64,000 nucleotides of DNA from Lolliginicoccus suaedae (GTDB taxonomy: Bacteria; Actinomycetota; Actinomycetes; Mycobacteriales; Mycobacteriaceae), in the NCBI RefSeq assembly GCF_008312885.1, contig NZ_VSSO01000001.1, positions 1 through 64,000 of the forward strand, given 5' to 3'. Within the stretch, counting starts at the first letter, position 1. Each line of letters opens with the position of its first letter. The translations under genes and the position numbers were made by a program. Positions 1 to 64,000 of the stretch are shown here, piece after piece. The notes under the pieces are model-generated. The model ran no database searches. It was not told the origin of the DNA and saw only the letters and a list, made by a program, of their open reading frames with translations.

Positions 1-38
1 ACCCGACAGGGTGCGGGAGAGTAGGACACCGCCGGGCA
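1..38 (+). rRNA. rrf: 5S rRNA, 3' end only
   Basis: The first 38 bases match the conserved 3' third of actinobacterial 5S rRNA, including the segment GAGAGTAGGACACCGCCGGG that closes the molecule. The 5' part lies outside the window, so an rRNA operon ends at the left edge. A strong hairpin terminator follows 15 nt later. In M. tuberculosis the single rrn operon also lies just upstream of the adenylate cyclase/nucS region, which fits this placement. The exact 3' end is uncertain by a few bases. Confidence 0.9.
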
Positions 39-53
39 AACACATGTGAACAA

Positions 54-93
54 GCGGGAGGGGCGGTCGCCAGCAGGCGACCGCCCCTCCCGC
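54..93 (+). terminator. rRNA operon terminator hairpin
   Basis: Perfect 18-bp GC-rich stem (54-71 with 76-93) around an AGCA loop. There is no following T-run, which is usual for actinobacterial terminators. It lies directly behind the 5S rRNA end and probably ends the rRNA transcript. Confidence 0.9.
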
Positions 94-250
94 CAATTCG
101 CCATGCTCGTGGGCGATGGCCCCTGTCGCGCCCCGCCGAACGGCCGGGCCACGAGCACCGGTCAAGCTCCGTATGAAGCTCGTTCCACAGAACCCCACCC
201 ATCCCGCCTACTGGCGTTCACCGGTCACCAGTCAGAGTGCGACTCAACCA

Positions 251-1837
251 TCAGACTGACTCTGAGGCCGACTCGACTGGCTGGGCATCAGCCTTGCGCG
301 GGACCGCAACAACAGTCATCGCTTCGCGGCCGCGCAACTGCACCTCGCGCTCTGGGCGCCACTTGCGTGACTCCCGAGCGCCGGCAGCTTCCAGGCAGGC
401 CCCCGAAGCGGCGATCCGGCCAGGGACAGTCTTGGCCACATCGGATAGTCGTGCTGCCTCGTTCACAGGATCCCCGATGACGGTGTACTCGAAGCGCTCG
501 TGCGCCCCCACGTTGCCCGCGACCGCGATGCCGTACGCCACACCGATGCCTGCCTCGCAATCAGGCACTTCGCGCTCGAGCCGCTTCATGATGGTCCGCG
601 TGGCACGCAGCGCAGCTCCAGCTGGATCATCGACCTCGATCGGCGCTCCGAAGATGGCGAGCGCGGCATCCCCCTCGAACTTGTTGATGAAGCCACCATT
701 GCGGTCCACTTCCTCGACGACGACGGCGAAGAACCGATTGAGCAGGGCAACGACCTCGGTCGGTGGCAGTTGGGTGGCCAGCCGTGTAGAACCGATCAGA
801 TCGACGAAAAACACCGCGACCGAGCGTTCCTCGCCGCCGAGCTCCGCGTCGTGGTCGAGCGCGTTGGCAGCGACCGCTCGCCCAACATGGCGACCGAAGA
901 GATCGCGGATGCGTTCCCTTTCGCGGAGTCCTTCCGCCATCCGGTTGAACCCGACTTGAAGGTCGCCGAGCTCCGATCCGTCGAACACGACGACCCGGGC
1001 ATCGAAATCGCCTTTCTCGATCTTCCGCATGGCATGCCGCACCACCCGCACGGGAGCAATGGTTCGCGAGGTATTCAGCAGTTCCATGAACCCGCCGAAG
1101 AGCAGGACGATCGCGCCGAGAGAGAGTATGGAGATGATGAGCGGTGCGATCTTCACGTCGTCGCGGACGATGGCGGCGATCGCGATGACCATCAAGCCAC
1201 TGACAGGGACACCGGTCCCCACCATCCACGTGACCATCGAGCGGCTCACCGCGCCCGCGCGGCGGCCGGGGTGATCTCCGTAGGAAAGGACCTCCGCGGC
1301 AGCGGGCCGCAGCGCGAACTCGCTGAGCAGGTAGGCGATCGCGCACACGACCATCCCTGCCGATGCGAGGGTGAATGCCATCTTCGCGATGATCTCGGGC
1401 TCGATGGCCCCGTACCACGCGGTGAACAAGACCAGCGCGATGCTCCACAGCGCGAGCTGGATGAACGTGAGCCGCCACGGGGTGGCGAGCGCGATGCGTC
1501 GTTGCCGGGGCGTGGGAGGCTCGCCGCTCTGGGCCCATCGGAGGTCCTTGAGCGCGCGACGGGTTCCCCACACGATGCCCAGGAACAAGGCAGCACCGAC
1601 ATACACAGGTACGCCAACAATGTTGGGCACGAGGAACTTGGTCTGTATCACCGAGGGGCCGGGAACCACCCAGACGATGAGCACCACCACGATCGCGATC
1701 CCGATGATGTTGGCGCCGACGAGGAACGTGGTGAGGAGCAGTTGCACACGGATCCGCCGCGCGGTCCGTCCCTCGTTCTCGCGGCCAAGCAGCCAGGAGC
1801 CGAGCGGTGATCGGGGACTGGGCAGGACGGGACTCAT
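251..1837 (-). CDS. membrane-bound class III adenylate cyclase with HAMP domain
   Basis: Makes cAMP from ATP at the inner membrane face. About six hydrophobic segments occupy residues 30-270, a HAMP linker lies near 260-313, and a class III cyclase domain follows. In that domain I see the first metal Asp in FFVDLIGSTR (about 346), GGFINKFEGDA with the second metal Asp, and VIGDPVNEAARL supplying Asn and Arg of the transition state, so it should be active. The layout is that of the mycobacterial Rv1318c-Rv1320c group. I chose the ATG at 1837; an ATG at 1924 would add 29 unrelated residues. The gene is divergent from nucS, as in M. tuberculosis. The sensory input of the membrane part is unknown. 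Confidence 0.9.
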   Translation of the reverse strand: MSPVLPSPRSPLGSWLLGRENEGRTARRIRVQLLLTTFLVGANIIGIAIVVVLIVWVVPGPSVIQTKFLVPNIVGVPVYVGAALFLGIVWGTRRALKDLRWAQSGEPPTPRQRRIALATPWRLTFIQLALWSIALVLFTAWYGAIEPEIIAKMAFTLASAGMVVCAIAYLLSEFALRPAAAEVLSYGDHPGRRAGAVSRSMVTWMVGTGVPVSGLMVIAIAAIVRDDVKIAPLIISILSLGAIVLLFGGFMELLNTSRTIAPVRVVRHAMRKIEKGDFDARVVVFDGSELGDLQVGFNRMAEGLRERERIRDLFGRHVGRAVAANALDHDAELGGEERSVAVFFVDLIGSTRLATQLPPTEVVALLNRFFAVVVEEVDRNGGFINKFEGDAALAIFGAPIEVDDPAGAALRATRTIMKRLEREVPDCEAGIGVAYGIAVAGNVGAHERFEYTVIGDPVNEAARLSDVAKTVPGRIAASGACLEAAGARESRKWRPEREVQLRGREAMTVVAVPRKADAQPVESASESV

Positions 1838-1925
1838 GGCCCCAGAGTAGGGCAGCGGCGGTGCGGCAATGGGACGTTCGTCGGCTCGGCCCCGCGTGGC
1901 ATTCGGTGCCTGGCCATGCTGCACC

Positions 1926-1931
1926 TATTGT
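1926..1931 (+). promoter_or_regulatory. -10 element TATTGT for leaderless nucS
   Basis: TATTGT ends 6 nt before the GTG that aligns with the conserved NucS N-terminus, the spacing expected if transcription begins on the start codon. No ribosome binding site is visible. Confidence 0.5.
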
Positions 1932-1937
1932 GGACGG

Positions 1938-2597
1938 GTGCGTTTAGTTATAGCTCAGTGCCAGGTTGATTATGTTGGACGCTTGACCGCTCATCTGCCG
2001 CTCGCGAAGCGGTTGCTGCTGGTGAAGGCAGACGGCTCGGTGAGCATCCATGCCGACGACCGTGCCTACAAGCCGTTGAACTGGATGAGCCCGCCGTGCA
2101 CCTTGACCGAGAACGGCAATGAGTGGGTGGTGGTGAACAAGGCGGGCGAGGAGCTTCGCATCACCATCGATGAGATCGAGCTCGATGCGTCGCATGAGCT
2201 GGGCGAGGATCCTGGCTTGATCAAGGATGGTGTGGAGGCGCACCTCCAGATCCTGCTCGCGGAGCACGTGGAGACGCTGGGGGATGGTTACCGCTTGGTC
2301 CGGCGCGAGTTCCCCACAGCGATCGGCCCGGTGGACCTGATGTGCCGCGATGCGGAAGGTATCAGTGTCGCGGTCGAGGTGAAGCGGCGGGGCGAGATCG
2401 ACGGTGTGGAGCAGCTCACGCGCTACCTGGAGCTGTTGAACCGGGATCCGTTGCTGGCACCGGTGCGGGGGGTTTTCGCGGCGCAGCAGATCAAGCCGCA
2501 GGCGCGGACGCTCGCGTCGGACCGCGGTATCCGCTGCTTGACCCTGGACTATGACCAGTTGCGGGGTCTGGGCAGCGACGAGTATCGGCTTTTCTGA
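1938..2597 (+). CDS. nucS: mismatch-specific endonuclease NucS/EndoMS
   Basis: 219 residues, usual family length. NucS cuts both strands at mismatches and replaces MutS/MutL in Actinobacteria and some archaea. The N-terminal half carries the conserved RLTAHLP...[18 protein letters not shown]-binding section. The C-terminal half holds the nuclease core: VDLMCRD, then VAVEVKRRG (PD-D/ExK type), then EQLTRYLE. The protein ends in DEYRLF, compatible with a sliding-clamp contact at the extreme C-terminus (inference). The start is the GTG at 1938 because [19 protein letters not shown] aligns with the family; an ATG at 1869 would add a non-conserved 23 residues. A TAnnnT box 6 nt upstream suggests a leaderless mRNA. 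Confidence 0.95.
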
Positions 2598-2678
2598 CGT
2601 CGATGGTGTGCTTTCTCACCGCTTGCTGGGGGACGGGGCGGTCCGTTCTTCTGTGCTGGCCCGGATAGACTGGGCGGC

Positions 2679-3035
2679 ATGCCGCGCCGGAACACGCCCC
2701 AGCGGAACGCTAGCCAACGTCGTCAGTCGGGGCGCCGCTCGGGCTCCAGCGACGCACGGCCACCAGGCGTCCACCTAGGGGGACTCTCGAGTCCTCGCAC
2801 GGAGCATGGCTCCCCGAAGGGCTGGGGCGATGACGAGTTCCTGGTCCGCGATGTGCCAGGCAGTGCCGCTACGAAGGATTACCGGTGCCCGGGTTGCGAC
2901 CAGGTCATCATGCGGGGCTCCGCGCACGTGGTGGCGTGGCCTAGCAGGCCTGGGGGAACCGATGACCGACGTCATTGGCACCGTGGATGCTGGAACAGGC
3001 GCGCGACCCGCTCGGTGACCAGGAAGTGGTCGTGA
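2679..3035 (+). CDS. conserved actinobacterial protein with putative zinc-binding Cys/His motif
   Basis: 118 residues. The N-terminal 45 are basic and low in complexity (Arg, Ser, Gln, Asn). The C-terminal half contains CPGC at about residue 70, then HWHRGCW near 98-104, a C-x2-C...H-x-H-x2-C arrangement suited to one zinc. Similar short proteins follow nucS in many actinobacteria and are often annotated 'ATP/GTP-binding', which nothing in this sequence supports. A TAGACT box (2666-2671) ends 7 nt before the ATG, so the mRNA is probably leaderless. The gene is convergent with the coiled-coil gene at 3071. Function unknown; position beside nucS hints at nucleic-acid work. Confidence 0.75.
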   Translation: MPRRNTPQRNASQRRQSGRRSGSSDARPPGVHLGGLSSPRTEHGSPKGWGDDEFLVRDVPGSAATKDYRCPGCDQVIMRGSAHVVAWPSRPGGTDDRRHWHRGCWNRRATRSVTRKWS

Positions 3036-3070
3036 TCGAAGCGGATCGCGCGCCTGTCGAGGGTAGCTAG

Positions 3071-4054
3071 CTAGTTCTGCTGGCTGGACTGTGAGTCGTC
3101 GTCGGACTCGAACGGATCCTGCATCTCGCCCGTGGTCTCGCTGTCGGTGGCGTAGCGGCGAGTGTTGCGGGTGTTGTCGTCAATGGCGTCATCGGCTGCG
3201 CTGCGGGCGCTCGACTCGGTGTCGGTCTTGCCAAGCACGCCGGGGAATGCATCGAACTGCTCCCGGACGCTGGCGATCTGCTTGAGCAGGTGATCCCGCA
3301 CGGAACCAAGCTCGTCGACGATCTCGGTGGCGCGAGCGATGCGCGTATTGGCGTCGCCAGTGGCCTCGTTGATCACGTCCTCGGCTTCCGCGTGCGCATC
3401 GTTGACGGTGCGATCGGCATCGCGGCGTGCACGGTCACGCAGTTCCTCGATCTCGCGGAGCGCTGCGGTGCGCTTCTCGGACATGGTGGCGTTGAAGTCC
3501 TCGAGCTGCTGGCGCTGCTGCGCGGCGGTCTCGGCCTCGATCTGGCGGCGCTTGGCCTCGGCGCCCTCGACGATGCGCTCGGCCTCGCTGCGGGCACGCG
3601 CGAGGGTTTCCTTCTGCTCGGCCTCGAGGCGGGCGCGGCGCTGGGTCCACTCCTCGTACTCGCGCTTCTGCCGGGTCTCGAGCTCATGCGCGTTCTGCTC
3701 GGCGATCGACATGGTCTCGGCAGCATCGGCGCGGGCCTGCTCGCGCGTCTCGGTGGCTTCGTCGGCGGCGAGGCGCATCATGCGGGCGATGCGATCGCTG
3801 ACGTCCGCTGCCGTGGTGGGCGCGGTGGCGAGCTGGTCGACATCCTCGCGCAGCGCCTGGATCTCCGCACGGGCCTCATCGAGCTGGTAGGCGAGATCGT
3901 TCGCCTGGGCGGCGATGGCATCGCGATCCGCCGCGGTGACGCGGATCTCCGCGTCGATCCGGCTCAGGTGCTCATGGACCTCGGTGCGATCGTAGCCACG
4001 CATCGCAATGCTGAACATCGTGCTGTGGGGGGTAGCTTCGGTGGTGCGCGCCAT
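3071..4054 (-). CDS. DivIVA-like coiled-coil protein
   Basis: 327 residues. Residues 13-55 (MFSIAMRGYDRTEVHEHLSR...) resemble the N-terminal membrane-targeting section of DivIVA/Wag31 proteins, which contains a GYD motif. From about 40 to 270 the protein is a near-continuous Ala/Glu/Arg/Gln-rich coiled coil, and the last 55 residues are acidic and Asp/Ser/Thr rich (ends DDDSQSSQQN). Proteins of this build organise polar growth and cell-wall synthesis in actinobacteria; Wag31 itself is normally next to ftsZ, so this is a paralogue. There is no transmembrane segment. A specific name is not justified. Confidence 0.75.
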   Translation of the reverse strand: MARTTEATPHSTMFSIAMRGYDRTEVHEHLSRIDAEIRVTAADRDAIAAQANDLAYQLDEARAEIQALREDVDQLATAPTTAADVSDRIARMMRLAADEATETREQARADAAETMSIAEQNAHELETRQKREYEEWTQRRARLEAEQKETLARARSEAERIVEGAEAKRRQIEAETAAQQRQQLEDFNATMSEKRTAALREIEELRDRARRDADRTVNDAHAEAEDVINEATGDANTRIARATEIVDELGSVRDHLLKQIASVREQFDAFPGVLGKTDTESSARSAADDAIDDNTRNTRRYATDSETTGEMQDPFESDDDSQSSQQN

Positions 4055-4143
4055 CGTTATCAGCCTCTATCGTGCGGTGCGCTTCCGTCCCCGGGAAGCT
4101 GCAGTCACTGGATCTGGTGAACCCAGTGTGCACGTCATGGCCG

Positions 4144-4617
4144 CTATTGGTGGTGTGGCGCGCCGTGGGCGGGCTCAACAAGTTCGACGAGGATGCCGCC
4201 CGCATCCTTGGGGTGCACGAAGTTGATCCGCGAGTCGGCGGTGCCGCGGCGGGGCTCGTCATACAGCAGGCGGACACCGAGTCCGGTCAGGTGCTCGGTG
4301 ACGGCGTCGAGGTCGGTGACGCGGTAGGCGAGCTGCTGCATGCCGGGGCCGTGGCGGTCGAGGAACTTCTTGATGGTGGAGCTGTCATCGAGGGGCGCGA
4401 GGAGCTGGATCGCGGTCGCGGCGGAGATGTCGGTGCCCTGCGCGGCGGGCACGAGCATTGCTTCCTCGACGCCCTGGCCCTCGTTGGTCTCGCGGTGCGC
4501 GAGCACGAGCCCGAAAGTGCGGCTGTACCAGTCGATTGCCTGGTCCAGGTCGGCGACCGCGACACCGACGTGGTCGATCGCCGTGATCAAGGAACCGATC
4601 TCAGGTGTGGACAGCAT
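4144..4617 (-). CDS. mce: methylmalonyl-CoA epimerase (VOC family)
   Basis: 157 residues. Interconverts (2R)- and (2S)-methylmalonyl-CoA between propionyl-CoA carboxylase and methylmalonyl-CoA mutase. Two VOC beta-alpha-beta modules are visible: [21 protein letters not shown] at the N-terminus with the first metal His, and the C-terminal module ending [10 protein letters not shown] with the metal Glu. In the middle, [11 protein letters not shown] has Gln-Gln where the Propionibacterium enzyme has His-His; I believe this is usual in the actinobacterial branch. TAACGT (minus strand, 4624-4629) ends 6 nt before the ATG, so probably leaderless. Divergent from the thiolase gene, as in M. tuberculosis (Rv1322A/fadA4). 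Confidence 0.88.
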
Positions 4618-4790
4618 GTGTCGACGTTATCGTCGCTCTGCCAGGAATGCCCAATCCACGTGATCGACGCCACACGGGCGCGGCGCGCAAGCGGCCCGGT
4701 AGTCTTGCTGGACGCGGGAAAGTGGACCCGTCACGCGTCGTCCACGCCTCGCCCCACACGCGGAGACTCGTCAGGAATGCGGAGGTTCGG

Positions 4791-5975
4791 ATGACAACGT
4801 CAGTCATCGTTGCAGGTGCGCGCACACCGATCGGCAGGCTGCTCGGCTCGCTGAAGGGGCTGAGCGCCGCCCAGCTGGGCTCGATCGCCATAGCGGGCGC
4901 GCTGGAGAAAGCGGGTGTCGCGGCCTCCGATGTCGACTATGTCATCCTCGGCCATGTGCTCCAGGCCGGCCAGGGCCAGCTGCCCGCGCGCCAGGCCGCT
5001 GCGGGCGCGGGAATCCCGATGAGCGTGCCGTCCATCAACATCAATAAGGTGTGCCTCTCGGGGCTCAACACCATCGCCATGGCTGATCAGTTGATCCGGG
5101 CGGGCGAGGTGGAGATCGTTGTCGCGGGCGGCATGGAATCCATGTCCAACGCCCCGCACCTGCTGCTCGGGAGCCGTGAGGGAACTAAGTTCGGCGATAC
5201 CAAGCTCGTCGATCACATGGCGTTCGATGGGCTTCGCGATCACTTCACCGCGGAGGCCATGGGCAAGCTCACCGATGACCGCAATGACTCCGACAAGGTG
5301 TCGCGCGAGGAGCAGGACGCGTTCGCCGCGGATTCCCACCAGCGGGCCGCCCGCGCGTGGGAGGCCGGGCTGTTCAAGGACGAGGTTGTTCCGGTGGAGA
5401 TCCCGCAGCGCAAGGGCGCTCCCGTTGTGTTCGACCGCGACGAGGGCGTGCGCGGGGACACGACAGCGGAGTCGCTGGGCAAGCTGCGGCCGGCGTTCCG
5501 CCGTGACGGCACCGTGACGGCCGGCAATGCCTCGCAGATCTCCGACGGTGCTGCCGCGGTCGTCGTGATGAGCAAGGAGAAGGCCGAGTCGCTGGGACTG
5601 GCCTGGCTCGCGGAGATCGGGCCGCATGGCATGTCCGCCGGGCCGGACTCGACCTTGCAGTCCCAGCCAGCGCTGTCGATCGCCAATGCCTGCGCGAAGG
5701 CTGGGGTGGAGCCGGCCGAGCTCGATCTCGTGGAGATTAACGAGGCATTCGCTGCGGTTGGCTTGGTCTCGGCGCGCGAGCTGGGCGTCAGCACTGACCG
5801 GATCAATGTCAATGGTGGCGCGATCTCGATCGGTCATCCGCTCGGCATGTCGGGCGCGCGCATCGTGCTGCACCTGGCGCTGGAGCTGCAGCGCCGTGGC
5901 GGCGGCGTGGGCGCCGCGGGATTGTGCGGCGGTGGCGGCCAGGGCGATGCACTGATCGTGCGGGTGCCTGCCTGA
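4791..5975 (+). CDS. fadA4: acetyl-CoA C-acetyltransferase (thiolase)
   Basis: 394 residues, standard length. Condenses two acetyl-CoA or cleaves acetoacetyl-CoA. The active-site cysteine is in [16 protein letters not shown] (about 90), the catalytic His in [19 protein letters not shown], and the C-terminal Cys in [14 protein letters not shown]. The start ATG has a GGAGG ribosome site 5 nt upstream; upstream in-frame codons are not conserved. Gene order with mce matches M. tuberculosis fadA4 (Rv1323). The symbol is assigned by that synteny and family. Confidence 0.92.
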
Positions 5976-6032
5976 TCGTGGTGCCTGCCTGAAGCGTCGG
6001 CCGAGGCGCTGGGCCGCACGACATGTTGGCTG

Positions 6033-6082
6033 CAAACGCGATAGAAGCTGCTCGAACTCCGGGGCAGCTTCTATCGCGTTTG
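6033..6082. repeat. intergenic palindrome, 19-bp stem, GATAGAA type
   Basis: Perfect 19-bp inverted repeat (6033-6051 with 6064-6082) around a 12-nt loop. The arms contain AAACGCGATAGAAGCTGC and so are much richer in A/T than the other terminators here. It lies 57 nt behind the thiolase stop codon. The core AAACGCGATAGAA recurs in the palindrome downstream of gatB at 39357-39369. It could act as a terminator, but there is no T-run and the arm sequence is shared between distant sites. Confidence 0.85.
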
Positions 6083-6160
6083 GCGTTCTCCGGTGCTTTT
6101 GGTGCCTGGCGGCCGCCCTGCGGCTACCAAGCACCCGCAGCCGCCACGCGCGGGTGATGT

Positions 6161-6179
6161 CTACGACAGGATGTCGTAG
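6161..6179. promoter_or_regulatory. operator-like palindrome upstream of DUF3817 gene
   Basis: CTACGACAGGATGTCGTAG is a perfect 8+3+8 inverted repeat. It ends 30 nt before the DUF3817 ATG and 17 nt before its likely -10 (CACAAT, 6197-6202), so it covers the -35 region. That position and symmetry fit a dimeric repressor site; the regulator is unknown. Confidence 0.5.
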
Positions 6180-6209
6180 TCCTTGGCGGCGTGCGGCACA
6201 ATGGGCGGC

Positions 6210-6602
6210 ATGCGTGCTAACCCGTATCTCCAGGATCTCTTCTCCGTCGCGACCCCGGCCAAGCGGTTCCGTCTTATCGCCGTGATCGAGGCCCTGACCT
6301 GGGCGGGGCTTCTGGTCGGCATGTTCCTCAAGCACGTCACCCACACCACTGAGCTGGGAGTTCAAGTGTTCGGGGCGCTGCATGGGGGTGCGTTCATGCT
6401 GTTCATCGCGGTCACGGCCGCGACCGCCTGGAGCCTGCGCTGGAACTGGCGCGTCATCGTGCTCGCCCTGCTCTCGAGCATCCCGCCCCTGGCCACCGTG
6501 GTCTTCGAGGTGTGGGCGGCTCGCCGCGGGCACCTGGCGGAGCTCTCCGCCGCAGTGGAGAAGGGCGAGAGCGTCGACGCTCGCGCGCAGGGGCAGGGAT
6601 AG
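6210..6602 (+). CDS. DUF3817 integral membrane protein
   Basis: 130 residues. Three hydrophobic helices are visible: FRLIAVIEALTWAGLLVGMF, the GALHGGAFMLFIAVTAATAW segment, and VIVLALLSSIPPLATVVFEVW. The FRxxAxxEAxTWxxLLxGM and HGxxFxxF patterns are typical of DUF3817 proteins, common in actinobacteria and without known function. The tail is short and charged. I chose the ATG at 6210 because it begins MRANPYLQDLF and sits 7 nt after a possible -10; another in-frame ATG lies at 6201. The gene is followed 74 nt later by the thioredoxin-TPR gene. Confidence 0.82.
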   Translation: MRANPYLQDLFSVATPAKRFRLIAVIEALTWAGLLVGMFLKHVTHTTELGVQVFGALHGGAFMLFIAVTAATAWSLRWNWRVIVLALLSSIPPLATVVFEVWAARRGHLAELSAAVEKGESVDARAQGQG

Positions 6603-6676
6603 GGAACCCGGAGCGATAAGCCAACGGCGAACGCTCCTGGCTGTCAGCACGGCCCAGCTCATGCCAGACTAGATAC

Positions 6677-7639
6677 GTGACTCGACCTGGACGACCAACC
6701 CCTGCAACCTCGTTCGCCGGTGCCGTCGATCTCTCGGCGCTCAAGGAACGTGCTGCCCGCCGTTCCGCACCACAGGCCAGCAATCCTGCTGCGGCCCCGC
6801 CCGGCGCGGACTCGTCGGCTTCCACCGCATCAGGCGTTCCGGTGATCGTTGACGTCACCGAGGCCACCTTCGAGGCCGAAGTGGTCGAGCGGTCGAACCA
6901 GGTGCTCGTGGTCGTGGACCTGTGGGCGCCCTGGGCCGAGCCTTGCAAGCAACTATCCCCGGTGCTGGAGAAGCTCGCGCGGGAAGGCAGGGGCAGCTGG
7001 ATCCTCGCGAAAATCGATGTCGAGGAGAATCCCCGCATCGCGCAGGTCTTCGGCGTGGAATCCATCCCCACGGTTGTGGCCATCGCAAATGGGCAGCCGG
7101 TGCATGCGTTCGCGGGCGCGCAATCGGAGGACCAGATCCGCAACTGGCTGGCCGAGCTGCAGAAGGCGGTCGGCGACAGGCTGCCCGGCCTGAGCGCAGA
7201 GGGGGAGGCCGAGCCCGCGCAGCCGCCCACCGATCCCCGTTTCGAGGCCGCCGAGGAGGCGCTCAACGAGGGTGACTTCGACAAGGCCGAGGCCGAGTAC
7301 CAGAGGATTCTCGGCGAGGAGCCCCGCAACGCCGAGGCCAAGTCCGGGCTCAACCACGCTCGATTCCTCGCTCGCGTGCGCTCGATCGACCCTGAGGCGC
7401 CGCGCAAGGCTGAAGCCGACCCCACCGATATCGAGGCCCAGCTCGCGGCAGCTGATCTGGAGATCATCTCGCAGCAACCAGGCAAGGCATTCCAGCGGCT
7501 CATCGAGGTCGTGCGGGCCACCTCCGGGGAAGACCGCGCCGCCGCGCGGGAACGGCTGCTCTCTCTCCTGGAGATGTTCGATCCCGCTGACCCCACCGTG
7601 CTCGCCGCGCGCCGGGATCTCGCCGCAGCCCTGTTCTGA
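6677..7639 (+). CDS. thioredoxin-like TPR protein, CnoX/YbbN family
   Basis: 320 residues: a Pro/Ala/Ser-rich N-terminal section (about 1-55), a thioredoxin fold (about 60-165), and a helical TPR-like C-terminus (about 185-320) including EAAEEALNEGDFDKAEAEYQ. CnoX proteins hold unfolded clients and pass them to chaperonin. The site that is WCGPC in true thioredoxins reads WAEPC here, so the first cysteine is lost and the protein cannot act as a normal disulphide reductase. The cis-Pro (VESIPTVVA) is present. It is the counterpart of Rv1324 by position. The GTG start is preceded by CAGACT at 6 nt, so possibly leaderless. Confidence 0.88.
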   Translation: MTRPGRPTPATSFAGAVDLSALKERAARRSAPQASNPAAAPPGADSSASTASGVPVIVDVTEATFEAEVVERSNQVLVVVDLWAPWAEPCKQLSPVLEKLAREGRGSWILAKIDVEENPRIAQVFGVESIPTVVAIANGQPVHAFAGAQSEDQIRNWLAELQKAVGDRLPGLSAEGEAEPAQPPTDPRFEAAEEALNEGDFDKAEAEYQRILGEEPRNAEAKSGLNHARFLARVRSIDPEAPRKAEADPTDIEAQLAAADLEIISQQPGKAFQRLIEVVRATSGEDRAAARERLLSLLEMFDPADPTVLAARRDLAAALF

Positions 7640-7663
7640 GCAGCCATACGCTGGCCCCGCAGG

Positions 7664-8638
7664 TCACGATGCGGTCCGGCCAGCTTCCGGCCACGTTTGC
7701 TCGGCGACGCGGTAGAAGTTGCCGCCGAGCACGGCGGTGATGTCGCTGTCGGCCCATCCGCGCTGCTCGAGGTGGTGCCCGAGCTGCAGGAAAGTCTCTG
7801 GCGGCATCCATTGGATGGGGCCCCAGCGGGTGTAGCTGTCGTCGAAGAGTGCTGGGTTCGCGGCGATCTCCTCGAGGAAGTCCTCGTGGTCGAAGGAATA
7901 GTCGCTGCTGACTCCGACGTGCTCGATGCCGACGAGCTCTACCGCGTGCTCGATGTGCCGGGTCAGTGCCTCAAGGGTGGGGGTATTGGGGCCGAGAAAG
8001 ATCCCGACGCACGTGATCCCGATGACCCCTCCCGTCGCGGCGCAGGCAATGGCTTGCTCGTCGGTGATGTTGCGTGGGTGATCCCAGACCGCCCGCATGC
8101 ACGAGTGGCTGTAGACGACGGGCCTGGTGGATGCCTCACACATGTCGAGGCCGGTTCGGGTGCTGCAGTGCGAGCCGTCGGGCACCATCCCTGCGGAGTT
8201 CATCTCGGCGACGATCGCTCGCCCCCATGCGGTGAGGCCGGTGTCCTCGGTGTCGAGGCTGCCGCAGCCGGCGGCGTTCGCGTGGTTGTAGGTGGGCAGC
8301 ATGGTGCGTACTCCGAGGGCGGCGAACCGGTGCACGTTGTCGAGGTCTCCCTCGAGCGGTCCGGAGTCCTCGAGATCGAAGGCAACGGCGATCCTGCCGG
8401 AGTCCCGGACTGCTGCCACGTCGGCGATGCTTGTGACGAGGTCCATCTCGGGGGAGGTGCCTATCTCGCGCCGGAAGTGGTCGAGCAGCCCGAGCACGTC
8501 GTCGCGGCTATGCGGGGCGTACCCGGCGTTGACCGAGGCGAAGGTTCCACCGGGCCACCGGTAGCGGCTCAGCTCCGTCACGTCCGCATCGAGGCTCAGC
8601 GGCAGGCACGTGTGCTGTTCCCAGAGCAAAGGCGTCAT
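7664..8638 (-). CDS. membrane dipeptidase family (peptidase M19)
   Basis: 324 residues, a zinc-dependent amidohydrolase-fold dipeptidase family. Landmarks in order: WEQHTCLPL near the N-terminus, SGPLEGDLDNVHR with the bridging Glu, VPDGSHCS and VVYSHSC each with a metal His, and HVGVSSDYSFD with the late Asp. The usual HxD of the first metal site is HTC here, so Asp is replaced by Cys. This looks like a subfamily feature, but it leaves the exact substrate and even the activity open. No signal peptide, so cytosolic. It stands between the thioredoxin gene (convergent, 24 nt) and the lipoprotein gene upstream on the same strand. Confidence 0.82.
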   Translation of the reverse strand: MTPLLWEQHTCLPLSLDADVTELSRYRWPGGTFASVNAGYAPHSRDDVLGLLDHFRREIGTSPEMDLVTSIADVAAVRDSGRIAVAFDLEDSGPLEGDLDNVHRFAALGVRTMLPTYNHANAAGCGSLDTEDTGLTAWGRAIVAEMNSAGMVPDGSHCSTRTGLDMCEASTRPVVYSHSCMRAVWDHPRNITDEQAIACAATGGVIGITCVGIFLGPNTPTLEALTRHIEHAVELVGIEHVGVSSDYSFDHEDFLEEIAANPALFDDSYTRWGPIQWMPPETFLQLGHHLEQRGWADSDITAVLGGNFYRVAEQTWPEAGRTAS

Positions 8639-8704
8639 GCCCCATGATCTTGCACGACACCAGGCACCGCTGCGACGAGATTCCCAGCGCGGGCCCTGTG
8701 CCCT

Positions 8705-10045
8705 CTAGGGATGCCCGCATGCCGGCAGCCCGCCGCGGAATCCTTTCCCGAAGGCGTCGATGCGCGCTATCCCGACGGGGATGGCGGCGGCGACCAGGGA
8801 GTTGAGGGCGGGGTCGAGCAGGGCGGTGATCGCCTCGTCGAGGTCGCCGGGGGAGAGGTAGATCCTGCCCGTTTCCTCGCGCGCGGTGGCGGCGGCCCAC
8901 GCCCCGTTCAGGCACAGTGCGCGCTCCACGGCTGTGGCACCGAGGTCGTTCGATGCTTCCTTGGCCAGGATCGCATGCAGCGCGATGATGCTGAACGCGC
9001 TGAAGTCACCGTGTGGCCTGGCAGTGTCGCGGGCCTCGGCGCCCTGCCGGAGATGAGGCAGGTCGAGCTCAAGATAGTTGGTGCTGGCGCAGTGCTCCAC
9101 GGGCGGCTGGAGCGAGCGGTCGGGGCAGTCGCTGGCCGGTTCAGTGGATATGGCTGGAGTCGTGGCCCACTCCAGGAACCCGGCGATCGAGGTGACCACG
9201 AGCCGTGCTGTTCCCTCGGTGACGGGCAGCTCGCCGCGGTCGAGGGCGTGCGCGTACTGGTCCGGCATCCCGGCTTGCCGATGCTCGATCGTGCGCGCGG
9301 TGATGCTGGCGCAGGCTTCCGTGCCCCCGTGCACGCCGAGGGCGAAGGCGTCGATGCGGTCGAACCCGGAGCCGTGCCGCGCTTCCCCGAGCGGGGAGGG
9401 GTCGCGCACCGAGAGCAGCGTGGCGAGCACCGCGTCGAGAGCATCGGTCGTGTTCATCCGGAACCGCGGTGATTCGTCCCGCATGACGCTGCCGAGGTAG
9501 GTACCGGCGAAGCAGTCGGCCTGCTGCTCCCAGAGCAGTGTCGCGCTGTCTGGGGGTGCGTTGTCGATCCCGGGAAGCCCGAGGTTGGCGCTGATGGCAT
9601 GGCCATACTCGTGGGCGAGGACGAGCACCCCGGCGAGCGGGCCGAGCTCGTCGATCAGCGCGGTGAACCGGTCAGTGCGATCCCAGCCGATGGTCCGGGA
9701 CGAGGGGCAGTAGGCTGCGACGCCGAGGCTGTCCGTCGGGGCGGCGCAGAACGTGTCGCTGGAGCTCCTCCCGTCGTATGGCGCGAAGGACAGGTCCGCC
9801 GGTTCCAGCTCGTCGGCCCAGAATTCACCGAGATCGGTGAGTGCCTGCGCGGCAAGCTGGTCAGCGGAGTCGTCGCTGGTCGGCCCCGTGAGCTCCACGG
9901 TGGGCGCGGGCGCGCTGGGGCGCAAGCCACTGGGCCCGTAGGTCACTGGCAGGGGAGCGGGCTCCTCGGTGGGGGTCGCGGTGCACGCAGTGGCGGCAAG
10001 GGCGCAGGCGGCCACCGCGGCGGTCCAGCGATCGATGCTAGCCAT
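8705..10045 (-). CDS. lipoprotein with neutral zinc metallopeptidase motif
   Basis: 446 residues. A lipobox LAATAC at residues 16-21 ends a short signal peptide, so the mature protein should be lipid-anchored outside the membrane. The zinc site HEYGH (in VLAHEYGHAISAN, about 146) and the downstream WEQQADCFAGTYLG give the HExxH...E arrangement of putative neutral zinc metallopeptidases. The region after the signal peptide is Pro/Thr rich. Its ATG overlaps the end of glgB by 8 nt, so translation is probably coupled. Target unknown. Confidence 0.85.
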   Translation of the reverse strand: MASIDRWTAAVAACALAATACTATPTEEPAPLPVTYGPSGLRPSAPAPTVELTGPTSDDSADQLAAQALTDLGEFWADELEPADLSFAPYDGRSSSDTFCAAPTDSLGVAAYCPSSRTIGWDRTDRFTALIDELGPLAGVLVLAHEYGHAISANLGLPGIDNAPPDSATLLWEQQADCFAGTYLGSVMRDESPRFRMNTTDALDAVLATLLSVRDPSPLGEARHGSGFDRIDAFALGVHGGTEACASITARTIEHRQAGMPDQYAHALDRGELPVTEGTARLVVTSIAGFLEWATTPAISTEPASDCPDRSLQPPVEHCASTNYLELDLPHLRQGAEARDTARPHGDFSAFSIIALHAILAKEASNDLGATAVERALCLNGAWAAATAREETGRIYLSPGDLDEAITALLDPALNSLVAAAIPVGIARIDAFGKGFRGGLPACGHP

Positions 10046-12293
10046 CGGGGGCTGGCCCGTCCCAGGCGAACCATATCGAGGTCAGCGCGGGAATGGTGAT
10101 CACCGCGCAGGCCTGGTGCCCGTGCCAGGGAGTTGGCAAGGCTTCGGTGGCGCCGAGGTTTCCCTGGCCGCTGCCGCCGTACTCGTTCCCTGCGGTATTG
10201 AGCACCTCGTTCCACCGGCCGGGCCTGGGCAGCCCGACCCGGTAGTGATCGAGATCGGTGCCGCCGTGGTTGGTGATGCAGGCGAGCAGGCTGTCCCCGC
10301 TCGCGCGGAGGAACGAGACGACGCTGTTGCGGGAGTCGGCCGCGTCGATCCAGGCGAACGATTCGGGTGTTCCCTCGGACCGCCACAGCGCGGGAACGCG
10401 TCGATAGAAGTAGTTGAGATCATCGACGAGCAGCTGGATGCCGCGGTGCAGGGGGCTGTCCGCGGAGCCGGTGGAGATCTCGAACCAGTCGAGGCCGCGC
10501 ATCTCGCTCCACTCCGCGGTCTGCGCGAACTCCTGGCCCATGAAGAGCAGCTTCTTGCCCGGGTGCGCCCACATCGCCGCGAGCAAGGAGCGCACGGTCG
10601 CTGCTCGCTCGCTGTCGGTGCCAGTGGCGCGGGACCACAGGGTGCCCTTGCCGTGGACTACCTCGTCGTGGCCGAGCGGCAGCACGAAGTGCTCGGTCTG
10701 GCTGCTCATCAGCGAGAACGTCACCTCGTTGTGGTGGTAGCCGCGATGCTCCGGCGCGCGGGCGTGGTAGCGCAGGACGTCGTTCATCCAGCGCATGTTC
10801 CACTTGAAGGTGAAGCCGAGCCCGCCGAGGCGCACGGACCGGGTCACGCCGGGCCAGGAGGTGGAGTCCTCGGCGATGGTGAGGCAGCCCGGCCCATGGT
10901 GCGCGACGCTGGTGGTGAGCTCGCGGAGGAACTCCACGGCATCGAGGTTCTCGCGCCCGCCGAGCTCGTTGGGCGTCCAGCCGCCGGGAGGCCGGGAGTA
11001 GTCGAGGTAGAGCATCGAGGCGACAGCATCCACGCGCAGCCCGTCGATGTGGAACTCGTCGATCCAATAGAGGGCGCTCGAGATGAGGAAGTTGCGCACT
11101 TGCGGCTTGGACCAGTCGAAGATGTAGGTGCCCCAGTCGGGGTGCTCGCCGCGCTGCGGGTCGGGATGCTCGTACAGCGTGGTCCCGTCGAACCGGGCGA
11201 GGGCCCATTCGTCTCGGGGGAAGTGGGCGGGCACCCAGTCCAGGATCACTCCGATGCCTGCGGCGTGGCAGGCGTCGATGAGGTAGCGGAGGTCGTCGGC
11301 GGTGCCGTGCCGGGGAGTGGGCGCGTAGTAGGAGGTGACCTGGTAGCCCCAGGAGCCGCCGTATGGGTGCCCGGCGAGTGGCAGGAACTCGATGTGGGTG
11401 AAGCCGCGCGCCCGGGCGTAGGGCACGAGCACGTCGGCGAGATCCCGGAACGTGGCCGCGCCCTCGGCGAGCTCGCGGGACCAGGATGCCGCGTGCACCT
11501 CGTAGATGCTGATCGGCTCGCGGGTCCAATCGGTGCGGGAGCGGGCGGCGAGCCAGTCCGCGTCGCTCCACTCGTGCGTTGATGGCTCCGCGATGCGGGA
11601 GGCGGTATGGGGCGGCACCTCCGTCTCGCGCGCGAGGGGGTCCGCTTTCTCGTGGACCTGCCCGTCGCGGCCATGGATGTGGAACTTGTAGAGTTCGCCG
11701 GGCTGCGCGGACGGCACCAGCACGTCCCAGGCCCCGCCATCGAGGCGACGCATCGGGAAGGTCCGGCCCGACCAGCGATCGAAATCGCCCGTCACTGTGA
11801 CGCCGGCAGCGTGGGGCGCCCAGACGGTGAACGCGATGCCGTTGATGCCGTCGATGGTCGCCGGCCGTGCACCGAAGTCCTCCCACAGGCGCGGGCAGCG
11901 TCCTTCGGTGAACGCGGCGAGGGTCGGCCCCGTGGTCGCCGGTGCGAGCCGGTAACCGTCGGCGGTGGTGTGCTCGCCGTCGGCGTAGCGCGCCGTGACG
12001 AGGTAGTCGAGCAGCCCGGCGTCGACACCATCGGGCAGGTCGGTGACGAAGATCCCGTCGCCCTCGGCGTCGAGGCGGATGGGGCCTCCTCCGGGAAGAG
12101 CAGGGCCGACCAGCTCCGCCTCCAGCGCGTAGGGGCGCAGTACCCGGATCGTGCTGCCGTGCGGTCCCAGGATCGCGTGCGGGTCAGGGTGCCGGCCCCG
12201 CAGGAGCTGCTCGAGCTCGGCAGGGCCCAGCGGCGCGCGCGGCACCCGGCACGCCCTGGGATCGTTCTGCGGCATGCCCGGGGGAACCCTCAT
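10038..12293 (-). CDS. glgB: 1,4-alpha-glucan branching enzyme
   Basis: About 751 residues. Adds alpha-1,6 branches to glycogen and capsular glucan. An N-terminal beta-sandwich (LLRGRHPDPHAILGPH near residue 25) precedes a CBM48 domain and the GH13 barrel. Catalytic residues are visible: the nucleophile Asp in GLRVDAVASM, the acid Glu in IAEDST, and the transition-state His-Asp in GHDEVVHGKGTLW. The start at 12293 gives MRVPPG before MPQNDPRAC; the ATG at 12275 is an equal alternative. M. tuberculosis has glgE immediately upstream (Rv1327c); here glgE is absent and an unrelated ABC gene faces away instead. Confidence 0.93.
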   Translation of the reverse strand: MRVPPGMPQNDPRACRVPRAPLGPAELEQLLRGRHPDPHAILGPHGSTIRVLRPYALEAELVGPALPGGGPIRLDAEGDGIFVTDLPDGVDAGLLDYLVTARYADGEHTTADGYRLAPATTGPTLAAFTEGRCPRLWEDFGARPATIDGINGIAFTVWAPHAAGVTVTGDFDRWSGRTFPMRRLDGGAWDVLVPSAQPGELYKFHIHGRDGQVHEKADPLARETEVPPHTASRIAEPSTHEWSDADWLAARSRTDWTREPISIYEVHAASWSRELAEGAATFRDLADVLVPYARARGFTHIEFLPLAGHPYGGSWGYQVTSYYAPTPRHGTADDLRYLIDACHAAGIGVILDWVPAHFPRDEWALARFDGTTLYEHPDPQRGEHPDWGTYIFDWSKPQVRNFLISSALYWIDEFHIDGLRVDAVASMLYLDYSRPPGGWTPNELGGRENLDAVEFLRELTTSVAHHGPGCLTIAEDSTSWPGVTRSVRLGGLGFTFKWNMRWMNDVLRYHARAPEHRGYHHNEVTFSLMSSQTEHFVLPLGHDEVVHGKGTLWSRATGTDSERAATVRSLLAAMWAHPGKKLLFMGQEFAQTAEWSEMRGLDWFEISTGSADSPLHRGIQLLVDDLNYFYRRVPALWRSEGTPESFAWIDAADSRNSVVSFLRASGDSLLACITNHGGTDLDHYRVGLPRPGRWNEVLNTAGNEYGGSGQGNLGATEALPTPWHGHQACAVITIPALTSIWFAWDGPAPDG

Positions 12294-12454
12294 GGCCTGC
12301 CCCGATCGGTGGTCCGCACCCATCCAGTGTGCCAGCCAGGTGCCGTCCTGCGGGAGCAGGGCCGGGCCTGGGCGACCTTCCCCGCTCGCTGGGCTTTCCG
12401 ACACACGGGGGGCCTGGCGTGTGGGCGGGGCGGATGTGGGCCAAGATGGTAGCC

Positions 12455-13267
12455 GTGGGTGAACCGAATCCTGACCTGTTGCTCGAGTTCGATGGCGTGC
12501 TGCTCCGCCGCGGCCGCAATACCCTCGTGGGGCCCGTTGATTGGCGGGTAGCCCCGGGCGAGCGGTGGGTGGTGCTCGGCCCGAATGGCGCTGGCAAGAC
12601 GTCCTTGCTGCGGATCGCTGCCGCCGAGCTGCATCCGACGGCGGGCGAGGCACACTTGCTGGGCGAGACGCTGGGGCATACCGATGTGTCGGAGCTGCGT
12701 CCGCGGATCGGCTTGTCCTCGGCAGCCTTGGCCCAGCGTGTCCCCGCCGAGGAGTCGGTCGCGGACCTCGTCGTGTCCGCGGCCTACGCGGTGCTCGGTC
12801 GCTGGCGGGAGGACTATGACGAGATCGACCACGAGCGCGCCCGCGAGATGCTCGCAGCAGTGGGGGCGGATCACCTCATCGACCGCACCTACGGCACGCT
12901 GTCGGAGGGGGAGCGCAAGCGCGTGCTGATCGCCCGGTCCCTGATGACCGATCCCGAGCTGCTGCTGCTCGATGAGCCCGCTGCAGGCCTGGACCTCGGT
13001 GGCCGCGAGGATCTCGTGGCTCGCCTCGCCGAGCTCGCGGCCGACGATGCGGCACCGGGCATCGTCCTGATCACCCACCACGTGGAGGAGATCCCGCCCG
13101 GGTTCACGCATGCGTTGCTGCTCCGGGAGGGGCGCGCGGTGGCGCAGGGCCCGCTCGAGGAGACCATCACCGCGGAGAACCTGTCCGAGGCGTTCGATCA
13201 GCCGATCAGCCTGACGGTGGAGCACGGCCGGTTCTTCGCCCGCCGCACGGCACCGCACCAGCGCTGA
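12455..13267 (+). CDS. ABC transporter ATP-binding protein
   Basis: About 270 residues, a single stand-alone ATPase domain. Walker A is GPNGAGKTS (about 46), the signature is TLSEGERKRV, Walker B is LLLLDEPAAGLD, and the H-loop is LITHHVEEIP. The TLSEGERKR signature and THHVEEI end are typical of the YlmA/Rv3041c type, whose transport partner is unknown. No permease gene is adjacent. The start is uncertain: GTG at 12455 lies 7 nt after CAAGAT (leaderless spacing), while an in-frame ATG lies at 12446. It heads the block that matches M. tuberculosis Rv3041c onward. Confidence 0.88.
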   Translation: MGEPNPDLLLEFDGVLLRRGRNTLVGPVDWRVAPGERWVVLGPNGAGKTSLLRIAAAELHPTAGEAHLLGETLGHTDVSELRPRIGLSSAALAQRVPAEESVADLVVSAAYAVLGRWREDYDEIDHERAREMLAAVGADHLIDRTYGTLSEGERKRVLIARSLMTDPELLLLDEPAAGLDLGGREDLVARLAELAADDAAPGIVLITHHVEEIPPGFTHALLLREGRAVAQGPLEETITAENLSEAFDQPISLTVEHGRFFARRTAPHQR

Positions 13268-13302
13268 TCGGGAAGCGCGGCAGGACAGGGTAGCCTTCCA
13301 GC

Positions 13303-14082
13303 ATGGCTGAATACGTCTCCCTCGAAGTGTCCGATGGTATCGGGACCATCAGGCTTGCCCGCCCGCCCATGAACGCGCTCAACCGGCAGGTGCAGGGCGA
13401 GCTGCAGGAAGTCGCCCGCGAGGCCACGCGCCGCGCCGACGTCCATGCGGTGATCGTCTACGGCGGCGAGAAGGTCTTCGCCGCGGGCGCGGACGTCAAG
13501 GAGATGGCGGGCATGTCCTTCGCGGAGATGTCGGAAGCCATCGGTGACCTGCAGGCCGGGCTCGGAGCCATCGCTACCATCCCCAAGCCCACCGTGGCAG
13601 CGGTCACCGGCTACGCGCTCGGCGGCGGCCTCGAGGTGGCGCTGGGCGCGGATCGTCGCATCGTGGGTGACAACGCCAAGCTGGGCGTGCCGGAGATCCT
13701 GCTCGGCGTGATCCCCGGCGGCGGCGGGACGCAGCGGCTCGCGCGGCTGGTCGGCCCGGCCCGCGCCAAGGACATGGTCTTCACCGGTCGTTTCGTCGGC
13801 GCGGAGGAAGCGCTCGCCATCGGGCTCGTTGACGAGGTCGTCGCGCCCGACGAGGTGTACAACGCGGCACGCGCCTGGGCAGGGCGGTTCGTGGGCGCGG
13901 CGGGCCGCGCGCTGGCCGCGGCGAAGGCATCGATCGATCAGGGGCTCGATACCGATCTCGGCACCGGCCTGGCCATCGAGCGGCACCTGTTCGCTTCCCT
14001 GTTCGCCACCGAGGACCGCACCATCGGGATGGAATCGTTTGTCGAGAACGGCCCCGGTAAGGCAAAGTTCACCGGCAAGTAG
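13303..14082 (+). CDS. echA17: enoyl-CoA hydratase/isomerase
   Basis: 259 residues, crotonase family, hydrating 2-enoyl-CoA in beta-oxidation. The oxyanion-hole segment GYALGGGLEVALGADRR carries the first catalytic Glu, and VPEILLGVIPGGGGTQRL the second, so a true hydratase is likely and not merely an isomerase. TAGCCT (13291-13296) ends 6 nt before the ATG, so probably leaderless. It corresponds by position to M. tuberculosis echA17 (Rv3039c), between Rv3041c and the methyltransferase Rv3038c. The symbol rests on synteny. Confidence 0.88.
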   Translation: MAEYVSLEVSDGIGTIRLARPPMNALNRQVQGELQEVAREATRRADVHAVIVYGGEKVFAAGADVKEMAGMSFAEMSEAIGDLQAGLGAIATIPKPTVAAVTGYALGGGLEVALGADRRIVGDNAKLGVPEILLGVIPGGGGTQRLARLVGPARAKDMVFTGRFVGAEEALAIGLVDEVVAPDEVYNAARAWAGRFVGAAGRALAAAKASIDQGLDTDLGTGLAIERHLFASLFATEDRTIGMESFVENGPGKAKFTGK

Positions 14083-14137
14083 CACCGGCACGAGCCGCGC
14101 CAGGACGACCATCTCCACGAGACAAGCAGGAAAGATC

Positions 14138-15154
14138 ATGACAATGACTTCGAACGAGCCCACCCCGGCCGACGCGCGCGTCGAGGATCCCGCGCCCCGG
14201 CCGCACGCCACGGCGGAGGAAGTGGCGGCCGCCTTCGAGGACACCAAGCTCGCCCAGGTGCTCTACCACGACTGGGAAGCGGAGACCTACGACGAGAAGT
14301 GGTCCATCTCCTACGACGAGCGGTGCGTCTCCTACGCGCGGGGCCGCTTCGAGGCCATCGCCGGCGAGGACCAGCCACTGCCCTACGAGCGCGCGCTCGA
14401 GCTTGGCTGCGGCACCGGGTTCTTCCTCCTCAACCTCATGCAGGCCGGGGTCGCCCGCGCCGGCTCGGTGACCGACCTCTCGCCCGGAATGGTGAAGGTC
14501 GCGCTGCGCAACGCCGAGAACCTTGGCCTCGACGTCGATGGTCGCGTCGCCGACGCCGAGCGCATCCCGTATGACGACAACACCTTCGACCTCGTCGTGG
14601 GCCATGCGGTGCTGCACCACATCCCCGACGTGGAGCAGTCGCTGCGCGAGGTGCTGCGCGTGCTCAAGCCCGGCGGCCGGTTCGTCTTCGCCGGCGAGCC
14701 CACCACCGTGGGCAACCTCTATGCCCGCAGGCTCGGCCAGTTGACGTGGTACGCCACCACCAACATCACGAAGCTGCCGTCGCTGCAAGCATGGCGCCGC
14801 CCGCAGGCCGAGCTCGACGAGTCCTCTCGCGCTGCCGCCCTCGAGGCTGTCGTGGACCTGCACACCTTCGAGCCGCGCAAGCTCGAGCGGACAGCCCGCA
14901 ACGCCGGGGCTGTCGAGGTCAAGGCCCGCACCGAGGAGTTCGCCGCGGCCCTGTTCGGCTGGCCCGTGCGCACCTTCGAGGCTGCCGTGCCCGCCGACAA
15001 GCTCAGCCTGCAGTGGCGGCTGTTCGCCTACCAGGCGTGGCAGAAGCTCAGCTGGCTCGACGAGACTGTCATGCGGCGCGTCGTTCCTCGCGGGTTCTTC
15101 TACAACGCCATGATCACCGGCGTGAAGCCCGCGCCCGCCTCCGCGGCCGACTAG
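14138..15154 (+). CDS. class I SAM-dependent methyltransferase (Rv3038c-like)
   Basis: 338 residues. The SAM site is ALELGCGTGFFLLNL (about 90), followed by the acidic VTDLSPGM and the post-motif VVGHAVLHHIPDVEQSLREVLRVLKPGGRFVFAGEP. The second half (about 190-338) is specific to this family, Trp/Phe rich, and may select the substrate. The ATG at 14138 follows AGGAAAG and opens MTMTSNEPTP. Gene order places it as the counterpart of Rv3038c. Substrate unknown; proximity to the polymethylated-glucan genes makes a sugar or lipid acceptor possible but unproven. Confidence 0.8.
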   Translation: MTMTSNEPTPADARVEDPAPRPHATAEEVAAAFEDTKLAQVLYHDWEAETYDEKWSISYDERCVSYARGRFEAIAGEDQPLPYERALELGCGTGFFLLNLMQAGVARAGSVTDLSPGMVKVALRNAENLGLDVDGRVADAERIPYDDNTFDLVVGHAVLHHIPDVEQSLREVLRVLKPGGRFVFAGEPTTVGNLYARRLGQLTWYATTNITKLPSLQAWRRPQAELDESSRAAALEAVVDLHTFEPRKLERTARNAGAVEVKARTEEFAAALFGWPVRTFEAAVPADKLSLQWRLFAYQAWQKLSWLDETVMRRVVPRGFFYNAMITGVKPAPASAAD

Positions 15155-15167
15155 CCCTCGCGGCATC

Positions 15168-16337
15168 GTGGCCTACGAGTTCACCCTTGATGATGTCGAG
15201 TTCCTCCGTTCCCCGCGCGGGACGGAGGAACTCGACCTCGTTGACCACATGCCACTGTCCGACCAGACCCTGGTCCGCGACATCACCGCTGCCAGGGAAC
15301 GGCATGGTGACCGCGCCGGGGCGCTGATCGAGACGATCCGCCTGCGCCGCCGCGCCCGCGTCAAGCTCGACGTCGACCGGCCATGGCTGCTCACTGCCGA
15401 TGCCCTCGAGCAGGCGACGCCCGCCCCTGTCGCCCGGCATCGAGCCCAGCGGCTGCGGGGCCTCGACATCCACGATGTGACGTGCTCCATCGGAGCGGAC
15501 CTTTCCGTGCTCGCCGAGCATGGCGGGAGGGTCATCGGCAGCGACATCGATCCCGTCCGTGCAGCCATGGCAGCGCACAACGCACCGGATGCGCTGGTAG
15601 TCCGCGCGGACGCGCTCGTGCCGTGCAGCCGCGATGCTGTGGTGGTCGCTGATCCCGCCCGGCGGGCGGACGGCCGCCGCACCCATGATCCGAGCAAGCT
15701 CGTGCCGCCGCTGCCCGATCTGCTCGCCGCCCACGCGAACCGGCACCTCGTGGTGAAATGCGCGCCCGGGATCGACTATGACGCGCTCGGCTGGCCCGGC
15801 GAGGTGGAGGTCGTCTCGCTCGACGGTGGTGTCCGGGAGACGTCGCTCTGGTCGCCCGGCCTCGCGGGAACAGGAGTCTCGCGCCGCGCAACGATCCTCC
15901 GCACCGATGGGGCAGGGGACACGATCACCGATGCCGAGCCCGATGGCATCCCCGAGCGTCCCGAGGGCGAATGGATCATCGACCCTGATGGTGCCATCGT
16001 GCGGGCAGGGCTCGTGCGCCACTATGCCGCGCGGGAGGGCCTCTGGCAGCTCGATCCGCGCATCGCCTACCTGACGGGGGATCATCGCCCGACTGGCACG
16101 CGCGGGCACCGCATACTCGCGCGGACGCCGTTCCGGGAGAAGCCCCTGCGCGCACTACTGCGCCACCACGACTGCGGATCGCTGGAGATCCTCGCTCGCG
16201 GCGTGCGCATCGATCCGGATGCGCTGCGGCGCCGACTCAAGCCCACCGGCACACGGTCGCTGAGCGTTGTCATCGTGCGCATCGGCGACAGCCCCGAGGC
16301 GTTCGTGTGCGAACCAGTGGCCGCGACCGCTCGATAG
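15168..16337 (+). CDS. THUMP-like SAM-dependent methyltransferase (Rv3037c-like)
   Basis: 389 residues. A Rossmann SAM-binding core is centred on VTCSIGADLSVLAEHGGRVIG and SDIDPVRAAMAAHN (about 105-145), with VVVADPARRADGRR as the catalytic-loop region. The C-terminal 90 residues form a basic THUMP-like domain. Such proteins resemble RNA methyltransferases, yet the M. tuberculosis counterpart Rv3037c has been grouped with methylglucose lipopolysaccharide genes. GTG start at 15168, 13 nt after the preceding methyltransferase, so the two are co-transcribed. Whether the target is RNA or glycan cannot be told from the sequence. Confidence 0.75.
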   Translation: MAYEFTLDDVEFLRSPRGTEELDLVDHMPLSDQTLVRDITAARERHGDRAGALIETIRLRRRARVKLDVDRPWLLTADALEQATPAPVARHRAQRLRGLDIHDVTCSIGADLSVLAEHGGRVIGSDIDPVRAAMAAHNAPDALVVRADALVPCSRDAVVVADPARRADGRRTHDPSKLVPPLPDLLAAHANRHLVVKCAPGIDYDALGWPGEVEVVSLDGGVRETSLWSPGLAGTGVSRRATILRTDGAGDTITDAEPDGIPERPEGEWIIDPDGAIVRAGLVRHYAAREGLWQLDPRIAYLTGDHRPTGTRGHRILARTPFREKPLRALLRHHDCGSLEILARGVRIDPDALRRRLKPTGTRSLSVVIVRIGDSPEAFVCEPVAATAR

Positions 16338-16357
16338 CGACCACTCCCTCGCGGCGG

Positions 16358-16381
16358 CCCACTAGACACTGCCCACTAGAC
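16358..16381. repeat. tandem CCCACTAGAC boxes upstream of ald
   Basis: CCCACTAGAC occurs at 16358-16367 and again at 16372-16381, a 14-nt period. Each copy contains a TAGACA or TAGACT hexamer that could serve as a -10 element, giving two closely spaced possible starts for ald. Confidence 0.4.
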
Positions 16382-16399
16382 TGGGAGGGCAAGGAGGCG

Positions 16400-17515
16400 A
16401 TGGCCGTGCTCATTGGAGTCCCTGCCGAGGTGAAGAGCGGCGAGCATCGGGTGGCTCTCACCCCCGACGCGGTCCGCGAGCTGGTGGAAGCCGGCCACGA
16501 GGTGCGCATCGAGGCGGGCGCGGGCACCGGGTCGTCGTTCCCCGACACTGATTACGAGAATGCGGGCGCCACGCTGTGCGACGCCAGTGACGCCTGGGCC
16601 GCCGCGCTCGTCATCAAGGTCAAGGAGCCCCAGCCGAGCGAGCACGACTACCTCAGGCCCGATCTGCTCCTGTTCACCTACCTGCATCTCGCTGCGACGA
16701 GGGAATGCACCGAAGCGCTCGTCGACAGCGGCTGCACCGCCATCGCGTACGAGACGGTCGAGTCACACGATGGAGGGTTGCCGCTGCTCGCGCCGATGAG
16801 CCTGATCGCTGGCCGGCTCGCCACCCAGGTGGGTGCCTGGGCACTGCAGAAGGCCAACGGGGGCAGGGGAGTGCTGCTCGGCGGCATCGCCGGGGTGCCC
16901 CTCGCCGATGTGGTGGTGATCGGCGCCGGAGCCGCGGGAAGCCAGGCCGTCGATGTCGCGGTGGGCATGGGCGCGCACGTCACGGCGCTGGATGTGAGCA
17001 CGAGGCCGTTGCGCGGGCTCGTCACTCGCTACGGCAACCGGGTCCGCACCATCACGGCCACCGCTGGGGCTCTGGAGGCGGCGGTCCGGGCCGCGGACCT
17101 CGTCATCGGTGCGGTCCTGGTGCGCGGAGCGCGAGCACCGCGACTGGTGAGCAATGATCTCGTCGCGCGAATGCGCCGTGGCAGCGTGCTCGTCGACATT
17201 GCCGTCGATCAGGGCGGCTGCTTCGAGGACACCCGCCCCACCACGCATGATGACCCGCTCTACAGCGTGCACCGATCCCGCTTCTACGCGGTGGCGAACA
17301 TGCCCGCTGCAGTGCCCCGGACCTCCACGTTCGCCCTCGTGGACGCTACGCTGCCCTACATCAAGGCCATCGCGGCGAACGGATGGAGGGAAGCGTGCCG
17401 GGCCGATCAGGGCCTGGCCCAGGGCGTGAACGTCACGGCGGGCGCGATCACCTGCGCGCCGGTCGCCCGAGCGCATGGGCTGAGGCACGTCCCGCTGGAG
17501 CTCGACGCCACCTGA
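16400..17515 (+). CDS. ald: alanine dehydrogenase
   Basis: 371 residues, standard for the NAD-dependent enzyme that converts L-alanine to pyruvate and ammonium. The N-terminus IGVPAEVKSGEHRVALTP is diagnostic, with the substrate-binding Arg and Lys. The catalytic His is in FTYLHLAATRE, and the NAD Rossmann loop is GAGAAGSQAVDVAVGMGA (about 172). RSRFYAVANMPAAVPRTSTFAL is the family's C-terminal signature. AAGGAGG ends 2 nt before the ATG. In M. tuberculosis ald lies elsewhere (Rv2780), so this is a local difference within an otherwise conserved order. Confidence 0.93.
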   Translation: MAVLIGVPAEVKSGEHRVALTPDAVRELVEAGHEVRIEAGAGTGSSFPDTDYENAGATLCDASDAWAAALVIKVKEPQPSEHDYLRPDLLLFTYLHLAATRECTEALVDSGCTAIAYETVESHDGGLPLLAPMSLIAGRLATQVGAWALQKANGGRGVLLGGIAGVPLADVVVIGAGAAGSQAVDVAVGMGAHVTALDVSTRPLRGLVTRYGNRVRTITATAGALEAAVRAADLVIGAVLVRGARAPRLVSNDLVARMRRGSVLVDIAVDQGGCFEDTRPTTHDDPLYSVHRSRFYAVANMPAAVPRTSTFALVDATLPYIKAIAANGWREACRADQGLAQGVNVTAGAITCAPVARAHGLRHVPLELDAT

Positions 17516-17563
17516 ACCGGGCGGATCCGGCGAGTGCGGTATGGCTTCCCAACGGTCACGCCG

Positions 17564-17569
17564 TAGGCT
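17564..17569 (+). promoter_or_regulatory. -10 element TAGGCT, leaderless acyltransferase mRNA
   Basis: TAGGCT ends 8 nt before the ATG at 17578, the leaderless spacing seen repeatedly here. No purine-rich ribosome site is present. Confidence 0.5.
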
Positions 17570-17577
17570 TGCATGCC

Positions 17578-18336
17578 ATGACGAGTATGTGGGGTTCGCC
17601 GTACAGGCTGCGGTGGCGGGCGCGGCAGCGCGAGGACGGGCAGGCACGATTCCTGACGGTGGCGTCGCTGCGCTGGGTACTGCGCAACAAGGCCTACACG
17701 CCGTGGTACCTGGTGCGGTACTACCGGTTGCTGCGGTTCCGCATCGAGAACCCCCACATCATCCTGCGCGGCATGGTCTTCCTCGGCAAGAACGTCGAGA
17801 TCCACGCCACCCCGGGGCTGTCCCGCATGGAGATCGGCCGGTGGGTTCACATCGGCGACGGCAACGCGATCCGCTGCCACGAGGGCTCGCTGCGTATCGG
17901 CGACAAGGCCGTGTTCGGTCGCCAGAACGTGGTCAACGCCTACCTCGATATCGAGATCGGGGATGCCACCCTCGTCGCGGACTGGTGCTACATCTGCGAC
18001 TTCGACCATGTCGTCGATGACATCACCATGCCGATCAAGGACCAGGGCATCACCAAGGGGCCGGTCCGCATCGGTCCCGATACCTGGATCGCCACGAAGG
18101 TGTCGGTGCTGCGCCACACGATCGTTGGACGTGGCTGCGTGCTCGGCGCGCATGCCGTGGTCAAGGGCACGATCCCGGACTTCAGCATCGCCGTGGGCGC
18201 GCCAGCGAAGGTCGTGAAGAACCGCAAGGATGCCTGGGAGCGCACCGCCGCGGAGCGGGCCGCGCACGAGGCCGCGCTCGCCGACATCGAGCGGAAGAAG
18301 GCGGGCGAGAAGCCGGTCGATTCCGAGGCCAGCTAG
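17578..18336 (+). CDS. hexapeptide-repeat acyltransferase (Rv3034c-like)
   Basis: 252 residues. The N-terminal 60 are basic and aromatic (RLRWRARQ, YTPWYLVRYYRLLRFR), suitable for peripheral membrane contact. Residues about 65-215 form a left-handed beta-helix of hexapeptide repeats (MEIGRWVHIGDGNAI, VRIGPDTWIATKVSVLRHTIVGRGCVLGAHAVVKG), the trimeric acetyltransferase fold. The C-terminus is a charged helix. By position and family it matches Rv3034c, an acyltransferase gene grouped with methylglucose lipopolysaccharide synthesis, so acylation of that glucan is a reasonable guess. Convergent with the SDR gene across a hairpin terminator. Confidence 0.82.
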   Translation: MTSMWGSPYRLRWRARQREDGQARFLTVASLRWVLRNKAYTPWYLVRYYRLLRFRIENPHIILRGMVFLGKNVEIHATPGLSRMEIGRWVHIGDGNAIRCHEGSLRIGDKAVFGRQNVVNAYLDIEIGDATLVADWCYICDFDHVVDDITMPIKDQGITKGPVRIGPDTWIATKVSVLRHTIVGRGCVLGAHAVVKGTIPDFSIAVGAPAKVVKNRKDAWERTAAERAAHEAALADIERKKAGEKPVDSEAS

Positions 18337-18364
18337 CCGTAGTCCTCTCGAACGGGCAAGCAAG

Positions 18365-18398
18365 AGGCCTCCCCGGCACAGCATGACCGGGGAGGCCT
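18365..18398. terminator. bidirectional terminator between convergent genes
   Basis: Perfect 12-bp stem AGGCCTCCCCGG/CCGGGGAGGCCT with a 10-nt loop, between the acyltransferase (+) and SDR (-) stop codons. No T-run follows on either side. Confidence 0.75.
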
Positions 18399-18414
18399 GA
18401 GGGTCTACGAGAAG

Positions 18415-19257
18415 CTACTTGCCGGACATCGGGGTGCCGCGGCCCTTGAACTCCTCCATGCTGTGGTACACGCCGAGGACGCGCCCGGCGAGGAAGTCAA
18501 ACGCACGGGTGGGCAGCACGCCCTTGAGGCCCTTGGACAGCAGGACGGTCTTGGGCAGGAAGATCAGCGGCGTGCCGGCCTCCATCGCGGCCCACGCCTT
18601 GTCGACGACTTCCTGCGGCTCGAGGATCGGGGCCAGCAGCGGGCCCTTGGCACCCTCGAACATGCCGGTGTTGATGTAGCTCGGGCACACGGTGGTCATC
18701 TTGACGTGCTTGTGGCCCTCCTGCTCGAGCTCGAGGCGCACCGAGTCGCTCCAGCCGAGCACGCCCCACTTGGACCCGGCGTAGACCGACATCTTCGGGT
18801 TCGCGACGGTGCCCGCGGCGGAGGCGAGGGTGATCAGGCGCGAGTCCTCGTTGCGCTCGATCATCTCGTTGAGGAACGCACGCGCGATGTACATCGGGGC
18901 GAGCACGTTGATGTCGATGGTGAACTTGGTGTCGCGGATGTTGTCGTGCTCCCAGAAGAGCTTGCCGCGCACCACGCCGGCGTTGTTGATCAGCACGTGC
19001 GGAGCGCCGACCTTCTTCTTGACCTCCGCGGCAGCCTTCTCGATCTGGTCGAGATCAGCGACGTCGACGACCTGGGCGAGGATCGTGCCGCCCGCTGAGG
19101 TCAGCGCGGCCTCGGTCTTCTCCAGCTCGGGACGGTTGATGTCCCAGATGACGACGTTCGCGGCGCCCTCCTTGACGGCCTTCTCCGCGAACAAGCGTCC
19201 CATTCCCATTGCTGCGCCCGTGACGAGCACGGTCTTGCCCTTGACTGAAAATCCCAT
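18415..19257 (-). CDS. short-chain dehydrogenase/reductase
   Basis: 280 residues, classical SDR. The cofactor loop is TGAAMGMGR (14-22), the structural motif NNAG is at about 92, the catalytic Ser lies in LITLASAAG, and Tyr/Lys in YAGSKWG. WDINRPE after beta-2 carries an Asp, favouring NAD over NADP. The C-terminal extension (LSKGLKGVLPTRAFDFLAGRVLGVYHSM) resembles retinol-dehydrogenase or 17-beta-HSD-11-type SDRs acting on lipids or sterols. TAGTCT (minus strand, 19265-19270) ends 7 nt before the ATG, so leaderless. Substrate unknown. Confidence 0.85.
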   Translation of the reverse strand: MGFSVKGKTVLVTGAAMGMGRLFAEKAVKEGAANVVIWDINRPELEKTEAALTSAGGTILAQVVDVADLDQIEKAAAEVKKKVGAPHVLINNAGVVRGKLFWEHDNIRDTKFTIDINVLAPMYIARAFLNEMIERNEDSRLITLASAAGTVANPKMSVYAGSKWGVLGWSDSVRLELEQEGHKHVKMTTVCPSYINTGMFEGAKGPLLAPILEPQEVVDKAWAAMEAGTPLIFLPKTVLLSKGLKGVLPTRAFDFLAGRVLGVYHSMEEFKGRGTPMSGK

Positions 19258-19328
19258 GCCACTGAGACTATCCGAGCGGACCCCCGCGCCGGCACGCACA
19301 TGCCGGTTTCGTCGCGAAACGTGTCGCT

Positions 19329-20558
19329 TCAGCGGCCCGGCAGCGGGCGCTGCGGCACATCGGGACGGTGCAGCGGCGAGCGCGGGCGGCGCTGGGCCGA
19401 GCGGTAGACCTCGACGGTCGTGGTGGTGACGGTGGACCAGGCGAACTCGGTGGTGAGCCGCTCGTTGGCGGCCAGCGCCATCTTCTGGGTCAGCTCGGGC
19501 TCGTCGAGCGAATTGCGCACCGCCTGGGTCAGCGCGACGACATCGCCGGGCGCGAACGTGCGTCCAGTCACGCCATCGATGACCGCTTCGCCAAGGCCAC
19601 CCGCGGTGGAGGTGATCAAGGGCGTGCCCGCGGCCGCGGCCTCGAGAGCGACGATGCCGAACGGCTCGTAGCGGCTCGGCAGCAGGATGGCTGTCGCCCG
19701 GTGCAGCCAGCCCAGCAACTGCTCGTGGTCGAGGGAACCGAGGAACGTCACCCAGGGCGCCACGCCATGACGTGTCGCCTCCTCGGCGAGCCACTGCCGC
19801 TGGGTTCCGATGCCGGCGATGGACAAGGTCGCGCCCGGGTGCGTCTTGCGGACCTCCGCGAGCGCGGCGATCGCGTCATGCACGCCCTTCTCGTACTCGA
19901 GGCGGCCAGCGAAGAACAGCTCGGGCGCATCCTGGCGGTGCGCCCGGGCCGCGTAGCGCCACATCGTGGTGTCGATGCCATTGTGGATGACGTTGATGCC
20001 AGACAGTGCCGGGCCGAACAGGGCCGCGACCTCGTCGCGCATGGACGCGGAGCAGGTGATGAGGGAGTCGGCGGAGTTGGCGAGCCACCATTCCACCGAG
20101 TGCACCTGCCGGTTGATGCGCCCGGAGATCCAGCCGCTGTGCCGCCCGGCCTCGGTGGCGTGGATGGTGGCGACGAGCGGCGCGTCGCAGCGGCCGGCGA
20201 TGGCGATGGCCGGGTGGGCGACGAGCCAGTCGTGGGCGTGGATCACATCAGGGGTCCACGTGTCGAGCAGCGCGAGGCCGTGGCGGATCATCGCGTGGCC
20301 CATCGCGAGCGTCCAGGCGAGCATGTCCTCGCCGAACAGCAGGTGCGGTGGATCCTCGGCGACCGCGAGCACGCGCACGCCCTCGACGACGCTGTCGGTG
20401 GTCGGGTGGGTGCCCGCGTGCGTGCCCGAGGGCTGCCGGGACAGCACGACGACCTCGTGCCCTGCCTCGGCCAGGTGGACCGCCAGGTTGTGCACGTGGC
20501 GACCGAGGCCGCCGACGACGACGGGAGGGTACTCCCAGGAGATGATGAGGATCTTCAT
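19329..20558 (-). CDS. GT4-type glucosyltransferase for methylglucose-type glucan (Rv3032-like)
   Basis: 409 residues. Two Rossmann domains of a GT-B retaining enzyme are visible: the N-terminal MKILIISWEYPPVVVGGLGRH loop and the C-terminal EYEKG and GSLDHEQL region. The donor-binding ExxxxxE motif is EPFGIVALEAAAAGTPLITS, and ISG/HNGID carries the nucleotide contacts. M. tuberculosis Rv3032 is an alpha-1,4-glucosyltransferase elongating methylglucose lipopolysaccharide and glycogen. Its ATG overlaps the GH57 stop (ATGA), and the gene order methyltransferase-GH57-GT is that of Rv3030-Rv3032, so it is the last gene of a three-gene operon. Confidence 0.88.
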   Translation of the reverse strand: MKILIISWEYPPVVVGGLGRHVHNLAVHLAEAGHEVVVLSRQPSGTHAGTHPTTDSVVEGVRVLAVAEDPPHLLFGEDMLAWTLAMGHAMIRHGLALLDTWTPDVIHAHDWLVAHPAIAIAGRCDAPLVATIHATEAGRHSGWISGRINRQVHSVEWWLANSADSLITCSASMRDEVAALFGPALSGINVIHNGIDTTMWRYAARAHRQDAPELFFAGRLEYEKGVHDAIAALAEVRKTHPGATLSIAGIGTQRQWLAEEATRHGVAPWVTFLGSLDHEQLLGWLHRATAILLPSRYEPFGIVALEAAAAGTPLITSTAGGLGEAVIDGVTGRTFAPGDVVALTQAVRNSLDEPELTQKMALAANERLTTEFAWSTVTTTTVEVYRSAQRRPRSPLHRPDVPQRPLPGR

Positions 20559-22165
20559 CGTGAACCTTCGGTGCTGGTGGAGGTGGTGCGCGCCGCGGGC
20601 CGGAAGCCGCGGGCGTCGAGCGCGGGAAACAGCCCGTCGGCCAGGTTCCAGGCGGCAGCGAGGTCGCGCGCCCGCTGCTCCTCCCCGCGCAGGGCCGCCC
20701 CCGCGATCTCGCGCGCGGCGTGCGCGTGCTTGTGGGCGCGGCCACGGGCGTACTCGACGGCGGAGTCCTTGCTGACCATGAAGGCCCAGTCGCTGGCCAG
20801 GCACAGCAGCACCTCGCGCAGCACCTGGTCGGCGACCGGGTCCCGGCCGGGAGCGCCCGCGGACATCCGCTGGGCGATGACATCGAGCCCGAGGTCACCG
20901 ACCTCCTGGTTCAGCCGCACGAGGTCGGCCACCTGATCGCCAGCCCACACCCGCCAGTCCTTGCCGGACCCCCACGAGGAGTCCTCGATGCGAGCGGGCT
21001 CTCCCACGTATCCGGAGGCCAGGGCGTCATCGAGGGTGCCGATGGTGATGCCGCGCTCGGGCATGAGGCGCAGCACCGCGGCCAGCCAGTCGGGGCCCTC
21101 GTGCCACCAGTGGCCGAACAGCTCGGTGTCGAACGCGGCGATGACGTGGGCAGGCCGACCGATGCGGGCGGACTCGTCGATGAGTCGCTCGCGCACGGTC
21201 TCGACGAAGTCGGCCGCGTGCTCCTGCACGGCGGCCGCCGCCCGGTCCGGATCGTAGGGTGCTTTCCGCTCCGAGGGGGTCGTCTTGCTGGTCACGCGGG
21301 CGGGCTTGAGCCCGGTGCCGTGGTGGTAGGTGTGGAAGTCGCGGTAGTCGCGATGGCCGGGATAGCCGGACTTCGGGGACCACACGCGGTAGCTCACGGT
21401 GAGGTCGCGCCCGAACGCGACGACGCTGGAGTCGTGGACCGGGCGGCCGAGCGTGGTGTCGCCGTGCAGGCTCGGTCCGTCGACCATGAAATGAGTGATG
21501 CCGCTGGCCTGATAGAGCTGCTCCATGCCGGGGGTGTAGGCGCATTCCGGCGCCCAGATGCCGGTGGGTCGCGTGCCGAAGCGGTGCTGGGCATCGGCAA
21601 GGCCCGCGCGCAGCGCGCCCTCGCGCAGTGCTGGCTGGGTGAGGGGCTGGAACGTGTGGGTGAGGGGCCCGCCGAGCAGCTCGATGGTGCCGTTGGCCGC
21701 GAGCTCGCGGATCAGTCCTGCTCCGCCGTGGCGCCAGTGCTGCTCGAAGTCGTCGAGCGCTGCGGCAGCGTTGCGGTGCTCGCGCCAGCCAAGCTCGCGC
21801 AGTGCCGCGGGGCAGGAGGCCGTGGCCCCCGTGCCGTTGCCGGGGGTGAGCGCCGCCTCGTGGGAGCGCAGTTGCCAGTCGGCGAGCCACTGGTGCATCG
21901 CGGCGAGCGCGTAGGGGTCGTCGAGCTGCGCGGCCAGCACCGGGGTGACGCCCAGGGTGAGCTGGTGCTCGCGGCCTTCCGCGGCGAGCTCCCGCAGGGT
22001 GCGCATGACCGGGATGTAGGACGCGGCCCAGGACTGGTAGAGCCATTCCTCGCCGACCGGCCATCGGCCGTGGTTCGGCAGCCAGGGCAGGTGGCTATGC
22101 AGCACCAGGGAGAACATGCCGGGCACCGGGGATGCCCCTGGCCCGGTGGTCGTTGCCGTGCTCAT
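20555..22165 (-). CDS. GH57 family glucan branching enzyme-like protein (Rv3031-like)
   Basis: 536 residues. The GH57 barrel starts at MFSLVLHSHLPWLPNHGRWP. The nucleophile Glu is in GIWAPECAYTPGMEQL (about 195) and the acid Asp in AAFDTELFGHWWHEGPDW (about 355). The C-terminal helical part (WRVWAGDQVADLVRLNQE, CLASDWAFMVSKDSAVEYARGR) is characteristic of the GH57 branching enzyme group. It probably branches the alpha-glucan made by the adjacent glucosyltransferase. It overlaps both neighbours by 4 nt (ATGA junctions), indicating translational coupling. Confidence 0.88.
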   Translation of the reverse strand: MSTATTTGPGASPVPGMFSLVLHSHLPWLPNHGRWPVGEEWLYQSWAASYIPVMRTLRELAAEGREHQLTLGVTPVLAAQLDDPYALAAMHQWLADWQLRSHEAALTPGNGTGATASCPAALRELGWREHRNAAAALDDFEQHWRHGGAGLIRELAANGTIELLGGPLTHTFQPLTQPALREGALRAGLADAQHRFGTRPTGIWAPECAYTPGMEQLYQASGITHFMVDGPSLHGDTTLGRPVHDSSVVAFGRDLTVSYRVWSPKSGYPGHRDYRDFHTYHHGTGLKPARVTSKTTPSERKAPYDPDRAAAAVQEHAADFVETVRERLIDESARIGRPAHVIAAFDTELFGHWWHEGPDWLAAVLRLMPERGITIGTLDDALASGYVGEPARIEDSSWGSGKDWRVWAGDQVADLVRLNQEVGDLGLDVIAQRMSAGAPGRDPVADQVLREVLLCLASDWAFMVSKDSAVEYARGRAHKHAHAAREIAGAALRGEEQRARDLAAAWNLADGLFPALDARGFRPAARTTSTSTEGSR

Positions 22166-22935
22166 TGCTTGACGGCGATGGCGAGCAGGTCGAGGCTGTC
22201 GTCGATCGATCCTGGCCGGATGTCGAAGTCCTCGGCGGTCACCCCAGCCACGTCCGCGGCGAGGTCGTCCGGCCAGGGGATCCCGGCGATGGCGAGCTCG
22301 AGCTGGCGGTCGATGAGGGAGCCTCCGTGGCGCTCGTCGAGGGCCGCGAGGCGGGGGCCGTGGTGCACGCCCTCCATGGAGGTGACGCGGAGCCCGCCCT
22401 CGATGAGCAGTTCCTCGAGCTCGCGGCCGTTGAGCTCGCGGGTGTGGAACGGGTTGAGCGGGGTATCGCGGCCGGGGGAGAACGTGATCCGGTTGGGCGT
22501 GGAGATGAGCAGCTCGCCGCCGGGGCGCAGCACCCGGGCGCACTCGCGGATGAATTGCACCTGGTCCCAGAGGTGCTCGATGACCTGCAGGTTGATGACG
22601 ACATCGATGGATCCGTCGGCGAGGGGCAGCGCGGCGAGGTTGGCGCGGGCGGCGCTGACGGCGGGGTAGCGCCTAGCGACGTGCTCGGTCGCTTGCTGGT
22701 CGTAGTCGAGCCCGATGACCGTGCGTGCCTGCCGGGCGATCAGGTCCGCGCCGTAGCCCTCGCCGAACCCGGCGTCGACAACGATCTTGCCGGCACAGCG
22801 CGGGGCGAGCGCGTGGTAGACGATCTCGTGGCGGCGGAACCAGTAGTTCTCCTCCGCGATGCCGGGCACGGTGCGCTCGCCGGTGAGGGGCAGTGGCTCG
22901 GAGGTGTTCGTCGATGCGCTGGCGGAATCGGTCAC
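22162..22935 (-). CDS. SAM-dependent methyltransferase of the glycan operon (Rv3030-like)
   Basis: 257 residues, first gene of the operon. The SAM site is VVDAGFGEGYGADLIA (about 52), followed by VIGLDYDQQATEHV, and motif VVINLQVIEHLWDQVQFIRECARVLRPGGELLISTPN. M. tuberculosis Rv3030 has been grouped with methylglucose lipopolysaccharide methylation; the glucose position methylated cannot be read from the sequence. GTG start at 22935, with TAGGCT (minus strand, 22942-22947) ending 6 nt upstream, indicating a leaderless operon mRNA. Confidence 0.85.
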   Translation of the reverse strand: MTDSASASTNTSEPLPLTGERTVPGIAEENYWFRRHEIVYHALAPRCAGKIVVDAGFGEGYGADLIARQARTVIGLDYDQQATEHVARRYPAVSAARANLAALPLADGSIDVVINLQVIEHLWDQVQFIRECARVLRPGGELLISTPNRITFSPGRDTPLNPFHTRELNGRELEELLIEGGLRVTSMEGVHHGPRLAALDERHGGSLIDRQLELAIAGIPWPDDLAADVAGVTAEDFDIRPGSIDDSLDLLAIAVKQ

Positions 22936-23242
22936 GAGGGCAGCCTAGAGGCTGATCGGGCCGTAGTTCGAATCACGCCGCAGCCGTGTGGGATGGCGTG
23001 TCCGCGCTATTTGCTGTGTCCTGGTGGCTAAGCGTGCCATTCAGCGCGGTTGTAGAGTATGTTCAGCTTGGTACTTGCACATATGTTACTCGTCGGTAAC
23101 CTAGGTGTAGGACACGGTTGCGTATCAAGCTGGACGGACGCGGCATCGCTGGACCTCGGTCGGCGGCTGGTCGCGAGCGTCGGGTTCACACGCGCTGCCG
23201 GAGCCTAGAATGCCACCACTCGCAGGAGGTCAAGGAAGACCC
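22936..23242. promoter_or_regulatory. 307-nt divergent control region, glycan operon / etfBA
   Basis: No gene is visible. It carries the glycan operon -10 at its left end and, near 23041-23105, a stretch unusually rich in A and T for this window. Within that stretch are TTGCAC (23075-23080) and TAACCT (23097-23102) at 16-nt spacing, a possible promoter toward etfB. The inverted repeat GTTACTCGTCGGTAAC lies between and over them. The etfB start itself has a good AGGAGG site, so its mRNA has a long leader. Confidence 0.5.
23085..23100. promoter_or_regulatory. TetR-like operator overlapping etfBA promoter
   Basis: GTTACTCGTCGGTAAC has 5-bp arms (GTTAC/GTAAC) around 6 nt and overlaps the predicted -10. 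TTAC-n-GTAA operators are common for TetR regulators of fatty-acid genes in actinobacteria, which would suit electron-transferring flavoprotein. The short arms make chance occurrence possible. Confidence 0.35.
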
Positions 23243-24028
23243 ATGACAAATGTTGTCGTCTTGATCAAGCAGGTCCCCGACACCTGGTCCGAGCGCAAGC
23301 TCCGGGAGTCCGACTGGACTCTCGACCGCGCATCCGCCGACCCGGTGCTCGATGAGATCAACGAGCGCGCCGTTGAGGAAGCGCTGCTCATCAAGGAGAA
23401 GAACGGTGGCGAGGTGACGGTGCTGTGCGCCGGTCCCGACAGCGCTGCCGATGCCATCCGCAAGGCCCTTTCCATGGGCGCGGACAAGGCGATCCACATC
23501 AACGACGAGGGTATGCATGGCAGCGATGCCCTGCAGACCAGCTGGGTGCTCGCCAAGGCACTCGGCACGGTCGAGGGTGTCGAGCTCGTCATCGCCGGCA
23601 ACGAGTCCACCGACGGTCGCGTCGGTGCCGTGCCCGCGATCATCGCTGAGTACCTCGGCCTGCCGCAGCTCACCCAGCTGCGCAAGCTCGAGGTGGACGG
23701 TGACACCGTCCGCGGCGAGCGCGAGACCGACGACGGCGTGTTCGGCCTCGAGGCCAGCCTGCCCGCGATCGTCAGTGTCAACGAGAAGATCAACGAGCCC
23801 CGGTTCCCCTCCTTCAAGGGCATCATGGCCGCGAAGAAGAAGCCGATCGAGGTGCTCACCCTGGCCGAGCTCGGTGTCGAGGGCGATGAGGTCGGCGTCT
23901 CCAACGCAGCCTCGCAGGTGACCTCGGCCGCCCCGAAGCCGCCGAAGGCCGCGGGCGAGAAGGTCACCGATGAGGGCGACGGCGGCAGCAAGATCGCCGA
24001 GTACCTCGTTTCGCAGAAGATCATCTGA
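23243..24028 (+). CDS. etfB: electron transfer flavoprotein beta subunit
   Basis: 261 residues (M. tuberculosis FixA, Rv3029c). Binds AMP and, with the alpha subunit, carries electrons from acyl-CoA dehydrogenases to the membrane chain. The N-terminus NVVVLIKQVPDTWSERKL, the AMP-binding GADKAIHINDE and NESTDGRVGAVPA segments, and the recognition-loop area LPAIVSVNEKINEPRFPSFKGIMAAKKKP are all typical. ATG at 23243 with AGGAGG 13 nt upstream. etfA follows after 42 nt. Confidence 0.95.
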   Translation: MTNVVVLIKQVPDTWSERKLRESDWTLDRASADPVLDEINERAVEEALLIKEKNGGEVTVLCAGPDSAADAIRKALSMGADKAIHINDEGMHGSDALQTSWVLAKALGTVEGVELVIAGNESTDGRVGAVPAIIAEYLGLPQLTQLRKLEVDGDTVRGERETDDGVFGLEASLPAIVSVNEKINEPRFPSFKGIMAAKKKPIEVLTLAELGVEGDEVGVSNAASQVTSAAPKPPKAAGEKVTDEGDGGSKIAEYLVSQKII

Positions 24029-24070
24029 TCGCCTCTCTGACGACACACAGACGAACAGGAGTAGCAACAA

Positions 24071-25024
24071 ATGGCAGAAGTTCTTGTGCTCGTCGAGCAT
24101 GCCGAGGGCGCAATCAAGAAGCTCACCACTGAGATGCTGACCGCCGCCCGCAACCTGGGCGAGCCGTCCGCAGTGGTCACCGGTGCCCCGGGCACCGCGG
24201 CCGCGCTCGCCGACAGCCTCAAGGAGGCTGGCGCCGAGAAGATCTACGTGGCCGAGTCCGACGCTTTCGACAACTACCTCATCACGCCCGTCGTGGATGT
24301 GCTTGCCGAGCTGTTCGAGCAGGCCAGCCCGGCAGCGGTGATCACCGGTGCCACCACCGAGGGCAAGGAGGTCAGCGGTCGTCTCGCAGCGCGTCTCGGC
24401 CTCGGCCTGCTTTCCGACGTGGTCGCGGTCAACAGCGATGGCTCCGCCGTCCACTCCATCTTCGGTGGCGCGTTCACCGTTGATGCGAAGACCAGCGGCA
24501 CCCCGATCATCAGCATCCGTCCCGGCGCCGTCGAGGCGGAGCCGCAGGCCGGTGCTGGCGAGCAGGTGACCGTCGAGGTCGGCGAGCCTGACGAGAGCGC
24601 GGTCAAGATCACCTCGCGCGACCCGGTCGTCGCCGGCGATCGCCCCGAGCTCGCCGAGGCAAGCGTTGTTGTCTCCGGTGGCCGTGGCGTCGGCAGCGCC
24701 GACAAGTTCCACGTGGTCGAGGAGCTCGCCGACTCGCTCGGCGGCGCCGTCGGTGCCTCGCGCGCCGCGGTCGACTCCGGCTACTACCCGGGCCAGTTCC
24801 AGGTGGGCCAGACCGGCAAGACCGTCTCCCCGAACCTCTACATCGCCCTCGGCATCTCCGGTGCCATCCAGCACCGCGCGGGCATGCAGACCTCGAAGAC
24901 GATCATCGCCGTCAACAAGGACGAGGAAGCACCGATCTTCGAGATCGCCGACTACGGCATCATCGGTGACCTCTTCGACGTGGCTCCGCAGCTGACCGAG
25001 GCCGTCAACAAGCGCAAGGGCTGA
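24071..25024 (+). CDS. etfA: electron transfer flavoprotein alpha subunit
   Basis: 317 residues (FixB, Rv3028c). Holds the FAD of the heterodimer. The N-terminal domain begins [19 protein letters not shown]; the C-terminal FAD domain shows [14 protein letters not shown] (about 200), [41 protein letters not shown], and [36 protein letters not shown], the family signature. An AGGAG site is 9 nt before the ATG. A very strong hairpin terminator follows. Confidence 0.96.
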
Positions 25025-25050
25025 TTCCAGCACCGCGCGCCAATGGCCTC

Positions 25051-25092
25051 GAGCGGCCCCCGCAGGGATGCACATCCCGGCGGGGGCCGCTC
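25051..25092 (+). terminator. etfBA terminator
   Basis: GAGCGGCCCCCGC pairs with GCGGGGGCCGCTC (13 bp), and inside it GGGAT pairs with ATCCC around a GCAC loop, giving 18 pairs with single unpaired bases. No T-run follows. Confidence 0.85.
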
Positions 25093-25265
25093 CCGTTCGC
25101 GAAGCGATGCACATCACTGCGCGACCGCGTGTTCGGGGCCCGTTCACCTCGTCGTGGCCTGCTCCACGCGATCCGGTCAACACGGACAAAGAGTTAACCA
25201 GCACGGCATAGTGCCTTCACTCCCGTGATGCGCCCCGGCCGATCTGCCCCGGTAGACACCGAGGC

Positions 25266-26105
25266 ATGACCACATCATCGGTGCTGATCCCGGCTCCCGC
25301 GGCGACAGCGAGCACACCGCGCTACTCCCTGCTGCTGTCCACGCGGCCGGATGACATCGAGGCCGCCCAGCGGCTCCGCCATGATGTCTTCCGCGCTGAG
25401 CCTGGCTTCAGCGACACCATCGGCGAGTACGGCCGCGACGCCGACGAGTTCGATGCCCACTGCGACCACCTCCTCGTTCGCGACGAGCAAGACCAACGCA
25501 TCATTGGTTGCTACCGGATGCTTCCGGGCACCACCGCGCGCCGCATCGGCGGCTTCTACACCGCCACCGAGTTCGCGCTCGACGGCTTCGAGGAGATCCT
25601 GCCCAGCACTGTCGAGATGGGGCGGGCCTGCGTGCACCCCGACCACCGCAACGGCGCGGTCCTCAGCATCATGTGGTCCGGCATCCTCCAATACCTCAAC
25701 CACACCGGGAACGACTGGGTGCTCGGGTGCGTGAGCGTACCGATGCTCCCAGCTCCCGGTGATGTGCCCGGCGCCAACGTGCGAGCCGTGCGCGACCACG
25801 TGCTGGCCCGGCATCGCGCTCCCGGCCACATGAACGCGCGCCCCTACAATCCCGTGATCGTCGACGGAGCCACCCTCGATGAGATCCCCCCGCCGCCAAG
25901 AGCGGAGATCCCGCCCCTGCTGCGCGGCTACCTGCGCCTTGGTGCCTGGATCTGCGGCGAGCCCGCGCACGATCCCAGCTTCGGCGTCGCCGACTTCGTC
26001 ACCGTCCTCGGAGTGCGCCACGCCAACGCCCGCTACCTCGCCAGGCTCGCCTCGGCCTCCGCTGCCTCGTCCAGCGCCACCGGGAACGGCTCGGAGGCAC
26101 GATGA
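25266..26105 (+). CDS. GNAT-fold N-acyltransferase, OlsB-like
   Basis: 279 residues. Core motifs are AAQRLRHDVFRAE (about 34), RIIGCYRMLP, and EMGRACVHPDHRNGAVLSIMWSGI (about 118-140), which match the OlsB/hemolysin-like acyltransferase family. OlsB makes lyso-ornithine lipid from ornithine and a 3-hydroxyacyl-ACP. It overlaps the next gene, a PlsC-type acyltransferase, by 4 nt (ATGA), the same pairing as olsB-olsA, so a two-step synthesis of an amino-acid-linked lipid is likely. Corresponds to Rv3027c. TAGACA (25253-25258) ends 7 nt before the ATG, so the pair is probably leaderless. Confidence 0.8.
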   Translation: MTTSSVLIPAPAATASTPRYSLLLSTRPDDIEAAQRLRHDVFRAEPGFSDTIGEYGRDADEFDAHCDHLLVRDEQDQRIIGCYRMLPGTTARRIGGFYTATEFALDGFEEILPSTVEMGRACVHPDHRNGAVLSIMWSGILQYLNHTGNDWVLGCVSVPMLPAPGDVPGANVRAVRDHVLARHRAPGHMNARPYNPVIVDGATLDEIPPPPRAEIPPLLRGYLRLGAWICGEPAHDPSFGVADFVTVLGVRHANARYLARLASASAASSSATGNGSEAR

Positions 26106-26968
26106 CCGGCACCACGCGCCATCACTGGTACCCAAGCAGCCCCTGCGGCTGCGGCTGCCTGCCGCCCGAGCGCGAGACCGTGCCCGCCCCGGTCTTGGCC
26201 GGCCGGTGCATCCGCCTCGCGCTCGCCCTCGCCTCCGCGCCCGTCCTGCTCGGCGCGCGCCCCTGGCTGCCTGGCCGGGCCAAGGGGATATGGCAGCGCG
26301 CGTTCTCCCGGCAGCTGCTCGGCGCGCTCGGCATCACCGTCCGCGTCCACGATCGCCGCGGCGGTCTCGAACAGGGGCGCGCCCAGGGGCTGATCGTCTC
26401 CAACCACATCTCGTGGCTCGACCCACTAGTGATATCCACCACAGTCTCCGCGTCGTTCGTCGCTCGCGCCGATCTCGTCGAGTGGCCCGTCATTGGCTCG
26501 ATGGCCCGGTGGGCGCGCACCATCCCGGTGCGCCGCGAATCACTGCGCGACCTGCCACAGGCGCTGGATCTGGTGACCGAGCGCCTGCGCCGAGGAGAGC
26601 GTGTCGCGGTGTTCCCGGAAGGCACGACCTGGTGCGGGCGCTCCTGGGGACGGCTGCGCCCCGCCTTCTTCCAGTCCGCGATCGACGCGGGAGCGTGGGT
26701 GCATCCCGTGCACGTGCGCTACCTGACCTCCGACGGCGAGACGACGACCGTGCCGAGCTTCGTCGGCGACGACGGCCTGGCCGCCTCGATAGGTCGGGTG
26801 CTCAGCCAGCGCTCCCTCGTGGTGGAGCTGACGCTGCTCGCTCCCGAGCTCGCGGTGGGCGACCGCAAGCTGCTGGCGCAGCGCTGCGATCGCAGCCTGC
26901 GCAGCGCTGAGCGCGATACCGGCCTGCGGCTCGTGGACGTCGATCACGCGGAGCGCGCGGCCGCCTGA
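26102..26968 (+). CDS. 1-acyl-glycerol-3-phosphate acyltransferase-type (PlsC/OlsA) protein
   Basis: 288 residues. The acyltransferase motifs are present: HISWLD (H-x4-D, about 101), the [10 protein letters not shown] segment, and [10 protein letters not shown] (about 178). A hydrophobic helix at about 38-58 anchors it to the membrane. The N-terminus contains an odd Cys cluster ([10 protein letters not shown]). In ornithine-lipid synthesis OlsA acylates lyso-ornithine lipid; the tight coupling to an OlsB-like gene favours that over general phosphatidate synthesis. Corresponds to Rv3026c. Confidence 0.82.
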
Positions 26969-27030
26969 TCCCCGGGGGGATTCGCGCGTTTGGTGGCCGG
27001 GCGCGGGTGGCGTCTATCCTGGCAGGTGCC

Positions 27031-28236
27031 ATGAACCATCCCGTGTATCTCGATCATGCCGCGGCCACACCGATGCGCCCTGCGGCGATCGACGCGATGA
27101 CCAAGGGATTCGCGGTCACGGGCAACGCCGCATCGGTGCATCGTTCCGGACGGGTGGCCCGCCGCCTAGTGGAGGAATCCCGCGAGGCCATCGCCAAGGT
27201 CCTCGGCGCGCGCCCATCCGAGGTCATCTTCACCGCTGGCGGCACCGAGAGCGACAACCTTGCCGTCAAGGGCCTGTTCTGGGCCCGCCGCTCCGAGGAT
27301 CCGCGGCGCAGGCGCGTCCTCGTCGGCAGCACCGAGCATCACGCCGTGCTCGACGCGGCGGAGTGGCTCGTCGAGCATCAGGGCGCCGAGATCACTCGGA
27401 TACCCGTGACGCCCGCGGGGGTGGTCACGCCCGAGGCGCTGCGCGAGGCGATCGGCGATGACCCGGCGAGCGTCGCGCTCGTCTCCATCATGTGGGCCAA
27501 CAACGAGGTCGGCACGATCAATCCGATACCCGAGCTTGCCGCGGTGGCCGCGGATGCTGGCGTGCCGCTGCACAGCGATGCCGTGCAGGCGGCTGGATCG
27601 CTGCACTGTGATTTCGCGGCGAGCGGGCTCGCTGCGCTCACGCTGACCGCGCACAAGCTTGGTGGGCCCCACGGCGTCGGCGCGCTGCTGCTGCGCCGCG
27701 ATGCCGCGTGCCAGCCACTGCAGCATGGCGGCGGCCATGAGCGCGACGTGCGGTCGGGCACGCCTGATGTCGCGGCGACCCTGGGAATGGCCGCCACGCT
27801 CGATCAGGTATCGGCCGAGCGGCGCGTCGAGCATGTTCGGCTCGCCGCGCTGCGCGAACGCCTGAGGGAGGGCATCACGCGGATCGATCCCACCGCGATC
27901 ATCAATGGGCCCACCAGCCCCGGCGAGGCGCTACCCACGATCCTCAACGCGACTTTTCCCGGGTGCGAGGGCGATTCGCTGCTCATGCTGATGGATGCCC
28001 AAGGCGTGGAATGCTCCACCGGCTCGGCCTGCACGGCCGGGGTGGCGCGGGCCAGCCATGTCCTGGTAGCCATGGGCATGGACGCGCGGATCGCGCGCGG
28101 CACATTGCGGTTCTCGCTCGGGCACACATCCTCGGTCACCGACGTTGATCGAGTGCTCGACGTGCTGCCGCAGGCCGTCGAACGAGCCCGGATGGCAGGG
28201 CTTGCCAGCACGGCAGCAGGGGAAAGGACGAACTGA
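27031..28236 (+). CDS. iscS: cysteine desulfurase
   Basis: 401 residues, class V aminotransferase fold, NifS/IscS type. Starts [13 protein letters not shown]. The PLP His is in GSTEHHAV, the PLP Lys in [16 protein letters not shown] (about 210), and the catalytic Cys loop is [20 protein letters not shown] (about 330), the long-loop form of group I enzymes. It supplies sulfur, here most directly to MnmA, whose ATG overlaps its stop by one base. Corresponds to Rv3025c. A TATCCT box lies 10 nt before the ATG. Confidence 0.95.
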
Positions 28237-29372
28237 TGCGAGTACTCGCGGCAATGAGCGGAGGCGTCGACTCGGCAGTAGCGGCCGCCCGGGCCGTCCG
28301 TGACGGCCATGACGTGGTGGGCGTGCACCTTGCCCTCTCCACGGCGCCGGGAGCGCTGCGAACCGGATCGCGGGGCTGCTGCTCCCGCGAGGACGCCGGC
28401 GACGCGCGCCGCGCCGCCGATGTGCTCGGCATCCCGTTCTACGTGTGGGATTTCGCCGAGCGGTTCAAGGAAGATGTCATCGACGATTTCGTCGAGTCCT
28501 ACGCGGCGGGGGAGACCCCCAACCCATGCCTGCGCTGCAACGAGCGCATCAAGTTCTCGGCCCTCGCGGAGCGGGCTCTCGCGCTGGGATTCGATGCCGT
28601 GGTCACCGGCCACTACGCCCGGCTCGAGGACGGTGTGCTGCGTCGCGCGGTCGACAACGACAAGGACCAGTCCTACGTGCTGGCCGTGCTCACCGCCCAG
28701 CAGCTCTCGCGGGCGATGTTCCCGATCGGTGACACGCCCAAGCCGCAGATCCGCGCGGAGGCCGAGCGGCTCGACCTTGCCGTGGCGAGCAAGCCCGATA
28801 GCCACGACATCTGCTTCATCCCATCCGGCAACACCCAGGCCTTCCTGGGCGCGCGCATCGGTGTGCGCCCGGGCAAGGTAGTCGACGCCGAGACCGGTGC
28901 CGAGCTCGGTGAGCACGATGGGGTGCATGGCTTCACGATCGGGCAGCGCAAGGGGCTCGGCCTGCCCGGGCCCGCGCCGGATGGCAAGCCCCGGTACGTG
29001 ACAGCGATCGACCCCGGCTCCGCCACCGTCACCGTCGGTGCAGCGGAGTCCCTCGATGTATGGACGATCGAGGCCAGGGGCGCGGTATGGACCTCGGGGA
29101 GCGTCCCGAGCGAACCCGTGCGCTGCACGGTGCAGGTGCGGGCGCACGGGGGAATCGCGCCAGCCATCGCCGAGCCCGTCGAGGGCGACGACAGCATGCC
29201 AGGACTGCGGGTGCATCTGCTCGAGCCGCTGACCGGCGTCGCGCGCGGCCAGGCCGCGGTGCTCTACCAGCCCGACCAGGATGGCGACATCGTGCTCGGC
29301 AGCGGCACCATCAGTGGCACCAGCCCGCAGCGGCACCAGTTTGACGAGGCAGCGTCGGTGGGCAGCCGATGA
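28236..29372 (+). CDS. mnmA: tRNA 2-thiouridylase MnmA
   Basis: 378 residues. Thiolates U34 of tRNA-Lys, -Glu and -Gln with UUN anticodons. The PP-loop [13 protein letters not shown] opens the protein. The catalytic Cys pair is in [16 protein letters not shown] and [15 protein letters not shown]. The C-terminal beta-barrel follows ([21 protein letters not shown]). Its partner sulfur donor is the gene just upstream. It overlaps the next gene by 4 nt. Corresponds to Rv3024c (trmU). Confidence 0.95.
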
Positions 29373-30370
29373 GCCTGCTCGCGGGCACTGTCACCGGCAT
29401 GGGGCACTGGCCAGGCGCCAGCATGGCCGAGGCGATCACCACCGTGCTCGGCGAGCTAGCGGGCCACGGCGTGCCGTTCCAGCCAATGATGCAGGACCGC
29501 GGGGCCGGGTCGGATCCCGTGGGCCAGGCGGCGGTGCTGCTGGTCGACATGCCGGTCGAGGCCTCGGCCACGGGCTATCGGCTCGCCCAGCATCACGGCA
29601 TCATCGGCCGCCGCGCCCGCGACTGGCACAATCGCGACACCGACCAGGTGGTGGAGGCGTGGGAGACCAGCGGTGGCGCGCCTACATGGAAGATCCAGGT
29701 CACGGGCCCAGTGACGCTGGGTCGACGCATCGAGCTGCCCAACGGGCATGCCGTGCTCGAGGATCGTGGCGCGCTGCGCGACCTTGCCGCCTCCCTCGCC
29801 GAGGGAGTCGCCAGGCATGTGGCTCGCCTCGAGCATTCCCTGGGCTGCAAGGTCATCGTGGAATGGCTCGAGCCCGCCCTCCAAGAAGCGCTGGACGGTA
29901 GCAGCAAGCCGTTGAGCATCCTGCAGCCGCCACGGCGGCTTCCAGCCCCCGAGGCGGTCGGGCTGTGGGCGGCATGCGCGGGAATCGGCGCGGACCAGGC
30001 CGTGCGGTGCGGTGCCGCAGTGCCGTGGAGTGTCGTGGCGGACGGCCCGTTCGGCACGATCGTGGTTGGTACCGATGCCACCAGTGCGGGCAGCAGCCTG
30101 CGCGATTCGGCCTTGATCGACGGGCTGGGCCGATGGTTCGACACCGGGCGTCATGGTGTGCTCGCGGTGGATGGCCGCGAGGATGCGCGAACTGTAGCGC
30201 GCCGCATCCTCGCTCTCGGGCGGGAAGCCGGGCTCGGTGGCGAGCAGCTGCTCGAGCGCGTCGGTATCGCGTTCGATGGATCGCAGGCAGGCTCGTCGCG
30301 GGAGATGGTCGCGGGATTCCGCCACGCACGCTCGGTTCGCGCGGCGTTCTCCGAGGTCGGCGAGCGCTAG
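29369..30370 (+). CDS. methionine synthase (MetE-like) domain protein of unknown function
   Basis: 333 residues, the counterpart of Rv3015c by position. It resembles the C-terminal catalytic barrel of cobalamin-independent methionine synthase/UROD-like proteins: [10 protein letters not shown] at the start, [17 protein letters not shown] (about 110), the [13 protein letters not shown] segment, and an Asp/Gly-rich later half. The MetE zinc ligands (His, Cys, Cys) are not evident, so methionine synthesis is doubtful. ATGA overlap with mnmA ties it to the same operon. Confidence 0.7.
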
Positions 30371-33183
<2,813 letters not shown>

Positions 33184-33192
<9 letters not shown>

Positions 33193-33217
33193 GAAGTAGT
33201 CCGCCCTACAGCAGCAC
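33184..33217. terminator. bidirectional hairpin embedded in two stop regions
   Basis: GTGCTGTAGG (33184-33193) pairs with CCTACAGCAGCAC (33205-33217) with a 3-nt bulge. It spans the stop of the GNAT gene and the end of the convergent ACT-domain gene, which are only 13 nt apart. Confidence 0.5.
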
Positions 33218-33856
33218 GGTGCCGATGATGCCGGCGAGATAGCCGAGCCGCGCGACCTCCGATGGCCGGAAGTCAGGCCCGCCAGGGCGACCGAGAACCA
33301 GGGCCATCTCCTTCTGCCCCAGTGGCGCGGCCGCGAGGGAGGTCGCCATGTCCTTCCAGATCTGGGGCACCCAGTCCGCCTCGGAATCGAGCATGACAGG
33401 CTTGCGCAGCGGCATCCACGGCAGCTCGGCCGCCCTCGACTCGGGGGATCCGGAGCTCGCTGCTACCCGGTAGGCACCGTTCGGGCCGAGCGCCACGACA
33501 GTGGCCCAGCCGACGCGCAGCACCCGGGGAGCTCCATCGACGAGGACCTGGATGCGATCGGAGGAGGCCACTGCCACCTGGTCGATGAGCTCGAGCTCCC
33601 GGTGGGTATCAAGAACGTCGGCGTAGGGGCGGATCGAGTCGACCCGCACATCCTCGAGCTGCTCGGCAGCGGTGATCAGGGTGTCGGGCAGGGATCCCTG
33701 TGCCATCTCGACAACGAGATCGTCCACGGCGTAGCCCGTGGAGCGCTCCACCACATCGAGGGAGATGATGTCCGCGCCGACCGAGCCGAGCGCGAGAGCG
33801 AGGGACCCCAGGCTGCCGGGGCGGTCGGGGAGTTGCACCCGCAGCAGATACGACAT
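33206..33856 (-). CDS. ACT domain-containing regulatory protein (Rv3013-like)
   Basis: 216 residues. An N-terminal ACT domain (YLLRVQLPDRPGSLGSLALALGSVGADIISLDVVER, ending near residue 75) is followed by about 140 residues with no recognised catalytic motif, containing GPNGAYRVAAS and LDSEADWVPQIWKDMATSLAAAPL. ACT domains sense amino acids, but no enzyme domain is attached. ATG at 33856 with GAAAGGGG upstream; another ATG lies at 33874. Convergent with ligA's operon, as Rv3013 is with ligA in M. tuberculosis. Confidence 0.78.
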   Translation of the reverse strand: MSYLLRVQLPDRPGSLGSLALALGSVGADIISLDVVERSTGYAVDDLVVEMAQGSLPDTLITAAEQLEDVRVDSIRPYADVLDTHRELELIDQVAVASSDRIQVLVDGAPRVLRVGWATVVALGPNGAYRVAASSGSPESRAAELPWMPLRKPVMLDSEADWVPQIWKDMATSLAAAPLGQKEMALVLGRPGGPDFRPSEVARLGYLAGIIGTVLL

Positions 33857-34032
33857 CAGTCCCCTTTCGTGCATTCCGATCAACCTGGCGGCCCGCGCGG
33901 TCTTGGCCTCTCCCACACGATCCTCGCACGCCAACCTAACCGCAACATCTGACAACTCCGGCATCGACGAATGTGACAAGACGTTCACACAGTGCCGATC
34001 CACGGCAATCTTGGTCGACCACACTGGGATGC

Positions 34033-34698
34033 ATGGCAATCCAGACCACGCACCCAAGGCTCGCCCCGAGCCCGGCGGCCCCACCCGCAGGCCGCCGCGC
34101 GCACATGCAGGGCCTCCCCGCGCCAACGGTCACCACCTCGGTCATCCGTGATGTCGACCCGGGCCGGGAGGAGGACTTCGTCCAGTGGACGGAGGCTGGC
34201 ATCGCGCTCGCCCGCACGTTCCCCGGCTTCCTCGGTGCCGGATGGGTGCGCTCGTCCACGACGACCCGTCGCTACCACGTCCAGTACCGGTTCGCCTCCG
34301 ACGGCTGCCTGCGCGACTGGATGCGCTCGTCGCTGCGCAGCGCCTGGCTCGCGCATGGCCGCTCGTTCTCCCGGGATGCCGCGGTGCACCAGCGGACGGG
34401 CATCGAGGGCTGGTTCGATCCTGCTGTGCCGACGAGCATGCAGGGCGCCGTGCCGGTCGATCCCCGGCCCGCTTCCGATCAAGCGCCGCCGCGGTGGAAG
34501 CAGGCCGTGACGATCTGGCTCGGCTTCTTCCCCCTCAGCCTGCTGGTGAATATCCTGCTCGCGCCCCAGCTCGCTGACGTCAACGTCGTGGCGAGCACGT
34601 TGCTGCTGACGGTATGCGTCACTCCGGTGATGGTGTACGCGGTGCTGCCGTTCATCACTGCCCGACTAGGTTCCTGGCTGCGCGCGCGGCGCGACTGA
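34033..34698 (+). CDS. membrane-anchored ABM (antibiotic biosynthesis monooxygenase-like) domain protein
   Basis: 221 residues. Residues about 30-115 resemble an ABM ferredoxin-like fold (VTTSVIRDVDPGREEDFVQW, FPGFLGAGWVRSS, YHVQYRFASDGCLRDWMRS). Two C-terminal hydrophobic helices follow (AVTIWLGFFPLSLLVNILLA and VASTLLLTVCVTPVMVYAVL), putting the domain on the membrane. Despite the family name, proteins of this shape have no proven oxygenase activity. The ATG at 34033 is preceded by a Met codon out of frame; the region upstream is shared with the divergent ACT gene. No counterpart in the M. tuberculosis order that I recall. Confidence 0.75.
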   Translation: MAIQTTHPRLAPSPAAPPAGRRAHMQGLPAPTVTTSVIRDVDPGREEDFVQWTEAGIALARTFPGFLGAGWVRSSTTTRRYHVQYRFASDGCLRDWMRSSLRSAWLAHGRSFSRDAAVHQRTGIEGWFDPAVPTSMQGAVPVDPRPASDQAPPRWKQAVTIWLGFFPLSLLVNILLAPQLADVNVVASTLLLTVCVTPVMVYAVLPFITARLGSWLRARRD

Positions 34699-34793
34699 CC
34701 CCCGCCCGGCCCCGCGCCGGCATGGGCGTGCCGTGCCGATCGGGCTAGGCTAGTCGGGTCCGACCGTGAACCCACTGGAAAGGGGCCCGTGCA

Positions 34794-35102
34794 GTGCCTG
34801 ACATGCCTGCAATCTCCCGCGACGAGGTGGCCCACCTCGCGCGGTTGTCCAGGCTCGCGCTGTCCGATGCCGAGCTCGATGAGTTCGCCGGCCAGCTCGA
34901 TGCGATCCTCGGCCACGTGAAGGCCGTGACCGAGGTCGCCGCCAATGACGTGCCCGCGACCGCCCATCCGGCGGCGACGGCGAACGTCTGGCGGGAGGAC
35001 GTCATCGAGCCGGGGCTCACGGTGCAGCAGGCCCTCTCGGGCGCTCCCGACGCCGAGGGGGACCGCTTCGCTGTCCCGCAGATCCTGGGGGAGGAGCAGT
35101 GA
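34794..35102 (+). CDS. gatC: Asp/Glu-tRNA amidotransferase subunit C
   Basis: 102 residues. The N-terminal helix pair [22 protein letters not shown], then the wrapping segment, and the C-terminal [10 protein letters not shown] that threads along GatA, are diagnostic. GatC stabilises the GatA-GatB complex. GTG at 34794 behind GGAAAGGGG; an ATG at 34803 is possible. GTGA overlap with gatA. Corresponds to Rv3012c. Confidence 0.93.
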
Positions 35103-36580
35103 GCGACCTGACACGGCTGACCGCGGCCGACCTCGCCTCCCGCATCCACGCCCGCGAGGTCTCGGCAGTGGAGGTGACCGAGGCGCACCTCGAGCAGATC
35201 CGCGCGGTCGATGGAACCTACAACGCCTTCCTCCACGTCGGTGACGAGGCCGCGCTCGATTCGGCACGCGATGTCGATGTGGCGCTGGCCAACGGGGAAG
35301 CGCCCGCCTCGCCGCTCGCCGGGGTGCCCCTGGCCCTCAAGGATGTCTTCGCCACCGCGGACATGCCCACCACGTGCGCCTCGCGGATGCTGGAGGGCTG
35401 GGTACCGCCCTACGACGCGACCGTCACGGCACGGTTGCGCGCTGCGGGGATCCCGATCCTGGGCAAGACCAACATGGACGAGTTCGCGATGGGATCCTCC
35501 ACCGAGAACTCCGCCTACGGCCCGACGCTGAACCCGTGGGGCGACGATCGAATCCCAGGCGGCTCGGGCGGCGGTTCCGCGGCCGCGCTCGCCGCGTTCG
35601 AGGCACCCCTGGCCATCGGCACCGATACGGGCGGCTCGATCCGCCAGCCCGCGGCCATGACCGCCACGGTCGGTGTGAAGCCGACCTACGGAACGGTCTC
35701 GCGCTTCGGCCTCGTGGCGTGCGCGTCCTCGCTGGACCAGGGCGGCCCCTGCGGCCGCACGGTGCTCGATACCGCGCTGCTGCACGAGGTGATCGCCGGC
35801 CACGACCCCCGCGATTCGACTTCTATCGACACTCCGGTGCGCCCCGTGGTCAAGGCTGCGAGGGAGGGCGCGACGGGCAGCTTGAAGGGCGTGCGCGTCG
35901 GTGTGGTCAAGGAGCTGCACTCTGATTCCTACCAGGACGGCGTGCTCAGCACCTTCGATGCCGCGGTGGAGACGCTGCGCGGGCTCGGCGCGGAGGTCAT
36001 CGAGGTCTCTTGCCCGCACTTCACCTACGCGCTCGCCGCGTACTACCTCATCCTGCCCAGCGAGGTGTCGTCGAACCTCGCGCGCTTCGATGCGATGCGC
36101 TATGGCCTGCGCGTCGACAATGATGGCACCAAGGGCGCCGAGCAGATCATGGCGGAGACCCGTGCCGCTGGCTTCGGCGCGGAGGTCAAGCGTCGCATCA
36201 TGATCGGCACCTACGCGTTGTCGGCGGGCTACTACGACGCCTACTACGGGCAGGCGCTGAAGGTCCGCACGCTGATCTCGCAGGACTTCGCCAAGGCCTA
36301 CGAGAACGTCGATGTGCTCGTGGCGCCGACAAGCCCGTTCACGGCGTGGAAGCTCGGCGAGAAGGTCGACGATCCGGTAGCGATGTACCTCTCGGACCTG
36401 TGCACCCTGCCGACCAACCTCGCCGGGCACTGCGCGATGTCGCTGCCCGCGGGGCTCTCGCCCGATGATGGCCTGCCCGTTGGCCTGCAGATCATGGCAC
36501 CAGCGCTCGCCGACGAGCGCCTGTACCGGGTCGGCGCGGCCTACGAGGTGGCGCGCGGGGAGCATCCAGCGGCCGTGTGA
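35099..36580 (+). CDS. gatA: Glu-tRNA(Gln)/Asp-tRNA(Asn) amidotransferase subunit A
   Basis: 493 residues, amidase-signature enzyme that releases ammonia from glutamine for tRNA amidation. The catalytic Lys is in [12 protein letters not shown] (about 79), the amidase motif [14 protein letters not shown] contains the Ser pair, and [24 protein letters not shown] follows, with the nucleophile Ser in GGSIRQPA. Full length. It pairs with gatB 1.1 kb downstream, interrupted by pfkA, the same interrupted order as Rv3011c-Rv3009c. Confidence 0.96.
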
Positions 36581-36620
36581 TGTGCCAGCAGCGTGATCCA
36601 ACAAGACCGGAGGTGGGCCG

Positions 36621-37652
36621 ATGCGCATCGGAGTGCTGACAGGTGGCGGGGATTGCCCGGGCCTCAACGCGGTGATCCGCGCGGTGGTCCGGACCAGCGA
36701 GGTCCGCTATGGCTCCACCGTGGTCGGCTTCCGGGATGGCTGGAGGGGCCTGCTCGAGGATCGCAAGCAGCGCCTCCGGTTCGATGATCGCGTGGATCAG
36801 ATCCTCGACCGGGGCGGCACCATCCTCGGGACCGCGCGGGTGAACCCGACGATCCTGCGCGAGGGCCTCGACACCATCAAGCAGACCCTCGACGACAATG
36901 GCATCGACGTGCTGATCCCCATCGGTGGGGAGGGCACGCTCACTGCCGCGCACTGGCTCTCGGAGTCCGGGGTGCCGGTGGTGGGGGTGCCCAAGACGAT
37001 CGACAACGACATCGCCTGCACCGACTACACCTTCGGCTTCAACACCGCCCTCGCGATCGCTACCGAGGCGATCGACCGGCTGCACACCACAGCGGAGTCC
37101 CACCAGCGCGTCATGCTGGTGGAGGTGATGGGGCGCCACGCTGGCTGGATCGCGCTGCATGCCGGTCTCGCTGGTGGCGCTCACCTCACGCTCATCCCGG
37201 AGCAGCCGTTCGATGTCGACGAGGTGTGCCGCATGGTCAAGAGCCGTTTCCAGCGCGGGGACAGCCACTTCATCTGTGTCGTCGCGGAGGGCGCGGCGCC
37301 GCTGCCGGAGTCGATGACGCTGCGCGAGGGTGGCGTCGACGAGTTCGGCCACAAGCGATTCACCGGTGTGGCGCAGCAGCTCGGTGACGAGATCGAGAAG
37401 CGCATCGGCAAGGACGTGCGCACCACCGTGCTGGGCCACGTCCAGCGTGGCGGCACCCCTACCGCCTACGATCGCGTGCTCGCCACCCGGTTCGGCATCC
37501 ATGCTGCCGATGCTGCCCACGCCGGCGAGCACGGCAAGATGGTGGGGCTGCACGGCACCGACGTCAGGCTCGTGGCGCTCGCTGACGCGGTCGATCATCT
37601 CAAGACCGTTCCCCAGGATCGATACGACGAGGCCGCGGCCTTCTTCGGCTGA
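36621..37652 (+). CDS. pfkA: 6-phosphofructokinase
   Basis: 343 residues. Phosphorylates fructose 6-phosphate. [21 protein letters not shown] opens the protein, GGEGT carries the Gly typical of ATP users, and [12 protein letters not shown] has the catalytic Asp pair. The Lys in PKTIDND is the residue often seen in pyrophosphate-dependent forms, whereas classical ATP enzymes have Gly; the Gly/Lys combination is known from actinobacterial ATP enzymes. [10 protein letters not shown] and [15 protein letters not shown] are standard. It lies between gatA and gatB in one transcription direction. Confidence 0.93.
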
Positions 37653-37724
37653 CACTCGTGACCAGACCATTCGCCCGAGCCGGATCGGCCGGAGCGGGCC
37701 CGACAACGAATAGACTGACGAGAC

Positions 37725-39260
37725 ATGACTTCGAGCACCCCGATGGACACTGGATTGGACGCACGCGTGGTGGAACCTCTCGCTTATGACGATGTGATCG
37801 AGCGCTTCGACCCCGTGCTGGGCATGGAGGTGCACGTCGAGCTGCACACCGAGACGAAGATGTTCTGCCCGTGCCCCACCGAGTTCGGGGCCGCGCCGAA
37901 CACGCAGGTGTGCCCGGTGTGCCTCGGCCTGCCCGGCGCGCTACCAGTGGTCAACCGCAAAGCCGTGGAATCGGCGATCCGCATCGGCCTGGCGCTGAAC
38001 TGCTCCATCGCGTCGTGGTGCCAGTTCGCGCGGAAGAACTACTTCTACCCCGATCAGCCCAAGAACTACCAGATCTCGCAGTACGAGGAGCCCATCGCGT
38101 TCGATGGCCACCTCGATGTGGTGCTCGATGACGGCGAGGTGTTCCGCGTGGACATCGAGCGGGCCCACATGGAGGAGGACACCGGCAAGCTCACCCATGT
38201 GGGCGGGGCCACCGGCCGCATCGAGGGCGCCACCCATTCCCTGATCGACTACAACCGGGCGGGCGTGCCGCTGATCGAGATCGTGAGCAAGCCCATCGAG
38301 GGCGCGGGCGAGCGGGCACCGGAGGTCGCGCGGGCCTACGTCTCCGCGCTGCGGGAACTGCTCCGCGCGCTCGATGTGTCGGACGTGCGCATGGACCAGG
38401 GCTCGCTGCGCTGTGACGCGAACGTGTCGCTGCGCCCGCACGGGCAGCAGGAGTTCGGCACGCGCACCGAGACGAAGAACGTCAACTCGCTCAAGAGCGT
38501 CGAGGTCGCCGTCCGCTACGAGATGCGCCGCCAGGCAGCCGTCCTCGAGGCCGGGGGCGAGATCAATCTGGAGACCCGCCACTTCCAGGAATCCGATGGC
38601 ACCACCAGCCCGGGCCGCAAGAAGGAGACCGCCGACGACTACCGGTACTTCCCGGACCCCGACCTGCAGCCCATCGAGCCTGCCGAGGAATGGATCGAGC
38701 AGCTGCGCGGCACCCTGCCGGAGCTGCCGTGGGTCCGCCGGGCCCGCATCCAGAAGGACTGGGGCGTCTCCGACGAGGTGATGCGCGACATCGTCAACGC
38801 GGGCGCCGTGGAGCTCATCACCGCCACCGTGGAAGCAGGTGCCTCCGCGGAGGCCGCGCGCTCCTGGTGGGTGTCCTACCTGACGCAGAAGGCGAACACG
38901 GCGGCGGTCGCGCTCGCGGATCTCGCCATCACCCCCGCTCAGGTCGCGGCGGTCGTCGCGCTCGTCGCGGACGGCAAGCTGAACAACAAGCTCGCCCGCG
39001 AGGTCGTTGACGGTGTGCTGGCCGGAGAGGGCGAGCCGGAGGCCGTGATGGTCGCGCATGGGCTCGAGATCGTGCGTGACGACTCGGTGCTCGACAAGGC
39101 CGTCGAGGAAGCGCTCGCCGCCAACCCCGGGATCGTCGACAAGATCAAGGGCGGCAAGGTGCAGGCCGCCGGCGCGATCGTCGGTGCCGTGATGAAGGCC
39201 ACCAAGGGCCAGGCCGATCCCGCGCGGGTGCGCGAGCTCATCCTCGAGAAGTGCCAGTAG
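37725..39260 (+). CDS. gatB: Glu-tRNA(Gln)/Asp-tRNA(Asn) amidotransferase subunit B
   Basis: 511 residues. Activates the tRNA-bound Glu or Asp and receives ammonia from GatA. The core motifs are [16 protein letters not shown], the zinc Cys set CPC and [36 protein letters not shown], and [10 protein letters not shown]. The C-terminal YqeY-like helical domain (from about 390) binds the tRNA. TAGACT (37711-37716) ends 8 nt before the ATG, so it can be transcribed separately from pfkA and leaderless. Corresponds to Rv3009c. Confidence 0.96.
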
Positions 39261-39275
39261 GGGTTTCTGGGGCTC

Positions 39276-39306
39276 GGCGGCGCGACCCATCGAAGGTCGC
39301 GCCGCC
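39276..39306 (+). terminator. gatB terminator
   Basis: Perfect 12-bp stem GGCGGCGCGACC/GGTCGCGCCGCC with a 7-nt loop, 15 nt behind the gatB stop, followed by a run of C. Confidence 0.8.
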
Positions 39307-39315
39307 CCCCGGTCC

Positions 39316-39424
39316 GCCACCAAACGCTGCCCGCGCTCGAACGGGCGCCTGCCACCAAACGCGATAGAAGTCGCGAGAAGCGATAGAAACGGCACGGTGT
39401 AGCCGGCGGTTTCTATCGCGTTTG
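39316..39424. repeat. composite palindromic repeat region with GATAGAA motifs
   Basis: GCCACCAAACGC occurs at 39316-39327 and 39351-39362. The second copy runs into CAAACGCGATAGAA (39356-39369), which is the inverse of TTCTATCGCGTTTG at 39411-39424. A further GCGATAGAAAC (39380-39390) can pair with GTTTCTATCGC (39409-39419) instead, so two alternative hairpins compete for the same right arm. The 13-mer AAACGCGATAGAA is shared with the palindrome at 6033-6082, and GCCACCAAACGC occurs inverted at 26986-26997. Confidence 0.75.
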
Positions 39425-39434
39425 CGGTCGGGAC

Positions 39435-39476
39435 CTAGGCTCCCTGCGGCCCAGGGCGAGGTCTAGGCTCCCTGCG
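39435..39476. repeat. short tandem repeat with CTAGGCTCCCTGCG core
   Basis: The 14-mer CTAGGCTCCCTGCG occurs at 39435-39448 and 39463-39476, a 28-nt period, in the gap before the convergent lipoprotein gene. Each copy is followed by a similar CCCA-containing segment. No function is evident. Confidence 0.6.
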
Positions 39477-39496
39477 ACCCAAGCCCAGGCCTGGCG

Positions 39497-40639
39497 CTAG
39501 TCGGGGCCGACGCCGCCACCGCCGCCGGAGGGGATGAGCACGACGCGATCGTCGGTCTCCACGGGTTCCCCGATGTCCTTGTTGACGGTCCCGGACCAGA
39601 TCTCGCCAGCGAGGCCCACAGCAGCGCCGTGCAGCTTGCCGAAGCGTCCCTCGGCGGCGCGGACGGGATCGCCACTGATCAGGCCGGTGTCCTCGTCGCG
39701 AGTGAGGAACGCGACCGCCTCGGTGTCGGTGAGCACGACGGCGATGTCGTTGCCGACGACCGCGCACTCGCTGGCGCCCTCGCTGCCCTGCCAGGACCAC
39801 AGTGGTCGCAGGCTGCCATCGCCGAGCACCTCGAGGAGCTGGTCACCACTGGGGGTTCGCTCGGTGATGTAGATCGTCCCGGTGCCCGGATCGGGGCAGA
39901 TGCCGCCGGTGCCGCGCGCGCCCGCAGCGATGACCTCTGGAGGCTGGGCAGAGCTCGGGTTGAGCGAACCAAGGCGCAGCACCTTGCCGCCGAGCGAGGC
40001 CGGATTCGTCGCGGATGCCGGGTCGCCGCCGTCCCCGGTGCGGACGAGCAGCGATCCGTCGGAGGCGAACGCCAGCGCGCCCGCGTTGCCGGACGAGCCT
40101 CGGGGCAGGCCGGTGAGCAGGGGCTTGGCGACATCGCCTGGCGCGATCCGCACGACACGATTGTCGGAAGGCGTGGTGATGAGCGCATAGAGCAAGCGGT
40201 CCTCGCCGAAGGCGGGGGAGAGCGCGATGTCGAGCAATCCTCCTCCGCTGCTCGCGTCGACATCGATGCTGAGAATCTCCACGGGGTCGAGGTCGGGGGC
40301 GACCTCCACGATGCGACCGGTCGCGCGCTCCGCAGCGAGCGCAGCCTCGCCCGACGGCAGCACCGCGATCCCGGTCACCGGCTCGAGGCAGGTCGCGATG
40401 ACGGCGGGGTCCGGGTCATCGCAGGGTCCAAGCTCCTCGCTCGCCTCGTCGTCGGGCGGCTCGTCGGTGGGCTCGGCGGGCCGGATGTGCGCGAATCCGC
40501 CAGCGGTGGGCTCCGGCTCGAAAGGTGTTGTGGCCCGTTCGTCGAAGCGGGCGCAGCCGGCTGCCAGCAGGGTGGAGGCGAGGAGCGTCGCCACGACGAT
40601 TGCCCGCGGGCGCTGCCGCCGCGAACTCGATTCAGCCAT
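39497..40639 (-). CDS. lppZ: lipoprotein with glucose/sorbosone dehydrogenase-type beta-propeller (LppZ-like)
   Basis: 380 residues. A signal peptide with lipobox LLAAGC (24-29) gives a lipid-anchored exported protein. The body has beta-propeller strands of the PQQ sugar-dehydrogenase superfamily: VTGIAVLPSGEAALAAERATGRIVEV, GGLLDIALSPAFGEDRLLYALIT, and GALAFASDGSLLVRTGDGGDPASATNPASLGGKVLRL. The last segment is the strongest family signature. The C-terminus is Gly-rich. TACGTT (minus strand, 40647-40652) ends 7 nt before the ATG. Corresponds to Rv3006 (lppZ). Whether it binds PQQ or any sugar is unknown. Confidence 0.85.
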   Translation of the reverse strand: MAESSSRRQRPRAIVVATLLASTLLAAGCARFDERATTPFEPEPTAGGFAHIRPAEPTDEPPDDEASEELGPCDDPDPAVIATCLEPVTGIAVLPSGEAALAAERATGRIVEVAPDLDPVEILSIDVDASSGGGLLDIALSPAFGEDRLLYALITTPSDNRVVRIAPGDVAKPLLTGLPRGSSGNAGALAFASDGSLLVRTGDGGDPASATNPASLGGKVLRLGSLNPSSAQPPEVIAAGARGTGGICPDPGTGTIYITERTPSGDQLLEVLGDGSLRPLWSWQGSEGASECAVVGNDIAVVLTDTEAVAFLTRDEDTGLISGDPVRAAEGRFGKLHGAAVGLAGEIWSGTVNKDIGEPVETDDRVVLIPSGGGGGVGPD

Positions 40640-40719
40640 GTGCACCAACGTAACCCAAAACACGAGGCGACCGCGTGGCGCGCCCGGCCGCCTACCGCCC
40701 TTTCGGCGCCGGATCGACC

Positions 40720-40725
40720 TACTCT
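40720..40725 (+). promoter_or_regulatory. -10 element TACTCT for leaderless DoxX gene
   Basis: TACTCT ends 6 nt before the ATG at 40732, matching the ligA arrangement exactly. The promoter faces away from the lppZ promoter about 70 nt away. Confidence 0.5.
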
Positions 40726-40731
40726 GGGAGC

Positions 40732-41898
40732 ATGAGCGACAAGCGCGACGACGCGGATGCGTCTTCCCCCAACGATTCCTGGGGCGCTGCACCCAGCGCC
40801 AGCGATTCCGGCAAGGATGGCTCCGGCACCGCGCCGAGCCCCTTCGATCATTCCACCGAGGAGATCGCGGTGGGCCGTCCACCGCGACCGGAGTCCGCGA
40901 CCGAGCAGACCTCCGCGATGCGCCTCGGTGATCTCGACGACGAGGCTGCCTCGCGCGATGACGAGACGGGTGCTCCCGGCTTCGCCTGGTCACGCACGCC
41001 CGAGGCCCAGGCTGGCACGGCTGCCAACCCCTACAGCCAGCATGTGACGCGTGGTCGCCCGCCCCGCTCGGCCGCCGCCGCTGGCCGGGAGGGTGATCCG
41101 GCTACCGAGGAGCAGGCCCGCCCCGAGCCCGTCGAGTCGGCACCGACCGAGCAGATCCCGATCAACCGGGATCCTGAGCCGGAGCAGGCTTACAGCAGCT
41201 CGCAGACAGTGATCCTCAAGCGGCCGGGGAACATGGACGACACCACGCCGGGCCTCGCGCCGCGCTCGGCGGAGTATCACGAGCCGCAGCCCGTGGCGTA
41301 CGACGAGCCCGCCGCGCAGGCCATGCCCTATGGGAACTACCAGGAGCCCGAGCGTGGGGCCATGATGGTCCCGCCGACCGCGGTGGAGCCACGCCGGGGC
41401 ACGCTTGACCTCGGTCTCCTTGTGCTTCGCCTGCTGATCGGTGGCGCGCTGATCGCTGATGGCGTCCGGCACCTGCTGGGCCAGGGCGGCGGACTGGGCA
41501 TCGATGGCGTGGAGGCATTGTTCGCCACCGCGGGCTACGATTTCGCCGGCATCGTCGCGATCAGCGTGCTGAGCGCGCAGATCGGTGGTGGCGCGCTGAT
41601 CGTACTGGGGCTCGCGACCCCGTTTGGCGCGGCGGTTGCGCTCGCGGCGATGATCAATGTGTGGGCGGCCAACCAGGGGGCTCGCTCGGCGCTCGATGGC
41701 ATCGGCACCCCGGCGCTGGAGCTCGCAACGATCCTCGGCGTGGCAGCGGCGGGCCTGGTGCTGACCGGTCCGGGACGGATGAGCCTGGAGCGCAACGCCA
41801 AGTGGGCAGTCCGGCCGCGGTGGGGGGCGAGCGTGCTGCTCGTGCTCGGCATCATTGGCGGCATCGCCGCGTGGGTGGTGCTCACCGGCAAGGTGTAG
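40732..41898 (+). CDS. DoxX family membrane protein with long disordered N-terminal region
   Basis: 388 residues. The first 215 are acidic, Pro/Ala/Ser/Glu rich and lack hydrophobic helices, so probably cytoplasmic and disordered. From about 222 a four-helix DoxX domain follows: DLGLLVLRLLIGGALIADGVRHL, the GIVAISVLSAQIGGGALIVLGLATPF segment, LELATILGVAAAGLVLTGPGRMSL, and a final LLVLGIIGGIAAWVVL. DoxX proteins in mycobacteria take part in thiol and oxidative-stress complexes. Corresponds to Rv3005c. Ends at a terminator with a real T-run. Confidence 0.85.
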   Translation: MSDKRDDADASSPNDSWGAAPSASDSGKDGSGTAPSPFDHSTEEIAVGRPPRPESATEQTSAMRLGDLDDEAASRDDETGAPGFAWSRTPEAQAGTAANPYSQHVTRGRPPRSAAAAGREGDPATEEQARPEPVESAPTEQIPINRDPEPEQAYSSSQTVILKRPGNMDDTTPGLAPRSAEYHEPQPVAYDEPAAQAMPYGNYQEPERGAMMVPPTAVEPRRGTLDLGLLVLRLLIGGALIADGVRHLLGQGGGLGIDGVEALFATAGYDFAGIVAISVLSAQIGGGALIVLGLATPFGAAVALAAMINVWAANQGARSALDGIGTPALELATILGVAAAGLVLTGPGRMSLERNAKWAVRPRWGASVLLVLGIIGGIAAWVVLTGKV

Positions 41899-41912
41899 GA
41901 GCCTTCGACGGC

Positions 41913-41952
41913 GGCGGGGCGGGAAGCTGGATGCTTCCCGCCCCGCCTTTTC
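41913..41952 (+). terminator. strong intrinsic terminator between DoxX gene and ilvD
   Basis: 15-bp perfect stem (41913-41927 with 41933-41947) around TGGAT, directly followed by TTTTCT. It is one of only two hairpins in the window with a T-run. It lies between convergent genes; only the + strand has the T-run. Confidence 0.9.
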
Positions 41953-41965
41953 TCGTCGAGGGTGG

Positions 41966-43807
41966 CTACCGGACCTCGCGCACCGCGCCCCGATCGGCGG
42001 AGGTGGCGAGCGCTGCATAGGCGCGCAGCGCCATGGTGACGGGGCGCTGGCGGTCCTTGGGCTGCCAGGGGCGCTCGGACGCCTCCATCTTGGCGCGGCG
42101 GGCCGCGAGCTCCTCATCGTCGATGAGCAGCTCTAGGGCACGGGTGGTGACATCGATAAGGATCTGGTCACCGTCCTCGATGAGCCCGATCGTCCCGCCC
42201 GCCGCCGCCTCGGGGGAGATGTGGCCCACCGAGATGCCGGAGGTGCCGCCGGAGAATCGTCCGTCGGTGATCAGCGCGCACTTCGCGCCGAGGCCCGCGC
42301 CCTTGAGGAATGCCGTCGGGTGCAGCATCTCCTGCATGCCAGGACCGCCTGCGGGGCCCTCGTAGCGGACGACGATGATCTCGCCGGGCTGGACGACGCG
42401 CTGCAGGATGATCGACACGGCCTCCTCCTGGCTCTCCACCACGCGCGCGGGGCCCTGGAAGCGCCATAGGGACTCGTCGATGCCGGCTGTCTTGATGACC
42501 GCGCCACGGGGAGCGATGTTGCCGCGCAGCACCGCGAGCCCGCCGTCCTTGGTGTAGGCATGCTCGATGTCGCGGATGCAGCCGCCCGCGGCGTCGGTGT
42601 CCAGTGACGACCAGCGGTTGGAGGTGGAGAACGGCTCGGTGGTGCGCACGCCGCCGGGCGCGGCGTGGAACAGCTCCATGGCTTGCTCGGTGGCGGTGCC
42701 GGAGCGGATGTCCCACTCGTCGAGCCAGGCGCCGAGGCTCGGGGCGTGCACGGCGGGAAGGGAGTCATCGATGAGGCCGCCGCGGCGCAGCTCACCGAGG
42801 ATCGCAGGGATGCCACCAGCCCGGTGCACGTCCTCCATGTGGTAGTCGGAGTTGGGGGAGACCTTGGCCAGGCACGGCACCTGTCGGCTGATGGCGTCGA
42901 TGTCCTCGAGCGCGAAGGCCACCTCGCCCTCCTCGGCGGCAGCGAGGATGTGCAGGACGGTGTTGGTCGATCCGCCCATCGCGACGTCGAGCGCCATGGC
43001 GTTGCGGAACGCGGTGGGAGTGGCGATGCTGCGCGGCAGCACGGACTCGTCGCCATCGCGGTAGTAGCGGGTGGCTGCCTCCACGATCACGGTGCCTGCC
43101 CGCTCGAACAATGCGCGGCGCGCGGAGTGCGTGGCGAGGGTGGAGCCGTTGCCGGGCAGCGCGAGACCGAGCGCCTCGGTGAGGCAGTTCATGGAGTTGG
43201 CGGTGAACATGCCGGAGCAGGAGCCGCACGTGGGGCAGGCGGAGCGCTCGACCTCGTCGAGGCCCTCGTCGGCGATGGCGCTGTTGGCGCTCGCTGAGAT
43301 GGCGGTGACGAGGTCGGTGGGGGCGTGGGTGATCCCCTCGACGACGACGGCCTTGCCTGCCTCCATCGGGCCGCCAGAGACGAAGACGGTGGGGATGTTC
43401 AGGCGCATCGCGGCATTGAGCATGCCGGGGGTGATCTTGTCGCAGTTGGAGATGCACACCAGCGCGTCGGCGGTGTGCGCGTTGACCATGTACTCGACGG
43501 AATCGGCGATGATCTCGCGGCTCGGGAGCGAGTAGAGCATGCCGCCGTGGCCCATCGCGATGCCGTCATCGACGGCGATGGTGTGGAACTCGCGCGCGAC
43601 GCCACCGGCTTCGCGGACGGCTTCGGCAACGATCTCGCCGAGGTTCTTCAGGTGCACGTGGCCGGGGACGAACTGGGTGTAGGAGTTCGCGATGGCCACG
43701 ATGGGCTTGCCGAAGTCGGAATCGGTCATGCCGGTGGCGCGCCACAGGGCGCGGGCCCCGGCGGCGTTGCGGCCGATGGTCGTGGTGCGTGATCTCAAGG
43801 GGGGCAT
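41966..43807 (-). CDS. ilvD: dihydroxy-acid dehydratase
   Basis: 613 residues. Third common step of valine and isoleucine synthesis, dehydrating 2,3-dihydroxy acids to 2-keto acids; an iron-sulfur enzyme. Cluster Cys are in [12 protein letters not shown] (about 125) and [18 protein letters not shown] (about 200). The C-terminal [21 protein letters not shown] signature contains the catalytic Ser. In M. tuberculosis ilvD is elsewhere (Rv0189c), while corynebacteria keep it near ilvBNC, as here. It is transcribed away from ilvB. Confidence 0.96.
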
Positions 43808-43933
43808 CGGTTGGTCCTTGGCTCAAGGTAGTGACAGGTGGGGGCCGGATCCTCGGGGCTTGCGTACATCAAGGCTGGCGGGATCCGGGCTGGCGCGCTG
43901 GCACGTTCGGGCGTGGTCGTGCCCGGGCGGGGT

Positions 43934-44416
43934 CTAGCCGGGGGCGTCCTCGGGATCGGCGGTCGCGGTGGAGCGGGCTTTCTCCTGCTCGGCGCGATGG
44001 GTCGCCTCGATGTCCGGGATGAGTCCGTTGCTCAGCGGCGTGATGCTGGGCAGGTCCTCAAGGGTCACGGCGGGCAGCGGTACGTGCTCGCCGGAGCGCA
44101 GGACGGCGCGGGCGGAACGAAGCCTGGGGAAGGTAAGCCCCTTGATCTCGTCCCATGCCACGGTACGTGTTCTCAGCATCGTTCGTGTTCTGAGGCCGGT
44201 CTCGGATACCCTGGTCTGTACTCGCAGGATCCATACCGCGAGGATGATGGGTGCCGCTAGCAGCCAGCCAAACAGGCGTGGCGCGGTAGCGGCGACGAGT
44301 GCGACGCAGCAGGCGAACAACAGGACGCCGAGCAGCGCGAGGCGTGAGACGCGGATGATCCGTGCGTGCGATTCCGGTGGCTTTGCATTGGGCACTCGTC
44401 CATACTCCCATCCCAC
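43934..44416 (-). CDS. PH-domain membrane protein (Rv3004/Cfp6-like)
   Basis: 160 residues. Two adjacent hydrophobic helices (RLALLGVLLFACCVALVAAT and LFGWLLAAPIILAVWIL) precede a bacterial PH-like domain: VSETGLRTRTMLRTRTVAWDEIKGLTFPR and VPLPAVTLEDLPSITPLS. The tail is acidic. It has the position and shape of Rv3004 (Cfp6), a small PH-domain protein next to ilvB. Function unknown. GTG at 44416 is assumed; a GTG at 44395 is an alternative. TAAGAC lies about 7 nt upstream on the minus strand. Confidence 0.75.
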   Translation of the reverse strand: MGWEYGRVPNAKPPESHARIIRVSRLALLGVLLFACCVALVAATAPRLFGWLLAAPIILAVWILRVQTRVSETGLRTRTMLRTRTVAWDEIKGLTFPRLRSARAVLRSGEHVPLPAVTLEDLPSITPLSNGLIPDIEATHRAEQEKARSTATADPEDAPG

Positions 44417-44455
44417 CGCAACCGTCTTACCATGTGGGACGATCAGTGGTTTCGT

Positions 44456-44485
44456 TTGACGCTATGCGTAGGTTTTCACTAACGT
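44456..44485 (+). promoter_or_regulatory. ilvBNC promoter
   Basis: TTGACG (44456-44461) and TAACGT (44480-44485) at 18-nt spacing. The -10 ends 7 nt before the leader-peptide ATG, so transcription should begin at or next to that ATG. Confidence 0.65.
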
Positions 44486-44492
44486 CGGGTGC

Positions 44493-44540
44493 ATGAATCG
44501 AACTGAGGTACTCGTACTCGCTGGGCGCGTCGCCGCCTGA
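44493..44540 (+). CDS. ilvBNC leader peptide MNRTEVLVLAGRVAA
   Basis: 15 codons, GTA CTC GTA CTC in the middle and GTC near the end: three Val and two Leu among 15 residues. It starts just after the promoter, so its mRNA is leaderless, and stops ahead of a terminator hairpin that precedes ilvB by 100 nt. This is the classical arrangement of transcription attenuation by ribosome stalling at scarce branched-chain aminoacyl-tRNA, known for ilvBNC of Corynebacterium glutamicum. The peptide itself has no expected function. Confidence 0.85.
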   Translation: MNRTEVLVLAGRVAA

Positions 44541-44576
44541 GTGGGATTACGGAACACTCACGAGAGACGACGCGCA

Positions 44577-44613
44577 CCCTCGTTTCGCAGAGACCTGCGA
44601 GCGGGGGTTTTTT
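44577..44613 (+). terminator. ilvBNC attenuator terminator
   Basis: CCCTCG-T-TTCGCAG pairs with CTGCGAG-CGGGGG across an AGAC loop, followed by six T. Upstream, GCGCGTCG inside the leader codons (44525-44532) can pair with CGACGCGC (44568-44575), and TGAGTG (44538-44543) with CACTCA (44555-44560). These give the alternative structures expected for attenuation. Confidence 0.85.
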
Positions 44614-44712
44614 GATGCCCGCAGTTAGGATTCATGTAACGCCCAGGCGCGGTGACCACGATGACGTCCCCGTGATTGGTACAAGCCCGAGAACTAGCCA
44701 GAGGAACTTGCA

Positions 44713-46722
44713 GTGAGTGCACCGACAGCACGGCCAACACCAGGCCCGCAGCCAGGACATCTCGCCGCGGGCAGCACCGCGGGTCACAGTGGCGACAGCG
44801 GTGGTGCCCAGGCCGAGCACGGTTCCGGGGCCACCCCGGCAAGCCTGCCCAGCACCCGGCCCGGTACCCCCGAGAGGATGACGGGCGCGCAAGCGGTGGT
44901 CCGGAGCCTCGAGGAGCTCCACGCCGACATCGTGTTCGGCATCCCCGGTGGCGCCATCCTGCCCGTCTACGACCCGATGCTCGACTCCCGCAAGGTCCGC
45001 CACGTGCTGGTCCGCCACGAGCAGGGCGCGGGCCACGCGGCCACGGGGTACGCGCAGGCCACGGGCAAGGTCGGTGTGTGCATGGCCACCTCTGGCCCCG
45101 GCGCGACGAACCTCGTCACCCCGCTCGCCGATGCCTACATGGACTCGGTGCCGGTGGTGGCGATCACCGGGCAGGTCGCGCGCCCGCTCATCGGGACCGA
45201 CGGCTTCCAGGAAGCTGACATCTCCGGCATCACCATGCCAGTCACCAAGCACAACTTCCTCGTCACCGAGGGCGATGACATCCCGCGCATCATCGCCGAG
45301 GCATTCCACCTCGCGGCGACCGGCCGACCGGGCCCCGTCCTCGTCGATATCCCGAAGGATCTCCTGCAGGGCCAGATGAGCTTCTCCTGGCCGCCGGAGA
45401 TGCACCTTCCCGGCTATCGCCCCGTCACCAAGCCGCACGGCAAGCAGGTCCGCGAGGCAGCCCGCCTGATCGCTGCCGCCGAGCATCCCGTGCTCTATGT
45501 CGGTGGCGGCGTGATCAAGTCCGAGGCATCCGCGGAGCTGCTCGTCCTCGCTGAGCTGACCGGCATCCCCGTGGTGACCACCCTGATGGCCCGGGGCGCG
45601 TTCCCCGACAGCCATGACCTCAACCTCGGCATGCCTGGCATGCACGGCACCGTCGCGGCGGTCGCGGCCCTGCAGCGCAGCGACCTGCTCATCACGCTCG
45701 GTGCCCGCTTCGATGATCGCGTCACCGGGCAGCTCTCCACCTTCGCCCAGGGCGCCAAGGTCATCCACGCGGACATCGACCCGGCGGAGATCGGCAAGAA
45801 CCGTCATGCCGATGTGCCGATCGTCGGTGACTGCAAGGAGGTCATCACCGAGCTGACCGAGGTGATCCGCGCGGACCGCGAGAGCGGGCGCGTCCCCGAC
45901 CTCACCGCGTGGTGGCGCTACCTCGATGGGATCCGCAAGACCTTCCCGCTGAGCTATGGGCCGCAGAGCGATGGCTCCCTGTCGCCCGAGTACGTCATCG
46001 AGCAGCTCGGCAAGCTCGCGGGGCCCGAGGCTGTCTATGTGGCGGGTGTCGGCCAGCACCAGATGTGGGCCGCGCAGTTCGTCAAGTACGAGAAGCCCCG
46101 CACCTGGCTGAACTCCGGGGGGCTCGGCACCATGGGCTACTCCGTCCCGGCGGCCATGGGCGCCAAGATGGGGATGCCCGACACCGAGGTGTGGGCCATC
46201 GATGGTGATGGTTGCTTCCAGATGACCAACCAGGAGCTCGCGACCTGCGCCATCGAGGGCGTGCCGATCAAGGTCGCGCTCATCAACAACGGCAACCTCG
46301 GCATGGTGCGGCAGTGGCAGACCCTCTTCTACGGGGAGCGCTACTCCAACACGGACCTGTCCACGCACTCGCTGCGGATCCCGGACTTCGTCAAGCTCTC
46401 CGAGGCGCTCGGCTGCGTCGGCATCCGGGTCGACAAGGAGGAGGACGTGATCCCCGCCATCAAGAAGGCGCAGGAGATCAACGATCGTCCCGTCGTCATC
46501 GACTTCATCGTTGGTGCGGACGCGCAGGTGTGGCCCATGGTCGCCGCGGGCACCGGCAACGACGAGATCATGGCCGCGCGCGGCATCCGGCCGCTGTTCG
46601 ACGATGATGAAGGCATCGGGGATTCCCCCGCAGCGATCCATCAGGTGATGCATACCGAGGACCAGGCCGTCGCGAGCAGCGACGCGCAGGACTCGGACGA
46701 GGCAGAAGGGGCCGATCAGTGA
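44713..46722 (+). CDS. ilvB: acetolactate synthase large (catalytic) subunit
   Basis: 669 residues. Thiamine-diphosphate enzyme condensing pyruvate with pyruvate or 2-ketobutyrate. A 50-residue Gly/Ala/Pro/Ser-rich N-terminal extension precedes the fold. [13 protein letters not shown] and [21 protein letters not shown] carry the catalytic Glu, FAD contacts lie in the middle ([16 protein letters not shown]), and [31 protein letters not shown] is the ThDP motif. GTG start with AGAGGAA upstream. Expression is controlled by the leader peptide and terminator. GTGA overlap with ilvN. Corresponds to Rv3003c (ilvB1). Confidence 0.96.
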
Positions 46723-47222
46723 GAAGCAGTCACACGCTCAGCGTGCTCGTCGAGGACAAGCCTGGCGTTCTCGCGCGCGTGGCATCGTTGTTCTCCCGGC
46801 GCGGCTTCAACATCGAGTCCCTCGCGGTCGGGCCCACCGAGATCAAGGGCGTCTCGCGGATGACGATCGTCGTCGTCGTCGACGAGCAGCCGCTCGAGCA
46901 GGTCACCAAGCAGCTCAACAAGCTCATCAATGTCCTGAAGATCGTCGAGCAGGATCCTGCCGCGTCGGTCGCCCGGGAACTCGTCCTGATCAAGGTGCGC
47001 GCCGATGCAGCCGTGCGCGGCCAGGTCGTCGAGGTGGCCCAGCTGTTCCGGGCCAATGTCGTCGACGTCGCCCCGGAGTCGCTGACCATCGAGGCGACCG
47101 GCACCCAGGACAAGCTCGAAGCGCTTCTCAAGCTCCTCGAGCCCTATGGCATCCGCGAGATCGTGCAATCCGGGATCGTGGCGCTCGGGCGCGGACCGAA
47201 ATCCATCACCGCGACCCGCTAG
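46719..47222 (+). CDS. ilvN: acetolactate synthase small (regulatory) subunit
   Basis: 167 residues. N-terminal ACT domain [35 protein letters not shown] binds valine and gives feedback inhibition; the C-terminal ALS_ss domain ([32 protein letters not shown]) activates IlvB. Starts at GTG overlapping the ilvB stop, so equimolar synthesis is likely. Corresponds to Rv3002c (ilvH/ilvN). Confidence 0.96.
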
Positions 47223-47228
47223 CCTTGA

Positions 47229-48338
<1,110 letters not shown>

Positions 48339-48355
48339 TCCCCGTCACTGACGAG

Positions 48356-48389
48356 AATGCCCCCGGATCCGTAGGGATCCGGGGGCATT
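48356..48389. terminator. ilvBNC terminator
   Basis: Perfect 15-bp stem AATGCCCCCGGATCC/GGATCCGGGGGCATT around GTAG, between ilvC (+) and the convergent protease gene (-). Confidence 0.85.
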
Positions 48390-48431
48390 GTCATGCTGCC
48401 AGAGCCCGGCAGTAAAGCCGGGCCAGCATTG

Positions 48432-49124
48432 CTAGATCGGTCGGTATCCTGCTCCTACACCGCCGACGAAGCTGCTCTCGGCAAGGATCGCATCCATGTT
48501 GATGCTCACGTGCGGACCGGCGCAAGGGATGAGGAAGTAGGCACTGACCAGTCCGATCAGGCGGGTGCCCGAGGTGATGGGGCCGCCGGAATCACCCTCG
48601 GTGATGCACACGAAGCCATACTGCTCGGCGAAGACGGAATCCACGAAGAGGTTCACGCCGCATGTGTGGCCCGTGGTGCGTCCCTGCTTGCAGACGAGCT
48701 CGGGGAACGGAGCGGGCGCGCCGACATCGGTGATCGTGGTGCCGCCGACGGTGCGGGTCGGCGCCACGCGCGTCTCATCGAACTCGATGACCGCGTAGTC
48801 GAGCAGGGGATTGGTGCGGACGACGGTGCCTACCCGGCCGACCGAGGGGCGCTCCTCGGAGTGCACGGAGGAGCCAGGTCCTCCGCAGTGCGCGGCGGTG
48901 AACCCGACGAGGCGGCCCTGGCTGTCGCGGCCGATCGTGGTCAGCGAGCAGAGGTAGTCCCCGCCCACGATGATGCCCGAACCGCCCCCGAGCGTGGCCT
49001 TCGTGGTCTGCGCGCTCGCGCCGGGCAGCCCGACGAGCAGCATGGCGGCCAGCGCGACCAGGGCGATGACGAATCTTCTCAACCGGGGGCTCCTTCGCTC
49101 GATGTCAATCCGGGCCGACGCCAT
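48432..49124 (-). CDS. secreted trypsin-like serine protease (S1 family)
   Basis: 230 residues. A Sec signal peptide (RRFVIALVALAAMLLVGLPGASA, cleavage near 38) is followed by a compact chymotrypsin fold. The catalytic triad is visible: His in GFTAAHCGG (about 76), Asp in LLDYAVIEF (about 108), and Ser in TEGDSGGPI (about 180). Four further cysteines could form disulphides. The mature protein is only about 190 residues, near the size of Streptomyces-type proteases, with no long pro-region. It is not in the M. tuberculosis gene order and interrupts ilvC and serA. A TAGTCT -10 candidate lies at 49152-49157 (minus strand). Confidence 0.88.
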   Translation of the reverse strand: MASARIDIERRSPRLRRFVIALVALAAMLLVGLPGASAQTTKATLGGGSGIIVGGDYLCSLTTIGRDSQGRLVGFTAAHCGGPGSSVHSEERPSVGRVGTVVRTNPLLDYAVIEFDETRVAPTRTVGGTTITDVGAPAPFPELVCKQGRTTGHTCGVNLFVDSVFAEQYGFVCITEGDSGGPITSGTRLIGLVSAYFLIPCAGPHVSINMDAILAESSFVGGVGAGYRPI

Positions 49125-49160
49125 GACCTCGCGCGCGGCGGATTTTCGTTGAGACTACGT

Positions 49161-49180
49161 GACTGCATTGATATGCAGTC
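49161..49180. promoter_or_regulatory. operator-like palindrome upstream of the secreted protease
   Basis: GACTGCATTGATATGCAGTC is an 8+4+8 inverted repeat. It overlaps the expected -35 of the protease promoter (17 nt from TAGTCT on the minus strand) and lies 148 nt before serA. It is a plausible site for a dimeric regulator; none is encoded nearby. Confidence 0.5.
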
Positions 49181-49328
49181 GTGATTAATGATCGTAACCC
49201 CATGGGGGTGCCTCGTGGCTGATCAACCACGCCCCGGCTCCACTAGGTGGGACGATGTGGAATGTGACCGGGCAGCCGACTAGGCTATCGGCGATCACAG
49301 CATCTAGAGACCCGAGGAGAGTTCGCAG

Positions 49329-50924
49329 GTGACCCAGTCAGGCCGTCCGGTAGTTCTAATCGCGGACAAGCTCGCCCCCTCGACAGTGGAAGCGCTCGGC
49401 GATGGAGTGGAGGTCCGCTGGGTCGATGGGCCCAACCGTGCCGAACTGCTCGCGGCCGCCCCCGAGGCTGATGCGCTGCTCGTTCGTTCCGCCACCACCG
49501 TCGACGAGGAAGTCCTCGCAGTGGCGTCGAAGCTCAAGATCGTCGCGCGCGCCGGCGTCGGGCTCGACAACGTTGATGTCCCCGCCGCGACCGCGCGAGG
49601 CGTCATGGTCGTCAACGCCCCCACCTCGAACATCCACAGCGCCGCAGAGCATGCCGTGGCGCTGATGATGGCCGCTGCCCGGCAGATCCCCGCGGCCGAC
49701 AAGACGCTGCGCGACCACGAGTGGAAGCGCAGCAGCTTCAACGGCACCGAGATCTTCGGCAAGACCGTTGGCGTCGTGGGCCTCGGCCGCATCGGCCAGC
49801 TGTTCGCGCAGCGCGCTGCTGCTTTCGAGACGACCATGATCGCTTACGATCCCTACGTCTCCGCGGCCCGTGCCGGGCAGCTCGGCATCGAGCTCGTGTC
49901 CCTCGACGAGCTTCTCGAGCGCGCCGACATCATGTCGATCCACCTGCCCAAGACGCCAGAGACCAAGGGTCTCATCGGTGCCGCCGAGCTCGCGCGCACC
50001 AAGAAGGGCGTCATCATCATCAACGCCGCTCGCGGTGGCCTGATCGATGAGGGCGCGCTCGCGGACGCGATCACCAGCGGTCAGGTCCGTGGCGCCGGCA
50101 TCGACGTGTATGCCTCGGAGCCCTGCACCGACAGCCCCCTGTTCGAGCTTCCCCAGGTCGTTGTCACCCCGCACCTCGGAGCCTCCACCGTCGAGGCGCA
50201 GGACCGTGCCGGCACCGACGTCGCCAAGAGCGTCCGGCTCGCCCTCGCTGGCGAGTTCGTTCCCGACGCGGTCAACGTCGCCGGCGGCGCGGTCGGCGAG
50301 GAGGTCGCGCCGTGGCTCGAGATCGTCCGCAAGCTCGGCGTGCTCGCCGGCGTCCTCAGCCCGGAGCTCCCCGCCAGCCTGTCCGTCGATGTGCGGGGCG
50401 AGCTGGCCAGCGAGGAGGTCGAGATCCTCGGCCTCTCCGCCGTTCGCGGCCTGTTCTCCGCGGTCATCGATGACTCCGTCACCTTCGTCAACGCGCCCGC
50501 GCTCGCCAAGGAGCGCGGCGTGACCGCCGAGGTGACCAAGGCCGCCGAGAGCCCCAACCACCGCAGCGTCGTCGACCTGCGCATGGTGCTCTCCGACGGC
50601 GAGATCATCAACGTATCCGGGACCCTGACCGGCCCGGCACGCGTCGAGAAGATCGTCAACATCAACGGGCGCAACTTCGAGATGCGCGCCGAGGGCATCA
50701 ACCTGCTCGTGCACTACCAGGACCAGCCCGGCGCGCTCGGCAAGATCGGCACCCGCCTTGGCGAGGCCGGCGTGAGCATCCTCGCCGCGCAGCTGTCCCA
50801 GGATGCCGAGGGCCCCGGAGCGACAATCCTGCTCCGCCTCGACCGCGATGTGCCGCAGGAGACCGTGGATTCCATCGCCGCGGGCGTCTCTGCCTCGAAC
50901 ATCAAGGTCATCAACCTCGACTGA
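49329..50924 (+). CDS. serA: D-3-phosphoglycerate dehydrogenase
   Basis: 531 residues, the long (type I) form. First step of serine synthesis, oxidising 3-phosphoglycerate with NAD. The Rossmann loop is [20 protein letters not shown] (about 147), the catalytic Arg lies in [13 protein letters not shown], and His in [18 protein letters not shown]-terminal intervening domain (about 320-450) and an ACT domain ([32 protein letters not shown]) allow serine feedback control as in the M. tuberculosis enzyme. GTG start with GAGGAGAG upstream; TAGGCT (49281-49286) is a likely -10. Corresponds to Rv2996c. Confidence 0.96.
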
Positions 50925-50933
50925 TCACAACCA

Positions 50934-50963
50934 CAGGGCCGGGTCCACCAGGGCCCGGCCCTG
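50934..50963 (+). terminator. hairpin between serA and leuB
   Basis: CAGGGCCGGG pairs with CCCGGCCCTG (10 bp, extended by three weaker pairs) around ACCA. It lies 10 nt after the serA stop and 23 nt before leuB. It may terminate or partly attenuate transcription into leuB. Confidence 0.65.
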
Positions 50964-50985
50964 CTCGGGCAACGGGAAGGAATTC

Positions 50986-51999
50986 ATGAAGCTCGCGGTC
51001 ATCCCCGGCGACGGCATCGGACAGGAAGTCATCGCCGAGGCGCTCAAGGTCCTCGACAAGGTCTCGCCCGGCATCGACAAGACCACCTTCGATCTCGGTG
51101 CGCGGCGCTACAACGCCACCGGCGAGATCCTGCCGGATTCCGTGCTCGAGGAGATCCGCGAGCACGATGCCATCCTGCTCGGTGCGATCGGCGATCCGTC
51201 CGTGACCCCGGGGATCCTGGAGCGGGGCCTGCTCCTCAAGCTGCGCTTCGCGCTCGACCACCACGTGAACCTGCGCCCATCGAAGCTGTTCGACGGCGTC
51301 ACCGGCCCGCTCGCTGGCAACAAGCCCATTGATGTCGTCGTGGTGCGCGAGGGGACCGAGGGCCCCTACATCGGCAACGGTGGCGCGCTGCGCGTCGGCA
51401 CGCCCCATGAGGTCGCCACCGAGGTCAGCGTCAACACCCGGTTCGGCATCGAGCGAGTCGTCCGCTACGGCTTCGATCTCGCGATGCAGCGCAGCAAGCA
51501 CGTCACGCTCGTGCACAAGACGAACGTGCTCACCTACGCCGGGTCGCTCTGGTCCCGCACCGTGGATGCGGTCGCGGCCGAGTACCCGGAGGTGGAGGTG
51601 GCCTACCAGCACATCGATGCCACCACGATCCACCTCGTGACCGATCCGAAGCGCTTCGACGTGATCGTCACCGACAACCTGTTCGGCGATATCATCACCG
51701 ACCTCGCTGCGGCCGTCACCGGCGGGATCGGGCTCGCAGCAAGCGGCAACATCGATGCGAGCCGCGCCAACCCCAGCATGTTCGAGCCGGTGCATGGCAG
51801 CGCTCCGGACATCGCCGGGCAGCAGAAGGCAGACCCGACCGCAGCAATCCTGTCGGTGTCGTTGCTGATGGCCCACCTCGGGGACGATGAGGCGGCCGCG
51901 CGCATCGAGGCAGCGGTCGCCGCCGACCTTGCCAGCCGTGACGCATCCGCGCCCGCGACCACCAGCGAGATCGGGGACAGGATCGCCGCCGCCCTGTAG
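50986..51999 (+). CDS. leuB: 3-isopropylmalate dehydrogenase
   Basis: 337 residues, the compact actinobacterial form. Oxidatively decarboxylates 3-isopropylmalate in leucine synthesis. [20 protein letters not shown] opens the protein; the substrate Arg residues are in [16 protein letters not shown], the catalytic Tyr/Lys in [15 protein letters not shown] and HKTNVLTY, and metal Asp residues in [38 protein letters not shown] binds NAD. AACGGGAAGGA precedes the ATG. Corresponds to Rv2995c. Confidence 0.96.
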
Positions 52000-52025
52000 C
52001 GATCCTTGGCCGCTGGTGCTCGGCC

Positions 52026-53261
52026 TCACTGCCTCGTAGTGATGGTGCCGGGCACCAGCGGCACCGCGAGGAGGGCGAACACGGCGCTGCCAGCAAAGAC
52101 CCACGGGAAGCCCCATTGCTCGGCGACGAGGCCCGCTACCGGGGGCACCGCGCTGGCCAGGGCATTCTGCGCGGTGTTGTGCAATCCCAGCACCCGTCCT
52201 CCCCAGAAAGGTCCGGCGATCTCCGCTGCCGCCGTGTAGGCCAGCCCGTTGTCCGCGACGGTGATGATGCTCGCCGCGACAAGGACTACGAGCGCTACGG
52301 TGGTCGCGCCCACCATGTCGGCCACCGCGAGCAGGAGCATCACGACCACCGCCGCGATAGCAACGATCCGCATCGGCCTGGTGCGCGACCCGGCCCGGTC
52401 CGACCACGCCCCCGCGGCCACCCGGCCCGCCGCGCCCGCGAGCTGCGTGAGACCAACGAATACGCCCGCAGCGAGGGGCGAGAAGCCCTGATCGCTGATC
52501 AGCCACACCATCGCCAGGCTCCACAGGGTGAACTGCGGCACCACGAGCAGGACGGCCGCGGCATGCACCCGCATCAGGCCCGTTCCCTGCTTGTAGGGGG
52601 AGCGGCGCAAGGCGATGGCCTCGGTTGAGCCCGCGCGAGGACGCAGCGGGTCATGGGCCCAGCGGGCCAGCACTCCGACCGACGCCAGGCAGGCCGCGGC
52701 CGCGACCGCGAGCACTGCTGCCACGCCGGAGTGGTCCGCCGTCACGGGCACCACCACGGCTGCTGCCGCGACCCCGAGCGGTTGCGCCATCTGGCGCAGG
52801 CCCATCGCGAGGCCGCGCTGCTCGGCGGGGAACCAGCCGACGACCAGCCGCCCGCTCGCCGCGTTGGCGCTGGCCGCGGCGATGCCGGCGAGGAACAGCA
52901 CGGCCGCGATGGATGCGGGGTGCATGGTCGCGCCGAGCGTTCCGCCGCGCAGGGCTACGGCGAGCGCTGGGGCTCCCGTGGCGAAGGTGCCGAGCATCAT
53001 TCCCGCGAGGAGGATGCCGCGCTCGCCGAGCCGGTCGACGAGCGTGCCCCAGGCCACCAGCGTGAGCATCAGTCCCGCTGTGGGGGCCGCAGCGATCGCG
53101 CCGGCCTGGCCGAGGCCGAGCCCATAGGGCCCATCGGCGGCGTGCAGGTGGGGGATGAGGAACGCGCCGATGCCCACGAGGAGCGCTGAGGTGGTCTGCG
53201 CGAGTGTTCCCGCGGCGAGCACGCGCCATTTCGTTGCGGGATCGTGGGCATCGACGCTCAT
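52026..53261 (-). CDS. MFS transporter
   Basis: 411 residues with about 12 hydrophobic helices and a charged loop in the middle (about 205-225). The helix 2-3 loop GTLVDRLGERGILLAG carries the MFS D-R-x-G-x-R-like motif, and the second half repeats it as GAWSDRAGSRTRPMR. The WFPAEQRGLAMGLRQMAQPLG segment is shared with nitrate/oxalate-type and sugar-acid MFS members, but a substrate cannot be assigned. Corresponds to Rv2994. Divergent from the FAH gene; TCTAGGAGCGG upstream on the minus strand provides a ribosome site. Confidence 0.87.
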   Translation of the reverse strand: MSVDAHDPATKWRVLAAGTLAQTTSALLVGIGAFLIPHLHAADGPYGLGLGQAGAIAAAPTAGLMLTLVAWGTLVDRLGERGILLAGMMLGTFATGAPALAVALRGGTLGATMHPASIAAVLFLAGIAAASANAASGRLVVGWFPAEQRGLAMGLRQMAQPLGVAAAAVVVPVTADHSGVAAVLAVAAAACLASVGVLARWAHDPLRPRAGSTEAIALRRSPYKQGTGLMRVHAAAVLLVVPQFTLWSLAMVWLISDQGFSPLAAGVFVGLTQLAGAAGRVAAGAWSDRAGSRTRPMRIVAIAAVVVMLLLAVADMVGATTVALVVLVAASIITVADNGLAYTAAAEIAGPFWGGRVLGLHNTAQNALASAVPPVAGLVAEQWGFPWVFAGSAVFALLAVPLVPGTITTRQ

Positions 53262-53373
53262 CGCCGCTCCTAGAATGTGGGACTACGGTCCTAGCATGTG
53301 AACTTCACTGCTGGGAACGCTAGCACCCGGGCGCCGGTGCCGCTAGCCCACCGCACCCGCTACCCTTGACCGC

Positions 53374-54159
53374 ATGCGTCTAGGCCGAGTAGCAACCCCC
53401 GACGGCGTCGCCTTCGTCTCCGTGGACGGCGACCCCATCGCAGACCCGAGCACCGCCACCGTCCGCGAGATCGCCGAGCATCCCTTCGGCGAGCCCACCT
53501 ACACGGGCAGGAGCTGGAACCTGCCGGACGTGCGGATGCTCGCCCCGATCCTCTCCAGCAAAGTCGTGTGCATCGGCAAGAACTACGCCGCCCACGCGGC
53601 CGAGATGGGAGGCGCGCCACCGGAGGAGCCGGTCATCTTCATGAAGCCCTCCACATCCATCACCGGGCCGGGAGCGCCGATCCTGCTTCCTCCCGCGTCC
53701 GCCGAGGTCCACTACGAGGGCGAGCTTGCCGTGGTGATCGGTCGCCCCTGCCGCGATGTGCCCGCGGCCCGCGCCAAGGACGTCATCCTCGGCTACACCG
53801 TGGCCAACGACGTCACGGCCCGGGACCTCCAGCGCCGCGATGGGCAATGGACCCGTGCCAAGGGGTTCGACTCGTTCTGCCCGCTCGGCCCCTGGATCGT
53901 CACCGACCTCGACCCATCTGACCTGCGCATCCACACCGAGCTCGACGGCGCGACCATGCAGGACAGCCGGACTTCGCTGCTCGTCCACTCGATCCCTGAG
54001 CTCGTCGAATGGGTATCGCGCGTGATGACACTGCTCCCCGGCGATGTCATCCTGACCGGGACGCCCGAGGGAGTCGGACCGATCCGCGCGGGGCAAAGCG
54101 TCTCCGTCACCATCGAACGGATCGGCACTCTCACCAATACCGCGCAAGACCGCCCATGA
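53374..54159 (+). CDS. fumarylacetoacetate hydrolase (FAH) family protein
   Basis: 261 residues. The fold binds Mg through Glu-Glu-Asp: Glu in VHYEGELAVVIGRPC, and Asp in GYTVANDVTARDLQ. KVVCIGKNYAAHAAEMG and FDSFCPLGPWIVTD with LTGTPEGVGPIRAGQSV complete the family pattern. Members hydrolyse or decarboxylate acylpyruvates and oxaloacetate; many so-called hydroxyhepta-dienedioate isomerases are of this type. TACCCT (53361-53366) ends 7 nt before the ATG, so leaderless. Lies just before gltX, as Rv2993c does. Confidence 0.87.
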   Translation: MRLGRVATPDGVAFVSVDGDPIADPSTATVREIAEHPFGEPTYTGRSWNLPDVRMLAPILSSKVVCIGKNYAAHAAEMGGAPPEEPVIFMKPSTSITGPGAPILLPPASAEVHYEGELAVVIGRPCRDVPAARAKDVILGYTVANDVTARDLQRRDGQWTRAKGFDSFCPLGPWIVTDLDPSDLRIHTELDGATMQDSRTSLLVHSIPELVEWVSRVMTLLPGDVILTGTPEGVGPIRAGQSVSVTIERIGTLTNTAQDRP

Positions 54160-54272
54160 GCAATAGCGGACACTGAACACCTAGCCCCTGCGCGCCCAGG
54201 CAGGCGCGCCCAGCCCCCTAGGTCCCTCGTGCCCGGGGCCGCGCCGCACCATCCCGATCATCGAAGAGAGCC

Positions 54273-55751
54273 ATGAATACTCCTGTCAGTCCTGTCCGAG
54301 TCCGGTTCTGCCCGTCGCCCACCGGCACCCCGCACGTCGGACTCATCCGGACCGCCCTGTTCAACTGGGTGTTCGCCCGCCACCATGGCGGCGACTTCGT
54401 CTTCCGCATCGAGGACACCGACGCCCAGCGCGACAGCGAGGAGTCCTACCTCGCGCTGCTCGACGCGATGCGCTGGCTCGGCCTCGACTGGGACGAGGGC
54501 CCGGAGATCGGTGGCCCCTTCGAGCCCTACCGCCAGTCCGAGCGGCGCGAGCTCCACCTCGATGTGGTGCGCCAGCTCCTCGAGGCCGATGAGGCCTACG
54601 AGTCCTTCTCCACCCCGGCAGAGGTCGAGGCGCGCCACAAGGCAGCTGGGCGCGACCCCAAGCTCGGCTACGACAATCACGACCGCGATCTCACCGACGC
54701 GCAGCGCGATGCCTTCCGCGCCGAGGGCCGCCAGCCCGTGATCCGGCTGCGCATGCCCGCCACCGACATCACGTGGAACGACCTCGTGCGCGGAGAGATC
54801 ACCTTCAAGGCCGGCACCGTGCCCGACTTCGCGATCACCCGCGGCAACGGCGATCCGCTCTACACGCTCGTCAATCCCGTCGATGACGCGACCATGCGCA
54901 TCAGCCACGTGCTGCGCGGCGAGGACCTCCTGTCCTCCACGCCGCGCCAGATTGCCCTCTACAACGCCCTCCAGCGCATCGGAGTGGCCGAGTCCGTCCC
55001 CGAGTTCGGCCACCTGCCCTACGTGATGGGGGAGGGCAACAAGAAGCTCTCCAAGCGTGATCCCCAGTCCAACGTCTTCCTCCACCGCGAGCGCGGCTTC
55101 ATCCCCGAGGGCTTGCTCAACTATCTCTCGCTGCTCGGCTGGAGCATCTCCGGGGACCGCGACATCTTCTCCCTCAACGAGATGGTCACCGCCTTCGACA
55201 TCGCCGAGGTCTCGGCCAACCCCGCGCGCTTCGACCAGAAGAAGGCCGACGCGATCAACGCCGAGCACATCCGGCTGCTCGAGCCCGAGGACTTCGCGCA
55301 GCGTCTCCGCGCATTCCTCACCGAGCGGTTCGGGCTGCCCGCGAGCATCCCCGACGAGGAGTTCGCCATCGCGGCAGACCTCGTGCAGACCCGCATCGTC
55401 GTGCTCGAGGACGCCTGGGGGCTCCTGCGCTTCCTCTACGTCGACGAAGCGGACTTCGCGATCGATCCCGCTGCCGCGCGGAAGAACCTCAAGCCGGAGA
55501 GCGCGCCCGTGCTCGATGCCGCGATCGCCGCGCTCGACGGACTGGCCAACTGGGAGACCGCCGCCATCGAGGCCGCGCTGAAGGCCGCGCTCATCGAAGG
55601 GCTCGAGCTCAAGCCGCGGGTCGCTTTCGGCGCCGTGCGCGTCGCGGCGACCGGATCACACATCAGCCCGCCGTTGTTCGAGTCCCTCGAGCTGCTCGGC
55701 CGCGATCGCACGCTCTCCCGGCTCCGATCAGCGCAAAAATCGCTCTCCTGA
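54273..55751 (+). CDS. gltX: glutamyl-tRNA synthetase
   Basis: 492 residues, class I. The ATP motif is [17 protein letters not shown] (HIGH-like HVGL) and the second is KKLSKRDPQ (KLSKR). [16 protein letters not shown] is the Glu-binding region. With GatCAB in the same window and tRNA-Gln plus tRNA-Glu directly downstream, it is probably non-discriminating, charging both tRNA-Glu and tRNA-Gln with glutamate; that is an inference, since the discriminating residue was not checked. GAAGAGAG precedes the ATG. Corresponds to Rv2992c. Confidence 0.96.
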
Positions 55752-55760
55752 CCAGCTGAT

Positions 55761-55791
55761 TTGGTCAAACCGGTGGTGGGTTTGCTAACCT
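55761..55791 (+). promoter_or_regulatory. possible promoter of the tRNA pair
   Basis: TTGGTC (55761-55766) and TAACCT (55786-55791) at 19-nt spacing, in an A/T-richer stretch about 65 nt before tRNA-Gln. TTGGGGCG and CGCCCCAA flank the intervening leader. Confidence 0.4.
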
Positions 55792-55855
55792 GTTCATCGG
55801 TTTGGGGCGCAGGCGCTCGGCCTCCACGGTCAAGCTCGTCTTCGCCCCAATGCTT

Positions 55856-55927
55856 TGGGGTATGGTGTAATTGGCAACACAGCTGATTCTGGTTCAGCCG
55901 TTCTAGGTTCGAGTCCTGGTACCCCAG
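55856..55927 (+). tRNA. tRNA-Gln (CTG)
   Basis: 72 nt cloverleaf. The acceptor TGGGGTA/TACCCCA is closed, the anticodon stem GCTGA/TCAGC holds loop TTCTGGT with anticodon CTG, and the T-arm GGTTCGAGTCC is standard. No CCA is encoded. Starts with T rather than G, giving a U1-A72 pair as in bacterial tRNA-Gln, a feature recognised by GatCAB. Confidence 0.95.
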
Positions 55928-56027
55928 CTTGCTCGCGCAGCAGCCGATTTGGTTGCCGGACGATCACCAGTTATGCTGGCTGAGCTTCCAAGCGAGCGAA
56001 CAAGGAACGGCAACGTTCTGAAGTCCT

Positions 56028-56100
56028 GGCCCCGTCGTCTAGCGGCCTAGGACGCCGCCCTCTCAAGGCGGTAGCGCGGGTTCAAATCCCGTCGGGGCTA
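56028..56100 (+). tRNA. tRNA-Glu (CTC)
   Basis: 73 nt. Acceptor GGCCCCG/CGGGGCT with a G-T wobble at the end, anticodon stem CCGCC/GGCGG with loop CTCTCAA (anticodon CTC), T-arm GGTTCAAATCC. No CCA is encoded. It lies 100 nt behind tRNA-Gln, probably in the same transcript, and is followed by a terminator. Confidence 0.95.
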
Positions 56101-56127
56101 CAGTGAGATCTCTCCGGGGATCACGCA

Positions 56128-56157
56128 AGGGCCGGACCCTTTCAAGGGTCCGGCCCT
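56128..56157 (+). terminator. tRNA operon terminator
   Basis: Perfect 13-bp stem AGGGCCGGACCCT/AGGGTCCGGCCCT around TTCA, 27 nt after tRNA-Glu, followed by CTTGCTATTTCT. Confidence 0.88.
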
Positions 56158-56442
56158 CTTGCTATTTCTGGGGTGTTCTGCGGAAGCACTCGACGCTCGC
56201 GCGCGTGGAGCTACCCGCAGCGAGTCGGAGAGGGCTGCCGCCTTCGCGGGCTTGCCGTTGCCCGCGGCCGCCGTAGAACTGCCACCCTTACGGGCTTGCC
56301 GCCACGGATAGCTCACAGGTGCCACCAATACTTCGGTGGCGGCTGAGCTCAGGGATGGCAGGAGCAGGCCACGGGTGGCAGCTGTGCGGGCAGGCGGCGC
56401 AGGTTTAGAGAGCCCGCCCCGGCAAGCCCGGCATCCCGACGG
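56158..56442. other. 285-nt gap with no gene
   Basis: Between the tRNA terminator and the convergent iclR stop. It contains two similar segments, TTCGCGGGCTTGCCG and TTACGGGCTTGCCG, about 60 nt apart, and a small hairpin GCCACC/GGTGGC around AATACTTC near 56322. Open frames crossing it have no family-like sequence. Probably degenerate spacer. Confidence 0.5.
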
Positions 56443-57144
56443 TCAGAGGCGCTTCTGGATGGCGTCCGCTGCGGCCAGGAGGTCCGCGGCCCAGCGCGCG
56501 CCAGGCTTGCGGCCCATGCGGTCGATGGGGCCGGAGACGGAGATGGCGGCGATGACCGCGCCGTTGCCATCGCGGATGGGAGCGGCGACGCTCGCCACCC
56601 CGGACTCGCGCTCGGCGATGGACTGCGCCCAGCCGCGGCGGCGAACCTCGCTGAGGGTGCGATCGGTGTACTTCGCCTCGGCGAGCAGCGCGCGCTGCAC
56701 GGGCAGGTCGGCCCAGGCGGCGAGAACCTTGGCGCCCGAGCCGGCGGTCATGGGCAGGCGCGCGCCCACGAGGACGGTGTCGCGCAGGCCGGTGGGCGGT
56801 TCCATGGAGGCGATGCAGATTCGGTCGAGCCCGTCGCGGCGGTAGACCTGCACGCTCTCGCCGGTGATCTCGCGCAGCCGGGGCAGCACGTAGGAGGCGG
56901 CGTCGACGAGGGTGTCCTTGGCGGTCGCGGCGAGCTCGGCGAGGGCGGGCCCGGGCGCCCAGAGCCCTTGCGCGTTGCGGATGAGCAACCGATGGGTCTC
57001 GAGCCCCACGGCGAGGCGATGCGCGGTGGCCCTGGGCAGGCCCGTTCGCTCGCAGAGTAGGCTGAGGTTGCATGGTTCGTCTGCCACTGCGTGCAGAACG
57101 GTCATGGCTTTGTCGAGAACTCCAATGCCGCTATGCTGTCTCAC
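56443..57144 (-). CDS. IclR family regulator of leuCD (LtbR-like)
   Basis: 233 residues. N-terminal winged helix-turn-helix (VLDKAMTVLHAVADEPCNLSLLCERTGLPRATAHRLAVGLETH), then the IclR effector domain from about 75 to 230 (GESVQVYRRDGLDRICIAS, LPMTAGSGAKVLAAW, GVASVAAPIRDGNGAVIAAISVSGP). It is divergent from leuCD; the same gene in corynebacteria (LtbR) represses leuB and leuCD. GTG start with TAATAT (minus strand, 57151-57156) ending 6 nt upstream, so leaderless and sharing its control region with leuC. Corresponds to Rv2989. Confidence 0.92.
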   Translation of the reverse strand: MRQHSGIGVLDKAMTVLHAVADEPCNLSLLCERTGLPRATAHRLAVGLETHRLLIRNAQGLWAPGPALAELAATAKDTLVDAASYVLPRLREITGESVQVYRRDGLDRICIASMEPPTGLRDTVLVGARLPMTAGSGAKVLAAWADLPVQRALLAEAKYTDRTLSEVRRRGWAQSIAERESGVASVAAPIRDGNGAVIAAISVSGPIDRMGRKPGARWAADLLAAADAIQKRL

Positions 57145-57174
57145 AAGACGATATTAGCGTTCCGAATGGTGAGA
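57139..57174. promoter_or_regulatory. iclR/leuCD divergent control region with inverted half-sites
   Basis: TCTCAC (57139-57144) and GTGAGA (57169-57174) are inverted and 24 nt apart. The left copy covers the iclR start codon and the pair brackets its -10 (TAATAT). Autoregulation by the IclR protein is plausible. Confidence 0.4.
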
Positions 57175-57276
57175 TTTCTAGTGGTTGCGAGAAACGGCCA
57201 GGCATCTCCCGGAAAGAGCGCCCCTGACACAGCATGCGGCGGTGCGACCGTGCTGCCGCTAGGAGCAAGGCCGGGC

Positions 57277-57324
57277 CCTGGTTCGCGCACAGCCCACCGC
57301 GCGATCCCTGGAGCCCGAACCAGG
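57277..57324 (+). promoter_or_regulatory. leuC leader hairpin
   Basis: CCTGGTTCG (57277-57285) pairs with CGAACCAGG (57316-57324), 9 bp, enclosing a 30-nt loop with its own CGCGC/GCGCG pairing. The stem ends immediately before the leuC ribosome site (GATGAGGTGG). No Leu-rich leader peptide is visible, so attenuation like that of ilvB is not supported; a translational role is possible. Confidence 0.4.
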
Positions 57325-57340
57325 ATGAGGTGGAATCGAC

Positions 57341-58783
57341 ATGGCACACACATCGTCGGCGCAACCACGCCCCCGCACGATGGCGGAGAAGGTCTGGGAG
57401 GACCACGTCGTCGTGCATGGCAGCGGCGAGGGCGCCTCCCGCGAGCCCGATCTGATCTACATCGACCTGCACCTCGTGCACGAGGTGACCAGCCCGCAGG
57501 CCTTCGACGGCCTGCGCCTCGCTGGGCGCCCGGTGCGGCGTCCTGACCTCACCATCGCCACCGAGGACCACAACGTCCCCACCATCGATATCGACAAGCC
57601 CATCGCGGACATGGTCTCGCGCACCCAGGTCGAGACGCTGCGCCGCAACTGCGAGGAGTTCGGGGTGCGCCTGCACCCGATGGGCGACCTCGAGCAGGGC
57701 ATCGTGCACGTCGTCGGCCCGCAGCTCGGCCTCACCCAGCCCGGCATGACCGTGGTGTGCGGCGATAGCCACACCTCCACCCACGGCGCGTTCGGCTCCC
57801 TCGCCATGGGCATCGGCACCTCCGAGGTCGAGCACGTGCTCGCCACCCAGACGCTTCCGCTGCGCCCGTTCAAGACGATGGCCATCAACGTCGACGGCGA
57901 TCTCGCGCCCGGCGTCACCAGCAAGGACATCATCCTCGCGGTGATCGCGAAGATCGGCACCGGCGGTGGCCAGGGCTACGTCCTCGAGTACCGCGGCAGC
58001 GCCATCCGAGCCCTGTCGATGGAAGCCCGCATGACTATCTGCAACATGTCCATCGAAGCCGGAGCCCGCGCGGGCATGATCGCCCCGGACGCGACGACCT
58101 ACGAGTTCATCAAGGGCCGCCCGCACGCGCCCCAGGGCGATGACTGGGACGCTGCCGTCGCCGCCTGGGACCAGCTCCGCACCGATGAGGGCGCGGAGTT
58201 CGACCAGGAGGTCTATCTCGACGCTTCCACCCTCGCCCCGTTCGTCACCTGGGGCACCAACCCGGGCCAGGGCGTCCCGCTGAGCGAGGCCGTCCCCGAC
58301 CCCGAATCGTTCCTCGACGAGGGCAGCCGGTACTCGGCGGCGAAGGCGCTCGACTACATGGGCCTCACCGCCGGGACCCCGATGCGCGAGATCCCGGTCG
58401 ATGCCGTGTTCGTCGGCTCCTGCACCAACGGTCGCATCGAGGACCTGCGCGCGGTCGCCGAGATCCTCGAGGGACGCACTGTCGCGCCGAGCGTACGCAT
58501 GCTCATCGTGCCCGGCTCGATGCGGGTCCGCGCCCAGGCGGAGAAGGAAGGCCTTGGCAAGATCTTCGAGGCCGCTGGGGCCGAGTGGCGGCAGGCGGGA
58601 TGCTCGATGTGCCTGGGCATGAACCCCGACCAGCTTGCCCCGGGGGAGCGATGCGCCTCCACCTCGAACCGCAACTTCGAGGGGCGCCAGGGCAAGGGCG
58701 GGCGCACCCATCTCGTCTCGCCGCTCGTCGCCGCCGCCACCGCGGTGCGCGGAACCCTCGCCTCCCCCTCGGACCTCGACTGA
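57341..58783 (+). CDS. leuC: 3-isopropylmalate dehydratase large subunit
   Basis: 480 residues, aconitase family with a 4Fe-4S cluster. Isomerises 2- to 3-isopropylmalate. Cluster Cys are in [15 protein letters not shown] (about 360) and [14 protein letters not shown] (about 422). Active-site segments [30 protein letters not shown], and [34 protein letters not shown] are intact. ATG at 57341 with GAGGTGG upstream. leuD follows after 81 nt. Corresponds to Rv2988c. Confidence 0.96.
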
Positions 58784-58864
58784 GCAGTCGGTCGGCAGAA
58801 CAGCTCCACGACCGCTACAGCCAGACGAAGCACCAGCCCGACGAAGCCACGCAAGGAACACACC

Positions 58865-59467
58865 ATGGAAGCCTTCACCACCCACACGGGAATCGGCGTC
58901 CCGCTGCGCCGCTCGAACGTCGACACCGATCAGATCATCCCGGCCGTCTACCTCAAGCGCGTCACCCGCACCGGGTTCGAGGATGGGCTCTTCGCCGCCT
59001 GGCGCAACGACCCCTCCTTCATCCTCAACATCCCGCCCTACGATCGCGGATCCGTCCTGGTGGCAGGACCTGACTTTGGCACCGGATCCTCCCGCGAGCA
59101 CGCCGTGTGGGCATTGTCGAACTATGGCTTCCGCGTGGTCATCTCGTCACGGTTCGCCGACATCTTCCGCGGGAACTCCGGCAAGCAAGGACTCCTCGCC
59201 GCCGAGGTCGAGCAGGGCGACGTCGAGCTGCTGTGGAAGACCCTCGAGGAGCAGCCCGGACTGGAGATCACCGTCGATCTCGAGACGCGCACCATCACTG
59301 CGGGAACGCTCGTGCTGACCTTCAGCATCGACGATTACACCCGGTGGCGGCTGCTCGAAGGCCTTGATGACATCGGGCTGACGCTGCGCCACGAGGCGGC
59401 CATCGAGGAGTTCGAGAAGACGCGGCCGACGTGGAAGCCGCTCACGCTGCCTGCCCGCACGGAGTGA
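58865..59467 (+). CDS. leuD: 3-isopropylmalate dehydratase small subunit
   Basis: 200 residues, the swivelling domain that completes the LeuC active site. [33 protein letters not shown], then [43 protein letters not shown] are diagnostic. AAGGAA lies 8 nt before the ATG. Corresponds to Rv2987c. The pair leuCD is followed by hupB on the same strand. Confidence 0.96.
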
Positions 59468-59526
59468 TCCTGCTGCGCAACGCGACGAATTATGCCGTCT
59501 GCGCACACGAGTTTCACTGTGGCACA

Positions 59527-59532
59527 TAGACT
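59527..59532 (+). promoter_or_regulatory. possible -10 of hupB (TAGACT)
   Basis: TAGACT in the 136-nt leuD-hupB gap gives a predicted start near 59540 and a leader of about 64 nt. That leader contains a small hairpin CACGG/CCGTG (59545-59559) and ends in GGAGGCAAGGT before the ATG. Confidence 0.4.
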
Positions 59533-59603
59533 CGGAGTGATCACGGAACTACCGTGAACACTGGGGCCGGAGCCACCGGGGCCAGACTGTGCGGAGGCAA
59601 GGT

Positions 59604-60569
59604 ATGAACAAGGCGGATCTCGTCGATGCCCTCACCCAGAAACTGGGCACGGATCGGCGCAATGCATCGCAAGCCGTCGAATCGGTCGTCGACCTGATCG
59701 TGCGGGCAGTACATGCCGGAAAGACCGTGACCATCACGGGATTCGGCGTCTTCGAACAGCGCAAGCGGGCCGCCCGCGTCGCGCGGAACCCCCGCACCGG
59801 CGAGACCGTGCGCGTCGAGCCCACGAGCGTTCCGTCGTTCCGGCCGGGAGCCCAGTTCAAGGCGCTCGTCGCTGGCGAGGCGGAACTGCCCGAGGAAGGC
59901 CCCGCCGTGAAGCGTGGCGCCGGGGCATCCAGTGAGAAGGCAGCCCTTCCGGAGGCGGCGCGCGCCACCGTCGTCAAGGCGCCGCGCAAGTCCGCGACGA
60001 AGGCTGTCGAGGCGGGCAAGCAGTCCAGCGGGAGCGGCAGTACCCCGGCCAAGAAGGCTCCCGCGAAGAAGGCGCCCGCCAAGGCTGCCGCCGCCAAGAA
60101 GGCGCCCGCCAAGAAGGCACCCGCACGGAAGACGACTGCGAAGCCATCCAGCGAAGCACCTGCCAAGGCGCCCGCCGCGAAGAAGGCGCCCGCGCGCAAG
60201 GCCCCGGCGAACAAGTCCGTACCAAGCACACCGGCCCCGAGCACCACAGCCAAGGAGCCTGCCAACAATCCCGCCGCTTCCGGGCCCACCACGAAGCCCC
60301 CTGCCGCCAAGCCGCCGGCTGCGAGGAAGGCACCCGCTAAGAAGGCACCGGCGAAGGCCGCTGCCGGGGAGGGCCTCGGCCCGTCGAAGAAGGCACCCGC
60401 GAAAAGGGCTCCAGCCAAGAAGGCGCCAGCCAAGAGCGCGGCGAGCGAGACAGCGGGTCCAGCCTCGTCGCCCGCCAAGAAGGCTCCAGCGCGCAAGGCA
60501 CCGGCCAAGGGGACGGGCGCCGGGTCCTCCGGCACCAGCACTGCCCCGGGCGAGGAGTCGTCGAGCTAG
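59604..60569 (+). CDS. hupB: HU-type nucleoid protein with long lysine/alanine/proline repeat tail
   Basis: 321 residues. Residues 1-90 are a complete HU domain ([60 protein letters not shown]). The remaining 230 are a disordered basic tail with nine KKAPA units and four [10 protein letters not shown] variants, broken by Ser/Pro/Thr-rich spacers. Mycobacterial HupB has a similar but shorter tail (214 residues in total, from memory), resembling histone H1. The tail bundles DNA and is a target of lysine acetylation in mycobacteria. GGAGGCAAGGT precedes the ATG. Corresponds to Rv2986c. Confidence 0.94.
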
Positions 60570-60623
60570 CGGTCACCGCTTGCGCGAGCCTCGCACCGGC
60601 ACCATCACCGAACGTGCCCAGCC

Positions 60624-60666
60624 CAGTGGAAACTTTTCCTCCTCCAAGCGGGAAAAGTTTCCACTG
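60624..60666. repeat. intergenic palindrome, 16-bp stem, downstream of hupB
   Basis: Perfect 16-bp inverted repeat CAGTGGAAACTTTTCC/GGAAAAGTTTCCACTG with an 11-nt loop, between hupB (+) and mutT1 (-). The arms are about 56 percent A/T, unusual here. It may serve both genes as a terminator but resembles the palindromes at 6033 and 30449 in architecture. Confidence 0.85.
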
Positions 60667-60728
60667 TTGCGCGTTCAGCTACCGGAGATGCGCGGCGGAA
60701 CCCCCGCGCCCGAAGCGCTTCGAGGAAC

Positions 60729-61670
60729 CTACGTGGTGCTGAGCGCTGTGCCGGACATCGGCGAGGCCAGGTAGTCAGCCGTGATGAGGTAGCCGTCGAG
60801 GAGGGTAAGCACCCACAGGCTGGCTTTCTCGTTCTCCGCGGGCGGCAACGGGATGCCGCTGCGCTGAGCGAGCCACTCGGTGAGGTGGGGGATGACGCCT
60901 CCCTGGCTGCAGAGCACGCGGGTGCCCGGTTCCTTGGCAAGCTCGAGGAGCCGCTGCTGGGCGGCCTTGGGGTCTTCCCGGTACGCCTCCTCGGTCAGCG
61001 TGGGCTCGATGATGATGTCGGTCCGCAGCTCGTCGGCGATGGGTGAGACGGTCTGGGTGCAGCGGACCCGGTCGGCGGAATGCACGTCCGTGACGCCAAA
61101 AGCCAGAAAGTGCAGCAGCAGCGCCTCGGCCTGCGCGCGTCCGGTCGCGTCGAGGGGCCGCTGGGTGTCATCGCCGATGAAGTCCTCGCGGCTGCCCGCG
61201 CTGGCGTGCCGCACGATCAGCAGGGTCGTGACGTCGATGGCTGCCTTGGTGAAGGTCTTGATGACGCGGCGATCAAGGTTGTAGCTGACCTTCTTGAAGG
61301 CCTTGTCGATATCGAGCCACAGCAACTGGTCGCATTCCTCGTTGGGCGCGAACGCGCCGTGGAGGGCCTCGGCGGACCAGTAGTCGACTTCCTTGCGCTT
61401 GGCGTCCTTGAGCGGGTAGGAGACCCGGATGAGGTGGCGCCCGAGGCGGGGAACGAAGCCGGTTTCCTCAGCGATCTCGCGGGCCGCGGCGACCGCTGGC
61501 GTCTCCCCGGGGTCGAGCTTGCCCTTGGGCAGTGACCAGTCGTCATACCGGGGTCGATGGATGACGGCGATCTCGATGCGGTTGTGGGTGGGGTTGTGGC
61601 GCCACAGCACAGCACCGGCCGCGAGGACGCTGGACTTGTCCTTCTTTTTCTTCCGGGACCCTGACGCCAT
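60729..61670 (-). CDS. mutT1: MutT1: Nudix hydrolase fused to histidine phosphatase domain
   Basis: 313 residues. A basic start (MASGSRKKKKDKSS) leads to the Nudix domain with box GKLDPGETPAVAAAREIAEETGF (about 49-71). The second half is a histidine-phosphatase domain: LIVRHASAGSREDF (about 153), HSADRVRCTQT, LCSQGGVIPH. M. tuberculosis MutT1 (Rv2985) has the same two domains, acts on 8-oxo-GTP/dGTP and diadenosine polyphosphates, and cleans the nucleotide pool. The ATG at 61670 is 2 nt from the ppk stop (TAGGCATG), so translation is coupled. Confidence 0.95.
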   Translation of the reverse strand: MASGSRKKKKDKSSVLAAGAVLWRHNPTHNRIEIAVIHRPRYDDWSLPKGKLDPGETPAVAAAREIAEETGFVPRLGRHLIRVSYPLKDAKRKEVDYWSAEALHGAFAPNEECDQLLWLDIDKAFKKVSYNLDRRVIKTFTKAAIDVTTLLIVRHASAGSREDFIGDDTQRPLDATGRAQAEALLLHFLAFGVTDVHSADRVRCTQTVSPIADELRTDIIIEPTLTEEAYREDPKAAQQRLLELAKEPGTRVLCSQGGVIPHLTEWLAQRSGIPLPPAENEKASLWVLTLLDGYLITADYLASPMSGTALSTT

Positions 61671-61672
61671 GC

Positions 61673-63931
61673 CTACGAGCCCTGGGCCAGATGCCGGCGG
61701 ATCATCTCTTCCTGGTGGTCGCGGACCTGCTCGCCATCGGCCGGAGCAGCCACCCAGTTGCCGTCCGCGCCGAGCACCCAGCAGCGAGTGGTGGGATCGA
61801 GCGCGGACTCGAAGAGGTCGTTGATCTGCTTGGTGATGCGGGGGTCGGTGACGCGCAGCAGGACCTCGATGCGCCGGTCGAGGTTGCGGTGCATCATGTC
61901 GGCGCTGCCTATCCAGAACTCGTCGCCGCCGCGGAACTGGAGGATGCGGGAATGCTCGAGGAAGCGTCCAAGGATCGAGCGGACGTGGATGCTCTCGCTG
62001 AGGCCGGGTACGCCGGGCTTGAGCGCGCAGATGCCGCGCACGACGATATCGACATGCACCCCTGCCTGCGAGGCGCGATAGAGCGCGTCGATGACTTGCT
62101 CGTCGACGAGGGCGTTGGCCTTGAGCCGGATGCCCGCGGGCTGTCCCGCCCGATGGAGCTCGATCTCCCGTTCGATGCGGCTGATGATGCCACCGCGGAT
62201 GCCGGAGGGGGCTACGAGCAGGTTGCGGTATTGCTCGACGCGCGAGTAGCCGGTGAGCGAGTTGAACAGGTCGGTGAGGTCGGAGCCGATCTCGGGGGCG
62301 GCAGTGAGGATGCCGACGTCCTCGTAGAGGCGCGCGGTCTTGGGGTTGTAGTTGCCGGTGCCGATGTGGCAGTAGCGGCGGATCGTCGGTCCCTCGCGGC
62401 GCACGACGAGGCAGGTCTTGCAGTGTGTCTTGAGGCCAACGAGGCCGTAGACGACGTGCACGCCGGCTTGTTCTAGCTTGCGGGCCCACTTGATGTTGGC
62501 CTGCTCGTCGAACCGCGCCTTGATCTCCACCAGCGCCACAACCTGCTTGCCAGCCTCCGCGGCATCGATGAGCGCGTTGATGATGGGGGAGTCGCCGGAA
62601 GTGCGGTAGAGGGTCTGCTTGATCGCGAGGACCTGGGGGTCGGCGGCTGCTTGCTCGACGAATCGCTGGACGCTCGTGGAGAACGAGTCGTAGGGGTGGT
62701 GGACGAAGACATCGCCCTCGCGGAGGGTGGCGAAGACACTTTTGGGCGTCTCGCGTTCTCCGAACGCCGGGTGGGTGGCGGGAACGAAGGGCTTGTCCTT
62801 GAGCGCGGGCCGATCGACGCTGTAGACCTGCCACATGCTCGAGAGGTCGAGCAGCCCGGGGACATGCACGACGTCGCCCGGGTCGACATCGAGCTCGCGC
62901 AGCAGCAGCTCGAGCATGCGCTCGGTCATGTCGTCGGAGACCTCGAGCCGCACGGGCGAGCCGAAGCGGCGGCGGGCAAGCTCGCGCTCGAGGGCCTGCA
63001 GGAGATCCTCGTCGCGATCCTCCTCGACCTCGAAGTCCGCGTTGCGGGTGATGCGGAACGCGTGGTTCTCCAGGATCTCCATGCCGTGGAACAGCACGTC
63101 GAGGTGGGCGCCGATGAGCTCCTCCACCGGCAGGAACGCCACCGTATCGGGCTCCTCCACGGGCACCTTGACGAAGCGGGAGACGTTGTCGGGCACCTTG
63201 ACCCGCGCGAAGTGCTGCCCGGCGGCGTGGTCGCGGACGGTGACCGCGAGGTTGAGGCTCAGGCCGCTGATGTAGGGGAACGGGTGCGCGGGATCCACGG
63301 CGAGCGGGGTGAGCACGGGGAACACCTGGTCATGGAAGTACTTCGTCATGGCCTTGCGCTGCTCATCGGTCAGCTCGGCCCAGGCAACGAGGAGAATGCC
63401 CTCGCCGGCGAGCGCGGGGCGCACCTGGTCCATGAAGACGCGCGCGTGCTTGTTGGCGAGCTCCTGCGTGCGGGTAGCGATCAGGCCGAGCTGCTCGCGC
63501 GGGGACAAGCCGTCCGCGGACCGCACGGAGAGGCCCGTCTCGTCGCGGCGCTTGAGCCCGGCCACGCGCACCATGTAGAACTCGTCGAGGTTGGAGGCGA
63601 AGATCGCGAGGAACTTGGCGCGCTCGAGCAGTGGGATGGAGGAATCCTCGGCGAGGCTGAGCACCCGTGAGTTGAAGTCCAGCCAGCTGAGCTCGCGGTT
63701 GAGGTAGCGATCGGTGGGCAGGCCCTCGGGGGCCGATTCCGCTGCGGTCGCTGCGGGCGGCGCGGACGGGATGACATGCACGGGGGCGTTGGGCGCGGCA
63801 GGGGCCTCGGGGTCGAGCGCGAGGCCATCGGGCAGGGGGTTCCGCTCGGTCCGCTCTTCACCGCCGGCGGGGCCATTGCTAGCGCTGCGGCCTGGGGCCG
63901 GGGCAGGTGAGGTGTTCGCGCGATCATCCAC
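61673..63931 (-). CDS. ppk: polyphosphate kinase 1
   Basis: About 752 residues. Polymerises the gamma-phosphate of ATP into polyphosphate. An N-terminal Pro/Ala/Gly-rich section (about 1-70) precedes [22 protein letters not shown]. The autophosphorylated His is in [24 protein letters not shown], with the second conserved His in [16 protein letters not shown], and [23 protein letters not shown] near the end. GTG at 63931 is taken as start; the frame stays open to 63994. Corresponds to Rv2984. Upstream sequence is cut by the window edge. Confidence 0.95.
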
Positions 63932-64000
63932 ACCCCGATCATTCCAAATTGTGGCGCCACAGCAAGTTGGTTGGTGCCCGATCTGTCTGAACATCTGGTG

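Follow-up and report, generated by a model that had tools for sequence, protein, structure and literature searches.

The double hairpin between gatB and lppZ in Lolliginicoccus suaedae is one member of a dispersed, lineage-specific family of Lolliginicoccus elements, which share a fixed architecture, lie near the 3′ ends of genes and are mostly kept in place between species. Judging from their sequences, it is quite possible, if short of probable, that the elements are a lineage-specific set of about 90 candidate DNA sites near 3′ ends that selection maintains and that a protein would bind to form a two-way boundary. Judged by titles and abstract openings, the papers surveyed on REP and RAYT, on uptake sequences, on terminators and on the evolution of repeats do not describe this family. 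Coordinates without a contig label refer to the window, which is the whole 64,000-nt stretch of L. suaedae DNA analyzed here.

The gatB–lppZ element and its family

A sequence-only reading of the window had described one right arm that can pair with either of two left arms, together with sequence repeated in direct orientation. Both inverted repeats sharing the right arm were recovered (39356–39374/39406–39424, 19-nt arms, 89% complementary; 39380–39393/39406–39419, 14-nt arms, 93% complementary), as were direct repeats of GCCACCAAACGC (39316–39327 and 39351–39362) and of GCGATAGAA (at 39361 and 39380). The inverted GCCACCAAACGC that it had placed at 26986–26997 is present, isolated and with no element at that place, and the GC-rich hairpin that it had seen after gatB is also there, with arms at 39276–39287 and 39295–39306 beyond the gatB stop codon, which ends at 39260. 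The features of the locus, and the second element of the window, are as follows:

39276–39306, plus strand: GC-rich inverted repeat 3′ of gatB, a possible terminator (12-nt perfect arms, without a T tract behind)
39316–39362, no strand: minisatellite remains, GCCACCAAACGC, the last copy overlapping the start of the outer unit
39355–39427, plus strand: complete class I element in composite form (outer B, inner B, centre, inverted B), weight-matrix score 67.5 bits
39356–39374, plus strand: outer unit, B-type CAAACGCGATAGAAGTCGC, where most copies have a CAAAAGCACCGGAAACCGC-like A-type unit
39375–39393, plus strand: inner unit, B-type, in the outer unit's direction at an offset of 19 bp
39394–39405, plus strand: centre (22 nt separate GCGATAGAA and TTCTATCGC)
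39406–39424, minus strand: inverted B-type unit, the shared right arm
39426–39481, no strand: 28-nt tandem duplication, 82% alike, abutting the element
6030–6102, minus strand: second element, standard class I, 102.3 bits, with an orthologue in L. levis (outer A 6083–6101, inner B 6064–6082, inverted B 6033–6051)

The weight matrix matches the gatB–lppZ element and one other place in the window, at 6030. Rfam models at their gathering score find two tRNAs only in the window, with just subthreshold matches near the gatB–lppZ element.

Composite copies elsewhere in the genome, a point raised by the sequence-only reading, were indeed found. Allowing up to two mismatches, TTCTATCGCGTTTG occurs 96 + 100 times in the L. 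suaedae genome versus 1 + 1 for the reversed pattern, and a search of the genome with its own element region returned 45 matches. The family core pattern (GCGATAGAA-N22-TTCTATCGC, at most one mismatch) identifies 88 copies in L. suaedae, 94 in L. lacisalsi (genome G001) and 85 in L. levis (G002), with none for the reversed core pattern in these three genomes; Lolliginicoccus has three recognized species including L. suaedae, according to an excerpt of PMC12451644. The core pattern is absent from G003, the fourth genome of the GTDB genus, and from 297 other genomes in a 301-genome sample at family rank. In a scan of named genomes, Lolliginicoccus accounts for 75 of 78 among the matches listed, the others being one each in an Acidobacteria MAG, a Sulfurimonas MAG and Rhodanobacter, which by our own estimate are chance. 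With two mismatches, five of 121 genomes in an order-rank sample match (L. suaedae, and four others once each), and the control pattern also has matches in one genome. A plasmid origin was discarded, there being no match to plasmids; one match to the element was seen among viral contigs. No replacement family stood out in 400 kb of G003, a weak result given that the gene finder performs poorly at 58.7% G + C. The 400-kb pieces differ in composition within the GTDB genus (58.7% G + C in G003, which lacks the family, versus 68.9% in L. lacisalsi).

A class I copy is oriented and about 73 bp long: a 19-bp outer unit is followed by an inner unit of like orientation, then by the centre and an inverted unit. 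We aligned 155 distinct copies (72 from L. suaedae, a nonrandom sample of its 88, with 47 from L. lacisalsi and 36 from L. levis), leaving out three presumed chance matches (L124, L144 and L164) and two copies too near a locus end. All 155 carry the outer unit in one register; 146 of these units are nearer to type A (AAGCACCGGAAAC) and nine, including that of the gatB–lppZ copy, are nearer to type B (CGCGATAGAAACC). The sequence-only reading had proposed a partly duplicated palindromic element: the palindromic repeat stands, but a partial duplication peculiar to gatB–lppZ is rejected because the outer unit is in register in every aligned copy. The apparent second left arm is the family's outer unit in its standard register, and the oddity of the locus is best read from the alignment as a switch of unit type inside a fixed architecture, with no partial duplication. 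The same gap carries a B-type outer unit in L. lacisalsi and an A-type one in L. levis.

Counting from the first G of the core, the outer unit (type A, CAAAAGCACCGGAAACCGC) lies at −24 and the inner unit, of type B with consensus CAAACGCGATAGAArCyG, at −5; the centre has the consensus mCCyGGnwTyyC and the inverted B unit ends at +44. The units are about 19 bp long with the overall consensus CAAAmGCnnnnGAArCnG, and types A and B have CAAAmGC....GAA in common. Spacing is rigid: 167 matches in the fetched loci have 22 nt between GCGATAGAA and TTCTATCGC and three have 23 nt, a 36-nt-spaced match in G003 having been dismissed as chance. When inverted pairs of either unit type were sought with N34–50 allowed between them, 54 places were found in L. 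suaedae and none in the control, and the 50 listed of these 54 have N41 in 44 cases and N42 in six, with A and B units mixed. One class I copy has an A-type right unit (C2:239550). In L. levis, GAGAGAA replaces GATAGAA in one or both arms of copies near 63.5, 183.7 and 380.4 kb of G002:C1, the first of which has both arms altered alike at two positions.

A smaller class II has units at both ends and a differing middle core, GACACGCCGGTGCAACACGCCG. There are three copies in L. suaedae, four in L. lacisalsi, four in L. levis and none in G003; the L. suaedae copies, with a degenerate one in addition to the three, are as follows:

C1:943141, class II, core GACACGCCGGTGCAACACGCCG
C2:68578, class II, core GACACGCCGGTGCAACACGCCG
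C5:142517, class II, core GACACGCCGGTGCAACACGCCG
C4:65997, degenerate class II copy

Copies with a 56-nt arm spacing (C1:943141, C2:68578 and G002:C2:283505) had been considered as composites and proved to be class II. Of the 11 class II copies, ten are flanked by convergent predicted genes, and the remaining one, L244, has a weak reverse ORF to its left. Eight pairs of copies from different species, drawn from these 11, agree in both flanks. Several class II copies combine a B unit at one end with an A unit at the other; in these, as in C2:239550, the spacing is maintained although the outer units do not pair fully.

Position at gene ends and conservation between species

No aligned copy lies inside a predicted gene (0 of 155, overlaps of up to 15 bp allowed). 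By their neighboring predicted genes, the 142 copies that could be classified divide into 92 in convergent, 47 in tandem and three in divergent gaps (48, 19 and one for L. suaedae alone), counts that come from our own gene finder, include nonindependent orthologues and omit 13 copies that have a gene to just one side. Across 864 kb, an element occupies 16 of 64 convergent gaps of at least 80 bp, or about a quarter, along with 14 of 214 tandem and 0 of 130 divergent ones (convergent versus remaining gaps, p = 6e-7). In tandem gaps, 46 of 47 copies are within 174 nt of the upstream stop, and their orientation relative to the genes (20 versus 27, p = 0.38) shows no strand bias. Element position alone is not distinctive because stem-loops of many bacteria share the preference for convergent 3′ ends, as an excerpt of PMC1590033 describes.

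The convergent bias would also suit BIME-like topology or nucleoid sites for gyrase, an IHF-like protein or another chromosome-organizing protein, which would act on supercoils between convergent genes and not directly on transcription; REPs bind DNA gyrase, IHF and DNA polymerase I, as stated in part of PMC1525189. The 79 copies placed along six contigs are only mildly uneven in distribution (p = 0.034), which speaks against such sites, and a replication-domain function was set aside on the same distribution. The elements' exact geometry goes beyond what gyrase is known to require, a further point against topology sites, and we regard such sites as quite unlikely.

Short tandem repeats make up 24% of the bases flanking elements (264 flanks of up to 150 nt each), versus 1.8% after shuffling. 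In element-free gaps they account for 9.6% (convergent), 4.1% (tandem) and 2.4% (divergent) in G001:C4, a contig of L. lacisalsi, and for 0%, 3.8% and 0%, respectively, in the window. The GCCACCAAACGC repeats and the 28-nt duplication at gatB–lppZ are examples of such element-flanking repeats, and they differ among species: the GCCACCAAACGC minisatellite, which among 264 fetched loci is confined to the six that cover the gatB–lppZ gap, has two copies in L. suaedae and four in L. lacisalsi. Two other motifs were observed along the way. A perfect palindrome, GCTGCCACCGATATTTCGGTGGCAGC, occurs exactly in two of 264 loci, near an L. suaedae element (L104:1718–1743) and in G001:C4 (L218:9166–9191), and a AAAAGTTTCCACT-like motif lies in four to five noncoding gaps of G001:C4, far above expectation.

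The elements are mostly found in the same gaps across the three species. Where both flanks of an L. suaedae copy were located, an element is present in 11 of 12 gaps in 400 kb of L. lacisalsi (G001:C4) and in eight of nine in 400 kb of L. levis (G002:C1), one of these eight being loosely bounded at 1.3 kb; the combined 19 of 21 leaves out L. suaedae copies without both flanks located and comes from contigs picked because copies had been listed there. In the fetched loci, 48 of 51 orthologous gaps carry the element, most of them having been fetched because they hold one, and alignment finds it in two of the three misses. The gatB–lppZ gap itself, for which the sequence-only reading had suggested a comparison with relatives, contains the element in both close species and lacks it in G003, and five L. 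suaedae gaps located in 400 kb of G003 likewise hold none. The copy at L099 is present in L. suaedae only, being absent in L. lacisalsi and L. levis, and that at L056 was not detected in L. levis; at L099, a comparison with the empty site for a target site duplication found flanks too diverged to yield a clean junction.

Conservation is concentrated in the inner arms. In 48 orthologous pairs, divergence is 36% in the centre, 17% in the outer unit and 65% in the unaligned flanks, compared with 2–3% in the inner arms, where the search pattern used on the relatives had predetermined 18 bases; the 16 copies found by weight matrix in G001:C4 have three mismatches in 448 arm bases. Scores between 0.4 and 67 bits are empty in 1.29 Mb of overlapping loci, using a matrix that takes no indels and so misses indel copies (the 0.4-bit case, L002, has one extra base), and no substitution-decayed copy was seen in this scanned sequence. 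Solitary outer or inner units above 15 bits were absent from 464 kb (G001:C4 and the window). The 400 kb of G003 gave four weak unit matches of 15–20 bits, where a shuffle reached 17.7.

These observations bear on whether the family consists of REP/REPIN-like or MITE-like selfish repeats, spread by a since-lost transposase and tolerated in 3′ gaps. The elements are dispersed, palindromic, extragenic and restricted to one lineage, and REPs likewise favor convergent gaps (PMC1525189, in part). On the other hand, positions are kept across three species and the scanned sequence holds neither substitution-decayed nor solitary pieces. The element consensus has no GT(A/G)G head, a REP feature (PMC2817692, in part), and the L. 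suaedae genome has no match to the cognate Y1 transposase (Y1_Tnp, PF01797) at Pfam sensitivity. Eight proteins are predicted between close copies at five loci; seven belong to ordinary Pfam families and the eighth matches none, and at two further loci no gene is predicted between the close copies. A selfish origin is, in our view, unlikely.

A possible protein-bound DNA site or RNA hairpin

The alternative that we take most seriously, possible if somewhat doubtful, is that the elements are sequence-conserved bidirectional terminators or 3′-UTR RNA hairpins. In that case the inverted B units, transcribed from either side, would give an RNA stem that terminates transcription or shields the transcript's 3′ end. 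Folding of the arms is strong on both strands (mean z of −5.5 and −4.7 against simple shuffles), and the copies lie after stops and between convergent genes. Other strong hairpins are rarer between a stop and an element (6 of 57) than after element-free stops (36 of 154; p = 0.05), as would suit the element itself being the terminator; at gatB, however, a separate GC-rich hairpin precedes it. The sequence-only reading had taken that hairpin to mean that termination alone does not call for the element, but the element may still have a terminator role. On the opposite strand, 107 of 155 copies have a run of at least four Ts no more than 20 nt from the stem, but within 12 nt behind the stem such a run occurs in none of the 155 on the element's strand and in 18 on the opposite strand.

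Changes in the arms are few and mostly one-sided, in contrast to B. cereus terminators, which show compensatory evolution (PMC5381666, in part). A looser pattern yielded 180 copies with 42 one-sided and two two-sided changes, or 37 versus two in 179 copies once the copy with an A-type right unit is removed; most copies were fetched by arm patterns, which puts changed arms at a disadvantage in these counts. In 25 of the 37 one-sided changes a G-U pair remains on one of the strands (the element's own in 18 cases and the other in seven, p = 0.04 for the skew), and in 12 it remains on neither. Two 400-kb pieces searched without arm selection gave three one-sided changes and two two-sided ones, the latter matched and both in one copy. 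At the four outer arm positions, which lie outside the pattern of the named-genome scan, 27 changes are one-sided and one is two-sided. Positions beyond the arms correlate weakly, the strongest correlations being between neighboring positions; the correlation of pair 9–30 is weak (94 versus 76 expected). The G-U and unselected arm counts, together with the opposite-strand T runs, weaken the case against an RNA hairpin.

The outer unit and the unlike-ended class II copies hold their exact spacing without full pairing, which counts against a hairpin. To us, the near-invariant sequence, the unlike ends at equal spacing and the absence of strand bias point to selection acting on double-stranded DNA that a protein binds, and we infer that such a sequence-specific site is the favored account, with the hairpin a serious rival. 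A multisubunit, sequence-specific DNA-binding protein would occupy the units as double-stranded DNA, in a rigid geometry of inverted outer units 41–42 nt apart around a middle module, made up of an inner B unit and the conserved centre in class I or of the GACACGCCGGTGCAACACGCCG core in class II. A single complex might then work in both directions, as a boundary or roadblock that separates mostly convergent transcription units, halting read-through or holding supercoils or replication, and slippage at this barrier could have left the tandem repeats next to many copies as scars. A more specific proposition is doubtful: that there is a dedicated bacterial boundary system in which one sequence-specific protein, assembled on the three-unit sites at some 90 gene ends, stops transcription arriving from either side and may stop replication forks as well. 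If true, bacteria would have an equivalent of eukaryotic roadblock termination that uses two interchangeable types of unit and two middle modules.

Repeats scattered through bacterial genomes are usually regarded as mobile or in decay; the Lolliginicoccus family, whose places are mostly fixed, whose geometry is constant and which shows no decayed copies in the scanned sequence, offers a tractable example of a repeat that may be retained at gene ends by selection. A binding protein, if found, would test whether site-specific roadblocks separate convergent genes in bacteria; if the element is instead a terminator, a terminator with a near-invariant stem would have been explained.

Likeness to known systems

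The family invites comparison with several known systems. REP/BIME repeats with RAYTs in gammaproteobacteria are likewise high-copy, palindromic and extragenic with a bias toward convergent ends, and the 88 copies in L. suaedae are high-copy extragenic palindromes in the same sense; however, the Lolliginicoccus units are fixed in number and spacing, and their positions are mostly kept between species. Intrinsic bidirectional terminators are likewise capable of forming hairpins 3′ of genes, with a stem that is nearly identical from both sides. The Lolliginicoccus elements can form a stable hairpin but do not follow the stem directly with a U tract, lacking a T run directly behind it on one strand, and they differ further in the near-invariance of the stem, the extra outer unit and the tolerance of unlike outer units. 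Inverted DNA uptake sequences of H. influenzae and P. multocida, as described in part of PMC1590033, share the short invariant motif, the partly inverted pairs and the intergenic location, but the Lolliginicoccus elements have a fixed multiunit layout and about 90 instead of about 1,000 copies, and the many solitary copies of uptake sequences have no counterpart in the 464 kb searched for solitary units.

The proposed mode of action has a parallel elsewhere. The roadblock terminators of eukaryotes, bound by Reb1 or TTF-I, are protein-bound DNA barriers at gene ends, and the Lolliginicoccus elements would resemble them by analogy in how they act, with no homology claimed.
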